The notes under the pieces: generated by a model
The model's database searches: none
Told to the model about the DNA's origin: nothing
Seen by the model: only the letters and a program-made list of their open reading frames with translations
Assembly: GCF_019795155.1 (NCBI RefSeq)
Contig: NZ_JAILYN010000021.1
Location: forward strand, 1-64,000
From: Marinobacterium arenosum
Lineage (GTDB): Bacteria > Pseudomonadota > Gammaproteobacteria > Pseudomonadales > Balneatricaceae
Direction: 5' to 3'
Length of the DNA: 64,000 bases
Made by a program: the position numbers and the translations under genes
Shown here: in pieces, positions 1-64,000 of the stretch
How the letters are laid out: each line of letters begins with the position of its first letter
Numbering within the stretch: position 1 is the first letter of the stretch

Positions 1-39
1 GGATTTGCCAAGATCGATAGCCAGTGTCTTAACTTGCAT
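1..39 (-). CDS. IS110-family transposase, N-terminal fragment (cut by window edge)
   Basis: Only the first 13 codons are in the window, reading MQVKTLAIDLGKS. This is the typical start of IS110-group transposases, where the Asp in the IDLGKS stretch is the first acidic residue of the RuvC-like DEDD catalytic domain. The rest of the gene lies beyond base 1, so whether the element is intact cannot be judged. The inverted repeats just upstream of the start fit the flank of such an element. Other RNase-H-fold proteins can begin similarly, so the call rests on a short match plus context. Confidence 0.55.
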   Translation of the reverse strand, partial: MQVKTLAIDLGKS

Positions 40-42
40 GAG

Positions 43-111
43 ATGGACCCCTCTCTTTCGGTTTGGGTGACCTTCTCAGCGTAGGCGCGCTGAGAGGGAG
101 GGTGGGTCCAT
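43..111. repeat. Nested inverted repeats upstream of the IS110-type transposase
   Basis: Two inverted repeats are nested here. ATGGACCC (43-50) pairs with GGGTCCAT (104-111), and inside it TCTCAGCG (74-81) pairs with CGCTGAGA (88-95). They lie just upstream of the transposase start and probably belong to the element's end or leader. IS1111-type members of the IS110 group are known for subterminal rather than terminal inverted repeats. The exact element boundary before the neighbouring HAD gene, which ends at 150, is not visible. Confidence 0.5.
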
Positions 112-149
112 CCCATTTCCTACTTAAGATGAGGGGCAGCGCGCACACC

Positions 150-815
150 CTACAGAGCTTTACCTAGTTCAACCAGATCCGCCACCACCAGATCCGGCTC
201 GATCCCCCAGGGGTCGAACAGGGTCTTGTCGCTGCGTTTGATCCAGGCGGCGTTCAGGCCGGCGCTCTTGCCGCCGATCACATCCCAGGGGTTGCTGGAG
301 ACCAGCCAGCAATCCTCTTTGCGGCTGCCGGTCCGTTCGACCAGGTAGTCGTAAACCACCGGATTCGGCTTGTAGGTGCGTTTGTCGTCGACGCTGACGA
401 TATCGCTCAGCAGCGGCAGTACGCCGGCCTGTTCCAGCAGCGGGCGAACCGAACGTTCCGGACCGTTGGAGAAGGCGACCAGGGTGTGGCCCTGGGCTTT
501 CAGTGCCTGCAAGCCGGGAATCACGTCGTTGAAGGCATCAAGCGTCAGGAACTCTGTCAGCAGTGCTTGCTGCTGCTGGTCCGAAAGTTCCAGGTTGTAG
601 ACCTGCAGGCAGTAGCGCAGGGCGTCGTGGGTGCAGGTGCCGAAATCCTCGTAGCGGCCCATCAGTGCGCGGCGAAACGCATACTCCACCTTCTTGTCAT
701 GCCAGAGCCGGCCGAAGGCTTCCGCCTCATCGCCGATCAGGTCGCCGAGTTTGTAGGCCACGGCGACCGGGTCCACCAGGGTGCCGTAAACATCGAATCC
801 AATTGCGCAGGGCAT
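150..815 (-). CDS. Haloacid dehalogenase type II (HAD superfamily hydrolase)
   Basis: A 221-residue HAD-superfamily protein of the (S)-2-haloacid dehalogenase type II group. These enzymes hydrolyse L-2-haloacids to D-2-hydroxyacids through an aspartyl ester intermediate. Motif I is at residues 7-13 (GFDVYGT, nucleophile Asp8). The motif II Ser/Asn pair is near residue 116 (FSNGP), the motif III Lys near 149 (YKPNP), and an SSNPWD stretch near 172 matches the family's SSNxWD signature. Length is normal for the family. The gene stands alone and its natural substrate is unknown; many close homologues are annotated only by family. Confidence 0.85.
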   Translation of the reverse strand: MPCAIGFDVYGTLVDPVAVAYKLGDLIGDEAEAFGRLWHDKKVEYAFRRALMGRYEDFGTCTHDALRYCLQVYNLELSDQQQQALLTEFLTLDAFNDVIPGLQALKAQGHTLVAFSNGPERSVRPLLEQAGVLPLLSDIVSVDDKRTYKPNPVVYDYLVERTGSRKEDCWLVSSNPWDVIGGKSAGLNAAWIKRSDKTLFDPWGIEPDLVVADLVELGKAL

Positions 816-1030
816 TCCACCATCCTCCTTCTTCCCGCAAAGCCCCTCAAGCGCTGGAGAGCCAACGGTATTCCATGGAAATTCAAGATTATCCCCTAAG
901 GGATAGTCCTTAATTTAGGGTTCGTTCAGGAATATATTGAAAAATCGCTCAATTAACCAGCGAGGCGCTGTGAATTGTTTGGACGTTTGCCGTGACAGAC
1001 GAGGAGGCGAGGTTTGCCCCGAATTACGTT

Positions 1031-1067
1031 GGTCGCGCCTGAGTGCCCGACCGGAAGCTCTCCTACA
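1031..1067. repeat. REP-like palindromic unit
   Basis: Read on the minus strand the unit begins TGTAGGAGAGC and ends CAGGCGCGACC, the TGTAGGAG...GCGACC form of REP palindromes common in pseudomonads and relatives. It lies in the 338-bp gap between the HAD and parvulin genes, in which I see no convincing gene. The gap also holds a short palindrome (TATCCC/GGGATA) near 890-905. Confidence 0.45.
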
Positions 1068-1153
1068 GTAGGACCGGGGGCAAAAAACGTGCGAGGAACG
1101 GGCAGGCGATCCGCTGGGGGTTGGGGCGCAACCCGTATCAAAAAAAGGAAAAA

Positions 1154-1432
1154 TCAGCCGCGGTAGATCACTTCCACCAGGTGGAAACCGAACTGGGTCT
1201 TGATCGGGCCGTGCACCACCAGCTCTTTCTTGCGGAAGATCACGTTGTCGATCGCCTTGACCATCTGGCCGGGCCGCACCTCTCCTAGGTCGCCGCCGCG
1301 CTTACGGGAGTTGCACAGCGAATGCTTTTTGGCCAGCTGGCCGAAGTCGGCACTCTTGGCCAGTTGCTGTTTCAGCTGTTCCGCTTCCTGTCGGGTTTTT
1401 ACCAGGATATGGCGGGCGAGGGCGGTACTCAT
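1154..1432 (-). CDS. Parvulin-type peptidyl-prolyl cis-trans isomerase (PpiC-like)
   Basis: A 92-residue single-domain parvulin. These catalyse cis-trans isomerisation of peptidyl-prolyl bonds. ARHILVK at the N-terminus, the SLCNSRKRGGDLG segment in the middle and FGFHLVEV at the C-terminus are the conserved parvulin blocks, including the two His positions. There is no signal peptide, so it should be cytoplasmic like E. coli PpiC (93 residues). The frame is open further upstream, but homology begins at MSTALARHIL, so I place the start at 1432. No strong ribosome-binding site precedes it. Confidence 0.87.
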   Translation of the reverse strand: MSTALARHILVKTRQEAEQLKQQLAKSADFGQLAKKHSLCNSRKRGGDLGEVRPGQMVKAIDNVIFRKKELVVHGPIKTQFGFHLVEVIYRG

Positions 1433-1539
1433 AGGACTTGGCTTCTTCAGTTTCTTTAGGGGATGGAAAGGCGGGGATATTAACATCTCCCGCCCATATC
1501 GTGATGCGGAAAGGCTAGGGGCTGCAACAGGGGGGAGTC

Positions 1540-1659
1540 GGTCGCGGCTGAAGCCCCTCCCACAACAAGGAATATTCTGCCTGTGTAGCAGCCCGCTCCG
1601 CGGGCGACCGATGTTGGCACCGAATTTCCAAGCAAGTCGAGCCTTAAGGCTCCTCCTAC
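1540..1659. repeat. Cluster of three REP-like palindromic units
   Basis: Three GC-rich palindromic units lie in tandem between ppiC and the 3' end of pta. They are 1540-1565 (minus strand begins TTGTGGGAGGGGCTTC), 1583-1610 (CCCGCTCCGCGGG core) and 1632-1659 (GAGCCTTAAGGCTC core). The outer bases resemble the TGTGGGAGGGG and GTAGGAG ends of pseudomonad-type REPs. Such clusters usually sit at the 3' side of operons, as here downstream of ackA-pta. Confidence 0.6.
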
Positions 1660-1692
1660 CCTGTCCGCTAAAACAGGAAGGGATTGAACAAA

Positions 1693-3825
1693 TCAACCGG
1701 CGTCGGCCTGGATCGCGGTCAACGCGATGGTGAACACGATATCGTCGACCAGTGCGCCGCGCGACAGGTCGTTGACCGGCTTGCGCATCCCCTGCAGCAT
1801 CGGCCCGATACTAATCACGTCGGCGCTGCGCTGCACCGCCTTGTAGGTGGTGTTGCCTGTGTTCAGGTCGGGGAATACGAATACCGTCGCCTTGCCGGCC
1901 ACCGAGCTGCCCGGTGCCTTGGACTGGGCCACGCTTTCCATTACCGCCGCATCGTACTGCAGCGGGCCGTCGATCAGCAGGTCGGGCCGCTTCTCCTTGG
2001 CGATCCGGGTGGCCTCGCGAACCTTGTCGACGTCGGCGCCATGGCCGGAGCTGCGGGTCGAGTAGCTGATCATCGCCACCCGAGGCGGAATGCCGAAGGC
2101 GCGGGCCGAATCGGCCGACTGGATGGCGATATCGGCCAGCTGTTCGGCGTTCGGGTCCGGGTTGATCGCACAGTCGCCGTACACCAGTACCTGGTCCGGC
2201 AGGCACATGAAGAACACCGAGGACACCAGGTTGGTGTCCGGTGCGGTCTTGATCAGCTGCAGCGGCGGTCTGATGGTGTTGGCGGTGGTGTGCACCGCGC
2301 CGCTGACCAGCCCGTCGACATGGCCCATCTCCAACATCAGGGTGGCCAGCACCACGTTGTCCTGCAGCTGCTCGGCAGCGATGATCTCGGTCATCCCCTT
2401 GTGTTTGCGCAGTTCGACCATCCGGCCGACGTAGTGGTTGCGGATCTTGGCCGGGTCGAAGATCTCGACCCCTTCGCCCAGCTCCAGATCCTGGTTCTTC
2501 GCCACCCGGTGGATCTCCTCCGGATCGCCCAGCAGGGCGCAGCGGGCGATGCCGCGCTGGGCACAGATCGCCGCGGCCTTGACGGTACGGGGTTCGTCAC
2601 CTTCCGGTAGCACGATGATTTTGTTGGCGCGGCGGGCCCGTTCGATCAGCTGGTAGCGGAAGGCCGGCGGCGACAGCCGGCGTTCGTAGCTCGGTTCGAC
2701 GAAGCGCTGCAGCCAGTCGCTGTCGATATAGGCGGCGGTCGCTTCCTTTATCTGCTGAACCCGCTCCAGGTCGTCGGCCGGGATCTCCCGGTCCAGCCGC
2801 GGCATATTGCGGGCGGTCTGCCAGCTATCGGTGGAGACGCTCAATACCGGCAGGCCGGCGTGGTGGGCGCCAGCGCAGAGTTTCATCACTGTCGGTGAGG
2901 GTTCGATGCCGCCGGTCAGTACCAGGGCGGCCAGGTCGACCCCGTTCAAACCGGCCAGGCAGGTGGCCAGGATGATGTCGTCGCGGTCGCCGGGGGTGAA
3001 CACCAGGGTGCCCGGCTTCAACTCCTCCACCGCATTGGCGACCGTACGGGCGCACATGGTGATCCGCTTGACCCGGCGGCTGTCCAGTTCGCCCTGATTG
3101 ATCACCCGGGCGTTCAGGTATTCGGCGATGTCGCGCACCCGCGGTGCGATCAGTTCCCGGTCCCAGGGGATGCAGCCGAGAATGCGGAAACTGTTGCTGA
3201 AGATCCGGCAGTGTTCGCGCACCACCTGCTCGGTGATGCTGTGGGTTACCGTATCGTCACCGTCCGGTTGCAGGCGGCCTTCGCGGTCGACCGGTGCGTC
3301 CAGCTTGTTGAGGATGCAACCGAGCACCTTGGGGTTGTGGATACCGCCGTAGGCACGGGCGGTGATATCGATATGGTCTTCGAATGCCGCCGGGGTATCG
3401 TTGCCCGGCGCGGCGACCAGCACCACCTGGGCGTCCAGCGCCTTGGCGATCTCCTTGTTGATCCGGGTGGCGTAGGGCTGGTTATGGGTCGGCACCATCC
3501 CCTCGATGATCACCACCTCGTTGCCGGCCGGCAGCGACTGTTCGTAGCGGGCGACGATCTCCTCCAGCAGTTCGTCGCCGCGGCCTTCGCTGACCAGGTG
3601 TTCCGCCTCGCGGATATTGATCGCCTGGGCGATCGGAAACTCGCAGCTGGGCTGCAGCATCTCGATCGAGCGGTCGTCGGTTTCGTCGCCGCGTACCGGC
3701 TGGGCGATCGGCTTGAAGAAGTGAACTTTGATCCCCTGGCGGTCCATGGCGTGGAACAGCCCCAGTACCGCGGTGGTCAGGCCGGCGCCGAGGCCGGTGG
3801 GTACTACCATCAATGCTTGTGACAT
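1693..3825 (-). CDS. pta: Phosphate acetyltransferase
   Basis: A 710-residue long-form phosphate acetyltransferase. It interconverts acetyl-CoA plus phosphate with acetyl phosphate plus CoA. The N-terminal third is the BioD-like P-loop domain ([11 protein letters not shown], residues 7-17). A DRTGG-type regulatory domain follows, and the C-terminal half (from about residue 380) is the PTA/PTB catalytic domain with the LPEGDEPRT and YSTRSSGHG motifs. It starts 21 bp downstream of the ackA stop on the same strand, so the two form an acetate operon in the order ackA-pta. Length matches E. coli Pta (714). Confidence 0.97.
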
Positions 3826-3846
3826 CTTCGATCCTGCCTGGCCGGG

Positions 3847-5043
3847 TTACTGGGCGATGAACTGCGCCGCGTCCTGGGCGATCATCAGCTCTTCGTTGGT
3901 CGGGATCACCAGTGCGCAGGCACGGCTGCCGTCCGCGGTGATCGGCCCCTGGACACCGCGGATGGCGGCGGCGTTACGCTGCTCATCCAGCGTCAGGCCG
4001 AGGAAGCCGAGCTGGCGGATCACCTCGGCGCGGATCCGCACCGAGTTCTCGCCGATGCCGCCGGTGAACACCAGCGCATCGAGCCGGCCCAGCGGCACCA
4101 TCAGCGCGGCGATCTCCTTGGCCAGCCGGTAGGCGTAGATCTCCAGCGCCAACTGGGCGCGCTTATGATCCTTGTCGGCGGCGTCCTCGATGGTGCGGCA
4201 GTCGTTGCTGATGCCGGAGATGCCGAGCAGGCCACTCTGCTTCCACAGCAGGTCGTTGACCTGCTCAATGCTGATATCCAGGCGGTGGGCCAGGTATTCG
4301 TGGATGCTCGGATCGATGCTGCCGCAACGGGTGCCGTGTACCACCCCTTCGTTTGGTGTCATCCCCATCGAGGTGTCCAGGCTCTGGCCGTTCAACACCG
4401 CGCTGACGCTGGCGCCATTGCCCAGGTGGGCGATGATCAGTGCGCAGTCGTCCAGCGGTCGGTTCAGTTCGGCGGCCGCCTGGCTGGCGACATAGCGGAA
4501 GCTGGTGCCATGAAAACCGTAGCGGCGCACGCCGTGGTGGATATAAAGCTCGTACGGCAGCGGGTAGACAAAGGCTTTTTCCGGCATCGACTGGTGGAAG
4601 GCGGTGTCGAACACCGCGGTGTGCGGCAGCTCGGGGAAGGCGGCACGGGCGATCTCGATACCGCTGATATTGGCCGGGTTGTGCAATGGCGCCAGGTGGT
4701 TGCAGCTGGCGATCACGTTGACCACCTCGTCGTCAATCAGCATCGACGAGCGGAACCGTTCGCCGCCGTGCACCACCCGGTGACCGACAGCGCCGATCCG
4801 CCCGGCCAGGTCGCCGGTCTGGTGGATCTGCTCGACGATGGCGTTCATCGCCGCCTTGTGGTCGGCATCCGGAATCGCGGTCAGCTGTTTTTCGCCATTG
4901 TGTTTGACGATCAGCTGGGCTTCGCTGCTGAACAGCCGTTCGGCGATCCCCTGCAGCAGTTCGCCGCCGCTGGCGGGTTCGATGATGGCGAATTTGATGG
5001 ATGAGCTACCGCAGTTCAGTACCAGGACCAGTGATTCCGTCAT
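3847..5043 (-). CDS. ackA: Acetate kinase
   Basis: A 398-residue acetate kinase that converts acetyl phosphate and ADP to acetate and ATP in the cytoplasm, working with the downstream Pta. The N-terminal LVLNCGSSSIKF phosphate-binding block, HRVVHGGERF near residue 90, the AHLGNGASV motif near residue 206 and the FTGGIGENS motif near residue 325 are all intact. The length is typical. The 292 bp upstream (5044-5335) separate it from the LysR gene and should hold the operon promoter; I see no clear operator there. Confidence 0.97.
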   Translation of the reverse strand: MTESLVLVLNCGSSSIKFAIIEPASGGELLQGIAERLFSSEAQLIVKHNGEKQLTAIPDADHKAAMNAIVEQIHQTGDLAGRIGAVGHRVVHGGERFRSSMLIDDEVVNVIASCNHLAPLHNPANISGIEIARAAFPELPHTAVFDTAFHQSMPEKAFVYPLPYELYIHHGVRRYGFHGTSFRYVASQAAAELNRPLDDCALIIAHLGNGASVSAVLNGQSLDTSMGMTPNEGVVHGTRCGSIDPSIHEYLAHRLDISIEQVNDLLWKQSGLLGISGISNDCRTIEDAADKDHKRAQLALEIYAYRLAKEIAALMVPLGRLDALVFTGGIGENSVRIRAEVIRQLGFLGLTLDEQRNAAAIRGVQGPITADGSRACALVIPTNEELMIAQDAAQFIAQ

Positions 5044-5335
5044 TACTTCTACAACCTTCAGATGACTTGAGCGGGTACGGGCAGGCGCGACTGGGCGTTC
5101 GGCGTCTTACCCTGAGGTTTTTTACAGCGTAGTTGTTACGGTCGGGCGACGGTGGGCAGGAGGTCATAACCGGCTGCACCTGCCGACGGCAGACACGCAC
5201 AAACCAGGGTTATGACTATTTTTATGAGGCTGGTTTACGGGGCTGAATTCTACGACCTTTGTATGGGGATGTGTAGCGTTGGGCCGGATAAAACCTTACA
5301 TTTTTGCAGGTGCACAGATACCTGCACTAATCGGC

Positions 5336-6277
5336 TCAAAGCGCGCACTCTATTGCCGGGCCAAGCGTGTTGCTGCGCACCATGGAGAGCAGTTGATCCC
5401 GTAGTTGAGCGGCGGTTGGACTGAGCGAGCGGCTCTTGCGGGTCAGCAGGCAGATCTCCCGCGCCAGCAGTGGATGGTCGAGCGGTTGGTAGTGCAGTCC
5501 GGCGAAGGCGGCGGTGCTGGCCGCCAGTGCCGGCAGGATGGCGATACCGAGCCGGGCGCGTACCAGCTCCGCCAGGCCGGCCGGGTTGGAAACCTCCAGC
5601 AGCGGGCCATCCAGGTTCAGCTTGACCGGGGCTTCGCCGGGTATCCGCGACAGCTGGGCGCGGATGCCGGTATCGCTGGTCAGGAAGATCAGCTGATGTT
5701 GCTGCAGCTGCTGCCAGTCCAGCTGTTCGGTCGCCAGCAGCGGATGGTCCGGCGGCAGCACCACGCCGTAGCGATCACGCAGTAAGGGCTGATAGTCCAG
5801 TTCGCTGTGGCTGGAGTGGTTGCCGCCGATACCGAAATCCACCTCGTTGTTCAGCACCCGCTGCTCGATGCCGGCGGCGTTGTCGTCGCGCAGGTAGAGG
5901 CCGACCTGCGGGTACTGGCGGTGGAACCGGTCGATCAGCGGCGGTAGCAGCCGGCTCAGAACCGACGGCGAGCAGGCGATGCCGATCTTGCCCGATTGAC
6001 CGGCGGCGACCGCCTGCAGGTCGTGCAAGGCGGTGTCGAAGTTGGACAGCAGCTGCTTGGCGACCGGCAGAAAACGCTCGCCCTCGGCGTTGAGCAAAAC
6101 CTGGCGAGTGGTGCGATCGAGCAACTTGAGACCGGCCTGTTCCTCCAGCTGCTTGATGGTGGCGGTCAGCGTCGACTGGGTCAGGTGCAGCCGGCGGGCG
6201 GCCTGGGTGAAGCTGCCGCTGTCGGCGACGGTGACGAAGGCGCGCAGATGACGGATCGACAGATTATTCAGCATCAT
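5336..6277 (-). CDS. LysR-family transcriptional regulator
   Basis: A 313-residue LysR-type regulator. The N-terminal winged helix-turn-helix (about residues 5-64) contains FVTVADSGSFTQAARRLHLT, and a periplasmic-binding-protein-like effector domain covers about residues 90-300. The gene is divergent from the ydiJ-like gene with a 137-bp spacer, the usual layout for a LysR protein controlling its neighbour. The ligand is unknown; a 2-hydroxyacid is a reasonable guess from context. Translation may begin at the first or second of the two adjacent Met codons. Confidence 0.9.
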   Translation of the reverse strand: MMLNNLSIRHLRAFVTVADSGSFTQAARRLHLTQSTLTATIKQLEEQAGLKLLDRTTRQVLLNAEGERFLPVAKQLLSNFDTALHDLQAVAAGQSGKIGIACSPSVLSRLLPPLIDRFHRQYPQVGLYLRDDNAAGIEQRVLNNEVDFGIGGNHSSHSELDYQPLLRDRYGVVLPPDHPLLATEQLDWQQLQQHQLIFLTSDTGIRAQLSRIPGEAPVKLNLDGPLLEVSNPAGLAELVRARLGIAILPALAASTAAFAGLHYQPLDHPLLAREICLLTRKSRSLSPTAAQLRDQLLSMVRSNTLGPAIECAL

Positions 6278-6315
6278 CGATTAATCTATTGTTTTTTATC
6301 ATTTGTATTTGGTAA

Positions 6316-6335
6316 TGCCATTTTGCATCATGGCA
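6316..6335. promoter_or_regulatory. Candidate LysR operator between the regulator and ydiJ
   Basis: An inverted repeat TGCCA-N10-TGGCA lies 80-100 bp before the ydiJ-like start and 39-58 bp before the LysR start. Its symmetry and spacing resemble LysR T-N11-A boxes. It is the only clear dyad in the 137-bp spacer. Binding is inferred only. Confidence 0.35.
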
Positions 6336-6414
6336 CCATCGAAAATAAAGCAATGACAAGCAACGGAACCGGTTCAACACCGGCTTCGTTGAGAAAGACA
6401 AGAGTGAGTGAGCA

Positions 6415-9400
6415 ATGATCCCGTCCATCACCATCGAAGACACGGTTCAACAGCAGTACCTGGCGTTTATCGAGGCGCTGAAGGAGGCCGGCTTCGAGGG
6501 CGACCTGAATGCCGATTACGCCAACCGGGTGGCACTGTCGACCGACAACAGCATCTATCAGCTGCTGCCGCAGGGTGTGCTTTACCCGAAGCATATCGAC
6601 GACCTTGTGCGTATCGCCAAGCTGAGCAATGACAGTCGCTTCAGTAAGGTGGTGCTGAGCCCGCGTGGCGGTGGTACCGGCACCAACGGTCAGTCGCTGA
6701 CCGACGGCCTGGTGGTGGATATCTCCAAACATATGAACCAGGTATTGGAGATCAACGCCGAAGAGCGCTGGGTGCGGGTGCAGGGCGGGGTGGTCAAGGA
6801 TCAGCTGAACGCCGCACTGAAGCCGTACGGCCTGTTCTTCGCGCCGGAGCTGTCGACCAGCAACCGGGCCACCGTCGGCGGCATGATCAATACCGATGCC
6901 AGCGGTCAGGGTTCGGTGCTGTACGGCAAGACCCGCGACCATGTGCTGGAGTTGAACAGCGTTTTTCTGGATGGCACCGTCTGGCGCTCCGGCCCGCTGG
7001 ATGAGGCGCAGCTGGACGAGATCAAACAGCGCGACGACCGGGTCGGCGAGGTGCACCGGCTGGTCGACGGGATCTTCAGCGACAAGCGGGAGCTGATCGA
7101 CGCCAAGTTCCCCAAACTGAACCGCTGCCTGACCGGCTACGACCTGGCCCATATCCGTGACGAGCAGGGCCGCTTCAACCTGAACTCGGTGCTCTGTGGT
7201 GCCGAAGGGTCGCTGGCGTTTATCGCCGAAGCCAAGCTGAACTGCCTGCCGATCCCGAAATACGCCGCGCTGGTCAATATCAAGTACGACAGCTTCGAAG
7301 CTTCGCTGCGCGACGCCAAGGACCTGATGACCTGGGGGCCGACCTCGATCGAAACCATCGACTCCAAGGTACTGAACCTGGCGATGGGCGACATCATCTG
7401 GGATACGGTGGCGGCGTACTTCCCGCACAGTGAGGGTGAACCGGCCATTCGCGGCATCAACCTGGTGGAATACACCGGCGATGACGAGGCCGAACTGCAG
7501 GCCAAGGTGGCCAGACTGACCGATCACCTGCAGGCAGTGGCCGGCAGCGGCGGTAAGAGCTTCGGCTACAGCGTCGCCTACGGCAGTGGCGAAATCAACA
7601 AGATCTGGGCGATGCGCAAGAAGGCGGTCGGCTTGCTGGGCAACGCCAAGGGCGAGCAGCGGCCGATCCCGTTCGTCGAGGATACCGCGGTGCCGCCGGA
7701 GCACCTGGCCGACTTCATCATGGAGTTCCGTCAGTTGCTGGACGCGCACGATCTGGCCTACGGCATGTTCGGTCATGTCGATGCCGGGGTGCTGCATGTG
7801 CGGCCGGCGATCGACATGAAGGACGAAGCCCAGGCGCCGATGATCCGCACCATCACCGATGGCGTGGTCAAGCTGACCCAGAAATACCACGGCCTGTTGT
7901 GGGGCGAGCACGGCAAGGGGGTGCGTTCGGAATACGCACCCGAGTTCTTCGGCAAACTCTACCCGGAGCTGCAGCGGATCAAGGGCGCCTTCGACCCACG
8001 CAACCAGCTCAATCCTGGCAAGATTGCCACCCCGCTGATCGACGGCGCCGAGCTGCTGAAGATCGACGGCGTGCCGACCCGCGGCGAGCATGACCGCCAG
8101 ATCGATCGCAACACACGCCAGTACTACGATGCGGCGATGTTCTGCAATGGCAATGGCGCCTGCTTCAACTACGATCCGAAGGACGCCATGTGCCCGAGCT
8201 GGAAGGGCACCCGCCAGCGCATTCATTCACCGAAAGGACGCGCGTCGCTGACCCGCGAGTGGCTGCGGTTGATGGCCAACAACAGTGTCGACCTGGTGCG
8301 CGAAGGCAAGCAGGTGCGGGCCGGCGGCTTTCTGCGCAGCCTGCCGAGCCGTATCCGCAATACCCTGGCCAAGCGGCGCGGTGACTATGACTTCTCGCAC
8401 GAGGTGCACGAGGCGATGGCCGGCTGCCTGGCCTGTAAGTCCTGCGTCGGCCAGTGTCCGATCAAGGTCAACGTGCCGGACTTCCGTGCCCGTTTCCTGG
8501 AGGTCTACTACGGCCGTTACCTGCGCCCGGCCAAGGATTACATGATCGGTGGGCTGGAGTTCATGATCCCCTGGCTGTCGAAGTTCCCGCAGCCGTACAA
8601 CTGGGCGATGCAGAACAGCCTGGTACGGGGCCTGCTGCGTAACTATGCCGGCATGGTGGACAGCCCGAGCATCTGCACCCACAGCCTGAAACGTGGCCTG
8701 GAGCAGCGCGGTATCGACTGGGCCAGCGCGGAGACAATCGAGGCGCTGAGCGATGCCCAGCGTGCCAAGACGGTGGTTATCGTGCAGGACGCCTTCACCA
8801 GCTACTTCGAAACCCGGCTGGTGCTGGACCTGGTCGACCTGCTCGGCGAACTGGGCTTCTACGTCCAGGTTGCACCTTATCTGCCGAACGGTAAGCCGCT
8901 GCACGTGCACGGTTTCCTCGGCGCCTTCGAGAAGGCGGCCAAGCGCAATGTGCAGATGCTGGCAGAGCTGGCTGAAACCGGTGTGCCGCTGATCGGTATC
9001 GATCCATCGATGACGCTGACCTACCGCTCGGAATATGCCGACTTTATCGACGGTGAACTGCCGAACGTGCAGCTGATTCAGGAGTGGCTGGCCGGGCAGG
9101 GTGAGCAGATCAAGCAATATGCCGCCGACCTGCCGGCCAACGAATACCGGATGCTGGCGCACTGCACCGAGCGCACCAATGCGGCGCCGAGCCTGCGCGA
9201 CTGGCAGACGGTGTTTGCCGCGCTGGGTCAGCAACTGGTTCAGCAGCCGGTGGGCTGCTGCGGCATGTCCGGCACGTACGGCCATGAGACCGGCAATGCC
9301 GATACCTCACGCAAGATCTATGAACTGAGCTGGGCCGAGGTGGTCGAGGATCCGGCCAACGCCGGCAAGCTGGTGGCCACCGGCTACTCCTGCCGTTCGC

Positions 9401-9477
9401 AGGTCAAGCGGCTCAGCGACCAGCAGCTGCCGCACCCGGTGCAGATGCTGCTGGAGGTATTGCGCAGCCGGCCGTAG
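6415..9477 (+). CDS. ydiJ: FAD/Fe-S 2-hydroxyacid dehydrogenase, YdiJ family
   Basis: A 1020-residue flavo-iron-sulfur enzyme closely resembling E. coli YdiJ (1018 residues), which is reported to oxidise D-2-hydroxyglutarate. The FAD_binding_4 domain (about residues 50-270) contains PRGGGTGTNGQ and the APELSTSNRATVGG block. The FAD-oxidase C-terminal domain follows to about residue 560. A ferredoxin-like segment has CLACKSCVGQCPIK near residue 675, and a C-terminal cysteine-rich part includes GCCGMSGTYGHE near residue 950. It should pass electrons to a quinone or carrier. The divergent LysR gene is its probable regulator. A D-lactate dehydrogenase-type substrate cannot be excluded. Confidence 0.88.
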   Translation: MIPSITIEDTVQQQYLAFIEALKEAGFEGDLNADYANRVALSTDNSIYQLLPQGVLYPKHIDDLVRIAKLSNDSRFSKVVLSPRGGGTGTNGQSLTDGLVVDISKHMNQVLEINAEERWVRVQGGVVKDQLNAALKPYGLFFAPELSTSNRATVGGMINTDASGQGSVLYGKTRDHVLELNSVFLDGTVWRSGPLDEAQLDEIKQRDDRVGEVHRLVDGIFSDKRELIDAKFPKLNRCLTGYDLAHIRDEQGRFNLNSVLCGAEGSLAFIAEAKLNCLPIPKYAALVNIKYDSFEASLRDAKDLMTWGPTSIETIDSKVLNLAMGDIIWDTVAAYFPHSEGEPAIRGINLVEYTGDDEAELQAKVARLTDHLQAVAGSGGKSFGYSVAYGSGEINKIWAMRKKAVGLLGNAKGEQRPIPFVEDTAVPPEHLADFIMEFRQLLDAHDLAYGMFGHVDAGVLHVRPAIDMKDEAQAPMIRTITDGVVKLTQKYHGLLWGEHGKGVRSEYAPEFFGKLYPELQRIKGAFDPRNQLNPGKIATPLIDGAELLKIDGVPTRGEHDRQIDRNTRQYYDAAMFCNGNGACFNYDPKDAMCPSWKGTRQRIHSPKGRASLTREWLRLMANNSVDLVREGKQVRAGGFLRSLPSRIRNTLAKRRGDYDFSHEVHEAMAGCLACKSCVGQCPIKVNVPDFRARFLEVYYGRYLRPAKDYMIGGLEFMIPWLSKFPQPYNWAMQNSLVRGLLRNYAGMVDSPSICTHSLKRGLEQRGIDWASAETIEALSDAQRAKTVVIVQDAFTSYFETRLVLDLVDLLGELGFYVQVAPYLPNGKPLHVHGFLGAFEKAAKRNVQMLAELAETGVPLIGIDPSMTLTYRSEYADFIDGELPNVQLIQEWLAGQGEQIKQYAADLPANEYRMLAHCTERTNAAPSLRDWQTVFAALGQQLVQQPVGCCGMSGTYGHETGNADTSRKIYELSWAEVVEDPANAGKLVATGYSCRSQVKRLSDQQLPHPVQMLLEVLRSRP

Positions 9478-9553
9478 TCGATGCTGTTTAACCCTGTTGA
9501 GATGGGGCTTTGCGGGCCCCTGATCGACTGAACCTACCCGGCCGGTCTCTTCT

Positions 9554-10033
9554 CTACAAGGTGCGGCCGGCGATCGTCTCGTAGGGTTGGAAACCGCAGG
9601 CCTGCCAGAAACGGTTAGCCTGCTGGTTGGCGCAGTGCCAGCCGACCTGGGCGCTGCAGGCGCCTTGTTCTTTCAGCCAGCGGTGGCCTTCTGCAACCAG
9701 TCGGCGGCCGATATTGAGGCGGCGCAGGCCCGGTTCTACCCAGAGGCTGTAAAACACGCCACACTTCTCCAACTGGTAGCCGGGTTTGGCGGACAGGTAG
9801 ACCGCGAGGGTGGCGACCAGCCGGTTATCGAGTTCCGCCACCAGTACTTGGGCGATATCGCTGTCCAGGGTGGCGTCCAGCTGCCGGCTCAACTGCTCCC
9901 GCATCGCTGCCGGTTGTGGCGCGCCGAAGTTCTGCGGCGGTAGTTCATCCGCCAATTGCTGCAGTGCCAGCCACATCTCCAGCACCGTTTCACTATCGGG
10001 TGGCATTGCGCTGCGTATCTCGATCTCCGGCAT
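9554..10033 (-). CDS. GNAT-family N-acetyltransferase
   Basis: A 159-residue protein with the GNAT acetyltransferase fold. The central segment from about residue 95 (SLWVEPGLRRLNIGRRLVAEG) is the acetyl-CoA-binding motif A, followed by the ANQQANRFWQACGF motif B region typical of the family. GNAT proteins transfer acetyl from acetyl-CoA to amines or protein N-termini; the substrate here is not predictable. It is convergent with the ydiJ-like gene. Confidence 0.83.
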   Translation of the reverse strand: MPEIEIRSAMPPDSETVLEMWLALQQLADELPPQNFGAPQPAAMREQLSRQLDATLDSDIAQVLVAELDNRLVATLAVYLSAKPGYQLEKCGVFYSLWVEPGLRRLNIGRRLVAEGHRWLKEQGACSAQVGWHCANQQANRFWQACGFQPYETIAGRTL

Positions 10034-10233
10034 ATCAATTCCGTTCAGCTGGACAAATGTGTCTGTGACACTCTATCTGCGTCCTAGGTGGTAGTGCAAT
10101 TACCGCTGCAATACACCAATATGGCGTCTTCGAGCCTGAACCGGTGCCATGAGCCGTCGCTGGTCGATAAAAAACATTCAAAATGGCGGCATGGCCCGAT
10201 GATTGGAAATCTGCAAGTAACGAGGAGTTAACC

Positions 10234-10719
10234 ATGAAAGACCTGTTGCCCGACCTGTGCGATGCCTACCCGGAACTGGTACAGGTGGTCGAGCCGATGT
10301 TCGGTAACTTCGGCGGCCGCGAAATCTTCGGCGGCGAGATCGTCACCATCAAGGCCTACGAGGACAACTCGCTGGTCCGTGAGCAGGTGGCCCAGCCTGG
10401 CAAGGGTAAGGTGCTGGTGGTCGATGGCGGCGCCTCCCTGCGGCGGGCGATGCTCGGTGACATGCTGGCCGAAAAAGCGGTCGACAACGGCTGGGAGGGG
10501 ATCATCATCTACGGTTGTATCCGTGATGCCGGTGCGATCGCCGAACTCGATCTCGGTGTTCAGGCGCTCGCTACCCACCCGATGAAAACCGACAAGCGGG
10601 GCCTTGGCGATCTCAATGTCGAAGTCACTTTTGGTGGTGTCACTTTCCGTCCCGGCGAGTATGTCTATGCCGATAACAACGGCATTCTGGTATCCCCGCA
10701 GGAGCTTAAACTTCCTTAA
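10234..10719 (+). CDS. rraA: Ribonuclease E activity regulator RraA
   Basis: A 161-residue RraA protein. In E. coli RraA trimers bind the RNase E C-terminal region and inhibit mRNA decay; related proteins are 4-hydroxy-4-methyl-2-oxoglutarate aldolases. Conserved blocks seen are [11 protein letters not shown] near residue 22, [15 protein letters not shown] near residue 65 and YGCIRDAG near residue 93. An upstream in-frame extension exists, but the ATG at 10234 has a CGAGGAG ribosome-binding site and matches the family's start and length. The gene is monocistronic. Confidence 0.92.
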
Positions 10720-10727
10720 TAATCAGT

Positions 10728-10762
10728 TGGCTGGAGCGGGCTTTGTGACCGCTTTCCAGCCA
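10728..10762 (+). terminator. Hairpin downstream of rraA
   Basis: TGGCTGGA (10728-10735) pairs with TCCAGCCA (10755-10762), extended by GCGG/CCGC inside. It begins 9 bp after the rraA stop. There is no clean U-tract, so it is a weak intrinsic terminator or an mRNA 3'-end stabiliser. I see no gene in the rest of the 279-bp gap to 10998. Confidence 0.5.
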
Positions 10763-10998
10763 TCTTCGCAACGCTGATGACGCAGTTGAAAAATTTCAGA
10801 AAAACGTAGCAAAACGTCATGATCGACTGCCACCATGACCCTGTCTTAATAAAGAGAGTTGGGTGGATTGTGATGTCAGAGATTGATGTTAAGCTGCTGG
10901 GCCGGCTACCAATAGAGCCTGTGCCTGCCAGTCGGTGAATAGCTGCGTTCTGAACTAACCCACCGTTCCGTGACTCTCCGAGGTCCGCTCAGAGGCCT

Positions 10999-11202
10999 CT
11001 AAATCCCCATCTGATGGCTGATGTAGAGCTTGGCGCCGATGCCGAACAGCGTCAGGGAGCTGATAACCCCCAGAAAGATCAGCTTGCCTTCGCGGTTCGC
11101 CTGGGAGCGTCGTGCCACGTGCCAGACCGACCACAGTTTGAACAGCACCATCAGTGCGACGGCGGCGAAGACTACAATCTCAGTTGTTGACCAGATAACC
11201 AT
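10999..11202 (-). CDS. Small two-helix membrane protein of unknown function
   Basis: A 67-residue protein with two predicted transmembrane helices (about residues 7-28, IVVFAAVALMVLF, and 41-60, LIFLGVISSLTLFGIGA) joined by a basic loop containing ARRSQANREGK. The Lys/Arg-rich loop suggests an N-out/C-out topology. An AAGAGGTC ribosome-binding site precedes the ATG. It is divergent from the hemerythrin gene across a promoter with two FNR-like boxes, which suggests an oxygen- or NO-linked role. I do not recognise the family. Confidence 0.65.
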   Translation of the reverse strand: MVIWSTTEIVVFAAVALMVLFKLWSVWHVARRSQANREGKLIFLGVISSLTLFGIGAKLYISHQMGI

Positions 11203-11225
11203 GTTGCTGACCTCTTAAAATGTGC

Positions 11226-11239
11226 TTGATATACATCAA
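11226..11239. promoter_or_regulatory. ANR/FNR box 1 (perfect match)
   Basis: TTGAT-ATAC-ATCAA matches the FNR/ANR consensus TTGATnnnnATCAA exactly. Its centre (11232.5) is about 41.5 bp upstream of 11274, which would place a class II start site 25 bp before the short ORF at 11299. This geometry suits activation of the rightward hemerythrin transcript under low oxygen. The GATGTATATC core seen on the minus strand also resembles half of published NsrR motifs. Confidence 0.65.
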
Positions 11240-11260
11240 TGTGTGATTTATAACATGGAT

Positions 11261-11274
11261 ATCATATACATCAA
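11261..11274. promoter_or_regulatory. ANR/FNR-like box 2 (one good half-site)
   Basis: ATCAT-ATAC-ATCAA keeps the right half-site and the same four-base spacer as box 1, with the left half degraded. Its centre (11267.5) lies 41.5 bp from 11226, a plausible leftward start site 24 bp before the small membrane protein. The two boxes are 35 bp apart centre to centre, so they could serve the two divergent promoters separately. Confidence 0.45.
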
Positions 11275-11298
11275 AGTGTTTTGCACGGGGGGTGATCG

Positions 11299-11487
11299 AT
11301 GAACAACTCGCTTGAACAGCAGCATCAGCAGTGGATGCAGGTAACCGGCACTGCGTTGTCGGAACGCCATTGCAGTAATGGCTATACCGGAGATGCGGCG
11401 CATAACCGTTATGAGTCGCAGCCATGGGCAGCAGCGGTTGAGGAACCAGTCACGGAAAAGGAGCGGAACCGCGATGAAGCGCGCTGA
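11299..11487 (+). CDS. Possible small protein ahead of the hemerythrin gene
   Basis: A 62-residue ORF that starts just after the FNR-like boxes, with a GGGGTGAT sequence before its ATG. It ends 14 bp inside the hemerythrin gene, so the two could be translationally coupled. The sequence is hydrophilic, with one Cys (HCSNGY near residue 25) and an acidic/basic tail; no domain is recognised. Position and coupling support a real gene, but composition alone does not prove it. Confidence 0.4.
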   Translation: MNNSLEQQHQQWMQVTGTALSERHCSNGYTGDAAHNRYESQPWAAAVEEPVTEKERNRDEAR

Positions 11488-11863
11488 GCCACTGAAGATA
11501 TTAAGCCGTGAGCACCACCAGGCACTGGTGTTGTCGATGCGGCTGAGCAAGGCGGTGACGCAGCAGGAGGACTGGCAGTCGTTGTGGCGGGAGACCCGGG
11601 AGCAGAGCGAGGACCTGCTGGCCCATTTTGCCATCGAGGAGGAGCGGCTGTTACCGCTGATGACTGAAAACCAGCCGCTGGTGGAGCAGCTGCTGGAAGA
11701 GCACCGGGTGATGCGCCAGCTGCTAACCGATCCGGGGCGTACGGCCGCCGAAGCCTTTGCCGAGCGGTTGAAGGAGCATGTGCGGTTCGAGGAGCGTGAA
11801 CTGTTCCCCTGGCTGGAACAGCGTTATCCGGAAGCGGTACTGCGTGAGGCGATGCTCCACTGA
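11474..11863 (+). CDS. Hemerythrin-like domain protein
   Basis: A 129-residue four-helix hemerythrin-like (HHE) protein expected to bind a non-haem di-iron centre. The ligand pattern is visible: REHHQAL at the N-terminus, LLAHFAIEEERLLP near residue 50, LLEEHRVMRQLL near residue 75, and LKEHVRFEERELFP near residue 100. Such proteins sense or store oxygen, NO or iron. The ATG at 11474 follows an AAGGAG site with 10-bp spacing and is preferred to the longer open frame. It precedes a TrxB-like reductase by 23 bp. Two FNR-like boxes lie upstream. Confidence 0.85.
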   Translation: MKRAEPLKILSREHHQALVLSMRLSKAVTQQEDWQSLWRETREQSEDLLAHFAIEEERLLPLMTENQPLVEQLLEEHRVMRQLLTDPGRTAAEAFAERLKEHVRFEERELFPWLEQRYPEAVLREAMLH

Positions 11864-11886
11864 ACGGATGAAATCAGGAGGCGTTT

Positions 11887-12930
11887 ATGAATTCCAGCGA
11901 GGTTGCCGTTATCGGCGCCGGCCCTTGCGGTCTGTTCCAGGTGTTCGAGCTTGGCTTGCAGGGGATCAGGGCGGAACTGTTCGATGCATTGCCCGCCCCC
12001 GGCGGTCAATGCATCCGCCTCTACCCGGATAAGCCGATCTACGACATTCCCGCCTGTCCTGAGATCAGTGCGCGTCAGCTGGTCGACAACCTCTGCAAAC
12101 AGATCGAGCCCTTTGCACCCGTCTGGCGGCTGGGCCACAAAGTTACGCAACTGGAGCCTGTGGCCGGCGGAGGGATACGACTGACAACGGACAGGGGGCT
12201 GGTCCATGAATTCAGGGCGGTGGTGATTGCCGGTGGCAGTGGCGCCTTCGAGCCGATCCGCTTGCTGGTTCCAGGGGTCGATCGCTACGTGGGTCATACA
12301 CTGCACTACGCAGTAGATGATATAGCACGCTACCGCGATAAGCGGGTGGTGGTAGTGGGCGGTGGCGATTCGGCACTGGATTGGGCGTTGAACCTGATCC
12401 CTGTGGCCCGCGAGGTCGTGCTGGTGCACCGCAGCCAGCGCTTTCGCGCCCAGCCGCACTCGGTTGCCAGCATGCAGCAGGCCTGTGACGAGCTGCAGAT
12501 GCTTCAGCTGACCGGCCGGATCGCCGGACTGGACGGGGAGGAGGGGCAGCTAAAAGCTGTCCGGGTACAATCAAGCGACGGCGTTACCCGCAGGGTTGAA
12601 GCCGATCAACTGCTGGTTCAGTTCGGCCTGGCACCACAGGTGGCACAACTGCGCAACTGGCGGCTGGAACTGCATCACAATCAGCTGGTGGTCGATACCG
12701 AGAAATTCCAGACCAGCCAGCCCGGCGTCTATGCGGTCGGGGATATCAACTGGTATCCGGGCAAGCAGAAATTGATTCTGAGCGGCTTTCACGAGGCAGC
12801 ACTGGCGGCGTTTGCCATCAAACAGCAGTTGCAGCCGGACAAGCCGGTCAGGCTGCAGTACACCACCACCAGCCCGCTGATGCATCAGAGGCTCGGTGTG
12901 GAGGCACCGGAACTCAGCGATCTGAGCTGA
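11887..12930 (+). CDS. TrxB-like ferredoxin/flavodoxin-NADP reductase (FNR type 2)
   Basis: A 347-residue FAD/NAD(P) oxidoreductase of the thioredoxin-reductase-like ferredoxin-NADP reductase family. It has the FAD GxGxxG motif (VIGAGPCGLF, residues 8-17), a second nucleotide motif VVGGGDSALDWA near residue 157, and the C-terminal YTTTSPLMHQRLGV characteristic of this family. The CxxC redox pair of true thioredoxin reductase is missing, so ferredoxin or flavodoxin is the likely partner. The flavodoxin at 20944 is a candidate acceptor. The gene lies 23 bp after the hemerythrin gene and overlaps the nsrR-like gene tail to tail by 17 bp. Confidence 0.88.
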   Translation: MNSSEVAVIGAGPCGLFQVFELGLQGIRAELFDALPAPGGQCIRLYPDKPIYDIPACPEISARQLVDNLCKQIEPFAPVWRLGHKVTQLEPVAGGGIRLTTDRGLVHEFRAVVIAGGSGAFEPIRLLVPGVDRYVGHTLHYAVDDIARYRDKRVVVVGGGDSALDWALNLIPVAREVVLVHRSQRFRAQPHSVASMQQACDELQMLQLTGRIAGLDGEEGQLKAVRVQSSDGVTRRVEADQLLVQFGLAPQVAQLRNWRLELHHNQLVVDTEKFQTSQPGVYAVGDINWYPGKQKLILSGFHEAALAAFAIKQQLQPDKPVRLQYTTTSPLMHQRLGVEAPELSDLS

Positions 12931-13351
12931 TCAGCTGCAGCTTCATCGCCTCGTTGTTCAGCAGTTGGGCCAGGGTGTACTGGCGCAAGGTGTCCATGAA
13001 CGCTCGCTGGGCCTGGTGCAGGGCACCCTGCAGCGAGCAGATGCCGGTCAGGCAGCAATGCTGTTGCTCGCAGTTGATCAGCGGGCCGAAACCTTCGGTC
13101 TGGGCGATCAGGTCGCCGATATTGACCTGCTCCGGCGTCATCTTCATACGGATGCCACCGTTCTTGCCGCGAAAGGTCTCCAGGTGGCCGGATTTAGCCA
13201 GCGAATGGACGACTTTGCGCAGATGTTCGATGGAGATCTGGTAGTAGTTGGCGATCTCCGCCAGGGTGCAGAGCCGCTCGTCGTGGGTGGCGACATAGAA
13301 CAGCACGCGAAGCGAATAGTCGGTAAATCGGCTCAATTGCATGGCTGGCAT
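12914..13351 (-). CDS. nsrR: Rrf2-family regulator, NsrR-like
   Basis: A 145-residue Rrf2-type regulator closest in pattern to NsrR, the NO-sensing repressor. The N-terminal winged helix contains QLSRFTDYSLRVL and the wing RGKNGGIRM near residue 63. The Fe-S ligand set CEQQHCCLTGIC near residue 94 keeps the NsrR spacing C-x4-C-x5-C and has one extra Cys. NsrR binds a [4Fe-4S] or [2Fe-2S] cluster and releases DNA on NO exposure. It sits beside a hemerythrin gene and is likely to control it. The true start may be the second Met, at 13342. Confidence 0.82.
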   Translation of the reverse strand: MPAMQLSRFTDYSLRVLFYVATHDERLCTLAEIANYYQISIEHLRKVVHSLAKSGHLETFRGKNGGIRMKMTPEQVNIGDLIAQTEGFGPLINCEQQHCCLTGICSLQGALHQAQRAFMDTLRQYTLAQLLNNEAMKLQLISSDR

Positions 13352-13503
13352 CCGAATCAGGTTAAATGCGCTCTTGTCTAAATCTCGGCGCTAATCATGT
13401 ATTGATCATACCAGTCTGTATACCCAAGCAGAAGCGGTTGTTTAATGGCCTAGAGTCGCCGGATTGCCGGATCACGCTGAACGCGCTTCCCACCGGGTTA
13501 ATT

Positions 13504-13536
13504 AAAAAAGCCCGCAGTGTCATTGACACTGCGGGC
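13504..13536 (-). terminator. Intrinsic terminator of the paa minus arm
   Basis: GCCCGCAGTGTC / GACACTGCGGGC is a perfect 12-bp stem with a 3-nt loop (13510-13536), followed on the minus strand by six U residues. It lies 31 bp after the paaK stop and ends the leftward phenylacetate operon. The stretch between it and nsrR (13352-13503) holds the nsrR promoter and no gene. Confidence 0.88.
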
Positions 13537-13567
13537 TGTGTTTTAAGCCTCTGGCTTGCAGCTGCGA

Positions 13568-14875
13568 TTAACTGAAGCTGCGCTTGTCGAACACCCGCTT
13601 GGCTTTGCCTTCGGAGCGCGGGATCGAGCCGGTGTCGACCACGTTGACGCGGGTGCTGATACCGATCAGCGATTTGACGTGGTGCTGCAGTTCCTTGGCG
13701 ACCAGCTGCTTGTCGGCATCACGGGCTTCCGGCGCCAGCTCGACCTTGACCTCGACGTTGTCCAGGTTACCGTCGCGGGTCACCACGATCTCGTAGTGCG
13801 GTGCCAGCGCCGGGATCTTCAGGATCTGCTCCTCGATCTGGGTCGGGAACACGTTGACGCCACGGATGATCAGCATGTCGTCGGAGCGACCGGTGATCTT
13901 GTCGATACGGCGCATCGGACGGGCGGTACCCGGCAGCAAGCGGGTCAGGTCGCGGGTCCGGTAACGGATGATCGGCAGCGCTTCCTTGGTCAGCGAGGTG
14001 AACACCAGTTCACCGTACTCGCCGTCCGGCAGCACTTCACCGGTATTCGGGTCGATGATCTCCGGATAGAAGTGATCTTCCCAGATGGTCGGGCCGTCCT
14101 TGGTTTCGATGCACTCCTGGGCGACGCCCGGACCCATCACCTCGGACAGACCGTAGATGTCGACCGCATCGATGCCGAGGCGGGTCTCGATGTTCTTGCG
14201 CATCTCGTCGGTCCAGGGCTCGGCGCCGAAGATGCCGAGGCGCAGCGCGGTATCGCGCGGATCCAGCCCCTGGCGCTCCATCTCGTCGATCAGGTTCAGC
14301 ATGTAGGACGGGGTCACCATGATGATATCCGGGTCGAAATCGCGCATCAGCTGGACCTGCTTCTCGGTCTGGCCGCCGGACATCGGGATAACGGTGCAGC
14401 CCAGCCGCTCGGCGCCGTAGTGGGCGCCCAGGCCGCCAGTGAACAGGCCGTAGCCGTAGGAAATATGCACCTTGTCGCCGTAGTGGCCACCGGCCGCACG
14501 AATCGAGCGGGCCACCACATCGGCCCAGGTGTTGATATCGTTCTGGGTGTAGCCGACCACGGTCGGTTTGCCGGTGGTACCGGAGGAGGCGTGCACACGG
14601 ACCACCTCGTTCATCGGCACGGCAAAGGTGTTGAACGGGTAGTTATCGCGCAGGTACGCCTTGGTGGTAAACGGAAACAGTTTCAGGTCGTCCAGCGTTT
14701 TCAGGTCGAACGGGTGGACGCCTTTCTCTTTGCACAGATTGCGATAAGCAGGAATGTTGTTATAGGCATGGGCTACGCTCCATTGCATGCGATTCAGCTG
14801 CAGGTCGCGAAGCTCGTCGATGCTGGCTGTTTCGATCGGGTCCAGCGCACCGCGCAACGGCTTGTCGTATTGCAT
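13568..14875 (-). CDS. paaK: Phenylacetate-CoA ligase
   Basis: A 435-residue AMP-forming ligase that activates phenylacetate to phenylacetyl-CoA, the first step of the aerobic pathway. The ATP/AMP-binding P-loop HASSGTTGKPTVVGYT is near residue 92, YGLSEVMGPG near residue 241, and the C-terminal RSDDMLIIRGVNVFPTQIE block carries the hinge of the acyl-adenylate family. It is the last gene of the minus-strand paa operon, about 100 bp after paaJ with its own AGGACAAG site, and is followed by a strong terminator. Confidence 0.95.
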   Translation of the reverse strand: MQYDKPLRGALDPIETASIDELRDLQLNRMQWSVAHAYNNIPAYRNLCKEKGVHPFDLKTLDDLKLFPFTTKAYLRDNYPFNTFAVPMNEVVRVHASSGTTGKPTVVGYTQNDINTWADVVARSIRAAGGHYGDKVHISYGYGLFTGGLGAHYGAERLGCTVIPMSGGQTEKQVQLMRDFDPDIIMVTPSYMLNLIDEMERQGLDPRDTALRLGIFGAEPWTDEMRKNIETRLGIDAVDIYGLSEVMGPGVAQECIETKDGPTIWEDHFYPEIIDPNTGEVLPDGEYGELVFTSLTKEALPIIRYRTRDLTRLLPGTARPMRRIDKITGRSDDMLIIRGVNVFPTQIEEQILKIPALAPHYEIVVTRDGNLDNVEVKVELAPEARDADKQLVAKELQHHVKSLIGISTRVNVVDTGSIPRSEGKAKRVFDKRSFS

Positions 14876-14975
14876 AGTTTTTCTTGTCCTGTCTTATAGT
14901 CGTTTTAATCTAGAACTCACCCCTGGCTGAGCAAATTTCGGGGCACGCCGAGAAAACGAGCCCCGGGAGCGCGGC

Positions 14976-16184
14976 TCAGACGCGCTCGATGATCAGTGCA
15001 ATACCCTGGCCGACGCCGATGCACATGGTGCACAGCGCATAGCGGCCACCGGTGCGGTGCAGCTGATACATGGCAGTGGTTACCAGGCGCGCGCCGCTGG
15101 CGCCGAGCGGGTGGCCCAGCGCGATGGCGCCGCCGTTCGGATTGACGTGGGCGGCATCGTCCGGCAAGCCGAGGTCACGCATCACCGCCAGGCTCTGCGA
15201 AGCGAAGGCTTCGTTCAGCTCGATCACATCCATCTGCTCCAGCGTCAGGCCGGCTTTCTCCAGCACCTTGCGGGCTACCGGTGCCGGGCCGAAACCCATG
15301 ATGCGCGGTGCCAGACCGGCGGTAGCCATCGCCACCACGCGCGCCTTCGGCGTCAGGCCGTGTTTCTCGGCCGCTTCCTTGGACGCGATCAGCAGCGCGC
15401 AGGCGCCGTCGTTCACGCCGGAGGCGTTGCCGGCGGTAACGCTGCCGCCTTCACGGAACGGCGCTTTCAGCTTGGCCAGGCCTTCCAGCGTAGTCGAGGC
15501 GCGCGGATGCTCGTCGGTATCGACGACGAGCGGATCGCCTTTACGCTGCGGGATGCTGACCGGCACGATCTCCTCGTTGAACAGCCCCTGTTCCATTGCC
15601 GCGGCGGTCTTCTGCTGGCTGCGGAAGGCGAACAGGTCCTGGTCTTCGCGGGAGATGTTGAAATCCTCCGCCACGTTCTCGGCGGTTTCCGGCATCGAGT
15701 CGACGCCGTATTCGGCTTTCATCTTCGGGTTGATGAAGCGCCAGCCGATGGTGGTGTCGTACAGGCCGTTCGGGTTGCGGCTGAAGGCGCTCTCCGCCTT
15801 GCCCATTACGAACGGCGCGCGGGACATCGACTCGCAGCCGCCGGCGATCATCAGCTCGGTCTCGCCGGCCTTGATGGCGCGGGCGGCCATGCCGATTGCG
15901 TCCATGCCGGAACCGCACAACCGGTTGATGGTGGTGCCTGGCACATCGGTCGGCAGGCCGGCCAGCAGCGCGGACATGCGCGCCACGTTACGGTTGTCCT
16001 CACCGGCCTGGTTGGCGTTGCCGTAGATCACGTCCTCCACCTGGCTCCAGTCGACGTTCGGGTTGCGTTCCATCAGCGCTTTCAGCGGGATGGCGCCCAG
16101 GTCGTCGGCCCGTACCGGCGACAGGCTGCCGCCGTAACGGCCGAAGGGGGTGCGGATCGCGTCGCAGATAAATGCGTCTTTCAT
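14976..16184 (-). CDS. paaJ: 3-oxoadipyl-CoA/3-oxo-5,6-dehydrosuberyl-CoA thiolase
   Basis: A 402-residue thiolase that releases acetyl-CoA in the last steps of phenylacetate breakdown and also cleaves 3-oxoadipyl-CoA to succinyl-CoA. The acylated Cys is in NRLCGSGMDAIG near residue 90, the His in ALGHPLGASGARL near residue 355, and the second Cys in CTMCIGVGQG near the C-terminus. It begins 14 bp after paaI with a good AGGAGAG site. PcaF and PaaJ are paralogues and hard to separate by sequence; the operon supports PaaJ. Confidence 0.93.
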   Translation of the reverse strand: MKDAFICDAIRTPFGRYGGSLSPVRADDLGAIPLKALMERNPNVDWSQVEDVIYGNANQAGEDNRNVARMSALLAGLPTDVPGTTINRLCGSGMDAIGMAARAIKAGETELMIAGGCESMSRAPFVMGKAESAFSRNPNGLYDTTIGWRFINPKMKAEYGVDSMPETAENVAEDFNISREDQDLFAFRSQQKTAAAMEQGLFNEEIVPVSIPQRKGDPLVVDTDEHPRASTTLEGLAKLKAPFREGGSVTAGNASGVNDGACALLIASKEAAEKHGLTPKARVVAMATAGLAPRIMGFGPAPVARKVLEKAGLTLEQMDVIELNEAFASQSLAVMRDLGLPDDAAHVNPNGGAIALGHPLGASGARLVTTAMYQLHRTGGRYALCTMCIGVGQGIALIIERV

Positions 16185-16198
16185 CAGGCTCTCTCCTG

Positions 16199-16647
16199 TC
16201 AGGCGGATTCAAGCTCTTCCGGCACCAGGGTCCCCTTGATCTGGTAGGACTTGCCGCGGAAGTAGGCCAGTTCTTCTTCGTTTTGATTCAGCACGGTCAC
16301 GTCATAGACGCCGGTGCGCCCCTTGCGCTGGCGCTCGGTGGCGACGGCGGTCAGCCGATCGCCCTCGAAGCCGGGTGCGATGTAGTCGATATTGCAGCCG
16401 CTGGCCACGGTGACCCGGTTGTAACTGTTGCAGGCGTGGGCGAATGCGGTGTCGGCCATCGCGAACAGAAAGCCGCCATGACTCATGTTGTGGCCGTTGA
16501 GCATGTCCTTACGCACGGTCATCTGCAGTTTGGCGTAGCCGGGACCAACCTCGACGATCTCGATACCCATGGCCTGGGCCGCGTGATCGTTGGCATGCAT
16601 CGCCTCGCTGCAGGCCTGTGCCAGTGCTTTTGCTTGCGGGTTGCTCA

Positions 16648-16648
<1 letters not shown>
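16199..16648 (-). CDS. paaI: Hydroxyphenylacetyl-CoA thioesterase PaaI
   Basis: A 149-residue hotdog-fold thioesterase. In the pathway PaaI removes dead-end hydroxyphenylacetyl-CoA and similar thioesters to free CoA. The family motif HNMSHGGFLFAMADTAFAHACNS (residues about 52-74) contains the catalytic Asp. Its ATG overlaps the paaH stop by one base (TGATG), so translation is coupled. Length matches known PaaI proteins. Confidence 0.93.
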
Positions 16649-18156
<1,508 letters not shown>

Positions 18157-18166
18157 GGTGTCTCTC

Positions 18167-18958
18167 TTACTTACCTTTGAAGTTGGGCTGGCGTTTCTCC
18201 ATGAACGCGGCGACCCCTTCGCGGTAGTCTTCGGTGCGGCCGGCCAGCGTCTGCAGGTCGCGTTCCAGGTCCAGCTGCTCGTCGAAGCTGTTGTTCCAGG
18301 AGGCGTTGATGGCCCGCTTGATCAGTGCCAACCCTTTGGTCGGCTGGGTCGCCAGCTGCTTGGCCAGGGCCAGGGCTTCATCCTTCAGCGCCTCGTCGTC
18401 GACCGCCTTCCATATCATGCCCCACTGTTCGGCCTGCTCGGCCTTGATCTTGTCGCCCAGCATCGCCAGCCCCATTGCACGGGCCTGGCCGACCAGGCGG
18501 GGCAGGGTGTAGGTGCCGCCGGAATCCGGTACCAGGCCGATCTTGCAGAACGCCTGGATGAAGGAGGCGGACTTGGCTGCCAGCACGATGTCGCAGGCGA
18601 AGGCGATGTTGGCGCCGGCGCCGGCCGCCACGCCGTTGACCGCGCAGATCACCGGCATCTCCAGCGAGTTGATGGTGCGGATCATCGGGTTGTAGTTCTT
18701 CTCGATCGATTCGCCCAGGTTCGGCATCTCGGCACCCGGCGCCACGTTGCGGTCGCTCAGGTCCTGGCCGGCGCAGAAGCCGCGGCCGTTACCGGTGATC
18801 AGCAGGCAGCGCACCTGGTCGCTCTTCTTGACCTCTTTCAGCGCATTGCGAACTTCGGCATGCATATCGGCATTGAAGCTGTTCAGGCTGTCCGGACGGT
18901 TCAGGGTCAGAACCGCAACGCCGTCGGTGATTTCGAATTCGATGTTCTGATAAGCCAT
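18167..18958 (-). CDS. paaG: Ring-1,2-epoxyphenylacetyl-CoA isomerase
   Basis: A 263-residue crotonase-fold isomerase. PaaG converts ring-1,2-epoxyphenylacetyl-CoA to the oxepin and also shifts double bonds later in the pathway. The oxyanion-hole segments GFCAGQDLSD near residue 63 and NGVAAGAGANIAFACD near residue 109 are present. The catalytic Asp sits in LVPDSGGTYTLPR near residue 140, which distinguishes PaaG from hydratases with Glu. I use the ATG at 18958 (MAYQNIEFE) rather than the longer open frame; it begins 4 bp after the paaF stop. Confidence 0.94.
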   Translation of the reverse strand: MAYQNIEFEITDGVAVLTLNRPDSLNSFNADMHAEVRNALKEVKKSDQVRCLLITGNGRGFCAGQDLSDRNVAPGAEMPNLGESIEKNYNPMIRTINSLEMPVICAVNGVAAGAGANIAFACDIVLAAKSASFIQAFCKIGLVPDSGGTYTLPRLVGQARAMGLAMLGDKIKAEQAEQWGMIWKAVDDEALKDEALALAKQLATQPTKGLALIKRAINASWNNSFDEQLDLERDLQTLAGRTEDYREGVAAFMEKRQPNFKGK

Positions 18959-18962
18959 GGGA

Positions 18963-19742
18963 TTATTTTCCAGTGAAGTTCGGTTTACGTTTTTCCATGA
19001 AGGCGGCGATGCCCTCATTGCGGTCTTCGGTGGCGGCCAGCAGCGTGAACGCCTTGCGCTCCAGGTTCAGGCCGCTGTCCAGCGTGGTGTCAAAGGCCTT
19101 CAGCAGCACCTCCTTGGCCAGCCGTACCGCCACCGGCGGTTTGCTGGCGATGGTGGTGGCCAGCTGGCGGGCCCGTTCGAGGGTCCGCTCCGGGATCACC
19201 ACCTCGCTGACCAGGCCGAACTCGCGTGCCTGCTCGGCGGAGATGAAAGTGCCGGACAGCACCAGCTGCATCGCCATCGACTTGCCAACGGTACGGATCA
19301 GCCGCTGGGTACCGCCGGCGCCCGGGATGATGCCGAGGTTGATCTCCGGCTGGCCAAACTGGGCGTTGTCGCCGGCGATCACGATGTCGCAGTGCATCAC
19401 CAGTTCGCAGCCGCCGCCCAGCGCGTAGCCGTTGACCGCCGCGATCAGCGGTTTCGGGAAGGCGGCGATCCGCTTCCAATAGGTCGGCCGCTTGTCGGAC
19501 AACATGCCGACCGCATCCAGCGCGGCCATCTCCTTGATGTCGGCGCCGGCGGCAAACACCTTGTCGCCGCCAGTGACCAGCACCGCCTTGACCTCATCGT
19601 TGTCGGCGACCTGGTCCAGCACGTCGGCCAGCTCCATCAGCAGCTGGTTGCGCAGCGCGTTATAGGCGTCCGGGCGGTTGAGGGTGATGGTCAGTACGCC
19701 GGCGTCGATCTCTGAGAGCTTGATGTCTTGCAGTTGCTGCAT
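18963..19742 (-). CDS. paaF: 2,3-dehydroadipyl-CoA hydratase
   Basis: A 259-residue enoyl-CoA hydratase of the PaaF type, hydrating 2,3-dehydroadipyl-CoA to 3-hydroxyadipyl-CoA. Both catalytic Glu residues are present, in ALGGGCELVM near residue 106 and GQPEINLGIIPGAGGTQR near residue 127. The protein is close in sequence to the second crotonase at 23271, so the functional split between them is inferred from operon position. A strong hairpin lies in the 106-bp gap before it. Confidence 0.92.
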   Translation of the reverse strand: MQQLQDIKLSEIDAGVLTITLNRPDAYNALRNQLLMELADVLDQVADNDEVKAVLVTGGDKVFAAGADIKEMAALDAVGMLSDKRPTYWKRIAAFPKPLIAAVNGYALGGGCELVMHCDIVIAGDNAQFGQPEINLGIIPGAGGTQRLIRTVGKSMAMQLVLSGTFISAEQAREFGLVSEVVIPERTLERARQLATTIASKPPVAVRLAKEVLLKAFDTTLDSGLNLERKAFTLLAATEDRNEGIAAFMEKRKPNFTGK

Positions 19743-19795
19743 GAATACCTACCGTTAAAACAAAGCATTGCCGAATAGAGCAGAAAAAGTGACAC

Positions 19796-19823
19796 AGTAT
19801 TTCCGGCCGGAACCGGAAATACT
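19796..19823 (-). promoter_or_regulatory. Intra-operon hairpin between the PaaA/C-like gene and paaF
   Basis: AGTATTTCCGG pairs perfectly with CCGGAAATACT (11 bp) around a 6-nt loop. On the minus-strand transcript it is followed 7 nt later by a short U-rich run (CACTTTTTC). It may be a partial terminator or an mRNA processing/stability element that sets different levels of the first gene and paaFGHIJK. Confidence 0.65.
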
Positions 19824-19848
19824 GGTAGGGTTATGAGATTACGGCTGC

Positions 19849-20619
19849 TTACTCGGCGCCGGGTACGACCAGGCCGAGGCGGGTCAGCATGTCGTTGACC
19901 TTGCCTTCCCACTCGTTCAGGCGGCTTTCATTGCTCTGTTTCAGCAGGCCGTAGCGGCGGAAGCGTTCGTTGTGCTCGGAGTCGGCACGGCCAAAGGTGG
20001 CCGCCACGCGCGGATACCAGTAGTCCACACAACCCTGGGCGGCGCTGGTGCCGTCGCGGTCGATGATGTTGGCCAGGCCGCGTTCGGCCAGCTCGGCATG
20101 ACGCTCCTCGCCCTTGATGATGTCGTCCATCACCTCCGCCAGCGGTGCGTAGGAGCAGTTGCGCAGCTCCTTCAGCTGGACGGTGGAGGCGGCCCCCATC
20201 AGGCTGCTCATCACCAGCGAGTCGGTCCAGCCTTCCAGCGGGTAGTGGAATACGTTCAGGCGCTTGTCGCCGCCGATACGGCGGTTGCCCAGATCCAGCG
20301 AGCGGCTCAGTCGGCCGGCCCAGCTGTGGGAGGCGACGTAGACGCCCGGGTTGACGCCGAACTCGTTCAGCAGGTTCAGCACTTTCTCGGCATGGTCGAA
20401 CTTGTCGGCCACGATCTGTGCCGCCACCTGGCGCTCGCGCAGGCCCGGGCCGTAGTTGATCATGTCGGCAAAACCGGCCGCGCCGGCCAGCTCGGAGTCG
20501 GCGAATACCACCATCAGGCGCATCAGCTCGGAACGGTAGCCGGAGGAGAGCTCTTCGCCCTGCTGGATCTTTTCACCCTTGGCGATGCGGTCAATCAGAG
20601 TCTTGTCATCCATTGCCAT
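19849..20619 (-). CDS. Lone PaaA/PaaC-like protein (PF05138 family), candidate monooxygenase component
   Basis: A 256-residue ferritin-like protein of the phenylacetate oxygenase PaaA/PaaC family. The block from residue 125 (HYPLEGWTDS...SYAPLAEVM) aligns with the PaaA NYPTLSWAD...SYGPYARAM region. Possible metal ligands are Glu43 (FADSE), His76, and the second ExxH at Glu171/His174 (GEERH). The first ExxH of PaaA (DEAGH) is replaced by DKFDH, with Lys73 in the Glu position, so a complete di-iron site is doubtful. It heads the minus paa operon, divergent from a flavodoxin gene. paaB, paaD and paaE are not in the window. It could be a PaaC-like scaffold whose partners lie elsewhere, or part of a different oxygenase. 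Confidence 0.72.
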   Translation of the reverse strand: MAMDDKTLIDRIAKGEKIQQGEELSSGYRSELMRLMVVFADSELAGAAGFADMINYGPGLRERQVAAQIVADKFDHAEKVLNLLNEFGVNPGVYVASHSWAGRLSRSLDLGNRRIGGDKRLNVFHYPLEGWTDSLVMSSLMGAASTVQLKELRNCSYAPLAEVMDDIIKGEERHAELAERGLANIIDRDGTSAAQGCVDYWYPRVAATFGRADSEHNERFRRYGLLKQSNESRLNEWEGKVNDMLTRLGLVVPGAE

Positions 20620-20943
20620 AGAAGCCTCATTCTGTACGAGCTGAATAGGGCACTGCCCGGCGTGCTCGTGTTGTTGTTCTCGAAGTCCTTGAACCAGCCA
20701 TTCAGTCAGGTAGTGAAGCTGATGACTTGTTCAAAGCCTGGCCAGGTTCTATCTATCGATGTATGGGAGAGTAACCCATAATGCGAAAGGGATACAATAT
20801 TTTAAATTGAGAATGTTCTTTCCGTATCACAAACTTTGGTGTATCTTCTGGACTCATCAAGAATAAGCATATTAGGTGGCTACGTATCTCAGTGACCCAA
20901 GCGTAGTAGACTGAGTCATATATAGCCTTTTTGGGAGGATCAG
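20620..20943. promoter_or_regulatory. Divergent promoter region of the phenylacetate cluster
   Basis: This 324-bp gene-free region separates the two arms of the cluster. It is AT-rich in its right half (around 20785-20935), unlike the GC-rich genes, and ends with a GGGAGGA ribosome-binding site for the flavodoxin gene. Short dyads are visible: CTACG/CGTAG at about 20880-20907, GACT-G-AGTC near 20911, and a direct GTATC repeat near 20822-20842. A CATATATAG element near 20918 could be the rightward -10. No regulator gene (PaaX/PaaR type) lies nearby. Confidence 0.5.
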
Positions 20944-21393
20944 ATGACTGATATCGCCATTTTGGTAGGTACCGAATCCGGCAACGCACAGATGGTGGCG
21001 GATGCCCTGCAGGAGGTTCTGGAGGAGCAGGGGCACGAGGTGACTCTGTTCGAGGAGCCGGATGTAGAGGAGATCGATTTCCCGAATCGTGACGTGGTAA
21101 TCATCAGCTGCTCCACCCACGGCGACGGCGAACTGCCGGACAACATCATTCCGATGTGCGACGCCCTGAAGGAGCAGAAGCCGGACCTGTCCCATATCCG
21201 TTACGGTGTGGTGGCGTTGGGTGACCAGACCTACCACCAGACGTTCTGCCAGGCGGGTAAGGATGTCGACGCGATCTTCGCCTCCTGTGGCGCGGTACGT
21301 GTTGGCGAACGGTTTGAAGTGGACGCCTGCACCCAGCCGCTGCCGGACGAAGACGCCCGTGAATGGGCCAAAGAGTGGCTGGAGCAGCTCTGA
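20944..21393 (+). CDS. Flavodoxin (MioC-like)
   Basis: A 149-residue flavodoxin-fold protein of the MioC type that should bind FMN and carry single electrons in the cytoplasm. The phosphate-binding loop is GTESGNAQM near residue 8, and the isoalloxazine-side loops are STHGDGELPDN near residue 58 and ALGDQTYHQTFCQAG near residue 88. It is the first gene of the plus arm, directly opposite the PaaA/C-like gene and followed by paaN. This suggests it delivers electrons to the cluster's oxygenase, with the reductase at 11887 as a possible donor. That role is inferred from position. Confidence 0.85.
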   Translation: MTDIAILVGTESGNAQMVADALQEVLEEQGHEVTLFEEPDVEEIDFPNRDVVIISCSTHGDGELPDNIIPMCDALKEQKPDLSHIRYGVVALGDQTYHQTFCQAGKDVDAIFASCGAVRVGERFEVDACTQPLPDEDAREWAKEWLEQL

Positions 21394-21486
21394 GCTGCCG
21401 CCTACGCCCTTGAATGCCAGGCCGACGCTCAAGCGCCGGCTTGATGTAAAAGAACAAGCTGACACGCCAATAAAGGGGAATACCCG

Positions 21487-23157
21487 ATGAGCGAGAACCT
21501 GTTTGCCAAACACCAGGACACTCTGCATGCCGCTGTGAACGCGATCCACAGCCGCGACTACTTCAGCCCGTATAAAGAGAGCCCGAGCCCGCGCGCCTAC
21601 GGCGAAACCGCCAACAAAGACGGCGAAAATGCCTTCAAGGCCCATATCGGTAGCGACTTTGAACTGCAGATGCCGGGGATCGTCGGCAAGGCAGGCAGCG
21701 AAAAGTCCCCCTACGGTTTTGATCTGAACGTGCAGTACCCGCTGGTCGATCTGGATCAGCTGCTGCCGGCGATGGATGAAGCCCGCAAGGCGTGGCGTGA
21801 TGTCGGTGTCGAAGGGCGGGTGGGTATCTGCCTGGAGATCCTCGAGCGGATCAACAAGGCCAGCTTCGAGATCGGTTATGCGGTGATGCACACCTCCGGC
21901 CAGGGCTTCATGATGGCGTTCCAGGCCGGTGGCCCGCACGCCCAGGACCGTGGCCTGGAAGCGGTGACCTACGCCTACGAGGCGATGACCTCGGCGCCGG
22001 GCACGGCGACCTGGACCAAGCCGCAGGGTAAGCATGATCCGCTGGTGATGGATAAGAAGTTCACCGTGGTCGGTCGTGGCATCGGCCTGGTGATCGGCTG
22101 CTCCACCTTCCCGACCTGGAACACCTACCCGGGGCTGTTCGCCTCGCTGGTGACCGGCAACCCGGTGATCGTCAAGCCGCACCCGGCGGCGATCCTGCCG
22201 GCGGCGATCTCGGTCAAGATCGCCCAGCAAGTGCTGGTCGAGCAGGGCCTGCCGCCGCATATCGTATCGATGGTCATCGACGAAGATCCGGCCAAGCCGT
22301 GCACCGCCGAACTGGCGCAGCGCGATGAGATCCGGCTGATCGATTTCACCGGCAACACCCCGTTCGGTAACTGGCTGGAGCAAAACTGCCGCCAGGCCCA
22401 GGTGTACACCGAGAAAGCCGGCGTCAACACCATCATCATCGACTCCACCGACGACTTCAAAGGGATGATCCGCAACCTGTCGTTCACGCTGAGCCTGTAC
22501 TCCGGCCAGATGTGTACCACGCCGCAGGATATCTTCGTCCCGGCCGGCGGTATCGAAACCGAAGACGGTCACAAGTCGTTTGACGAGGTGGCCCAGGCGA
22601 TCGCCACCGGCGTGACCAAGTTCCTGTCCGACCCGGAGCGTGCCGGCATGGTGCTGGGTGCGATCCAGGCCGAGGTGACCGCTACGCGTATCGAAGAGAG
22701 CAAGTCGCTGGGCACGGTGATCCGCGAATCCGAGGCACTGGAGAACCCCTGGTTCAAGGATGCCCGCGTGCACAGCCCGCTGATCATGACCATCGACGGT
22801 GACAAGGAAGAGACCTATATGCAGGAGCTGTTCGGCCCGATCAGCTTCGTGGTCAAGACCGCCGATACCGCCGAGTCGATCGCCCTGGCCAACAAGGCGG
22901 TTAAAGAGCACGGCGCCATCACCATGGGCTGCTACTCCACCGACGAGGCGGTGCTGGAGCAGATCGAGGAAGCGGCGCTGGATGCCGGCGTTGCCCTGTC
23001 CTGCAACCTGACCGGCGGCGTATTCGTCAACCAGAGCGCTGCGTTCAGTGACTTCCACGCCACCGGCGCCAACCCGGCGGCCAACGCCTGCCTGGCGGAC
23101 CTGGCATTCGTTGCCAACCGCTTCCGGGTGGTGCAGAGCCGCCGGCATCCGAAATAA
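21487..23157 (+). CDS. paaN: Phenylacetate degradation aldehyde dehydrogenase PaaN (stand-alone type)
   Basis: A 556-residue protein of the PaaN_2 type, an aldehyde dehydrogenase assigned to the ring-opening stage of phenylacetate degradation. Catalytic features are Asn in STFPTWNTYPG near residue 205, Glu in YTEKAGVN near residue 310, and the nucleophile Cys in SGQMCTTPQD near residue 342. Unlike the E. coli PaaZ fusion (about 680 residues) it lacks the C-terminal MaoC-like oxepin-CoA hydrolase domain. Ring hydrolysis must therefore come from another protein; the crotonase 113 bp downstream is a candidate. Confidence 0.88.
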   Translation: MSENLFAKHQDTLHAAVNAIHSRDYFSPYKESPSPRAYGETANKDGENAFKAHIGSDFELQMPGIVGKAGSEKSPYGFDLNVQYPLVDLDQLLPAMDEARKAWRDVGVEGRVGICLEILERINKASFEIGYAVMHTSGQGFMMAFQAGGPHAQDRGLEAVTYAYEAMTSAPGTATWTKPQGKHDPLVMDKKFTVVGRGIGLVIGCSTFPTWNTYPGLFASLVTGNPVIVKPHPAAILPAAISVKIAQQVLVEQGLPPHIVSMVIDEDPAKPCTAELAQRDEIRLIDFTGNTPFGNWLEQNCRQAQVYTEKAGVNTIIIDSTDDFKGMIRNLSFTLSLYSGQMCTTPQDIFVPAGGIETEDGHKSFDEVAQAIATGVTKFLSDPERAGMVLGAIQAEVTATRIEESKSLGTVIRESEALENPWFKDARVHSPLIMTIDGDKEETYMQELFGPISFVVKTADTAESIALANKAVKEHGAITMGCYSTDEAVLEQIEEAALDAGVALSCNLTGGVFVNQSAAFSDFHATGANPAANACLADLAFVANRFRVVQSRRHPK

Positions 23158-23171
23158 AGCGACAAGCGATT

Positions 23172-23210
23172 AGCTGCAAGCGGCAAGCCATTCGGCTGCT
23201 GCTTGCAGCT
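23172..23210. repeat. AGCTGCAAGC palindromic intergenic repeat
   Basis: AGCTGCAAGC (23172-23181) and GCTTGCAGCT (23201-23210) form a long imperfect hairpin, with further AGCTT/CAAGC-rich sequence up to about 23255. The family of AAGCTGCAAGC-type repeats is familiar from marine gammaproteobacteria and pseudomonads. It fills the 113-bp gap between paaN and the next crotonase gene. Confidence 0.6.
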
Positions 23211-23270
23211 TCAAGCTTTTAACTTACAGCTTGTGGCTTATCACTTTCAGCTTTCCCAAGGTTTGCTCCA

Positions 23271-24056
23271 ATGAATTTCGAAACCATCCAGGTAGAAGTC
23301 AATCAGGGTGTCGGCATTATCACCCTGAACCGTCCCAAGGCGATGAACGCGCTCAACGTTACCCTGACCCGCGAGGTTGGCGAGGCGGTTGATGCGTTCG
23401 AGCGGGACGACAATGTCGGTTGCATGATCATCACCGGCGGCGAACAGGTGTTTGCCGCCGGCGCCGATATCAAGGAGATGAAGGACCAGAACTTCGTCGA
23501 TCTGTACAGCCGCGATTTTCCCTATATCCAGCGCGACTGCTGGCGCGCCATCGACGACGCCCGCAAGCCGATTATTGCCGCGGTAGCCGGTTTCGCGCTG
23601 GGCGGTGGCTGCGAGATGGCGATGGCCTGTGACTTCATTATCGCCGCCGACAGTGCCAAATTTGGCCAGCCGGAGATCGGCATCGGCACCATGCCGGGCG
23701 CCGGCGGCACCCAGCGGCTGACCAAGGCGGTCGGTAAGGCCAAGGCGATGGAGCTCTGCCTGACCGGGCGGATGATGGATGCCGAGGAAGCCGAAAAGGC
23801 CGGCCTGGTCTCCCGTATCGTGCCGGCAGCCGAACTGGCCGAGCAGGCGTTCAAGACCGCCCGCAAGATCGCCGGTCACTCCCGTCCGGTGGTGATGCTG
23901 GTCAAGGAAGCGGTCAACATGGCGGTCGATGCCGATCTGCAGGATGGCCTGAAGTTCGAGCGCCGCACCTTTGAAGCCACCTTTGCCTTCGAAGACTGCA
24001 AGGAGGGCATGGCGGCATTTGCTGAAAAGCGTAAGCCGGAGTTCAAGCACTGCTGA
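23271..24056 (+). CDS. Enoyl-CoA hydratase (second crotonase of the cluster)
   Basis: A 261-residue crotonase. It carries GGEQVFAAGADIKEM near residue 58, ALGGGCEMAMACD near residue 105 and FGQPEIGIGTMPGAGGTQR near residue 130, with both catalytic Glu residues of true hydratases. It sits after paaN on the plus arm and is followed by a strong terminator, so it is the last gene of that transcript. It could be a second PaaF or supply a hydration step missing from the stand-alone PaaN; the sequence alone does not decide. Confidence 0.9.
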   Translation: MNFETIQVEVNQGVGIITLNRPKAMNALNVTLTREVGEAVDAFERDDNVGCMIITGGEQVFAAGADIKEMKDQNFVDLYSRDFPYIQRDCWRAIDDARKPIIAAVAGFALGGGCEMAMACDFIIAADSAKFGQPEIGIGTMPGAGGTQRLTKAVGKAKAMELCLTGRMMDAEEAEKAGLVSRIVPAAELAEQAFKTARKIAGHSRPVVMLVKEAVNMAVDADLQDGLKFERRTFEATFAFEDCKEGMAAFAEKRKPEFKHC

Positions 24057-24083
24057 GCGATGTTGCTGGGAATGTAGAGTTTC

Positions 24084-24119
24084 GGCCGCTATCTTCTCGC
24101 TGGGGATAGCGGCCTTTTT
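24084..24119 (+). terminator. Intrinsic terminator of the paa plus arm
   Basis: GGCCGCTATC (24084-24093) pairs perfectly with GATAGCGGCC (24105-24114), followed by five T residues. It lies 28 bp after the crotonase stop. Confidence 0.92.
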
Positions 24120-24195
24120 ACGTATTTATGTACTTATCGTTTTGTTCTCAGTTTTTTGCGTTCGTCGCTTAGCTGAGTAGCTTAGGGAGTAGGGG

Positions 24196-24477
24196 ATGAG
24201 CATTACCACTATCGAGATGGGCTATAGCGAGTGGCAGGCCCGCTTCAAGCCGCGAGTCATCAACGAGGGCGGTGAAAATCCGCTGATGGTCGAGGACGAG
24301 TTCCAGGCTGAGGAGTTGATGATGGAGGCCGGCGAAAACCGGGTCTGGACCCTGAAATATGCCGACGAAGGTGAGGGCGAAGTGCTGGTCAACGGCCTCT
24401 GGTCGGTGGGCTGCATCGGTTTCTTTATTACCGATGTCGAGTTCAAAGATGATGAAGACTACGTGGTAAGTGTATGA
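24196..24477 (+). CDS. Small acidic protein of unknown function
   Basis: A 93-residue, strongly acidic protein (about a quarter Asp/Glu) with no signal peptide. The middle has MVEDEFQAEEL and the C-terminal half reads like a small beta-rich fold (VWTLKYAD, VGCIGFFITDVEF). The last four bases (ATGA) overlap the start of the SDR gene, so the two are translationally coupled. I do not recognise the family; the coupling suggests it acts with the SDR. Confidence 0.7.
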   Translation: MSITTIEMGYSEWQARFKPRVINEGGENPLMVEDEFQAEELMMEAGENRVWTLKYADEGEGEVLVNGLWSVGCIGFFITDVEFKDDEDYVVSV

Positions 24478-25220
24478 AGCTGAAAGGAAAACGCGTCTGG
24501 ATTACCGGTGCCAGCAGTGGTATCGGTGAAGCCGCCGCGCGACTGCTGGCAAGCGAGGGCGCGGAGCTGGTGATCTCGGCCCGGCGCGAGGACAAGCTGC
24601 AGGCACTGTCCGAAGTGCTGATTGCTGAGGGCCATCAGGTGCATGTGGCGCCGGTCGACGTGTCCGATCGCCAGGCGATGGAAGCGGTCGGTGCCCGGCT
24701 GGCCGAGCTGGGCGGTATCGACATCCTGATCAACAACGCCGGCACCATGCCGATCAGCCCGATCATCAACGGCCGGGTGGACGAGTGGGAGCGGATGATC
24801 GACGTCAACATCAAGGGGGTGCTGTACGCGATCAACGCAGTCTACCCGGGCATGGCGGAGCGCAAGGATGGTCATATCGTCAACATCAGCTCGGTGGCGG
24901 CACGGCTGACCTACCAGAGCGCCGGCGTCTACGGTGGCACCAAGCATGCGGTGCGGGCGATCTCCGATACCTTGCGCAAGGAGGCGATCCGTTTTGGCGT
25001 GCGGGTGACAGACATCCAGCCCGGTTCGGTGGATACCGAGCTGCCGGACAGTATCGGCCATGACAAGATCCGCGCGGCGGTGAAGGACAACATGTATGCC
25101 GAGGATTCACCGATCCTGAAACCGGCGGATATCGCCAACGCCATCCTTTATGCAGTCAGTCAGCCGCCATACGTGGATGTCAGCGAACTGCTGATCCGGC
25201 CGCTGATCCAGGAAGATTGA
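24474..25220 (+). CDS. Short-chain dehydrogenase/reductase
   Basis: A 248-residue classical SDR that oxidises or reduces an alcohol/carbonyl with NAD(P). The cofactor motif is TGASSGIGEAAAR (residues 10-22), the structural NNAG is near residue 88, the catalytic Ser is in VNISSVAA near residue 138, and YGGTK near residue 152 supplies Tyr and Lys. An Arg-Arg pair after beta-2 (SARRED) favours NADP. It overlaps the preceding 93-residue ORF by 4 bp. Substrate unknown. Confidence 0.9.
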   Translation: MKLKGKRVWITGASSGIGEAAARLLASEGAELVISARREDKLQALSEVLIAEGHQVHVAPVDVSDRQAMEAVGARLAELGGIDILINNAGTMPISPIINGRVDEWERMIDVNIKGVLYAINAVYPGMAERKDGHIVNISSVAARLTYQSAGVYGGTKHAVRAISDTLRKEAIRFGVRVTDIQPGSVDTELPDSIGHDKIRAAVKDNMYAEDSPILKPADIANAILYAVSQPPYVDVSELLIRPLIQED

Positions 25221-25349
25221 TTACCAGCCTTTTTCCGAAAACGCATTGTTTCAGGATTGACGGCTGGTCGGGTACCGCCCGGTTGCTACACTTGGCGGTA
25301 CGCGCAGTGCCTCCTTGCCCTGCGCGAATGAAACGAGCGGAGGTTAAGG

Positions 25350-25901
25350 ATGACATTTCTGGTGTTTGGCTTGGTGCTGTTTTTTGCGGTTCACCTGCTA
25401 CCGCTGAGCCAACAGCGTGAAGTCCTGGTCGCCCGGCTGGGGCGGGGGGCTTACCTCGGGCTGTTTTCCGCACTGTCGCTGGCCGGTTTGCTGCTGATGA
25501 TCCATGGCTACCGCCAGTCGGATCCGGTGCAACTCTGGATACCGGTTTCCTTTGCCCGCCCGCTGGCACATGTGCTGATGCCGTTCGCCTTTGTCCTGCT
25601 GGTCTCCGCCTACCTGCCCGGCAAGCTGCGGCGATGGCTGCGCCATCCGATGCTGCTGGCCACCCTGATCTGGGCCGGCGTTCACCTGCTGGCCAACGGT
25701 GACCTGGCTTCGACGCTGATCTTCGCTGCTTTCCTTGTTTATGCACTGGTCGATATAGTTTTCAGCCGCCCGCGCCAGACGCTGGTGCCGCAGGGCGAGC
25801 CGCGGGTACTGTTCGACCTGCTGGCGCTGCTAGTTGGCCTGCTCGGCTATTTTGCAGTGATGTTCGGCCACCAGGCACTGTTCGGCGTGACAGTGATCTG
25901 A
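25350..25901 (+). CDS. NnrU-family membrane protein
   Basis: A 183-residue integral membrane protein of the NnrU family, named for a nitrite/nitric-oxide regulated gene and related to plant zeta-carotene isomerase Z-ISO. About five transmembrane helices are visible. Conserved pieces include FFAVHLLPL near residue 11, HVLMPFAFVLL near residue 75 and the WAGVHLLANGD motif near residue 109, whose His residues could bind haem. The exact role in bacteria is not settled. Confidence 0.85.
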   Translation: MTFLVFGLVLFFAVHLLPLSQQREVLVARLGRGAYLGLFSALSLAGLLLMIHGYRQSDPVQLWIPVSFARPLAHVLMPFAFVLLVSAYLPGKLRRWLRHPMLLATLIWAGVHLLANGDLASTLIFAAFLVYALVDIVFSRPRQTLVPQGEPRVLFDLLALLVGLLGYFAVMFGHQALFGVTVI

Positions 25902-26482
25902 TTCCTTTGATCCCTGTCCTCACGTCTTGATTATGATTCATCACGGATTAGCGGGAATCATATACATCAGGTGAAAAATCGGCGCGTAGGCACAAAAAAC
26001 GTGCCCACCCTACAAGGTTAAGGTTCTTCTCGGATTAATGGGAAACGTCTACGTCAGGTACAAACTTGCCGTTGGCACCCCGTTCTACGCCGACTCTGAG
26101 CGACCTGGCCGGCCGCTCCCTAGCACGGCGCGATACAGCGGCGATCAGGCAAAAAGCTGTCTGAGTGAGGTACGAGCGAGTTCTTTTTGCCAGCCGATGG
26201 AGCGAGTCGCGCACCCAAACTCAAGGGCATAAACGCAGGATCAGACGCTCAGTGGAGGCAAACGGGATTGTAGGGGAGCGCCCAGCTGCGGGCGGCCAGC
26301 CGGCGGTAGCCCTTGACTCGCCAGCAGGCGCAACCCCAGCTTGGTCGCAGGTGACAAACCGGGGGAATCGCCAGATTGCCGGACCACTCAGGGCACGTCT
26401 CCCTCTTCCTACTACTTGGCTTTGCAAGCCTGCTGCATGCACCGGATTCGAGGTTTTCCCGCTAAAGCGCGAAGGACCTTAA
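25902..26482. other. 581-bp gene-free region with inverted repeats
   Basis: No ORF here has convincing coding character. Visible structures are a GTAGG...CCTAC repeat (25986-26012) containing GGCACAAAAAACGTGCC, a family seen between genes in many gammaproteobacteria, and GGCAAAAAG (26148-26156) paired with CTTTTTGCC (26183-26191). The 26150-26480 part is GC-rich and mixed in composition and might be a relic or an untranslated RNA. An ORF on the minus strand (26221-26442) has an Arg/Pro/Ala-rich composition typical of spurious translation. Confidence 0.45.
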
Positions 26483-28276
26483 TTATTCGCCTGACAGCGC
26501 AGCTTGCTTTGTCCGGCCGTCCGTCGGCGCCGATTCCGGCTGGCATTCACGGAAGATACGGCTGCTGCATTGCCGGCATACCTGCGGATCGAGTTGTAGA
26601 TAGATTGCGCTGATCGCGTCGCCTTTCGACGGGAATATCGCCTGTTCGCCGATCTCGGCCAGGTATTCGCCCCGTCCCAGATAATCCTGCACCTGCTGCT
26701 TCAGGTTGGTCAGGTACAGCGCCCCTCCCAGGCTTCGACGGCGCGCAGCCTCATGCATCAGCATCTCGGCGCCGGCGATATCGATATGATTCATGCCGTT
26801 GCCGACGATCAACAGGTTGGCCTGCGGTACCCCTTCCAGATACTCCTTGACGTAGTTGACCGCGCCGAAGAACAGCGAGCCTTCGATCCGGATAATCCGC
26901 AGCTGCGGACAGCGGGGCTGTTCGGAGTTGGTTGCAGGGGCAATGAACGGACTGGGCGCGGCCGGGTCGGGCAGCACCTCGACAATTGCCGGCTGTGAGG
27001 TGCGCTTGAGGTAGAACACCAGTGACAGGATCACCCCGAGGTAGATCGCAAACTCCAGCGCCATCACCAGGGTGGCGCCGAAGGTGACCGCCAATACGGC
27101 GAACTCGGACTTGCCTGCCCGGAAGATGCCGCGAATATGGTGGAAGTCGATCAGGTTATAGGCGACCACCAGGAGCAGGCCGGCCATGCTGGGGATCGGA
27201 ATGAAGGCGGTCAGCTCGGCAAACAGCAGTACGATCAGTGCCAGCGAGATCGCAGCGAAGATCGCCGCCAGCGGGGTGCGGGCTCCGGAGGTGAAGTTGA
27301 CCCCGGTGCGGGTGAACGAGCCGGAGGAGGCGTAGCAGGAGAAAAATGAGCCGGCGATGTTGGACAGCGCCTGACCGTAGAACTCCTGGTTGCCGTTGAT
27401 GCTCTGCTTGGAACGGGTGGCCACCGAACGGGCGATCGATACCGCCTCGACCAGCCCCAGCAGGCCGATGGCGATGGCGCCCGGCGCCAGCTGATGCAAG
27501 GCGTTGGCATCGAACAGCGGCAGGCTGAGTGGCGGCAGGCTGCCGGGGATCTCACCGACCAGTGCGATATCGTGCTGGTCGGCGCCCAGTAGCCAGGCGC
27601 AGAGACTGCCGATGATCATCGCAATCAGCATATTGGGCCACTTGGGCAGAAGGCGCTTGACCAACAGACAGCTGATTAGAGTCACCAGCGCGACCGCCAA
27701 CGCGTAGACGTTGGTGTCGCCGACCGCATCGATCACCCCGACCCAAGTGGACAGGAAGGTGCCGTCGCTGTCGATGCGGATCCCCAGCAGGTTTTTCACC
27801 TGGCTGGAGGCGATGACGATCGCCGCGCCGCTGGTGAAGCCAACCACCACCGAATGGGAAACGAAATTGACCAGGCTGCCGAAGCGAAACAGCGCCAGCA
27901 GCAGTTGGAACAGTCCGGCCATCAGCGTCAGTGCCAGCGCCAGCTGGATGAACTCCGCCGACCCCGGCGCGGCCAGTGGGCTGATGGTGGTGAACACCAC
28001 GATCGACAGGGCAGCGGTCGGGCCGGAGATCAGGTGCCAGGAGGAGCCGAACAGTGCCGCGATCATGGCCGGCATGATCGCCGCATAGAGGCCGTACTCC
28101 GGCGGCAGGCCGGCGATCAGGGCGTAGGCGACACCCTGCGGCAGCACGATCACCGCATTGGTCAGCCCGGCGAAAAGATCGGCCCGCAGAATGTCGCGGT
28201 TCAGCTGACGGGCCCAGATCAAGAAGGGGAACAGGCGATACCAGAAGGCGTTGGTAATGGCTGGCTCTCTGCGCAT
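26483..28276 (-). CDS. SulP-family anion transporter with STAS domain
   Basis: A 597-residue SulP/SLC26-type inner-membrane transporter for sulfate, bicarbonate or similar anions. The transmembrane part (about residues 20-420) contains PQGVAYALIAGLPPEYGLY near residue 44, the family signature. A C-terminal STAS domain follows, with NHIDIAGAEML near residue 505. An unusual Cys-rich tail (CRQCSSRIFREC) ends the protein. The start at 28276 has an AAAGGGA ribosome-binding site. It is divergent from soeABC, and sulfate produced by sulfite oxidation, or sulfite itself, is a plausible substrate. Confidence 0.9.
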   Translation of the reverse strand: MRREPAITNAFWYRLFPFLIWARQLNRDILRADLFAGLTNAVIVLPQGVAYALIAGLPPEYGLYAAIMPAMIAALFGSSWHLISGPTAALSIVVFTTISPLAAPGSAEFIQLALALTLMAGLFQLLLALFRFGSLVNFVSHSVVVGFTSGAAIVIASSQVKNLLGIRIDSDGTFLSTWVGVIDAVGDTNVYALAVALVTLISCLLVKRLLPKWPNMLIAMIIGSLCAWLLGADQHDIALVGEIPGSLPPLSLPLFDANALHQLAPGAIAIGLLGLVEAVSIARSVATRSKQSINGNQEFYGQALSNIAGSFFSCYASSGSFTRTGVNFTSGARTPLAAIFAAISLALIVLLFAELTAFIPIPSMAGLLLVVAYNLIDFHHIRGIFRAGKSEFAVLAVTFGATLVMALEFAIYLGVILSLVFYLKRTSQPAIVEVLPDPAAPSPFIAPATNSEQPRCPQLRIIRIEGSLFFGAVNYVKEYLEGVPQANLLIVGNGMNHIDIAGAEMLMHEAARRRSLGGALYLTNLKQQVQDYLGRGEYLAEIGEQAIFPSKGDAISAIYLQLDPQVCRQCSSRIFRECQPESAPTDGRTKQAALSGE

Positions 28277-28587
28277 GGATGTCCCTTTTATTGTTGTTAT
28301 GACGGCACGACGGGGACCGTCGGTTGAAGCGAATTTATGCGATTGTGGCACTGTACGTTTTCGCTGTTGACGACCGGTAGAACCAGATTCGACGGAGTCT
28401 CAAGTCCAGTGGCTGGCTGGTGCTTGGCGCAATGGCCTGGTCCCATCAAACCGTCCGGGTTGGCCTTTGTGAGCCTCGATGGCCGCTCCTAGCATGTTTT
28501 AGCAGCGCCGGTTCCGGGTGAGGCGGAATCGGCTTCCAATCTGTGCAGTCCCGCCCAGACGGGAGCGGCAATCGGTGGATAATAAAT
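28277..28587. promoter_or_regulatory. Divergent promoter region between sulP and soeA
   Basis: A 311-bp spacer with no gene. It contains a REP-like segment around 28460-28500 (minus strand TAGGAGCGGCCATCGAGGC) and a CCCG/CGGG hairpin near 28550-28565. No regulator site is recognised with confidence. Confidence 0.4.
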
Positions 28588-31509
28588 ATGACAAGCCAAG
28601 CCAGCCTGCCGGTAACCACCGGCTTACCTGAGTTCGAGAACCGCAGTAACCAGCAAACCAAATACACCACCTGCTACATGTGCGCCTGCCGTTGCGGCAT
28701 CAAGGTGACCGTGGAGGACAACCAGGTCCGTTTCATCCAGGGCAATCCCAACCATCCGATCAACAAGGGGGTGCTCTGCGCCAAGGGTAACTCCGGCATC
28801 ATGAAGCAGCTGTCGCCGGCCAAGCTCAGCAAGCCGCTGCTGCGCAAGCCGGGCACCGAGCGCGGTGCCGGCGAATTCGAGGAGATCTCCTGGGCGCAGG
28901 CGCTGGATATGCTCGAGCAACGTCTGGCCCGTATCCGCGCCACCGATCCCAACAAGTTGGCGTACTTCACCGGTCGCGACCAGATGCAGGCGTTGACCGG
29001 TATGTGGGCCAGCCAGTTCGGCACCCTGAACTGGGCCGCCCACGGCGGCTTTTGCTCGGTGAATATGGCCGCCGGCGGCCTGTACACCATGGGTCACGCA
29101 TTCTGGGAGTTTGGTGACCCGGATTGGGATAACACCAAGTACTTCATGATGTGGGGCGTGGCGGAAGACCACAGTTCCAACCCGATCAAGCTGGGCCTGA
29201 AGAAGCTCAAGGAGCGCGGTGCCAAGTTCGTCGCCGTCAACCCGGTACGTACCGGTTATCAAGCGATTGCCGACGAGTGGGTGGCGATCCGGCCGGGCAC
29301 CGATGCGATCTTCGCGTTGTCGATGGTACAGGTGCTGCTCAAACACCGACTGGTCGACGAAGAGTTTCTGATCCGCTATACCAACGCGCCTCAGTTGGTG
29401 GTCAACACGCCGGGCCAGAAGGGCGACGGGCTGTTTTTCCGGGGGCAGAGCGGGCAGCCGCAGGTCTGGGACCTGGTCAAACAGCAGTTCGTCGACGCCA
29501 ACCTGCCGGATATCAGCCCGGCACTGTTCGGCGAGTTCGAGATGCCGGACGGCACCCCGGTGCGGACCGCGATGAGCATCATGCTCGACAAGTACATGGA
29601 CCCGCAGTACGCGCCGGAGAATGCCGCGAAGGAGTGTGGCGTGGCGGCCGAGGATATCGAGCGGATCGCGCTGGAGATGGCCCAGGTGGCGTTCAAGGAG
29701 TCGATTACGCTGGATATCGAGTGGACCGACTGGGCCGGCCGCAAGCAGGACAAATTTATCGGCCGGCCGGTGTCGATGCATGCGATGCGCGGCATCTCGG
29801 CCCACTCCAACGGCTTCCAGACCTGCCGGGCGATCCACCTGCTGCAGGTGATGCTGGGGACTATCGACTGCCCGGGCGGCCATCTGGCCAAACCGCCGTT
29901 CCCGAAGCACGTGCCGCCCGGCATTAAGCCGGCCAAGGTGTCCGCCCCCAATACGCCGCTGAAATCGCCGCCGCTGGGCTTTCCGACCTGCCCGGAGGAC
30001 CTGGTGATCGATGCCGACGGCAACCCGCTGCGGATCGACAAGGCCTACAGCTGGGATGCGCCGATCTCCTGCCACGGACTGATGCACATGGTGATCAGCA
30101 ACGCGGTCAAGGGTGATCCTTACAAGATCGATACGCTGATGCTGTTCATGGCCAACATGGCCTGGAACTCCAGCATGAACACCGCCCAGACTATCGAGAT
30201 GCTCTGCGCCAAGGAAGCGGACGGCGAGTACAAGATTCCGTTCATCGTCTGTTCCGACGCCTTCAACTCGGAGATGGTGGCTTACTCCGACCTGGTGCTG
30301 CCGGATACCACCTATCTGGAACGCTACGACACCATCTCGATGCTGGACCGGCCGATCTCCGAACCGCATGCGGCCTGCGATTCAGTGCGGATTCCGGTGA
30401 TCGCACCGGACCGCGACGTGCTGTCCTGGCAGGAGGTGATGGTCGAGCTGGCCGGCCGGCTCGGCTTCCCGGCCTTTACCGATCAGGCGGGCGAGCGGCG
30501 CTACACGGACTATAAGGATTTCATCGTCAATTTCGAAAAGGAGCCGGGCATCGGTTTCCTGGCCGGCTACCGCGGCAAAGACGGCGACAAGTCGCTGCGT
30601 GGCGAGCCGAATCCGCGCCAGTGGGAGGCCTACGAGGAGAACGAGGGTTTCTTCGAGCACCACTTGGCACCGAACCAACGCTATATGCGCCACGCCAACC
30701 GGGACTACCTGGAGCTGGCGAAAGAGGCCGGATGGGTGGGTTCGACCGACCAGATCCTGATCGAGCTCTACTCCGAAAAGCTGCAGACCTTCCGGCTGGC
30801 CGGCCAGGGGCTCTATGACGGCCCGATGCCGACCGAGGAGCACCATAAGGAGCGGTTGGTGAAGTACTTCGACCCGCTGCCGTTCTACTACATGCCGCTG
30901 GAGGAGCAGCGGATCGACCGCGACAAGTACCCGTTCCATGCCGTCAACCAGCGGCCGATGTTCATGTACCACAGCTGGGACAGCCAGAACGCCTGGTTGC
31001 GCCAGATCATGTCGCAGAACTACCTGTTCATGAACCGGGTGGCCGCCGAGAAGCAGGGCATCGAAGATCTGTCCTGGGTCTGGGTGGAGTCGCACAACGG
31101 CAAGATCCGAGTGCAGGTCAAGCTGATGGAAGGCAGCAACGAGCAGACGGTCTGGACCTGGAACGCCATTGCCAAGCGGGGTGGCGCCTGGGGGCTTGCG
31201 GACGACGCCAACGAGGCCACCGATGGCTTCCTGATGAACCACCTGATCTCCGAGCTGTTGCCTCAGAAGGGCGACAAGGTCGACCGGGTGACCAACTCCG
31301 ATCCGGTCACCGGCCAGGCGGCCTGGTATGACCTGCGGGTCAGCATCAGCCCGGCTGCGCCCGGCGAAACCGGTACCTGGCCGAGCTTCGGCGCGTTGAA
31401 GCCGCAGCCCAATGCCAAGAGCTCGCCGCAGATGCTCAGCTACTCGAGCCACGAGAACGTCAACCTGGTCCGTCCGATGTCCGACATCCTGACCCGGGGC
31501 GAAAAATAA
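28588..31509 (+). CDS. soeA: Sulfite dehydrogenase (quinone) molybdopterin subunit SoeA
   Basis: A 973-residue DMSO-reductase-family molybdoenzyme. The N-terminal [4Fe-4S] motif CYMCACRCGIKV is near residue 30, with the fourth Cys in GVLCAKGNSG near residue 69. GGFCSVNMAAGGLYTMG near residue 155 and WGVAEDHSSNPIKLGL near residue 190 match SoeA proteins of Allochromatium and roseobacters. SoeABC oxidises sulfite to sulfate on the cytoplasmic side and reduces quinone. No Tat signal is visible, in agreement with that location. The ATG at 28588 is preferred to an upstream in-frame start. It is followed by soeB and soeC. Confidence 0.88.
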   Translation: MTSQASLPVTTGLPEFENRSNQQTKYTTCYMCACRCGIKVTVEDNQVRFIQGNPNHPINKGVLCAKGNSGIMKQLSPAKLSKPLLRKPGTERGAGEFEEISWAQALDMLEQRLARIRATDPNKLAYFTGRDQMQALTGMWASQFGTLNWAAHGGFCSVNMAAGGLYTMGHAFWEFGDPDWDNTKYFMMWGVAEDHSSNPIKLGLKKLKERGAKFVAVNPVRTGYQAIADEWVAIRPGTDAIFALSMVQVLLKHRLVDEEFLIRYTNAPQLVVNTPGQKGDGLFFRGQSGQPQVWDLVKQQFVDANLPDISPALFGEFEMPDGTPVRTAMSIMLDKYMDPQYAPENAAKECGVAAEDIERIALEMAQVAFKESITLDIEWTDWAGRKQDKFIGRPVSMHAMRGISAHSNGFQTCRAIHLLQVMLGTIDCPGGHLAKPPFPKHVPPGIKPAKVSAPNTPLKSPPLGFPTCPEDLVIDADGNPLRIDKAYSWDAPISCHGLMHMVISNAVKGDPYKIDTLMLFMANMAWNSSMNTAQTIEMLCAKEADGEYKIPFIVCSDAFNSEMVAYSDLVLPDTTYLERYDTISMLDRPISEPHAACDSVRIPVIAPDRDVLSWQEVMVELAGRLGFPAFTDQAGERRYTDYKDFIVNFEKEPGIGFLAGYRGKDGDKSLRGEPNPRQWEAYEENEGFFEHHLAPNQRYMRHANRDYLELAKEAGWVGSTDQILIELYSEKLQTFRLAGQGLYDGPMPTEEHHKERLVKYFDPLPFYYMPLEEQRIDRDKYPFHAVNQRPMFMYHSWDSQNAWLRQIMSQNYLFMNRVAAEKQGIEDLSWVWVESHNGKIRVQVKLMEGSNEQTVWTWNAIAKRGGAWGLADDANEATDGFLMNHLISELLPQKGDKVDRVTNSDPVTGQAAWYDLRVSISPAAPGETGTWPSFGALKPQPNAKSSPQMLSYSSHENVNLVRPMSDILTRGEK

Positions 31510-31590
31510 CAACAAGACAAGAGTCGTGAATCCGCCGCCGGTCGCAATCCAACAGGGCGACCGGGCGGATTCCGAGGTGGGAGAAAGCGA

Positions 31591-32286
31591 ATGAAACTCG
31601 GTCTAGTAGTCGATCTGGATACCTGTGTCGGTTGCCATGGTTGCGCCACCGCCTGCAAGCAGTGGAACACCTCCGGCACCATCGGTCCGCTGTCCGACAA
31701 GGATCCGTACGGGCGGGACCCCAACGGCGCCTGGCTGAACCGGATCCGCACTTATGAGGTGGGCGACACACCGAACAGCAAGACGGTCAACATGCCGATG
31801 TCCTGCATGCATTGCGACAACGCCGCCTGCGTGACGGTCTGCCCGACCGGTGCCTCCTACAAGCGGGAGGAGGACGGTATCGTGCTGGTCGATCAGGACA
31901 AGTGCATGGGTTGCAATCTCTGTTCCTGGGCCTGCCCGTACGGTGCCCGCGAACTCGATCCGCACCAGGGCACGATGAAGAAATGCACCCTTTGCGTCGA
32001 CCGGATCTATGACGAACGGTTGCCGAAGGGGGAGCGCCAGCCGGCCTGCGTGCTGACCTGTCCGACCAAGTCACGGGTGTTCGGCGATTTTGACGACCCG
32101 GATTCGGAGGTCAGCCGGCTGGCGCGTGAACGCGGCGGCAAGCAGCTGATGCCGGAGCTGGGCTACAACCCGGTCAACACCTACCTGCCGCCACGCAACA
32201 AGAAACAGCAGGCGGCCTACGAGACCTCGGGCCGTTCGGTCAAAGACACCGTAAAGCAGTGGGTGAACAAGGTGATCGCCCGTTGA
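31591..32286 (+). CDS. soeB: Sulfite dehydrogenase iron-sulfur subunit SoeB
   Basis: A 231-residue DmsB/NrfC-type ferredoxin subunit that passes electrons from SoeA to SoeC. Four Cys clusters are visible: CVGCHGCATACKQW near residue 12, CMHCDNAACVTVCPTGA near residue 71, CMGCNLCSWACPYGA near residue 104, and CTLCVDRIYDERLP with ACVLTCPTK near residues 132-160. They should hold four [4Fe-4S] centres. A GGGAG site precedes the ATG, 81 bp after soeA. Confidence 0.9.
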   Translation: MKLGLVVDLDTCVGCHGCATACKQWNTSGTIGPLSDKDPYGRDPNGAWLNRIRTYEVGDTPNSKTVNMPMSCMHCDNAACVTVCPTGASYKREEDGIVLVDQDKCMGCNLCSWACPYGARELDPHQGTMKKCTLCVDRIYDERLPKGERQPACVLTCPTKSRVFGDFDDPDSEVSRLARERGGKQLMPELGYNPVNTYLPPRNKKQQAAYETSGRSVKDTVKQWVNKVIAR

Positions 32287-32402
32287 TATCCGGGCTGCTT
32301 GTAGCGGTTCTAACAATAAAAAACAGCGCCGACTCCTTGCTGAGGGAAGAGGCGCGAAGCCTGTAGCGCCTGGCGCGCTGCTCGAAAACGGAGACTATGA
32401 TT

Positions 32403-33332
32403 ATGCATCCGGCATTTTCCGTTCTGGTTTTTACCGTGCTGTCCGGCGCCGGTTACGGGCTGATCAGCCTGTTGGTGCTGGCCCATTTGGCCGGGATTCC
32501 CCAGCTGCAAGACACCGCCGTGCTGCTGGCAGGCGGGTTGTTGGCATTCCTGCTGATCACCGGTGGTTTGCTGTCCTCGACCCTGCACCTGGCCAATCCC
32601 AAAAACGCCTGGCGGGCATTCAGCCGCTTCCGCACCTCATGGCTGTCGCGCGAGGCGGTGTTCGCGGTGTTGTTCTATCCGTTCCTGCTGCTTTACCTCT
32701 TCGGGATCTACCGTCAAGGGGCAGAGCTGGGTGCGCTGTTCAAGCTGGCCGGCATTCTGGCGGCGACGCTGGCGCTGGTGACCCTGTTCTGCACCAGCAT
32801 GATCTACGCCAGCCTGAAAACCATCCGTCAGTGGAACAGTGCGCTGACCCCGCTGAACTACCTGGCGCTGGGATTGATGTCCGGTGCGCTGCTGCTGGCA
32901 GCCGTCCAGGCTGTGGCCCAGGGTGGCCTGGCCGCAGTGCTGCAGCAGCTGGCACTGGGCCTGGTGCTGCTTGGTGCGGTTGCCAAGCTGATTTACCTGT
33001 TCTGGATCGGCAAGCCGGCCGGCTCGACCATCCACACCGCCACCGGTTTCACCCAGGCCAGCGTGCGCCTGCTGGACCAGGGCCATACCGCCAACAGCTT
33101 CCTGAATGACGAGTTTGGCTACCGGGTGGAAGCCGAGCGATTGATGAAACTGCGCTACCTGATGGTGGGGTTGGCCTTTGTGCTGCCGTTCATGCTGCTG
33201 CTGAGCGGCCAGGCCTGGCTGGCACCGGCTGCTTCTGTGCTGGCGATCGCCGGCCTGCTGACCGAGCGCTGGCTGTTCTTCGCCGAAGCGCGTCACGTAG
33301 TGCGCCTGTTCCACGGCGAGCAGCATACCTGA
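32403..33332 (+). CDS. soeC: Sulfite dehydrogenase membrane subunit SoeC (DmsC-like)
   Basis: A 309-residue integral membrane protein of the DmsC family with about eight hydrophobic helices. It anchors SoeAB and hands electrons to quinone. The loop LHLANPKNAWRAFSRFRTSWLSREAVF near residue 60 is the conserved DmsC motif. Two in-frame ATGs lie six bases apart; the GGAG site is well spaced only for the second, so I start at 32403. The aldehyde dehydrogenase gene follows 23 bp later. Confidence 0.87.
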   Translation: MHPAFSVLVFTVLSGAGYGLISLLVLAHLAGIPQLQDTAVLLAGGLLAFLLITGGLLSSTLHLANPKNAWRAFSRFRTSWLSREAVFAVLFYPFLLLYLFGIYRQGAELGALFKLAGILAATLALVTLFCTSMIYASLKTIRQWNSALTPLNYLALGLMSGALLLAAVQAVAQGGLAAVLQQLALGLVLLGAVAKLIYLFWIGKPAGSTIHTATGFTQASVRLLDQGHTANSFLNDEFGYRVEAERLMKLRYLMVGLAFVLPFMLLLSGQAWLAPAASVLAIAGLLTERWLFFAEARHVVRLFHGEQHT

Positions 33333-33355
33333 TCAACTTGAAGGCGGAGATAACC

Positions 33356-34723
33356 ATGGATTACCAATCGATCAATCCGGCAACCGGCGAGCTGTTGCAG
33401 CACTTCGAACTGATGACGCCACATCAGCTGGAGCTGGCGCTGGAGCATGCCCGGCAGCAAAGTGCCCTCTGGCGTGGCAGCGGTTTCGACCGGCGCGCCG
33501 GCCTGCTGCAGGCGGTGGCGGGGCTACTGGCCGAGCGACGCGAGATGTTGGCTACCCTGATCAGCGAAGAGATGGGCAAGCTGCTGCCGGAGGCGCTGGC
33601 GGAGGTCGACAAGTGTGCGGCAGCCTGCCTGTACTATGCCGACAACGGCGCCGAGATGCTGATCGATGAGCTGGTCGATACCCAGGCCAGCAAGAGTTTG
33701 ATCAGCTATGAGCCGCTTGGCACCGTATTGGCGATCATGCCGTGGAACTTCCCGCTCTGGCAGGTGTTCCGTTGCGTGGCGCCGACCTTGATGGCCGGAA
33801 ACACGGTATTGCTGAAGCATGCGCCGAACGTGCCGCAGTGTGCGCGGGCAATCGAGCAGTTGTTGCTGGATGCCGGCGCGCCGGAGGGGCTGCTGATCAA
33901 CCTGACGATATCGATCGAGCAGTGTGCCGAGGTGATCGCTGACCGGCGGGTACAGGCGGTCGCCTTTACCGGCAGCGAGGCGGCCGGCCGCCAGATCGCC
34001 GCGCTGGCGGGACAACACCTGAAAAAGGTGGTGTTGGAACTGGGCGGCTCCGATCCCTTTATCGTATTGCCGGATGCCGATCTGGACAAAGCCGTCGAGG
34101 TGGCGGTGCGGGCACGGTTCGGTAATGCCGGCCAGATCTGTATCGCCGCCAAACGCTTTATCTTGGTCGATGCGATCGCCGGGCCCTTTATCGATAAGCT
34201 GTTGGAGCGAGCCCGGACGTTGCAGCCCGGTAACCCGATCGAACCGGCCACCACACTGGCACCGTTGGCACGGCCCGACCTGTTGGACAAGGTGCACCGC
34301 CAGGTGCTGGACAGTATCGAGGAGGGCGCGGCGCCGTTGCTGGGCTGCGAGCCGCTCGGCGGCCCCGGTAATTTCTATCCGGCGTCGGTGCTCGATCACG
34401 TGCAACTCGGCATGACCGCTTTCAACGAGGAACTGTTCGGCCCGGTGGCAGCGATTATCCGTGCCCGTGATGAGCAGGATGCGATTGCACTGGCAAACGG
34501 TACCCGGTTCGGTCTGGGGGCCAGTATCTGGACCCGCGACCTGGTCCGGGGTGAGCTGTTGGCCCGCCAGTTGGAGGTCGGCGCCTGTTTCGTCAATGCC
34601 CAGGTTGCCAGCGACGTGCGGCTGCCGTTTGGCGGCATCAAGGCATCGGGGCTTGGTCGCGAGCTGGGGGAGGCGGGTATCCGCGAGTTCTGCAATATCA
34701 AGACCCTGTGGCTGGCCGAATGA
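33356..34723 (+). CDS. NAD(P)-dependent aldehyde dehydrogenase (succinate-semialdehyde type)
   Basis: A 455-residue aldehyde dehydrogenase close to the YneI/Sad succinate-semialdehyde dehydrogenases. The Asn is in IMPWNFPLWQVFR near residue 131, the Glu in LELGGSDPFIV near residue 231, and the nucleophile Cys in NAGQICIAAKRF near residue 265. The ATG at 33356 has a GGCGGAG site; an upstream TTG lies in frame. It follows soeC closely and may share its transcript, ending at the terminator at 34752. In sulfonate metabolism such enzymes can oxidise sulfoacetaldehyde-type aldehydes, but this is only context. Confidence 0.87.
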   Translation: MDYQSINPATGELLQHFELMTPHQLELALEHARQQSALWRGSGFDRRAGLLQAVAGLLAERREMLATLISEEMGKLLPEALAEVDKCAAACLYYADNGAEMLIDELVDTQASKSLISYEPLGTVLAIMPWNFPLWQVFRCVAPTLMAGNTVLLKHAPNVPQCARAIEQLLLDAGAPEGLLINLTISIEQCAEVIADRRVQAVAFTGSEAAGRQIAALAGQHLKKVVLELGGSDPFIVLPDADLDKAVEVAVRARFGNAGQICIAAKRFILVDAIAGPFIDKLLERARTLQPGNPIEPATTLAPLARPDLLDKVHRQVLDSIEEGAAPLLGCEPLGGPGNFYPASVLDHVQLGMTAFNEELFGPVAAIIRARDEQDAIALANGTRFGLGASIWTRDLVRGELLARQLEVGACFVNAQVASDVRLPFGGIKASGLGRELGEAGIREFCNIKTLWLAE

Positions 34724-34751
34724 CCGACGGCAAGGGGTTGGCAGAAATAGA

Positions 34752-34791
34752 AAAACCAAAAAACGCGCCCATCGGCGCGTTTTTTGGTTTT
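34752..34791. terminator. Bidirectional intrinsic terminator
   Basis: AAAACCAAAAAACGCGCC pairs with GGCGCGTTTTTTGGTTTT around a four-base loop. The A- and T-rich flanks make it functional on both strands, serving the soe-ALDH transcript and the convergent DUF3461 gene. Confidence 0.92.
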
Positions 34792-34817
34792 AATGTTAGT
34801 CTTTTAAAAACAACAGA

Positions 34818-35204
34818 TTAAGTAATATTTTTCAGGTCTTGGCGAAGCTCGTCCAGCTTGCTCTGCAGTACGCTTTCCAGCCGGTCTATATCCTCGGTCA
34901 GGCGCTGGCGCAGGTCATGCTGCGAATCGCGTTTTTTCGACAGCTGGTTCAGCTCGTTGATCGCTGCCATCAGCACCGGATCGCTACCGCAGTGCTCTGC
35001 CTGTTTGCGGGCGGCCTCGCCATCGGCCGCTACGGTGGCGGAGCGCTTGAAGCTGAATGTATGGCTGTTGGGTTGCAGCGAGCTGTCGGGACGGTCGAAG
35101 TAGACTTTCAGGATCTCCTGGCCGTCCTTCTGGCTTAGGCTGTAACGGCTGATCCGATCGATATCGGTCAGCCCCATGGTCTGGAGGGTCTTGAACTCTG
35201 GCAT
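34818..35204 (-). CDS. DUF3461 family protein
   Basis: A 128-residue cytoplasmic protein of the DUF3461 family, restricted mainly to gammaproteobacteria. The N-terminal LQTMGLTDIDRISRYSL and ILKVYFDRPDSSLQP blocks are the family hallmarks. The C-terminal 40 residues are a charged probable coiled coil. The start at 35204 has a GCAGGAG site and matches the family's start. Function unknown. Confidence 0.83.
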   Translation of the reverse strand: MPEFKTLQTMGLTDIDRISRYSLSQKDGQEILKVYFDRPDSSLQPNSHTFSFKRSATVAADGEAARKQAEHCGSDPVLMAAINELNQLSKKRDSQHDLRQRLTEDIDRLESVLQSKLDELRQDLKNIT

Positions 35205-35477
35205 GCGGGGCTCCTGCAAAGGTCTTCTTTTTATAGGTGGCTTTATCAGGTGGCCTGGCTCGACGAAGCCGGCCGGCGGCTGTATCTACTAAGCAATCAG
35301 GTTAGTCCGTGCCGATGACAGTGGTAGCGCCAGTTTGCCCTGGCAGATGGGCCAGCGATCCGGCCTGGTGCCAATACCGGCGGGTGTCTGGACCTAAACG
35401 GGGAAGGGGGGCTGCTTCTATAGTGACAGGCTCATCGCCCTTCGAATAACAACCGAGACCCCGGAGCGAGGCTGACT

Positions 35478-35747
35478 ATGACTGAAAACACCCGTGTTGA
35501 GATCGAGCTTGAGCAGGAAGCCGCCGAGCTGTTCGCACGCTATCAGCAGATCACCGGCACCACCGCCGAGCAATATATCGGTGAACTGGTGGTAAAGACA
35601 TTGCCGACCCTGCGAGCCATCGTCGAAGCGATGGAGGAAGCCGCCACCAGTGAGGATCCCGAAAAAGTGATGGAGCTGTTCGGCCGCAAAATGGCCCAGG
35701 CCATGGTTCAGCAGCGCGACGCGGTCAACGCTGCCGCCCATGGCTGA
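35478..35747 (+). CDS. Small helical protein of unknown function
   Basis: An 89-residue, predominantly helical, acidic protein. The N-terminus (RVEIELEQEAAELFARYQQ) followed by TTAEQYIGELV looks like the strand-helix-helix pattern of ribbon-helix-helix or antitoxin-like proteins, but no partner gene is adjacent. A GAGGC sequence precedes the ATG. Not recognised as a family. Flanking gaps (35205-35477, 35748-35965) show no other gene. Confidence 0.65.
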   Translation: MTENTRVEIELEQEAAELFARYQQITGTTAEQYIGELVVKTLPTLRAIVEAMEEAATSEDPEKVMELFGRKMAQAMVQQRDAVNAAAHG

Positions 35748-35965
35748 TACTCTGCGGACCTGAATCTGCCTGATGGCGGCCGGTCGGCCGCCTGAGGTTC
35801 GCTTGGCCTCTACACTCCTTCCTCATTATCCATCCCCCCGTATCAAATTACCTCCGCTAACAAAGCCTGGGCGGCACTTGTGTTAGGCTATGCAGCCTCT
35901 ATATAAAGCTGTGTGCAGTCCCCTCGGGACTGCAGCTGTTGCACCAGGTAATTTGAGGTATTGAT

Positions 35966-36625
35966 TTGTATAAGCTCCTGATTTTCGACTGGGACGGCAC
36001 GGTGATCGATTCTGCGGCGCGGATCGTTTCCAGTATGCAGAAAGCCGCCTGCGACCTTGATATGCCGATTCTGACCGATGAGGCGGTACGCGACATTATC
36101 GGCCTGGGCCTGCCGGAAGCGATCCAGGTCCTGATTCCGGGTATCGATCAGGGCGGAATCGAGCGCATGCGTGAGCGTTACGGCTATTATTTCCTTAGTG
36201 GCGACGATACGCCGACGGCACTGTTCGACGGTGTACGCGAATCGCTGCATAACCTGCACCAGAAGGGCTACCGGTTGGCGGTGGCGACCGGTAAAAGCCG
36301 GCGCGGCCTGGAGCGGGGATTTGTCGATACCGGCCTGGGGCATCTGTTCGAAACGTCGCGTTGTGCCGATGAAACCACCTCCAAGCCGGATCCGCACATG
36401 CTGGAGGAGATTTTGGCCGAAACCGGTGTCCAACCGAGCGATGCGCTGATGATCGGCGATACTGAATTTGATCTGGAGATGGGACAGCGTGCCGGTGTCG
36501 ATCGGGTGGCAGTCAGCTACGGCGTCCACCATATCGAACGCCTACAGGCATACGATCCGGTACTGGAAGTCCATCAATTCCCGGAGCTGGAGCAATGGCT
36601 GGAGAGTCTGCGCCCTGTAGCTTGA
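35966..36625 (+). CDS. HAD-superfamily phosphatase (phosphoglycolate-phosphatase-like)
   Basis: A 219-residue HAD subfamily IA hydrolase. Motif I is FDWDGTVID (residues 7-15, nucleophile Asp8), motif II AVATGKS near residue 109, the motif III Lys in SKPDPHM near residue 140, and motif IV IGDTEFDLEM near residue 165. The start is TTG with a TGAGGT site 7 bp upstream. The gene leads into the sppA-like gene 10 bp later; in many gammaproteobacteria this pair follows rluC, which is not upstream here. A GCAGTCCC/GGGACTGC hairpin lies at 35915-35933. Confidence 0.87.
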   Translation: MYKLLIFDWDGTVIDSAARIVSSMQKAACDLDMPILTDEAVRDIIGLGLPEAIQVLIPGIDQGGIERMRERYGYYFLSGDDTPTALFDGVRESLHNLHQKGYRLAVATGKSRRGLERGFVDTGLGHLFETSRCADETTSKPDPHMLEEILAETGVQPSDALMIGDTEFDLEMGQRAGVDRVAVSYGVHHIERLQAYDPVLEVHQFPELEQWLESLRPVA

Positions 36626-36635
36626 GGTAAGAATT

Positions 36636-37661
36636 GTGTCTGAAAATCATTGGGACGAGCGAGAAAAGAACCGTAATGAAGCCGAAGAGGCGTTGGCCCG
36701 GGTGCGCTCCGAAAGCAAAGGCCGCGAGTGGCAGTTGCTGGAGAAAGTGGTCAGCGGTATCTACGTGGAGCAGCGCCGTGCCCGTCGCTGGGGGATCTTT
36801 TTCAAGGGGCTGACCTTTCTCTATCTGTTTGCGCTGCTGGGGCTGTTCTTTGTCGGCAACCAACTCGGTGAAAGCGACAAGGCGGTCGAAGTGCATACGG
36901 CGGTGATCGAAGTCGCCGGGCCGATCGCGGCAGATGAGGATGCCAGCGCTGATAACCTGGTCGGTTCGCTACGCGAAGCGTTCGACGAGCCGAAGGCCAA
37001 GGCGGTGGTGCTGCGGATCAACAGCCCGGGCGGCAGCCCGGTACAGGCCGGCTATGTCTATGACGAGATTAAGCGGCTGCGTGCCCTGCACCCTGAGAAG
37101 AAGGTCTATGCGGTGATTGCCGATATGGGGGCCTCCGGTGCCTACTATATTGCGGCGGCAGCGGACGAGATCTATGCCGACAAGGCCAGCCTGGTCGGCT
37201 CGATCGGCGTGACCGCATCGGGTTTTGGCTTTGTTGAATTGATGGATAAGCTCGGTGTCGAGCGCCGCATCTACACCGCTGGCGAACACAAGGCGTTTCT
37301 GGACCCATTCAGCCCCGCCAACGAACGGGAAGGTAGGCTCTGGCAGGAGGTACTCAACACCACCCATCGTCAGTTCATCGAACAGGTCCGGCAGGGGCGC
37401 GGCGAGCGGCTGACGCCGGATGACCGGCTGTTCAGTGGCCTGGTCTGGACAGGCGAGCAGGCGCTGGAATTGGGCCTGGTCGATGGACTGGGTTCGACAA
37501 GTTATGTAGCCCGGGAGCTGGTCGGCCATGAGAAACTGGTCGAATACATGCCCAAGCGCCAGCCCTGGCAGGAGATCGTGGACCGGCTGGGGGCCAGTTT
37601 CGGCAAAGCGCTGGCGACCGAGCTGGGAATCAGCAACAGCAACGGTATCCGTCTGCAATAA
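36636..37661 (+). CDS. sppA: S49 family signal-peptide-peptidase-like protease
   Basis: A 341-residue short-form SppA-like serine protease anchored by one N-terminal transmembrane helix (about residues 54-77). It should degrade remnant signal peptides in the inner membrane. The nucleophile Ser is in ADMGASGAYYIA near residue 170 and the general-base Lys in TAGEHKAFLDPF near residue 222. RINSPGGSP near residue 127 is the S49 signature. The start is GTG after TGAGGT. It is followed by a terminator. Confidence 0.88.
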   Translation: MSENHWDEREKNRNEAEEALARVRSESKGREWQLLEKVVSGIYVEQRRARRWGIFFKGLTFLYLFALLGLFFVGNQLGESDKAVEVHTAVIEVAGPIAADEDASADNLVGSLREAFDEPKAKAVVLRINSPGGSPVQAGYVYDEIKRLRALHPEKKVYAVIADMGASGAYYIAAAADEIYADKASLVGSIGVTASGFGFVELMDKLGVERRIYTAGEHKAFLDPFSPANEREGRLWQEVLNTTHRQFIEQVRQGRGERLTPDDRLFSGLVWTGEQALELGLVDGLGSTSYVARELVGHEKLVEYMPKRQPWQEIVDRLGASFGKALATELGISNSNGIRLQ

Positions 37662-37677
37662 TTGATGACCAATGGAT

Positions 37678-37718
37678 AAAAAACGGCCCCGCCGGTCTGT
37701 GCCGGCAGGGCCGTTTTT
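37678..37718. terminator. Bidirectional terminator between sppA and maf
   Basis: AAAAAACGGCCC(C)GCCGG and CCGGC(A)GGGCCGTTTTT form a long stem with A/T tracts on both sides. It serves the convergent sppA and maf genes. Confidence 0.9.
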
Positions 37719-37762
37719 CCATATGGCTTCTCTGTATGGCTGACCGGCCTGGTGAGACAGAG

Positions 37763-38341
37763 TTAGAGAATCTGGATATCCTCATTTTCCAGCATCCGCA
37801 CCAGCCGAATCAGTGGCAGGCCGATCAGGGTGTTCGGGTCCTCGCCTTCCAGTCGGTCGAACAGGGCAATCCCCAGCCCTTCCGATTTGAAGCTGCCGGC
37901 ACACTGATAAGGTTCTTCGGCACGCAGGTAATTCTCAATCATCCGTTCATTCAGACCACGGAACTGGACCTTGAACGGAATTACCTCACTTTGCACTCTG
38001 CCGGTTTGGGCGTTTAGCAGTGTCAGCCCGGTCAGGAAACTGACCTTTCGTCCGGAAGCGTTGTGCAGCTGCTTGACCGCCCGTTCATGGGTCAGCGGCT
38101 TGCCGATGATCTCTCCGTCCAGCACCGCTACCTGGTCGGAACCGATAATCAGCGCATCGGGGTACTGCTGAGCGACCGCCTGGGCCTTTTCGGTCGCCAG
38201 CCGTTCGACCAGTTCGGCCGGCGTTTCGTCCGGGCGGGCGGTCTCGTCGATCTCCGGAGCGCAGGTTTCATAACGCAACTGCAGCTTATCGAGAATGGCG
38301 CGACGGAAGGGCGAGCTGGAGGCCAGGACCAGAGTTTGCAT
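37763..38341 (-). CDS. yceF: Maf-like nucleotide pyrophosphatase (YceF type)
   Basis: A 192-residue Maf/YceF protein, a house-cleaning pyrophosphatase that in E. coli hydrolyses m7GTP. The N-terminal [12 protein letters not shown] (residues 5-16), IDETARPDE near residue 36, [17 protein letters not shown] near residue 66 and the [11 protein letters not shown] end are family motifs. It is divergent from yceD-rpmF, the usual gammaproteobacterial arrangement. Confidence 0.92.
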
Positions 38342-38509
38342 TTATTGAATCCATTTCTTTCGGGTAACGGGTACTGAGAGTAACATATAGCTGTAGGTCG
38401 GTGACGCCCGTTAGCGGATTTGTTCCGTGAATACGGTCGCTTGCCGCTATTGATAAAACCCAGCTAAGGCTTTGACAGACAGGGCTTTCGGCCCTAGAAT
38501 TGCGCGCTT

Positions 38510-39040
38510 ATGTCGTACGGTCCATTACCGAAAAGAATTGACCCGCGAAAGCTTGCTGAGCGGGAAGTGCGGTTTGAGAGTTCCGTTGACGTTGATCAGT
38601 TGCCGCGACTGGTGGAGTGCCTGGCTCTGCCGGACGGTAAAATTGAGGTTGATCTTCAGTTCAGCGTTGATGAACAGCGAATTCGCACCATTGTTGGCAG
38701 TGCCAGGGGAGATCTCCATATGGCCTGTCAGCGCTGCCTTGAACCGGTTGAAGTAGAAGTCGCAGCGACATTCAATCTGGCAATCGCGGCCAGCGAAGAA
38801 GCGGCGAAGCAGTTGCCTCGCTACTACGATCCGCTGATCGTTGAGGACGAAGAGATTGAGTTGCTGCCGGTCCTCGAAGAGGAGTTGATACTGAGCTTGC
38901 CCATGGTGCCATACCACCAGGACTGCAGTATCCAGACTTCTTTCGGCGACGATGCCGGGGCAGTTGACGCGGATGGTGCTGAAAGCGCATCCGAGAAACC
39001 GAACCCATTTAGTGTATTGGCTAAGTTGAAAGGCCAATAA
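38510..39040 (+). CDS. yceD: YceD/DUF177 family protein
   Basis: A 176-residue DUF177 protein. In E. coli YceD affects 23S rRNA accumulation and is co-transcribed with rpmF. The CQRCLEPVEVEV motif near residue 73 with its two Cys and the acidic YDPLIVEDEEIELLPVLEEELILSLP stretch after it are conserved. The C-terminus ends NPFSVLAKLK, also typical. rpmF begins 26 bp later. Confidence 0.92.
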   Translation: MSYGPLPKRIDPRKLAEREVRFESSVDVDQLPRLVECLALPDGKIEVDLQFSVDEQRIRTIVGSARGDLHMACQRCLEPVEVEVAATFNLAIAASEEAAKQLPRYYDPLIVEDEEIELLPVLEEELILSLPMVPYHQDCSIQTSFGDDAGAVDADGAESASEKPNPFSVLAKLKGQ

Positions 39041-39066
39041 GACGTTGAACTAGGAGCTATTGAATC

Positions 39067-39249
39067 ATGGCAGTACAGCAGAACAAAAAGTCTCGTTCTA
39101 AGCGTGATATGCGTCGTTCCCACGATGCGCTGAGCAACCCGACTCTGTCTGTTGACCCGACCACTGGCGAAACACATCGTCGTCACCACGTGACTGCCGA
39201 TGGTTTCCTGCGCGGTAAGCAGGTCATCAGCAAGCAGGGCGACGAATAA
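39067..39249 (+). CDS. rpmF: 50S ribosomal protein L32
   Basis: A 60-residue, basic L32 protein of the large ribosomal subunit. The start [20 protein letters not shown] is diagnostic. It lacks the zinc-binding Cys pairs, as in most gammaproteobacteria. It is placed between yceD and plsX, the conserved order. Confidence 0.97.
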
Positions 39250-39252
39250 GTC

Positions 39253-40266
39253 TTGCCTGACTATACCATTGCAGTCGATGCGATGGGCGGGGACTTCGGT
39301 CCCCGCGTTACCGTTCACGCAACGGTAGAGGCGCTGAAGCGCCATCCCCACCTTAAGGTGAGCCTGGTCGGCCACCGCGATAAGATCTCCCCGCTGTTGA
39401 AACGGCTCAAGCCGGATCTTGCCAGTCGCTTGGCGGTTGTCCATGCCGATGCGGTTATCGAGTGTGATGAAAAGCCGTCCCATGCCTTGCGGCACGGACA
39501 GGCCTCTTCGATGTATATCGCCCTGAATGAAGTCGCCGCAGGTCGAGCCAAGGCCTGTGTTAGTGCCGGCAATACGGGGGCGTTGATGGCACTCGGGCGT
39601 CATATCCTTCGCACGCTGCCCGGTATTGACCGGCCGGCGATCATCTCGGCAGTGCCGACCCTGACCGGCCACAGCTATATGCTGGACCTGGGTGCCAATG
39701 TCGACTGTAGCGCCGAGCATTTGCTGCAGTTCGCCATCATGGGCTCGGTGATGGTGCAGGCGGTCGAGCGCAAGGCGGCGCCGTCAATCGGTCTGCTGAA
39801 TATCGGCCAGGAACAGATCAAGGGCAACTCTCAGGTGCGGCTGGCGTCGCGGCTGATCGAGTCCCACGACGAGTTGAACTATATCGGTTACGTCGAAGGC
39901 GACGATCTGTTTTCCGGCCGTGCCGACGTGGTGGTCTGTGACGGTTTTGTCGGCAATATCGCGCTGAAGAGCAGCGAGGGGCTGGCCCGGTTGATTGGAC
40001 GTAAGGTGCGCGCCAGCTTCAGACGCGGACTCTATCGACGCCTTTTGGCCTTCCTGGCGCAGCCCGCGCTGCTCGAGCTGCAGCGGCAGATAGATCCTTC
40101 CCGTCAGAATGGTGCCAGCCTGCTCGGCTTGCAGGGGATAGTCATCAAAAGTCACGGCGGCGCCAACCGGCGCTGTTTCCGCTATGCGCTGGATCACGCG
40201 GTGGCCGAGATCGAGATGGGCGTGCCCGACCGTATCAGTCAGCAGCTGGAGCGCCACCTCGCCTGA
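39253..40266 (+). CDS. plsX: Phosphate acyltransferase PlsX
   Basis: A 337-residue peripheral membrane enzyme that converts acyl-ACP to acyl phosphate for phospholipid synthesis. AVDAMGGDFGP near residue 7, the SAGNTGALMALGR block near residue 100 and VVCDGFVGNIALKSSEG near residue 228 are conserved. The start is TTG, only 3 bp after rpmF, so translation is probably coupled. It links phospholipid synthesis to the fab genes behind it. Confidence 0.96.
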   Translation: MPDYTIAVDAMGGDFGPRVTVHATVEALKRHPHLKVSLVGHRDKISPLLKRLKPDLASRLAVVHADAVIECDEKPSHALRHGQASSMYIALNEVAAGRAKACVSAGNTGALMALGRHILRTLPGIDRPAIISAVPTLTGHSYMLDLGANVDCSAEHLLQFAIMGSVMVQAVERKAAPSIGLLNIGQEQIKGNSQVRLASRLIESHDELNYIGYVEGDDLFSGRADVVVCDGFVGNIALKSSEGLARLIGRKVRASFRRGLYRRLLAFLAQPALLELQRQIDPSRQNGASLLGLQGIVIKSHGGANRRCFRYALDHAVAEIEMGVPDRISQQLERHLA

Positions 40267-40376
40267 ATGCCGGGCCGGCGCGCTGTTAAAGCGTGACGAA
40301 TAATGTAAACTACGCCTCCTATCCACCCGTCAGGCAGACGGGAATGATCATCGAATTGCTATAGATAGAGGAATCT

Positions 40377-41309
40377 ATGTCGCAGTCCTTAGCATTTGTT
40401 TTCCCCGGTCAGGGTTCTCAGCAAGTTGGTATGCTGGCGGAGCTGGCCGAGGCGCACAGTGTTATCACCGATACCTTCGCAGAAGCGTCCGAAGTCCTGG
40501 GGTACGACCTGTGGGCCTTGGTGCAGAACGGTCCGGCGGAAGAGCTGAACAAGACCGAGAAAACCCAGCCTGCACTGTTGACCGCCGGCGTAGCCCTGTG
40601 GCGGCTCTGGCAACAGCAGGGTGGTGCGACCCCCTCTATCATGGCCGGTCACAGCCTGGGCGAATATACCGCACTGGTCTGTGCCGGTGCCATCAGCTTT
40701 GCCGACGGCGTCAAGCTGGTACAGTCCCGCGGCGAATACATGCAGCAGGCGGTGCCGGCAGGTACCGGTGCGATGGCGGCCATCCTGGGGCTGGGTGATG
40801 CAGAGATCCAGCAGGCCTGTGCCGATGCCGCGCAGGGTGAAGTGGTCTCGCCGGTTAACTACAACTGCCCGGGCCAGGTGGTGATTGCCGGCCAGAAAGC
40901 GGCGGTTGAGCGTGCCATCGAAGCGTGCAAGGCGGCCGGCGCTAAGCGTGCGGTGCCGCTGCCGGTCAGCGTCCCCTCCCACTGCGAACTGATGAAGCCG
41001 GCGGCCGAACAGATGAAGCAGGCATTGGCGAATATCACCGTATCCGAGCCGGAAATTCCGGTAATGCAGAACGTCTCGGCGGCGCTGCCGGCTTCAGTCG
41101 ATGAATTGAAAGAAAACCTGCTGGCCCAGCTGTACAGTCCGGTACTCTGGACCAACAGTGTTCAGGCGATGGTAGAGCAGGGTGTTGAACGGACCGTCGA
41201 GTGCGGCCCGGGCAAGGTACTTTCCGGCCTGAACAAGAAGGTACATAAACCGCTGGCGGTAGCTGCGATCGGCGATCTTGCCGGTTTGGAAAAGGCGCTG
41301 GGCGAGTAA
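40377..41309 (+). CDS. fabD: Malonyl-CoA:ACP transacylase
   Basis: A 310-residue FabD that transfers malonyl from CoA to ACP. The nucleophile Ser is in GHSLGEYTALVCAG near residue 92 and the catalytic His in PVSVPSHCELM near residue 201. FPGQGSQ near residue 10 forms the oxyanion side. It lies 110 bp after plsX with possible promoter sequence in between. Confidence 0.97.
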   Translation: MSQSLAFVFPGQGSQQVGMLAELAEAHSVITDTFAEASEVLGYDLWALVQNGPAEELNKTEKTQPALLTAGVALWRLWQQQGGATPSIMAGHSLGEYTALVCAGAISFADGVKLVQSRGEYMQQAVPAGTGAMAAILGLGDAEIQQACADAAQGEVVSPVNYNCPGQVVIAGQKAAVERAIEACKAAGAKRAVPLPVSVPSHCELMKPAAEQMKQALANITVSEPEIPVMQNVSAALPASVDELKENLLAQLYSPVLWTNSVQAMVEQGVERTVECGPGKVLSGLNKKVHKPLAVAAIGDLAGLEKALGE

Positions 41310-41333
41310 CCACCGGTTTGAAGGACAAAGCAT

Positions 41334-42077
41334 ATGAGCATTGAAGGTAAAGTGGCGCTGGTAACCGGCGCAACCCGGGGGATCGGCAAGGCGATCGCCG
41401 AAGAACTGGGGCGTCAGGGCGCCATCGTGGTGGGTACCGCGACCAGCGAGAACGGCGCAGCGGCGATCAGCGACTACCTGGCCGCCAACGGTGTGCAGGG
41501 CAAGGGGCTGGTGCTGAATGTCGCCGATGCCGACTCCGTGGACGCGGTGCTGAAAGCGGTACAGGAGGAGTTCGGGGCGGTGGCCGTGCTGGTCAACAAC
41601 GCCGGCATCACCCGTGATAACATCATGATGCGGATGAAGGACGATGAGTGGGATTCGGTGCTGAATACCAACCTGACCTCCGTCTTCCGCGTCGTAAAAG
41701 GCTGTCTGCGCGGCATGACCAAGGCGCGCTGGGGGCGTATTATCAATATCAGTTCCGTGGTGGCATCCATGGGCAACGCGGGTCAGGCCAACTACGCCGC
41801 CGCCAAGTCCGGTATGGAGGGCTTCTCCCGTGCGCTGGCGCGCGAGGTGGCTTCCCGCAACATCACGATCAACTGTGTGGCGCCCGGCTTTATCGATACC
41901 GATATGACCAGTGGGCTGCCGGAAGAGCACAAGGCCAGCCTGCAGAACCAGATTCCGATGAACCGTCTCGGCCAGCCGGAAGAGGTTGCCGCAGTGGTTG
42001 GTTTCCTGGCAAGCCAGGGTGGCGCTTATGTCACAGGTGAAACGATCCATGTCAATGGCGGAATGTATATGTCCTGA
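41334..42077 (+). CDS. fabG: 3-oxoacyl-ACP reductase
   Basis: A 247-residue NADPH-dependent SDR that reduces 3-oxoacyl-ACP. Cofactor motif GATRGIGKAIAEEL (residues 12-25), NNAGITRDN near residue 86, catalytic Ser in INISSVV near residue 138 and YAAAK near residue 151. The C-terminal VNGGMYMS is the FabG ending. It follows fabD by 24 bp. Confidence 0.97.
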   Translation: MSIEGKVALVTGATRGIGKAIAEELGRQGAIVVGTATSENGAAAISDYLAANGVQGKGLVLNVADADSVDAVLKAVQEEFGAVAVLVNNAGITRDNIMMRMKDDEWDSVLNTNLTSVFRVVKGCLRGMTKARWGRIINISSVVASMGNAGQANYAAAKSGMEGFSRALAREVASRNITINCVAPGFIDTDMTSGLPEEHKASLQNQIPMNRLGQPEEVAAVVGFLASQGGAYVTGETIHVNGGMYMS

Positions 42078-42248
42078 TCCCGCGGGGGCAGGAATTGTTT
42101 TTTCCGTCGAATTGTTGATAATGGGCCGTCAAACTGAGTTCTAATCGTTCACGCCATCACGCTTGATAGGGCGCGATGGGTTCGAATACAATCCCGACTC
42201 ACATCCATCCCTGGGATGTGATGGTGTTGATAAGAAATAGGAAGAGTT

Positions 42249-42482
42249 ATGAGCAACATTGAAGAGCGCGTAAAGAAAATCATCGCTGAGCAGCTGGGCG
42301 TTAAAGAGGAAGAGGTAACTAACGAAGCTTCTTTCGTTGAAGATCTGGGCGCGGACTCTCTGGACACTGTAGAACTGGTTATGGCGCTGGAAGAAGAGTT
42401 CGAAACTGAGATTCCGGACGAAGAAGCAGAGAAAATCACCACTGTACAGCTGGCAATCGATTACATCAACGCACACCAGTAA
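42249..42482 (+). CDS. acpP: Acyl carrier protein
   Basis: A 77-residue acidic ACP. The 4'-phosphopantetheine attachment Ser is in [13 protein letters not shown] near residue 37. The length and sequence are almost those of E. coli ACP. The 171-bp gap before it contains a CACATCC/GGATGTG hairpin near 42199-42221 and likely a separate strong promoter. Confidence 0.98.
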
Positions 42483-42575
42483 TCGAATCCGCTAACAGCA
42501 GATTCCCTGAAAAGCCGCACTATGGCACATAGTTGCGGCTTTTCTTTTGAGTGAAGGAATGTAACTGGAGAAGAT

Positions 42576-43814
42576 ATGACTCGTCGGCGTGTAGTAGTAA
42601 CCGGTCTGGGCATGTTGACCCCGGTGGGTAACACTGTGGCGCAGAGCTGGGAAGGGATCCTGGCAGGCAACAGCGGTGCCGCCCCTATAGAGCACTTTGA
42701 CGCATCCCAGTTTGCTACTCGGTTCGCTTCGTCGGTCAAGGCATTCGATGTCAGCGAATACATGAGCGCCAAGGAAGCGCGTAAGATGGATCTGTTCATC
42801 CAGTACGGCATCGCCGCGGCGCAACAGGCGCTGGCTGATTCCGGCCTGGAGGTGAATGAATATAATGCCGCTCGCATCGGTTGTGCGATCGGCTCCGGCA
42901 TCGGCGGCCTGCCGATGATCGAAAAATCCCACGAGTTGCTCTGCAACAGCGGTCCGCGCCGCATCTCGCCGTTTTTTGTACCGGGCAGCATCATCAACAT
43001 GATCGCCGGCCATCTGGCGATCCAGCACGGTTTCAAGGGCCCGAATATCGCCATCACCACCGCCTGCACCACCGGTACCCACAATATCGGCCAGGCGATG
43101 CGGATGATTCAGTATGGCGATGCCGACGTGATGTTGGCAGGTGGTGCCGAGATGGCGACCACCCCGTTGGGTATAGGTGGCTTTTCCGCTGCCCGCGCGC
43201 TGTCTACCCGCAACGATGATCCGCCAGCCGCCAGCCGCCCCTGGGACCGCGACCGCGACGGCTTCGTGCTTGGCGACGGGGCCGGTATCCTGGTGCTGGA
43301 AGAGTACCAGCACGCCAAGTCACGCGGTGCAGAGATCTATTGTGAACTGGCCGGCTTCGGCATGAGCGATGACGCCTATCATATGACCGCCCCGCCGGAA
43401 GGTGGCGAGGGGGCTGCACTGGCGATGGACAATGCGATCCGCGATGCCAGCCTGAACCCGGAGCAGGTGCACTATATCAACGCCCACGGTACATCCACCC
43501 CAGCGGGTGACGAGGCCGAGTCCAACGCGGTCAAGCAGGTGCTGGGGCAGGCGGCAAAGCAGGTACGGATCAGTTCCACCAAATCGATGATCGGGCACCT
43601 GCTCGGCGCCGCCGGTGCGGTCGAGGCGATCTTCTCGATCCTGGCGATCCGCGACCAGGTCGCACCGCCGACCATCAACCTGGATAACCCGTCCGACGGC
43701 TGCGACCTCAACTACGTGCCTCACCAGGCGCAGGAGGCGGTGATCGAAACGGCGATCTCCAACTCCTTCGGTTTCGGCGGCACCAACGGTACACTGGTAT
43801 TCCGTAAACTCTGA
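42576..43814 (+). CDS. fabF: 3-oxoacyl-ACP synthase II
   Basis: A 412-residue condensing enzyme (KAS II) for chain elongation. The active-site Cys is in [12 protein letters not shown] near residue 164, with His in [14 protein letters not shown] near residue 304 and [12 protein letters not shown] near residue 341. It follows acpP by 93 bp as in most gammaproteobacteria. Confidence 0.97.
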
Positions 43815-43867
43815 CAACTTGCGGGTACGGCCGATGGCTGGCTGTGCCCCTGATTACTGAGAGCTGC

Positions 43868-44678
43868 ATGAAAACCTGGCTCAATGGCCAGCCCGCCGGC
43901 CAGATCAGTCTACTTGACCGCGGCCTGGCTTACGGTGATGGCCTGTTCGAAACCCTGCGCATCGACAACGGCCGGCCACTCTGGCTGGCGGCCCATCTGG
44001 CTCGGCTGACCGAAGGCCTGCAGCGGCTCGGTTTCCCGCTTGAGGTGGTGGAGCTGCTGAAGGCGGACCTGCAGCAGATTCCAATGCCGGACGACGGCGT
44101 ATTGAAACTGACAATCACCCGCGGTGCCGGTGGCCGGGGCTATCGGCTGCCGGAGCAGCCGCAGTGCAGCCGGATTATCGCGCTGGGGGAACTGCCACAG
44201 TTCGTCGGTCGGCCAGCGGAGCAGGGCGTCAGGGTTCGTCACTGCCAGACCGGACTGGCGATCAACCCCGCACTGGCCGGTCTCAAGCACCTGAACCGCC
44301 TCGAGCAGGTGATGGCGCGCCAGGAGTGGCAGTCAACAGAGATCGCCGAAGGGCTGGTATGCGACCTCGACGGTTTCCTGGTCGAGGGTACCATGAGCAA
44401 CCTGTTCTGGTGGCGCGACGGCGTGCTCTATACGCCGGATCTGAGCGGCAGCGGCGTGAGCGGTATCATCCGCAATCAGCTATTACAGATTGCCGAACGG
44501 CATGGTATCGAGACCTGTGTCGGCCGTTTCCGCCCGGATCAGCTGGCATCGGCCGATGAGCTCTTCATCTGCAACAGCCTGATCGATATCTGGCCGGTGG
44601 TCCGCCTGGATGAACAGCGTTGGCCAATCGGATCTATAACCCGGCAACTTCAGCAGTGGCTGCAGCAGGAGAGTGGTA

Positions 44679-44689
<11 letters not shown>
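43868..44689 (+). CDS. pabC: Aminodeoxychorismate lyase
   Basis: A 273-residue fold-type IV PLP enzyme that releases pyruvate from 4-amino-4-deoxychorismate to give p-aminobenzoate for folate. LDRGLAYGDGLFETLR near residue 20, the PLP Lys in LKHLNRLEQVMAR near residue 140 and EGTMSNLFW near residue 174 are diagnostic. I prefer the ATG at 43868 to an upstream GTG. The gene overlaps mltG by 11 bp. Confidence 0.92.
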
Positions 44690-47352
<2,663 letters not shown>

Positions 47353-47356
47353 CTGG

Positions 47357-47707
47357 ATGACAGCGGCACAACGTGGCGGTAACGGCATACTTTCTCTGGT
47401 GGTCGAAGACAAAGAGAGCCTCTACCAGGCCTATCTGCCCTATATCAAGAATGGCGGTCTGTTCGTGGCTACCTCGGTTCCCTACCAGCTGGGCGACGAG
47501 GTGTTCCTGCTGCTCAGTCTGATGGACGAGCCGGACAAGCTGCCGGTCGCTGGCAAGGTGGTCTGGGTAACTCCCGTTGGAGCCCAGAACGGCCGCCCGG
47601 CGGGGATCGGCGTTCAGCTTTCCAGCGAAGACGCCACCCTGGTTGCCAAGATCGAAACCTACCTGGCTGGCGCGCTGAACTCCGGTCGCAAGACCAACGC
47701 ACTCTGA
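47357..47707 (+). CDS. PilZ-domain protein
   Basis: A 116-residue single-domain PilZ protein of the type IV pilus assembly group. It follows holB by 4 bp, the conserved holB-pilZ order of pseudomonads. The core reads GGLFVATSVPYQLGDEVFLL near residue 34 and GKVVWVTPVGAQNGRPAGIGVQL near residue 64. The RxxxR c-di-GMP-binding motif of classical PilZ domains is absent, so it may act by protein contact (PilB/FimX type). Confidence 0.88.
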   Translation: MTAAQRGGNGILSLVVEDKESLYQAYLPYIKNGGLFVATSVPYQLGDEVFLLLSLMDEPDKLPVAGKVVWVTPVGAQNGRPAGIGVQLSSEDATLVAKIETYLAGALNSGRKTNAL

Positions 47708-47744
47708 ATTTTCTCCACTACGATTTCCGGACAGTATTCCCACT

Positions 47745-48518
47745 ATGCTGATTGACTCCCATTGCCACCTGGACCGGCTGGACCTGACTCCCTATGACGG
47801 AAACCTGGACGCGCTGCTGCGGGCTGCACGCGACCGGGGGGTATCGCGGATGCTCTGCGTATCGATCGATCTGCCGCAGTTCGAACAGATGTATGAGGCT
47901 GTCAGCGGTTATGCCGACGTCGACCTGTCGGTCGGTGTTCATCCGCTGCACGTCGAGGAATCGCCGGTAACCGCCGAACAGCTGGTCGAGTTGAGTAAGC
48001 GGCAGGGGATTGTCGCACTGGGCGAGACCGGGCTGGATTACTACTACCAGACCGACAGCAAGGCTGCTCAACAGCAGTGCTTCGTCGAACATCTGAAGGC
48101 GTCGCGCAGCACCGGCCTGCCGCTGATCGTACACACCCGGGATGCGCGCGACGACACCATCGCGTTGATCCGTGAGCATGGCGACCCTCAGGTGGCAGGT
48201 GTGCTGCATTGCTTTACCGAAAGCTGGCAGATGGCGGAGCAGGCGTTGGAGCTGGGTTATTACGTCTCTTTCTCCGGCATCATCACCTTCCGTAACGCCG
48301 AAGCGCTGCGCGAGGTGGTCCGACAGATGCCGATGGAGCGACTGCTGATCGAAACCGATGCGCCTTACCTGGCGCCGGTACCGCACCGGGGCAAGAAGAA
48401 CGAGCCGCAGTATGTCTACGAGGTCGCCCAGCTGGTAGCCGAACTGAAGGGGCTGACGCTGCAGCAGGTGGCCGATCAGACCGCCGACAACTACCGGACC
48501 CTGTTCCATCGTCGTTGA
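47745..48518 (+). CDS. TatD-family metal-dependent hydrolase
   Basis: A 257-residue TatD/YcfH-type deoxyribonuclease with a metal-bound TIM barrel. Metal ligands are seen in IDSHCHLD (residues 3-10), LGETGLDYYY near residue 92, VHTRDA near residue 128, HCFTES near residue 153 and ETDAPYLAP near residue 203. YcfH in E. coli sits in the same position after holB. Confidence 0.93.
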   Translation: MLIDSHCHLDRLDLTPYDGNLDALLRAARDRGVSRMLCVSIDLPQFEQMYEAVSGYADVDLSVGVHPLHVEESPVTAEQLVELSKRQGIVALGETGLDYYYQTDSKAAQQQCFVEHLKASRSTGLPLIVHTRDARDDTIALIREHGDPQVAGVLHCFTESWQMAEQALELGYYVSFSGIITFRNAEALREVVRQMPMERLLIETDAPYLAPVPHRGKKNEPQYVYEVAQLVAELKGLTLQQVADQTADNYRTLFHRR

Positions 48519-48527
48519 GGCCCCAGC

Positions 48528-49415
48528 ATGTATATCTACCCGCCCGTCCAATATATCGAGCCGCTGTTCCGGCCGCCCAGCGAGGCCAGCTCGCTGATCC
48601 TTCAGGTCACCAACGGCTGCAGCTGGAACAACTGCACCTTCTGCGAGATGTACACCGAGCCGCAGAAGAAGTTTCGTCCCAAGGACGAGCGACAGGTGCT
48701 GGAGGAGATCCGCGCCTGTGGCGCACAGCTGGCCGGCGTGCGGCGGGTTTTCCTGGCCGATGGCGACGCAATGGCGCTGTCGGTGCGACGGCTGCGCACC
48801 ATCCTGCGGGCGATTCGCGAGCACCTGCCGTCGGTGAGCCGGGTATCGGCCTACTGCCTGCCGCGTAACCTGCGCAAGAAGAGTGTCGAAGAGCTGCAGG
48901 AGCTGCGCGAACTCGGCCTGTCGCTGTTGTACGTCGGTGCCGAAAGCGGTGACGACCTGGTGCTTGAGAAGATCCAGAAAGGGGAGAGCTACCAGAGCAC
49001 CCTGGATGCGTTGCTGAAGATCAAGGCCGCCGGCATGAAAAGCTCGGTGATGATCATCAATGGCATGGGCGGTGCCCGTTACAGCGAGCAGCACGCACTG
49101 AACTCGGCACGGCTGGTCAATGAGGCTCAGCCGGATTACCTGGCAACCCTGGTACTGTTTTTCCGCCAGGGAGACCGCAAGGTGGTGGAGGGGTTCGGTG
49201 GTGATTTCCGGATGTTGGACCGGCTTGGACTGTTCCGTGAGATGGAGCTGCTGATCGGTCGCACCGAGTTGGAACGCACCATCTTCCGGAGCGATCACAT
49301 CTCGAATCACCTAGTATTGAAGGGCGTGCTGGGCCGCGATAAGCCGCAGCTGCTAGATCAGATTCGCCAGGCGATCAGTACCGGCGACGGCCAGATAGCG
49401 CTCTGTCGTGAATAG
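48528..49415 (+). CDS. Radical SAM protein of unknown substrate
   Basis: A 295-residue radical SAM enzyme. The cluster motif is in TNGCSWNNCTFCEMY near residue 27. Its spacing is C-x4-C-x2-C rather than the canonical C-x3-C-x2-C, a variant seen in a subset of COG1032-like proteins. The YVGAESGDDLVLEKIQKG block near residue 141 is a typical radical SAM core. It starts 9 bp after the tatD-like gene and may be its operon partner. No B12 domain is present. Function unknown. Confidence 0.82.
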   Translation: MYIYPPVQYIEPLFRPPSEASSLILQVTNGCSWNNCTFCEMYTEPQKKFRPKDERQVLEEIRACGAQLAGVRRVFLADGDAMALSVRRLRTILRAIREHLPSVSRVSAYCLPRNLRKKSVEELQELRELGLSLLYVGAESGDDLVLEKIQKGESYQSTLDALLKIKAAGMKSSVMIINGMGGARYSEQHALNSARLVNEAQPDYLATLVLFFRQGDRKVVEGFGGDFRMLDRLGLFREMELLIGRTELERTIFRSDHISNHLVLKGVLGRDKPQLLDQIRQAISTGDGQIALCRE

Positions 49416-49567
49416 GAAAGAAATCTGCAATAAAGGTCGTTTTGAGTCATTTCGCTGCAGATCGAATATAGATCCCGTCATTTAATTTTAATCTGGTTGT
49501 TGTTTTCTTAACTCTCCTCGTTATACCTTTGTCTAAAACAATAAATCTATAACTATGGAGTTGAGAG

Positions 49568-50668
49568 ATGAGACGGCCTGTACGTATTGCAATAACCGGT
49601 GCCGCCGGCAGCATAGCCAACAACCTGTTGTTCAAGATTGCCTCCGGCGAAATGATGGGCAGGGACCAACCGGTAATCCTGCAACTGATCGAGGTGCCCC
49701 AGGCGATGGAAGCACTGCGCGGTATCGCCATGGAGCTGGAGGATTGCGCCTATCCGCTGCTGCACACCATTACCCTGCACGATAACGTCGAAGACGGTTT
49801 CAACAACGTGCACTATGCGCTGCTGATCGGCGCGCGGCCGCGCGGCCCCGGCATGGAGCGTCGTGACCTGCTGGAGGTCAACGCCGAGATCTTCACCCGC
49901 CAGGGGCGGGCATTGAACGACTTCGCCAACCGCGACGTCAAGGTGCTGGTCGTCGGCAACCCGGCCAATACCAATGCGCTGATCGCCAGCCGCAATGCGC
50001 CGGACCTGAGTCCCTCCCAGTTCACCGCGCTGACCCGACTGGACCATAACCGTGCCCGCGGTATCCTGGCCAACCACACCGGCGCCAATCCGAAGGATAT
50101 CCGCCGGGTGGTGATCTGGGGCAACCACTCCACCACCCAGTACCCCGACCTGCATCAGGCGACCGTGCTGGAGCAGCCGGCGATGGAGCAGATCAACGGC
50201 GACTGGTACCGAGAAGTTTTCATCCCGAAAATCCAGGGCCGTGGTGGCGAGATCATCAAGGCCCGCGGCGCTTCTTCGGCCGCCTCCGCCGCCCAGGCGG
50301 TGGTCGACCATATGCGCGACTGGGTGCTGGGTACCGAGGTTGGCGAGATCGTCAGCATGGGTATCGTCAGCGACGGCAGCTACGGTATCGCCAAGGGGAT
50401 TATCTACTCCTTCCCGGTGCGTTGTGACTACGGCCGCTACCAGATCGTGCAGGGGCTGCCGATCAACGAGTTCAGCCGCGAGCGGATGACCGCCAGCGAG
50501 CAGGAGCTGCTGGCCGAGCGGGAGATGGTCGAGCACCTGCTGCCGGCGGAAACCGCCGCATCCCATGAAGATCTGTCGATCTGCCTGCGCTCGGGGGTGA
50601 CGCTGTACGCCGACGGCACCGGCCCGGCCAATAACAGCAAGTACCTGTCGACCAACCGCGTCATGTAA
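49568..50668 (+). CDS. mdh: Malate dehydrogenase (cytosolic type) with C-terminal extension
   Basis: A 366-residue NAD-dependent malate dehydrogenase of the TCA cycle. The Rossmann loop is [14 protein letters not shown] near residue 9. The substrate Arg segment [15 protein letters not shown] is near residue 89, VGNPANTN near residue 128 and the catalytic His in [11 protein letters not shown] near residue 187. Usual length is about 326; here about 41 residues follow the normal final helix (EREMVEHLL), a novel-looking tail. The 152 bp upstream hold an AT-rich promoter. Confidence 0.92.
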
Positions 50669-50723
50669 AGCGGCGTCATAGCTGCTAAGCTGCCTCCATC
50701 ATCTGATGGAGGCAGTGTTCGTT

Positions 50724-51131
50724 ATGGTTGACGTTATCGAGATCCAGACCCATACCCAGAGCCTGTACGAAATTACCGGCCAGCTGCAATCACTGGTGCA
50801 CAGTAGCGGTATCGAGCAGGGGTTGTGTTCATTGTTGATCCAGCACACCAGTGCCAGCCTGCTGGTGCAGGAAAATGCCGATCCCAGTGCCCAGCATGAC
50901 CTGGAGCGCTGGTTCAACCGCCTGGTGCCGGAACATGACCCGATCTATACCCACACCATTGAAGGGCCGGATGATATGCCGTCACACGTCAAGTCGGCGT
51001 TGACCACCACCACGCTGTCGATCCCGGTGATGAACGGCAAACTGGCGCTGGGCACCTGGCAGGGGGTGTTTCTCTGGGAGCATCGCCACCGCGGCTCACG
51101 ACGGAGGGTGGTGGTGCATATCGGCCGCTGA
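50724..51131 (+). CDS. YjbQ/UPF0047 family protein (secondary thiamine-phosphate synthase-like)
   Basis: A 135-residue YjbQ-family protein. Some members have weak thiamine-phosphate synthase activity but the real role is unclear. HTSASLLVQENADPS near residue 45, GPDDMPSHVKSAL near residue 85 and the C-terminal GTWQGVFLWEHRHRG are the family motifs, with His residues that bind metal. A GGAGG site lies before the ATG at 50724; an upstream in-frame ATG is less likely. Confidence 0.88.
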   Translation: MVDVIEIQTHTQSLYEITGQLQSLVHSSGIEQGLCSLLIQHTSASLLVQENADPSAQHDLERWFNRLVPEHDPIYTHTIEGPDDMPSHVKSALTTTTLSIPVMNGKLALGTWQGVFLWEHRHRGSRRRVVVHIGR

Positions 51132-51188
51132 CAGGCGGCCGATACACAGGAGGTAGGGAGTAGGGCGAGGCTTATTTATCAAGCAGCC

Positions 51189-51746
51189 TTAGTAGCCGTT
51201 GTTCTCTTCATAATCTTTCGGAGTGATGCTTTCCAGCATCTTCAGCAGATCCAGCAGGATGGTCAGCACCCCATCGTGATAGCAGACGCCCTGTACGAAA
51301 CGGCGGGTGGCTTCATCACCGGCCACGTTCGGTGCGCGGTCGACGTCGTTCTGCGGCAGGTTGATCACCTCGTCGACGCTGTCGACCACCATACCAACCA
51401 CTTCCTGCTCGTTGAACTCCACTACGATGATCCGGGTGTCGTCATCGATCGGCACGGCCGGCAGGCCGAACAGTTGACGGGTATCCACCACGGTCACCAC
51501 GTTGCCGCGCAGGTTGATGATGCCCAGGATGTAGTGCTCGGAGCCCGGCACCGGTGTGATCTCGCTGTAACGCAGTACCTCTTTTACCTGTACTACGTCG
51601 ATGCCGTACAGCTCGTTATCTACGCGGAAGGTCGCCCACTGGTGATAGACCACGTCGTCCTGATTGGCGCGCTGGCCCGCCAACTCTTCGAGGTCCTGAC
51701 TGACCTCCATCGATTTCAGCTGTGCTGCTGCTGCCTGTAAGCTCAT
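51189..51746 (-). CDS. CheW-domain chemotaxis adaptor
   Basis: A 185-residue CheW-like protein that couples chemoreceptors to a CheA kinase. A variable N-terminal 33 residues precede the CheW domain: FRVDNELYGIDVVQVKEVLR near residue 40, ILGIINLRGNVVTVVDTRQLFGL near residue 73 and VGMVVDSVDEV near residue 115. No other chemotaxis gene is in the window. Confidence 0.9.
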   Translation of the reverse strand: MSLQAAAAQLKSMEVSQDLEELAGQRANQDDVVYHQWATFRVDNELYGIDVVQVKEVLRYSEITPVPGSEHYILGIINLRGNVVTVVDTRQLFGLPAVPIDDDTRIIVVEFNEQEVVGMVVDSVDEVINLPQNDVDRAPNVAGDEATRRFVQGVCYHDGVLTILLDLLKMLESITPKDYEENNGY

Positions 51747-51759
51747 CTTCGATACCTGC

Positions 51760-51962
51760 TTAGTTTCCTATCTGGCTCAGCCAGCCAAGGCCCTGTTCGG
51801 TAGAGCCGGCCGGAGTGTATTCCAGGCTGACGAAGCCTGAGTATCCCATAGCATCCAGTGCCTTGAAAAGGCTCGGAAAATTAATTTCGCCGCGGCGGTG
51901 AAGCGCTCGACCAGCGGGTATTCGAAGAACAGCCTGCTGAGGTTGACGGCGAAGCGGGGCAT
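51760..51962 (-). pseudogene. hyi: Hydroxypyruvate isomerase remnant (internal deletion and frameshift)
   Basis: The reading frame begins MPRFAVNLSRLFFEYPLVERF, the N-terminus of Hyi. After about 26 codons it jumps, in another frame, to the C-terminal part FKALDAMGYSGFVSLEYTPAG...EQGLGWLSQIGN, ending at a TAA at 51760. Only about 26 + 43 residues of a roughly 260-residue enzyme remain, so about 190 codons have been deleted. The ATG overlaps the garR stop by one base (TGATG), the relic of an operon that converted glyoxylate-derived hydroxypyruvate/tartronate semialdehyde. Confidence 0.85.
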
Positions 51963-52900
51963 CAGTGTGCCTCCTGCACCTTTGTTGCTACCAATGGCGG
52001 CGCCTGGGTTGGCCCCTCGCCCAGCTGACAGCGATTCAGCGCTTCCAGTTGCAGCAGCAAGCCGCTGTGATCGCAGTTCTCGTTGCCGCCATTGACCAGC
52101 GCCAGGTACTCGTCGTGTACCCGCTGGGTCAGTGGCAGCGTCAGGTGCTGTTCGCGGGCGGTATCCAGGATAGTGCGCAGGTCTTTCAGTTGCACCCGGG
52201 CGGTGGCGCCGGGCTGGAAGTCGCGCTCCAGCATCCGCTGGCCGTGCAGCTCCAGGATTCGGCTGCCGGCAAAGCCGCCCAGCAACGCTTCACGTACCGC
52301 TTCGGGGTTGGCGCCGCCTTCGGCTGCCAGCAACAATGCTTCGGCTACCGCGCCGATGGTGATGCCGACGACCGCCTGGTTGGCACACTTGGCCAACTGA
52401 CCGGAGCCGGCTGGACCGATATGGAATGGCCGGCCCAGCGGGGCGAAAATCGCCTCGGCACGCCGGAAATCGGCTTCGCTGCCGCCGGCCATGATCGACA
52501 GGTTGGCCTGCTCGGCACCGACGGTGCCGCCGGAAACCGGGGCGTCCAGGTAGCCGATGCCGCGTTCGGCGAACAACGTGGCGTGACGCTTGGCCATCTC
52601 TGGCGGGCTGGAGCCCATATCGATCAGCAGGGCACCGGCCGGGATCTGCGCGACGGCGGCCTGTTCGAACAGCACCTGTTCGACCACCGGGCCGTTTTCC
52701 AGCATGCAGATCACCACGTCCGAACCCTGCACGGCTTCGGCCGGGCTGTCGGTAACGGTCGCGCCGGCATCGATCAGTACCTCGGCTTTCGAACGGGTCC
52801 GGTTCCAGGCAGTCAGCCGGAATCCGGCGTTTAGCAGGTGCAGTGCCATCGGTCGGCCCATCAGGCCGATGCCGAGAAAAGCGATCTTTAGAGGTGCCAT
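51962..52900 (-). CDS. garR: 2-hydroxy-3-oxopropionate (tartronate semialdehyde) reductase
   Basis: A 312-residue beta-hydroxyacid dehydrogenase that reduces tartronate semialdehyde to glycerate. The NAD(P) motif is FLGIGLMGRPMALHL (residues 9-23), the substrate motif DAPVSGGTVGAEQANLSIM near residue 119, and the catalytic Lys in AGSGQLAKCANQ near residue 170. About 20 extra residues extend the C-terminus relative to E. coli GarR/GlxR. It was in an operon with hyi, now a pseudogene. Alternative: 3-hydroxyisobutyrate dehydrogenase, less likely given hyi. Confidence 0.87.
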   Translation of the reverse strand: MAPLKIAFLGIGLMGRPMALHLLNAGFRLTAWNRTRSKAEVLIDAGATVTDSPAEAVQGSDVVICMLENGPVVEQVLFEQAAVAQIPAGALLIDMGSSPPEMAKRHATLFAERGIGYLDAPVSGGTVGAEQANLSIMAGGSEADFRRAEAIFAPLGRPFHIGPAGSGQLAKCANQAVVGITIGAVAEALLLAAEGGANPEAVREALLGGFAGSRILELHGQRMLERDFQPGATARVQLKDLRTILDTAREQHLTLPLTQRVHDEYLALVNGGNENCDHSGLLLQLEALNRCQLGEGPTQAPPLVATKVQEAH

Positions 52901-52995
52901 CGGGGTTCCCTGTTATTTTTCTTGGTCATTGGGAGAAAAGGGGCTTACAGAGGCTACCGCAAAACGCCACGAGCACGGTGGTTTTACAGCGGTCT

Positions 52996-53325
52996 CTACA
53001 GACAGTTGGTCGGCTTCGGCAGACCGGCGATCTTGGCTGCCAGCTTGGCCGGGCTGTCGGGGAACAGTTTCATCAGGTAGATGCTGCGCCCCTTGTCGGC
53101 GCCGAGCTGCTGAGCTACCGCCTTGACCAGCGGGCGCATCGCCGGCGCATGTTCGTAGGTGGCGTAAAATTCGCGCAGCAGGTTGATGATCTCCCAGTGG
53201 GCGTCGGTCAGCTCAACGCCGGCCGCCTGGGCCAGCTGTTCGGCGACCGCCGGCGTCCAGCCGGAGAGTTCTTGCAGGTAGCCTTCGCTGTCCAGCGCCG
53301 GCAGGGTATCAGTGTTATTGCTCAT
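52996..53325 (-). CDS. tusE: Sulfur relay protein TusE (DsrC family)
   Basis: A 109-residue DsrC/TusE protein that accepts sulfur from TusBCD and passes it to MnmA for 2-thiouridine in tRNA. The C-terminal arm PKPTNCL holds the conserved penultimate Cys. Of the two DsrC Cys residues only this one is present, so it is TusE-like and not a dissimilatory DsrC. The longer open frame upstream is ignored; the ATG at 53325 overlaps tusB by one base. Confidence 0.92.
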   Translation of the reverse strand: MSNNTDTLPALDSEGYLQELSGWTPAVAEQLAQAAGVELTDAHWEIINLLREFYATYEHAPAMRPLVKAVAQQLGADKGRSIYLMKLFPDSPAKLAAKIAGLPKPTNCL

Positions 53326-53609
53326 CAGAACCAGCTCAGTGTCTGAGAATGTTTGCAGGCCAGGGCGACAAATCCGGTGTCGTCGACAATCTCGGCCGCC
53401 AGTTGCTCGGCTTTCAGGCCGCGTGCCTCGATATCCGCCTGCAGGGCGCAGAAGCGGCAGCCGCTCGGCAACTCCGCCGGACGTGCGGCGGCGCCGTACA
53501 CGCCGCTCTCGATCAGCAGCAGGGTATCGCCGTCGGCGCAGCTGGCCAGGCAGTCTCGCCAACAGTCGCCGTCGGACAAAGGCTTGTTCAGGATATGTAG
53601 CGTACTCAT
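53325..53609 (-). CDS. tusB: Sulfur relay protein TusB (DsrH family)
   Basis: A 94-residue DsrH/TusB subunit of the TusBCD complex. LHILNKPL at the N-terminus, DTLLLIESGVYGA near residue 28 and the C-terminal HSQTLSWF are the family pattern. It overlaps tusC (TAATG) and tusE (TGATG) by one base each, so all are translationally coupled. Confidence 0.9.
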   Translation of the reverse strand: MSTLHILNKPLSDGDCWRDCLASCADGDTLLLIESGVYGAAARPAELPSGCRFCALQADIEARGLKAEQLAAEIVDDTGFVALACKHSQTLSWF

Positions 53610-53971
53610 TAGAAGTTCAGTACCACATCATGTTGCTTGATCAGGGTCTGTACCGCATCGTCGTCCAGTTCAGTGACCGGCACTGCCAACTGGTCGGTGC
53701 TGAGGCCACGCTCCGCCAGTGCCCGCGCCGAGACGTAGAGCTGTTCGATATCGTACATCGGCAGCACCTGAAGGTTGGCCGCCAGGCTTTTCTGGCCGAT
53801 CGCCGCCGGCTGCTGGTCGGGCAGCAGCTGGTAGACCGCGTCGGACAGAAACAGTATCGCCACCGGCTGTTCGAATACCGCGACGGTCAGCGCGCTATCC
53901 AGTGCCTCGCGCGCCAGGTTGCTGGCGTAGGGCGGGCGACGGTTGATAATCAGAAAGGATTTGGTGCTCAT
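53609..53971 (-). CDS. tusC: Sulfur relay protein TusC (DsrF family)
   Basis: A 120-residue TusC subunit of the heterohexameric TusBCD complex. RRPPYASNLAREALDSALT near residue 11 and LFLSDAVYQLLPDQQP near residue 41 match the family. It follows tusD by 17 bp in the tusDCBE operon. Confidence 0.9.
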   Translation of the reverse strand: MSTKSFLIINRRPPYASNLAREALDSALTVAVFEQPVAILFLSDAVYQLLPDQQPAAIGQKSLAANLQVLPMYDIEQLYVSARALAERGLSTDQLAVPVTELDDDAVQTLIKQHDVVLNF

Positions 53972-53988
53972 CGGCTGCTCTTTGCTAA

Positions 53989-54381
53989 TTACTGGCCGAA
54001 GGTCAGTACACGGTCGGATACCAGTGCGGCTTCGGCCAACTGGCCCAGGCCGGACAGGTTGAAGCCATCGGCCAGATTGCCGTGGGCCTTGTCATGACGG
54101 CGGGCTTCGGCGTCGTTCATCACGCCGCGGCGGATCGCCGCGGCGATACAGACCACCAGATCGAGTTGGTGCTTCTCTACCAGGGCCTGCCAGCCGCGCG
54201 GCAGGTGGCGTTCGTCCTGCTGCGGCGTCGCCAGGTCCGAGCCGTTGTGAACTCCGTCGCCGGAGAAAAAGACCCGGTGAATTTGGTGGCCGGCGGCCAG
54301 TGCGGCTTCGGCAAAGCGCAGTGCGCTGTCGGCCGACTGCTGGCTGTGCGGTGCGCCCTGCACGACGATGGTGAAGATCAT
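53989..54381 (-). CDS. tusD: Sulfurtransferase TusD (DsrE family)
   Basis: A 130-residue TusD, the subunit of TusBCD carrying the active Cys. QGAPHSQQSADSALRFAEAAL near residue 8, HRVFFSGDGV near residue 36 and the Cys in LDLVVCIAAAIRRGV near residue 77 are conserved. It is the first gene of the tus operon; upstream is the hairpin at 54408. Confidence 0.92.
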   Translation of the reverse strand: MIFTIVVQGAPHSQQSADSALRFAEAALAAGHQIHRVFFSGDGVHNGSDLATPQQDERHLPRGWQALVEKHQLDLVVCIAAAIRRGVMNDAEARRHDKAHGNLADGFNLSGLGQLAEAALVSDRVLTFGQ

Positions 54382-54407
54382 GAATCCTGCTACCCGTAAA
54401 CGAAAAT

Positions 54408-54435
54408 GCCCCGCTATCTTAGCAGATAGCGGGGC
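54408..54435 (-). terminator. Terminator after the yccA-like gene
   Basis: GCCCCGCTATC and GATAGCGGGGC pair perfectly (11 bp) with a 6-nt loop, followed on the minus strand by ATTTTC. It lies between the yccA-like stop (54463) and the tusD start (54381), so it may terminate or attenuate transcription into tusDCBE. Confidence 0.85.
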
Positions 54436-54462
54436 ATTTGAGGCCCTTCGGAAGGAGGGCTA

Positions 54463-55143
54463 TCAGTCGTCGCTCATCACGCCCAGCAAGCTCAGCAGGT
54501 GGATGAACAGGTTGTAGATGTTCAGGTACAGGCTGACGGTAGCCATGATGTAGTTGCTGTAGTGGCCGTTCACGATGTTGCTGGTGTCATACAGGATGAA
54601 ACCAACCATCAGCAGCACGATCAGCGCCGAGAAGGCGACATGAGCGGAGCCGACGTTAACGCCGAACAGCGGCAGTACGAATAGCGCCACCATGGCGATC
54701 AGCGCCACCATCATGCCGGCAGCCAGGAAGCCACCCATGAAGCTGAAGTCCTTGCGGGTGGTCAGCACGTAGGCGGACAGGCCGACGAAGGTCAGCGCGG
54801 TCATGCCCAGCGCGGTGACGATCAGCTGACCGCCGTTAGCCATCCCCAGGTACATATTGAGGATCGGGCCCAGGCCGAAGCCGAGCAGGCCGGTGAAGGC
54901 GAACACCAACGGCAGGGCGGCGGCGCTGTTCTGCTTCTTGTTCAGGATAAACAGCATGACGAAACTGACGATCACGCTGCCGAGGTACATGATGAACGGC
55001 GGATTGATCAGCATCGATACGACGGCGGTCACCGCGCTGAATGCCATGGTCATCGCCAGCAACATGTAGGTGTTGCGGATCAACTTGTTCGTGGCCAGCA
55101 GCGATTCCGTAGAGCTGGTGGCATAGGTGTTTATCTTGCGCAT
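54463..55143 (-). CDS. yccA: Bax inhibitor-1/YccA family membrane protein
   Basis: A 226-residue inner-membrane protein with about seven transmembrane helices. In E. coli YccA modulates the FtsH protease; BI-1 relatives are calcium-leak channels. The central FTGLLGFGLGPILNMYL near residue 79 and the C-terminal LYLNIYNLFIHLLSLLG are family motifs. Proximity to tusE and a tRNA-Ser gene recalls the E. coli yccA locus. Confidence 0.9.
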   Translation of the reverse strand: MRKINTYATSSTESLLATNKLIRNTYMLLAMTMAFSAVTAVVSMLINPPFIMYLGSVIVSFVMLFILNKKQNSAAALPLVFAFTGLLGFGLGPILNMYLGMANGGQLIVTALGMTALTFVGLSAYVLTTRKDFSFMGGFLAAGMMVALIAMVALFVLPLFGVNVGSAHVAFSALIVLLMVGFILYDTSNIVNGHYSNYIMATVSLYLNIYNLFIHLLSLLGVMSDD

Positions 55144-55309
55144 GGTTGTCCTCGTTGGTTTTTACGCGTCTGCAGACATTTATGGTGATTTAAGACCGTA
55201 TTTCAACCCCTCTGTTCCATGGTTTTAGCAATATTCCGTCAGTACCGTGCAGGGGCGAGTGACAAAACCGGTTGCGTTGGCGGTGTCGCTGAGTAAACTA
55301 GCCGGTGCT

Positions 55310-55400
55310 GGAGGGATGGCTGAGTGGCTGAAAGCACTGGTCTCGAAAACCAGTGAGGGTTAATAGCCCTCCCAGGGTTCGAATCCCTGTCCCTCCGCCA
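55310..55400 (+). tRNA. tRNA-Ser (anticodon CGA)
   Basis: A 91-nt class II tRNA with the acceptor stem GGAGGGA/TCCCTCC, a D-arm and an anticodon stem ACTGG...CCAGT. The anticodon loop is CTCGAAA (anticodon CGA, reading UCG). It has a long variable arm (GAGGGTT/AGCCCTC) and the T-loop GGTTCGAATCC. The 3' CCA is encoded. Resembles E. coli serU. Confidence 0.96.
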
Positions 55401-55444
55401 TTTCAATCTCCCACTGTACGGCGTTCTCCTGATCCGATCCGACC

Positions 55445-56224
55445 ATGTGCGAACTCGATATTCTCTTTGAGGACGACCACCTTATTGCCATCAACAAGCC
55501 ATCCGGCCTGCTGGTTCATCCCAGCTGGATCGCGCCGCGCCGTACGCCCAATGCGGTCAGCTTGCTGAAAGCCTATATGGGTGGCGCCACCGTCTACACC
55601 ATCCACCGGCTCGACCGGGCCACCTCCGGGGTGCTGCTGTTCGGTAAGACCAAGGAGGCGGCCCAGGCGATGAACCAGGCGTTTGCCGAACGTCGGGTGG
55701 AGAAAACCTACCTCTGCGTGGTCCGTGGCTACGCGCCGGAGCAGGACTTGATCGACTATCCGCTGAAGGAGAAGTTCGACAAGATGGACGATCCGCGCAC
55801 CCAGCGCGACAAACCGGCCCAGGAGGCGGTGACCGCCTACCGCCGGTTGGCCACGGTGGAGCTGCCGATCCCGGTCGGCAAATATCCAGCGGCCCGTTAC
55901 AGCCTGGTCGAGTGCAAGCCGAAGACCGGCCGCAAACACCAACTGCGCCGGCATATGAAGCATATCTTTCATCCGATTGCCGGCGACACCAAGTATGGCG
56001 ATGGCCGCCACAACACGCTGTTCCGCGAGCACCTCGACAGCCACCGGCTGCTGCTGATGGCCACCGAACTGCAATTCGAACACCCGGTCAGCGGCGAAAC
56101 TCTCCGCCTCGAGGCGCCGGTGTCCAGCGAAGTGGATCAGCTGTTCCGGCGTTTCGGCTGGCAGGGGATCTATCCGGTAAGCGTTGCCACTGAAGTAGCC
56201 GAGCCGTCTACCGCCGTCGAGTAG
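55445..56224 (+). CDS. truC: tRNA pseudouridine(65) synthase TruC
   Basis: A 259-residue RluA-family pseudouridine synthase that modifies U65 of tRNAs. The catalytic Asp is in YTIHRLDRATSGVLLFG near residue 51. KPSGLLVHPSW near residue 18, the KFDKMDDPRTQRDKPAQEA segment near residue 110 and GRKHQLRRHMKHIFHPI near residue 158 distinguish TruC from RluA/C/D. It starts 45 bp after tRNA-Ser. Confidence 0.92.
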   Translation: MCELDILFEDDHLIAINKPSGLLVHPSWIAPRRTPNAVSLLKAYMGGATVYTIHRLDRATSGVLLFGKTKEAAQAMNQAFAERRVEKTYLCVVRGYAPEQDLIDYPLKEKFDKMDDPRTQRDKPAQEAVTAYRRLATVELPIPVGKYPAARYSLVECKPKTGRKHQLRRHMKHIFHPIAGDTKYGDGRHNTLFREHLDSHRLLLMATELQFEHPVSGETLRLEAPVSSEVDQLFRRFGWQGIYPVSVATEVAEPSTAVE

Positions 56225-56626
56225 TGCTCTCTAGCAGGGATCGGTTTCCGGGAGGACGCCAGCACGGCCGCGTCCAATAGGGCCTTCGACCGGGCAGGTG
56301 TAGCTGCGACCAGCCGCGTCTGCGGCTTCTTCGATTCGGCTGCCCCTTACGATTCAGCTAAAATTTACACTTCGGTAAAAGCGCAGTAATCCCGATCCAA
56401 CTGACCACTTTTTGCCCGCTTACAACCGCTCAACCGGGGGCTAAGATGACGGTTCGGTGACAACCATAAAAAACCTCCCTTCTAATGGTCGAATAACGCC
56501 CTTTATCGGTTCTATCGCGGAACTAAATTACGTATCCTAGGCGGCTCTGTAACAACCGTTATTCACTATCTCTGGCGAAATCGGAGGGGCCGATGCCAGA
56601 GGCTGTCCCAGGGTAAGAAAAAATCA
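56225..56626. other. 402-bp gene-free region, promoter and leader of mtnN
   Basis: No ORF with coding character is seen. GC content falls in the middle part (about 56355-56560), as in a promoter region. The last 60 bp form the hairpin described separately. No rho-independent terminator for truC is evident. Confidence 0.5.
56570..56601 (+). promoter_or_regulatory. Structured 5' leader of mtnN
   Basis: CTCTGGC (56570-56576) pairs with GCCAGAG (56595-56601), and within it ATCGG (56580-56584) pairs with CCGAT (56590-56594) around an AGGGG loop, leaving a GAA bulge. The element ends 25 bp before the mtnN ATG. It could expose or hide the AGGGTAAG ribosome-binding region. It does not match the SAH or SAM riboswitch consensus that I know. 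Confidence 0.5.
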
Positions 56627-57367
56627 ATGACAGATGAGCAGAAGCTGGCTGCAAAGCTGGCGCAGGGTGGCCACCTGAAGGTCGGCATTATCGGCGCGAT
56701 GGATGAAGAGGTAGAGCTGCTGAAAGCCTCCCTGAACAGCCGCGAAGATCACTGTATTGCCGGCTACGAGCTTTACACCGGTGAAATGCATGGCCACCAG
56801 GTGGTCCTGTTGAAGTCCGGCATCGGCAAGGTCAATGCGGCGATCGGCACCACCCTGATGCTGCAGCTGTTCGAACCCGACTGCGTGATCAACACCGGCT
56901 CGGCCGGTGGCTTCGATCCGGCGTTGAATGTCGGCGATATCGTGATCTCCAGCGAAGTACGTCACCACGACGTCGATGTCACCATTTTCGGCTATGAAGC
57001 GGGTCAGGTGCCGGGTCAGCCGGCCGCCTTTCTGCCCGATCAACTGCTGGCCGATACCGCCGAGCGCTGCATCAGCCGGATGCAGGGGATGCACACCACC
57101 CGTGGCATGATCGCCACCGGCGATGCCTTCATGAACGACCCGCAGCGGGTTGCCCGTACCCGTGATACCTTCCCGCAGATGAAAGCGGTGGAGATGGAGG
57201 CGGCGGCAATTGCCCAGACCTGCGTGCAGTTCAATACGCCGTTTCTGGTGATCCGGGCGCTGTCCGATATCGCCGGCAAGGAATCCAATATCTCGTTCGA
57301 GGAGTTTCTGCCGGTAGCGGCCAAGCACTCGGCCGAGATGATCATGGCGATCATCGACGAGCTCTAA
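56627..57367 (+). CDS. mtnN: 5'-methylthioadenosine/S-adenosylhomocysteine nucleosidase
   Basis: A 246-residue nucleosidase that cleaves adenine from MTA, SAH or 5'-deoxyadenosine, recycling SAM by-products. IIGAMDEEVELL near residue 21, NTGSAGGFDPAL near residue 89, the ATGDAFM segment near residue 163 and the catalytic Glu/Asp pair (VEMEAAAIAQ near residue 189, RALSDIAGKE near residue 211) are intact. A short N-terminal extension of about 16 residues precedes the usual start. Confidence 0.92.
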   Translation: MTDEQKLAAKLAQGGHLKVGIIGAMDEEVELLKASLNSREDHCIAGYELYTGEMHGHQVVLLKSGIGKVNAAIGTTLMLQLFEPDCVINTGSAGGFDPALNVGDIVISSEVRHHDVDVTIFGYEAGQVPGQPAAFLPDQLLADTAERCISRMQGMHTTRGMIATGDAFMNDPQRVARTRDTFPQMKAVEMEAAAIAQTCVQFNTPFLVIRALSDIAGKESNISFEEFLPVAAKHSAEMIMAIIDEL

Positions 57368-57508
57368 CAAGCCGTTAAGATAAACGTCGTCAGGCCGATC
57401 AGGATAATAGGGGGGGCGAGGCGCCATTTTTCGCCCCCTCACGTTGCGCCCACAAGCAACGGCTATAACAAAAGTAATCCAAGGGAAAACAACAAGAAGG
57501 CCTTCACT

Positions 57509-58690
57509 ATGATCCGTTCGTTCAATCCGCCGGTCCGCACCCTGATGGGACCGGGCCCGTCCGACGTCAGCCCGCGCGTACTTGCGGCGATGGCGCGTCC
57601 GACCATCGGTCACCTCGACCCGCAATTCATCCAGATGATGGATGAGGTCAAGACCCTGCTGAAATATGCTTTCCAGACCGACAACGAGCTGACTATGCCT
57701 GTTTCGGCACCGGGTTCGGCCGGTATGGAAGCCTGCTTCGTCAATCTGGTCGAGCCGGGTGACAAGGTGATCGTCTGCCAGAACGGGGTGTTCGGCGGCC
57801 GGATGAAAGAGAACGTCGAGCGCTTCGGCGGCCAGGCGATCATGGTGATGGACGACTGGGGTAAGCCGGTCGACGTCGAAAAAGTCCGTGCCGCACTGGC
57901 GCAGCATGACGACATCAAGGCGGTGGCGTTCGTACATGCCGAAACCTCCACCGGGGTGCGTTCCGATGCCCAGGCGATCTGCCAGCTGGCACGTGATTAC
58001 GGCTGCCTGACCATCGTCGATACGGTGACCTCGCTGGGTGGTATCGAGCTGAAATTGGACGAGTGGGGGATCGACGCGGTCTATTCCGGCACCCAGAAGT
58101 GCCTCTCCTGCCCGCCGGGAATCTCGCCGGTCAGCTTCAGCGAGCGGGCGGTCGAAACCGTGCAGAAACGCAGCGGCACCGTGCCGAGCTGGTTCCTCGA
58201 TAAGAAGCTGGTGATGGGCTATTGGGGTGGCGGTGCGAAGCGCGCTTACCACCATACCGCGCCGGTCAACTCCCTGTACGCCCTGCACGAAGCCTTGGTG
58301 ATGCTGCAGGAGGAGGGGCTTGAGAACGCCTGGACGCGCCATCAGCTGCACCACCAGGCACTGCGTGCCGGTCTGGAGGCGATGGGTATCAGCTTCCTGG
58401 TCGACGAAGCTTATCGACTGCCGCAGCTCAACTCGGTGATGATCCCGGACGGGGTCGACGATGCCGCGCTGCGTAGCGCGCTGCTGAACGACTACAGCCT
58501 GGAGATCGGCGCCGGCCTGGGCGATTTCGCCGGCAAGGTGTGGCGTATCGGCCTGATGGGCAGCGCCTGCAGCAAGCGCAATGTGATGTTCTGCCTGGCC
58601 GCGCTGGAGAATGCGCTGCACGCCCAGGGTGCCTCGATCAATACCGGCGTCGCCGGCGCGGCCGCCGAGGCGGTGTACCGGAACAGCTGA
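57509..58690 (+). CDS. Serine/alanine-glyoxylate aminotransferase family protein
   Basis: A 393-residue class V PLP aminotransferase converting glyoxylate to glycine with serine or alanine as donor. GPGPSDVSPRVL near residue 14, IGHLDPQF near residue 33, SAPGSAGMEA near residue 66 and the PLP Lys in SGTQKCLSCPPG near residue 196 are the family motifs. With garR and the hyi relic nearby it suggests glyoxylate/serine metabolism. Terminated by the hairpin at 58714. Confidence 0.88.
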   Translation: MIRSFNPPVRTLMGPGPSDVSPRVLAAMARPTIGHLDPQFIQMMDEVKTLLKYAFQTDNELTMPVSAPGSAGMEACFVNLVEPGDKVIVCQNGVFGGRMKENVERFGGQAIMVMDDWGKPVDVEKVRAALAQHDDIKAVAFVHAETSTGVRSDAQAICQLARDYGCLTIVDTVTSLGGIELKLDEWGIDAVYSGTQKCLSCPPGISPVSFSERAVETVQKRSGTVPSWFLDKKLVMGYWGGGAKRAYHHTAPVNSLYALHEALVMLQEEGLENAWTRHQLHHQALRAGLEAMGISFLVDEAYRLPQLNSVMIPDGVDDAALRSALLNDYSLEIGAGLGDFAGKVWRIGLMGSACSKRNVMFCLAALENALHAQGASINTGVAGAAAEAVYRNS

Positions 58691-58713
58691 TTCCGATCGA
58701 ATAAGCTTCACTG

Positions 58714-58740
58714 AAAAAACCGCCATCTGGCGGTTTTTTT
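58714..58740 (+). terminator. Intrinsic terminator after the glyoxylate aminotransferase
   Basis: AAAAAACCGCC and GGCGG with a long T-run form a short GC stem with a 4-nt loop. It is 24 bp after the stop codon. Confidence 0.93.
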
Positions 58741-58866
58741 GTAGGGTTGCTTCCGGCCGGGTAGGTTTAGCCGACCAGGGCTCGCTGGGCCTAATTTTAG
58801 TTTTGACCGGCCCTCCTATTGGTGCCCCGGGCGGCGCCCTGCAGGAAGCCCGCGAGTCAACAGAAG

Positions 58867-58891
58867 CTAGAAAAACTAGAAAACTAGAAAA
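58867..58891. repeat. Three tandem CTAGAAAA units
   Basis: CTAGAAAAA, CTAGAAAA and CTAGAAAA follow each other; the last contains the stop codon of the minus-strand radical SAM gene. The surrounding 143 bp (58741-58883) hold no gene. Confidence 0.6.
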
Positions 58892-59948
58892 GCGAGAACT
58901 GGTCACCGGCCTGTGGTGGCGGGGCGAACAGGTCGGTACGCAGCGGCAGTTGATCCCGTTGTAACAGGCCGTGTCGTTTCAACGCCAGCCGGAAACGCTG
59001 GGCGATCATATCGGCGAACAGTCCCTCGCCACGCATCCGGGCACCGAAGCGGCTGTCGTTTTCGCGGCCGTCGCGGCTTTGCCGGATCAGGCTCATCACA
59101 TGCTCGGCGCGTTCCGGATAGTGGCAATCGAGCCATTCGCGGAACAGCTCCTTCACCTCGTGGGGCAGGCGCAGAAAGATATAGCCGGCCGAGCGGGCAC
59201 CGGCGGCTGCACTGGCTTCGACGATAGCCTCGAGTTCGCGGTCGTTGATCATCGGGATCAAGGGGGCAACCAACACCCCGACCGGTACGCCGGCGGCGGT
59301 CAGCTCACGGATCGCATTGAGCCGGGTATTCGGACCGGCCGCGCGCGGCTCCAGGCTGCGCTTAAGCTGCGGATCCAGCGTGGTGAGGCTGATCATCACC
59401 GTACAGAGCTGCTGGCGGGCAAGCTCGGCCAGGATATCCAGGTCCCGGCTGATCAACGCGCCCTTGGTGATGATGCTGACCGGATGGCGATAGCGCAGCA
59501 ACACCTTCAGCAGCTCGCGGGTGATCTGCCGGTGCTGCTCGATCGGCTGGTAGGGGTCGGTGTTGGCCCCCAGGGTGATCGGCTTGCAACGATAGTTCGG
59601 TGCGCGCAGCTCCTGTTCGAGTCGCTCGGCGGCACCGGTCTTGCAGATGATATGGGTTTCGAAATCCAGGCCTGGCGACAGGTCCCAGTAGGCGTGGCTG
59701 GGACGGGCATAGCAGTAGATGCAGCCGTGTTCGCAGCCGCGATAGGGGTTGACCGACTGCTCGAACGGCACGTCGGGTGAGCGGTTGCGGCTGATAATGG
59801 TCTTCGGCCGCTCGTCGATCTCAACGGTAGCAATCCGGGCCGGTAGCTCATCATCCGGCACAGGTTCGAAGTCGCTGGTCGTCGGCGCAAAGCGGTTTAC
59901 GGGATTGGACAGCGCGCCTCGCCCTTTAGGCGGATACGGCTTCGGCAT
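58884..59948 (-). CDS. PA0069-family radical SAM protein (SplB-like)
   Basis: A 354-residue radical SAM protein of the group typified by Pseudomonas aeruginosa PA0069, related to spore photoproduct lyase. The cluster motif CEHGCIYCYAR is near residue 72 (canonical C-x3-C-x2-C). NPYRGC before it and LGANTDPYQPIE near residue 126 are conserved. The gene is single, transcribed away from the LexA box 26 bp before its ATG, so a DNA-damage role is likely. Confidence 0.88.
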   Translation of the reverse strand: MPKPYPPKGRGALSNPVNRFAPTTSDFEPVPDDELPARIATVEIDERPKTIISRNRSPDVPFEQSVNPYRGCEHGCIYCYARPSHAYWDLSPGLDFETHIICKTGAAERLEQELRAPNYRCKPITLGANTDPYQPIEQHRQITRELLKVLLRYRHPVSIITKGALISRDLDILAELARQQLCTVMISLTTLDPQLKRSLEPRAAGPNTRLNAIRELTAAGVPVGVLVAPLIPMINDRELEAIVEASAAAGARSAGYIFLRLPHEVKELFREWLDCHYPERAEHVMSLIRQSRDGRENDSRFGARMRGEGLFADMIAQRFRLALKRHGLLQRDQLPLRTDLFAPPPQAGDQFSLF

Positions 59949-59973
59949 ACAAAGCTTCCCCTGTCTTATGTGA

Positions 59974-59993
59974 TACTGTTTTTATATACAGTA
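59974..59993 (-). promoter_or_regulatory. LexA (SOS) box
   Basis: TACTG-N10-CAGTA is a perfect match to the ends of the LexA consensus, with an AT-rich TTTTTATATA centre. It lies 26-45 bp before the PA0069-like ATG, where a promoter would be blocked. PA0069 is a reported member of the P. aeruginosa LexA regulon, consistent with this. Confidence 0.9.
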
Positions 59994-60031
59994 TTTTGGT
60001 CTGAAACAGGGATTGAGGCAACTCGCCGAGG

Positions 60032-60071
60032 GGGCTCCATTGCGCTGCGCTTGGCGGAGGGCGTGGAGCCC
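60032..60071. repeat. GGGCTCCA inverted repeat
   Basis: GGGCTCCA (60032-60039) pairs with TGGAGCCC (60064-60071) around a GC-rich 24-base loop. It lies in the repeat-rich, gene-poor region 59994-60295. Confidence 0.5.
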
Positions 60072-60111
60072 TATCAGTGTGGCAGCTGGCGTATCGGTAT
60101 GGTCGCTTTCT

Positions 60112-60203
60112 AAGGCCGTGTTTTGAATTAAAAAGCGGCGCCTGCATTGCAGGCGCCGAAAAACGGGCTTTAGAGCCCCACCGAGTGCCAACTATCGCAA
60201 GAA
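60112..60203. repeat. 92-bp direct repeat, copy 1 (contains terminator hairpin)
   Basis: This copy aligns without gaps to 60279-60370, 167 bp further on. It contains the perfect hairpin CGGCGCCTGC/GCAGGCGCCG (60136-60158). On the minus strand that hairpin is followed by a U-rich tract, and before it lies a degraded copy of the last codons of the ornithine-cyclodeaminase gene (IVGTRWGS versus SVGTRLGL, stop lost). It is a partial duplication of that gene's 3' end. Confidence 0.75.
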
Positions 60204-60278
60204 GAGTCTTGTTGGCGAGCTTCTCGAATGTGCTGTTCGAGACGGCGAACAGGAGCATGAACACGTTGGCCTATATGC

Positions 60279-60370
60279 AAGGCCGCGCTTTGAAGAAAAA
60301 ACGGCGCCCGCTTGGCAGGCGCCGAACAACGGGCTTTAGAGCCCCAGCCGTGTGCCAACGCTGGCAAGAA
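60279..60370. repeat. 92-bp direct repeat, copy 2 (3' end of the cyclodeaminase-like gene)
   Basis: The second copy, most similar to copy 1 in the AACGGGCTTTAGAGCCCC core. It includes the last 35 bases of the ornithine-cyclodeaminase-family gene plus its terminator, so this is the probable parent of copy 1. Confidence 0.75.
60296..60324 (-). terminator. Terminator of the ornithine-cyclodeaminase-family gene
   Basis: CGGCGCC(C)GC and GC(A)GGCGCCG form a GC-rich stem. On the minus strand it is followed by six U residues. It begins 12 bp after the gene's stop. Confidence 0.87.
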
Positions 60371-61352
60371 TCGCGCGGTCGAAGATCTCTCGGCCGACCA
60401 CGATGTCGCAGACCGCCATGCCGATATTGCTGTTGACGATCAGTTCGTCGCTGTGGCTCCGCCCCTGCTTGAGGCCGGCGAGAATCTCACCGGTTTCGGC
60501 GTAGATGCTCGGCAGGCCGTCGGGGAAATAGCCCATACCGGCGAACAGCTCATGTTCCTCGATGCTGTCGACGATATATTTGTCGGCCCGCCGGGAGGTT
60601 TCCGGTGCCCAGAATGTATTGAGGTCACAAGGCAGGATGGTCTGCCCCTTGGACAGCCATTCATCTTTTACCACCGACAGGCAGTCCTTGAGGATGATGG
60701 TTGCCGAACAGAGAACCTGGCAGCTCTTGGCAACCTCTTCGGCGGAACGTCCTTTGACGATCTCCACATCGATCAGCGGCTGAACCTCGCGGATCAGGTT
60801 GTCCATCGAAGCTTCGTTGATATCGTAGACATAGATTTTCTTGAGCTTTTTCAGGGTGTGAACGACGTATTTCACATGTTCGATACCCTGCACACCGCAA
60901 CCGAACATGCCGAAGGTTTCAGCGTCCGGGTGGAAGGCTTCGGCAGCCAGCACAGACACAGCCGGCGTGCGAACGGCGGTAATCCAGGTCGAATCCATCA
61001 GCGCCACCGGTGCGCCGGTGTCGACGTCGTTGACGACCAGCAGACCGGTGGTCTGCGGCAGGTCATACTCCTTCGGATTGCGCGGATAGCACTCGATCCA
61101 TTTCATACCCACCGCAGCTTTTGACGGCACATAAGCCGGCATCGCGTGGTAAAAAACATCCTCGTAGGGGTGGACGCCAATCTTGGCCGGCATCTCGTAG
61201 CGTTTTTGACCATGCTCAATCAGGGCATCGCGGGTCAGACCGAGAATGTCTTCAGTCGTCAGTCCAATATCCATAACCTGCTGCTTGGTCAGGTAAAGCA
61301 TCTCTTTGCCAATATCGAGATGGTTTTGGATCTGTTTTCTTTCCAGGGTCAT
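60336..61352 (-). CDS. Ornithine cyclodeaminase/mu-crystallin family protein
   Basis: A 338-residue NAD(P)-dependent enzyme of the ornithine cyclodeaminase/ketimine reductase family. KWIECYPRNPKEYDLP near residue 84 and the Rossmann motif FGCGVQGIEHV near residue 149 are typical; the substrate Lys and Asp positions around MKW and DLN are kept. Such enzymes act on ornithine, pyrroline-2-carboxylate, alanine or ectoine intermediates. The neighbouring TRAP transporter gene suggests an imported amino-acid derivative. Specificity is unknown. Confidence 0.85.
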   Translation of the reverse strand: MTLERKQIQNHLDIGKEMLYLTKQQVMDIGLTTEDILGLTRDALIEHGQKRYEMPAKIGVHPYEDVFYHAMPAYVPSKAAVGMKWIECYPRNPKEYDLPQTTGLLVVNDVDTGAPVALMDSTWITAVRTPAVSVLAAEAFHPDAETFGMFGCGVQGIEHVKYVVHTLKKLKKIYVYDINEASMDNLIREVQPLIDVEIVKGRSAEEVAKSCQVLCSATIILKDCLSVVKDEWLSKGQTILPCDLNTFWAPETSRRADKYIVDSIEEHELFAGMGYFPDGLPSIYAETGEILAGLKQGRSHSDELIVNSNIGMAVCDIVVGREIFDRAILASVGTRLGL

Positions 61353-61878
61353 AATGTTTTCTCCGCCTGAATTTTATTTTTTAGAATTAATATATTCCTA
61401 AGTCTTTAGCGGCTGTTTTATTGCCACGCTAAAATCTGTTGCTGCCAGCCTTGGATAGCCCTATTTATATTTCGAATGCGGCCGGGCTTACAATGGATAA
61501 TCGGGCATGGACATATTCCATGCCGGAATTCCTCTTCTAATCTTCTGATAGTTATGGCGCTTTTGGTGGTTGGCAGTGACCTTCCCGTGCAGGGCGCGCC
61601 TTCATTGGCAGCATCAGCGGCACTGGCCGCCAGGGCCGGTCGCTCCAGGTATTCCTTCCTGGACTAGCCCGATTCCAATTGATCCTTTGCGAGCAGTGCG
61701 CTGGCTGCAATATAAATGACCCGGTGCTTGGGGATTGAAAGACTTTCTTTGAAAACCTGCACCATTACGGCGTAAAGCGGCTCGCCCTTAAGGGACCGTT
61801 GACTGTTTTTTTTGATGGTCGATACCCGGAGGATGGTGCCGTTAAATATCTATCGAAAACCCTCTATAGGATTGCGGA
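61353..61878. other. 526-bp gene-free region before purU
   Basis: Contains the promoters of the two divergent genes. A CCCTTAAGGG palindrome near 61786-61795 precedes a T8 run at 61808-61815 and could be a weak terminator-like hairpin. A CCAGG/CCTGG dyad lies near 61645-61662. The short ORF at 61476-61667 shows no coding character. No riboswitch is recognised. Confidence 0.45.
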
Positions 61879-62733
61879 ATGAGTATAAAAAAAATTGTCC
61901 TAACGCTCGCTTGCGATGACGGCAAAGGTGTTATTGCCGCCGTAGGCGGTTCGATAGCAGAGCAGGGTGGCAATATTATCGAGAGTGGCCAGTACGTTGA
62001 TCCGGATAACAATCGATTCTTCATGCGAGTCTGTTTCCAGGTTGATGAAGCGGTGACGCTGAACGACCTGAACAGTTGCTTCGAGCCGGTGGCCAGTCGA
62101 TACGGCATGGAGTGGCAGTTCCATGATATGGCCGTCAAACCCAGGGTGATGATCATGGTGTCACAGCTGGGCCACTGCCTGAACGACCTGCTGTACCGCA
62201 ACAGCATCCAGCAGCTGCCGATGGAGCTGGTGTCGATCGTTTCGAATCATGAAACCTACCGGCGTCGGGCCGAGCATGAAGACGTGGCTTTCGTCCACAT
62301 GCCGATCACCCCCGACAACAAGCCGGAGCAGGAGGCCAAGCTCCTTCAGCTGATTGAAGCGCAGCAGGTCGACCTGGTGATCCTGGCCCGCTACATGCAG
62401 GTGCTGTCCGATGATCTCTGCCGAGAATTGTCCGGCAAGGTGATCAATATTCACCACTCCTTCCTGCCTAGTTTCAAGGGTGCACGTCCCTACCATCAGG
62501 CCCACAAGCGGGGGGTGAAACTGATTGGGGCCACCGCGCACTACGTGACGGCGGACCTGGACGAAGGCCCGATCATCGAGCAGGACGTGCAGCGTGTCGA
62601 TCATGCCGCCTCTGCCGATGCGATGGTGGCCATCGGCCGGGATACCGAATGCCAAGTGTTGGCCAAGGCCGTGAAACTCCATCTTGAACACAGGATCCTG
62701 CTGAATGAAGACCGTACTGTCATCTTCCACTGA
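61879..62733 (+). CDS. purU: Formyltetrahydrofolate deformylase
   Basis: A 284-residue PurU that hydrolyses 10-formyl-THF to THF and formate. An N-terminal ACT domain (about residues 5-80) precedes a formyltransferase-type domain with [19 protein letters not shown] near residue 192 and [19 protein letters not shown] near residue 218, holding the catalytic Asn, His and Asp. The overlap of 29 bp with folD links the two in one C1 module that can convert methylene-THF to formate. Confidence 0.95.
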
Positions 62734-63604
62734 GCCCTGCACGACGGTCATCGATGGCCGGGCCGTAGCCGACGAATTGCTGGCCTCGATCCGCAACCGC
62801 GTAGAGCAGGAAAGTCTGAAGCCCGGCTTGGCGGTCATCCTGGTTGGCAGTGATCCGGCCAGCAGCGTGTATGTGCGCAACAAGGGGCGCTCTGCCGAAG
62901 CCTGTGGCTTCCTGTCGCGCCAGTACGACCTGCCCGAGACGGCCAGCGAGTCCGAGTTGCTGCAGCTGATCGAGCGTCTCAACGCCGATGCCGAAATTCA
63001 CGGCATTCTGGTGCAGCTGCCGTTGCCGCGGCAGATCGATCAACACCGGGTAATTCAGGCGATCGATCCCGCCAAGGATGTCGACGGTTTTCACTACCTG
63101 AATGTTGGACTGCTGGCGGCCGGAAATCGCGACACCAGCCTGGTGCCCTGCACACCACTCGGTTGCCTGCACCTGATACGACAGCAGTTGGGCGACAGCC
63201 TGAGTGGCAAGCATGCGGTGGTCATTGGTCGCTCCAATATCGTCGGCAAGCCGATGGCAAATCTGCTGCTGCAAGCCGACTGCACGGTCAGCATGTTGCA
63301 CAGCCGTAGCCGGGATCCGGAGCAGCTCTGCCGGCAGGCGGACATCGTGGTGGCCGCGGTCGGTATTCCGGGACTGGTGAACTCGAATTGGATCAAGCCG
63401 GGGGCTGTGGTGATCGATGTCGGTATCAACCGTGTCGATCAGCCGGATGGCCGCAGCAGGCTGGTGGGGGATGTCGACTACGACGACGTCTATCCGCTCG
63501 CCTCGGCAATTACCCCGGTTCCGGGAGGAGTTGGGCCGATGACCATTGCGATGCTGATGAAAAACACGCTGGACTCGGCACTGCGATTTAACAACAAAGG
63601 GTAG
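62705..63604 (+). CDS. folD: Bifunctional methylenetetrahydrofolate dehydrogenase/cyclohydrolase
   Basis: A 299-residue FolD converting 5,10-methylene-THF to 10-formyl-THF. The Tyr/Lys pair is in [16 protein letters not shown] near residue 57, [12 protein letters not shown] near residue 101, the [10 protein letters not shown] motif near residue 122, and the Rossmann [14 protein letters not shown] near residue 171. Its N-terminus lies inside the purU 3' end in another frame, giving a 29-bp overlap. The PurU-FolD pair and a neighbouring TRAP gene suggest C1 units from demethylation of an imported compound. Confidence 0.94.
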
Positions 63605-63786
63605 GGAGGAAATGGTCGCAATATTAAAGCATCCCGTGTTGTTGTGATCGCCGCATTCGTGGTTTTCCTTTCACAACTGCACGGTTAACAGCCTGTCGGC
63701 GATGGTCGATGGTAATTAAGCATCGGCCCTCCGATGAATCTTATGCAACAGACCTTACATCAAATAAAAACAGGGGACTGTGAGTA

Positions 63787-64000
63787 ATGACATTCAATAA
63801 TAAAATAGTCCGAGCCTCATCGGCTCTGATGCTGGCTTTCGCATGTCTTTTTGGAGGAGTGTCTTCCACGTTGGCGGCGGAAACGGTAAAAATCAACTTT
63901 GCCGGTATGTTCGCACCGAACCACCCGGTCACCAAGGCGCAAAAGGCGTTTAAGAAAGAGGTCGAAGCGGCGACCGACGGGCGGGTCAAGGTACGGGTTT
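63787..64000 (+). CDS. TRAP transporter substrate-binding protein, DctP type (partial)
   Basis: The first 71 codons of a periplasmic binding protein. A signal peptide with a hydrophobic core (ALMLAFACLFGG, residues 13-24) ends in STLAAETV, probably cut after LAA. The mature start INFAGMFAPNHPVTKAQ is typical of DctP TRAP subunits. The membrane genes dctQ and dctM are expected beyond the window. The 182-bp gap after folD may contain the promoter. Confidence 0.85.
   Translation, partial: MTFNNKIVRASSALMLAFACLFGGVSSTLAAETVKINFAGMFAPNHPVTKAQKAFKKEVEAATDGRVKVRV

Follow-up and report, generated by a model that had tools for sequence, protein, structure and literature searches.

The palindrome TACTG-N10-CAGTA just upstream of an SplB-like radical SAM gene in Marinobacterium arenosum raised the question of whether this gene belongs to the SOS response and, if so, what its product would do there. 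In the window (the whole stretch of DNA analysed, 64 kb), one exact copy of this pattern, TACTGTTTTTATATACAGTA, was found, against a chance expectation of 0.01 and with a match in 1 of 100 shuffles. The product of the adjacent gene matched the NF033668 (rSAM_PA0069) model over its full length with 491.5 bits (curated cut-off, 360), and also matched Pfam Radical_SAM. No difference from the PA0069 family (NCBI type hypoth_equivalog) was seen, and the nearest named relatives were Marinobacterium proteins with 78-83% identity. The palindrome and its position before this gene, both read by the initial annotation, were confirmed with two corrections: the gap between TACTGTTTTTATATACAGTA and the ATG (59948-59946) is 25 bp, not 26, and the span 59946-59993 given for the box holds the palindrome but also takes in the start codon. 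The features are listed in Table 1.

Table 1. Features of the radical SAM locus (positions in the window)
Feature	Position	Strand	Remarks
LexA (SOS) box TACTGTTTTTATATACAGTA	59974..59993	.	18/20 match to consensus of 76 orthologue boxes
PA0069-family radical SAM gene, 354 aa	58884..59948	-	CX3CX2C cluster motif, residues 72-79
Codons of C-terminal QFSLF, putative beta-clamp-binding pentapeptide	58887..58901	-	Residues 350-354
Probable ribosome-binding site AGGGGA, 5' of ATG	59957..59962	-	Read from the sequence
Terminator-like hairpin upstream of radical SAM gene	60136..60158	-	
Second terminator-like hairpin, near-identical, just past end of upstream gene	60302..60324	-	
Upstream gene, presumably ornithine cyclodeaminase-like	60336..61352	-	Named by eye

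Since two terminator-like hairpins lie between the upstream gene (which we take, from its sequence, to be ornithine cyclodeaminase-like) and the radical SAM gene, the latter most likely has its own promoter, with TACTGTTTTTATATACAGTA sitting at the expected promoter position. A sigma-70 consensus promoter pair was sought around TACTGTTTTTATATACAGTA, and none was found. By eye, the surrounding genes of the window were metabolic and not related to repair. Both hairpins fall within 200 bp and look like a duplicated end of the upstream-gene region.

The core CTGT-N8-ACAG occurred at 39 sites in the 4.8-Mb genome, compared with 25 for the reversed control, and is therefore weak evidence for a LexA box on its own; it is the 20-bp match that counts. 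Using the consensus TACTGTATATATATACAGTA, derived from the 76 exact boxes of the CTGT type that the 250 loci contained, we scored 37 of the 39 sites with their flanks, 36 of them in up to 3 kb of surrounding sequence plus the window box (window sites 1661 and 25878 were left out). Six sites matched at 16-19 of 20 positions (18 for the window box) and the other 31 at 13 or below. Downstream of these six were the radical SAM gene, a GFA-domain gene, a topoisomerase gene, dinB, recA, and lexA, the last of which has a further, weaker box. A LexA protein scoring above the family cut-off (249.5 bits) is encoded in the genome, and the canonical boxes before lexA and recA spoke against a repressor with another consensus, which the initial annotation had named as a possible refutation. 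On this evidence, the genome seems to have an ordinary SOS regulon of the gammaproteobacterial kind, and the radical SAM box is part of it. That TACTGTTTTTATATACAGTA arose by chance, or acts on a different gene, is scarcely credible in spite of the commonness of the core, because the 20-mer was expected 0.01 times in the window, a box at about the same position was present in the three nearest relatives, all Marinobacterium (78-83% identity), and the two hairpins separate it from the upstream gene. The best box scored in the genome (19/20; L008:1499-1518) lay upstream of the GFA-domain gene (1052-1447, minus strand), which would be an unusual member of the SOS regulon; no Pfam match was obtained for the ORF that flanks this box on its other side.

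Upstream regions of orthologues were scanned for LexA boxes in three samples. The first consisted of the best 80 matches in genome contigs, closest first, and is biased toward close relatives; groups were assigned by record title. In 49 of these 80 loci, an exact CTGT-N8-ACAG lay no more than 150 bases ahead of the conserved RGA codons. Within 330 bases, it was found in 28/29 loci of Pseudomonas/Stutzerimonas, 0/8 alpha-titled, 1/3 beta-titled, 0/4 Rhodanobacter/Xanthomonas-type, and 20/36 other loci. The alpha-titled loci carried GTTC-N7-GTTC instead (7/8), and GAAC-N4-GTTC was found in two of the three beta-titled loci (Nitrosomonadales and Gallionellaceae); all four Rhodanobacter/Xanthomonas-type loci were without any of the box types tested.

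The second sample was spread evenly over the class: 117 of 369 genomes were above the family cut-off, and 110 loci were read. An exact box within 150 bases was detected in 12 loci (19 with one mismatch allowed), all 12 belonging to the 59 genomes in which lexA matched strongly (E at most 1e-55), as against none in the other 51 (Fisher p = 3.6e-4). In an unbiased count of all 4-mer dyads over 130 bases, CTGT/8 showed the largest excess (12 loci vs 0.17 in shuffled sequences), the runner-up reaching 11 loci vs 2.9 in letter shuffles. On the other hand, 98 loci had no exact box, and 47 of these were among the 59 genomes with strong lexA matches, which argues against universal SOS control: the box is specific to certain lineages of the class.

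In the third sample, spread evenly over the phylum, 111 of 299 genomes were above the cut-off, and one locus per genus was read (43/43 genera outside the class and 17/18 new genera inside it). Outside the class, in genera that are probably mostly alphaproteobacterial, GTTC-N7-GTTC was found within 330 bases in 38 of 43 genera and not once in 63 kb of gene body; in reverse orientation, it had no upstream match among the 60 loci. By itself, this pattern was common in four genomes subjected to a pattern search. Inside the order/class, 15 of the 17 newly read genera had CTGT-N8-ACAG; among eight class genomes read earlier, three had the box (G162, G272, and G107) and five did not (G365, G012, G165, G274, and G367), giving 18/25 in total. 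In actinobacterial Rv2578c-type relatives on large plasmids, GAAC-N4-GTTC was located near the likely start in two of the four found among the best 40 of 50 records, with starts judged by eye.

In PMC3323433, the passages on LexA motifs name GTTC-N7-GTTC as the motif of alphaproteobacteria and GAAC-N4-GTTC as that of Gram-positive bacteria. One gene family thus appears behind three different LexA motifs, in keeping with the repressor of each lineage. Such a change of box type with the local LexA motif is expected of real SOS control, and we regard SOS control of the window gene, as judged from these patterns, as nearly certain. The link to DNA damage outside Pseudomonas, which the initial annotation drew from the single box, was supported: many relatives keep the box and the motif switches, although, at 12/110 class-wide, the box is not universal. 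In two betaproteobacterial loci (L110 and L120), GAAC-N4-GTTC was seen by eye just past a promoter-like pair, TTGACA...TATAGT, and LexA bound there would block initiation. The Xanthomonas-type LexA motif is TTAG-N6-TACTA; the upstream regions of the 80 named loci held no copy of it, and those of the 110 class loci held one. This copy, TTAGTAATAATACTA, belongs to L152, where a PA0069-family gene lacking the CTGT box has it 85 bases upstream of its conserved RGA codons. This may perhaps represent a fourth LexA type behind the family.

PA0069 itself is reported to belong to the SOS response of P. aeruginosa. SOS control beyond Pseudomonas is not news because it has already been published, in passages on COG1533/'splB' genes, for alpha- and betaproteobacteria (PMC3323433) and Bacteroidetes (PMC8565304). 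As described there, splB likewise encodes a radical SAM protein and is preceded by the LexA motif of its own lineage, and by this description it resembles the PA0069 type. The relevant passage of PMC3323433, a 2012 study of multi-chromosome bacteria, gives the trait as not observed in gammaproteobacteria, whereas it is present here; this statement needs widening. A clamp motif is not mentioned in the splB passages of either paper, while the window protein has a clamp-type tail (see below). Among open-licence papers, we found none on PA0069 that also treats LexA, and none joining radical SAM/SplB proteins to the bacterial clamp. Related reports, as far as their passages on the subject go, are of a 'DNA repair photolyase' of M. 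tuberculosis that depends on RecA (PMC8151990, with no locus number found in the main text) and of an increase, under EGCG, of a 'DNA repair photolyase SplB' in P. fluorescens (PMC5435343).

The name 'splB' suggests spore photoproduct lyase (SPL), and the fold of the window protein was compared with this enzyme. An AlphaFold2 model from 32 sequences (mean pLDDT, 79; pTM, 0.81), in which residues 1-14, 18-37, and 79-96, the last a weak stretch just past the cluster, were below pLDDT 50, had six SPL entries (PDB 4FHC and variants) as its top solved structures, with Foldseek E values from 3.5e-10 to 6.7e-9. Their Z scores were 17.3-17.8 over 260-267 residues (15.0 for the next family), and the best match had Z 17.8 and an rmsd of 3.6 with 263 residues aligned. 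PDB searches with the single sequence or the family profile did not reach SPL, and a broader profile reached it weakly, aligning the cluster region. The CX3CX2C motif is common to both, its cysteines being invariant in 32/32 aligned members, and the Tyr inside it was kept at 249 of 250 loci.

Cys140 and Tyr98 of SPL were a different matter. Its H-donor Cys140 (numbering counted from the cluster cysteines; Ala in the C140A entry) precedes T-S-D, and the matching stretch in the PA0069 family was G-x-N-T-D. Cys was absent from positions 127-129, the three candidates for Cys140, in all 243 sequences, out of 250, in which the stretch was found. At the position of Tyr98, 129 of the 250 sequences had Phe, 120 kept Tyr, and 1 had Gln. 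The PA0069 family thus differs from SPL in lacking Cys140 and in often having Phe for Tyr98; its conserved clamp-type tail may be a further difference. These comparisons suggested an SPL-like fold, for which the known SPL chemistry cannot be assumed; because the H-atom donor is absent, the substrate is unpredictable from homology. An identity as SPL itself, with SOS-controlled repair of the 5-thyminyl-5,6-dihydrothymine dimer, would agree with the structural ranking, the retained cluster and inner Tyr, and the name given to the SOS gene in the splB passages of PMC3323433. We nevertheless consider it very improbable in view of the missing Cys140 equivalent (243/243) and Phe at the Y98 position (129/250). 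Moreover, profile searches with the window protein returned no SPL family model at E values up to 1e-3, and the host bacteria are, as generally known, non-sporulating.

The window protein ends in GDQFSLF. A clamp-type motif, defined as Q-x-x-[LMIF]-[FLWIMY] or the hexapeptide form, was present within the last 12 residues at 243 of 250 loci (187/190 and 56/60); of the remaining seven, six had the pentapeptide further in and one (L257) had only QLTLPG. The same motif occurred in 5 of 633 other stop-to-stop frames of at least 250 aa in the first 190 loci (not all of these frames being genes), and in a mean of 19/190, and at most 31, shuffled tails. Among 231 pentapeptides, position 2 was L/M in 178, position 3 S/A/D/E in 166, position 4 L in 227, and position 5 F/L in 209, corresponding to Q-[L/M]-[S/A/D/E]-L-[F/L]. 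The consensus of beta-clamp-binding peptides is QL[S/D]LF, and these preferences fit it. DinB of the same genome (L028:428-1501, minus strand), with a LexA box at its start, ends in GEQLSLF. The same type of tail was found in all four actinobacterial relatives (QESLF, QLTLL, QEPLF, and QLRLL), and was absent in all eight more distant radical SAM relatives, including three haloarchaeal ones. The actinobacterial Rv2578c family (NF038135) is related to the PA0069 family, with this tail in 4/4 and GAAC-N4-GTTC upstream in 2/4; a Tsukamurella member (L231) scored 478.9 bits, above the cut-off of 430, whereas the window protein scored 233 bits, below it.

In the alignment, the tail sits behind a variable linker, and in some members is located up to 10 residues further in. 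Loci without the box, and even genomes without a lexA match, still had the tail; with this wider distribution, it is probably the functional feature that arose first. The motif might alternatively be a structural or degradation tail that is no clamp ligand, with SOS control being independent of it. Model confidence was indeed low there (pLDDT 49 in the last block), but clamp-like residue preferences are kept, the position at the end behind a variable linker, sometimes up to 10 residues inward, is what a docking peptide could tolerate, and the motif is missing in the eight distant relatives; we hold this explanation to be improbable. Docking of the tail on the clamp, DnaN, is likely, and we think that the clamp-type tail, which the initial annotation had missed, is better evidence for a role in replication or repair than the LexA box. 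DinB and ImuB combine a LexA box with a clamp motif in the same manner as here, differing in being polymerase-type proteins and not radical SAM proteins. According to the relevant passage of PMC10421592, focus formation by ImuB in DNA-damaged mycobacteria requires its clamp motif.

On the whole, we favour with fair confidence a reading in which the window gene encodes a LexA-repressed, clamp-tethered radical SAM enzyme that processes DNA lesions at replication forks. LexA would repress the gene at its own promoter, and DNA damage would induce it through LexA self-cleavage. The last residues, QFSLF, would dock on the beta sliding clamp, like the DinB tail and the ImuB motif, and would thereby bring the SAM-radical chemistry to stalled forks, gaps, or new DNA. 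There, on a presumed DNA substrate, the enzyme would most likely reverse or remodel a covalent base lesion (crosslink, adduct, or dimer) by a chemistry distinct from that of SPL, whose hydrogen-donor cysteine is missing here. For such lesion chemistry by PA0069-family enzymes, we put the prediction somewhat above an even chance.

A search by tblastn for lexA, dinB, and recA in 110 loci (L041-L150) returned a single neighbour, a dinB-like match at L129. There, a Y-family polymerase gene (PolIV-like; 246-1490, plus strand) lies directly before the PA0069-family frame ending at 2541 (plus strand), and in this genome the radical SAM match has a lexA-family match approximately 1.3 kb upstream of it. 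This polymerase neighbour is in line with the predicted fork or repair role.

The enzyme could instead be SOS-regulated and clamp-bound while acting on a substrate other than a DNA lesion (a nucleotide, tRNA, or protein), or be a regulator that competes for the clamp. Many of the radical SAM structures ranking below SPL act, by their titles, on peptides, tRNA, and small molecules, and clamp competition during SOS is established for Y-family polymerases. On the other hand, the closest fold, SPL, acts on DNA, and a purely binding role is unlikely because the cluster cysteines were invariant in 32/32 aligned members. Moreover, the published SOS lists, in their passages on this gene, place it among repair genes (PMC3323433 and PMC8565304). 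We therefore judge this alternative unlikely and retain lesion processing at the clamp as the preferred reading.

The role of SplB-like enzymes where no spore photoproduct is known is a question posed in print for archaea (PMC4929162). In the passages on the archaeal SplB-like/NreB pair, the SplB-like enzyme is tied by gene context to a sliding-clamp (PCNA) protein, its function is given as unknown, and crosslink repair is suggested. The PCNA motif there is less clear-cut and stands on the neighbour NreB, and the three haloarchaeal relatives that we examined were all without the bacterial-type tail. A clamp-delivered PA0069/Rv2578c class would, by analogy, parallel this pair. The clamp-type tail, which occurs across Pseudomonadota as well as in four actinobacterial relatives, points to DNA work at forks when combined with LexA control under three motifs. 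We tentatively suggest, at rather less than even odds, that PA0069/Rv2578c represents a new class of SOS repair enzyme, with clamp-delivered radical SAM lesion reversal at damaged forks. The target would be a lesion, perhaps a crosslink, of a type not known to have a direct-reversal enzyme. The five-residue tail offers a direct handle on whether repair depends on clamp docking.

Among the best 80 matches in a viral-collection scan, the majority were distant radical SAM relatives and one was close: a contig (L303:2001-2999) with a 53% identical PA0069-family gene near its end, which may be phage or host DNA. In phages, distant relatives only were found (7 records, none covering 80%). On a Staphylococcus plasmid (L236:175-2301), a distant radical SAM relative lies between 2OG-Fe(II) oxygenase and DNA glycosylase genes, a trio that is possibly a small repair island. 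On a cyanobacterial (L239) and a haloarchaeal plasmid (L241), distant radical SAM relatives adjoin tcmP (three-Cys-motif partner) genes.
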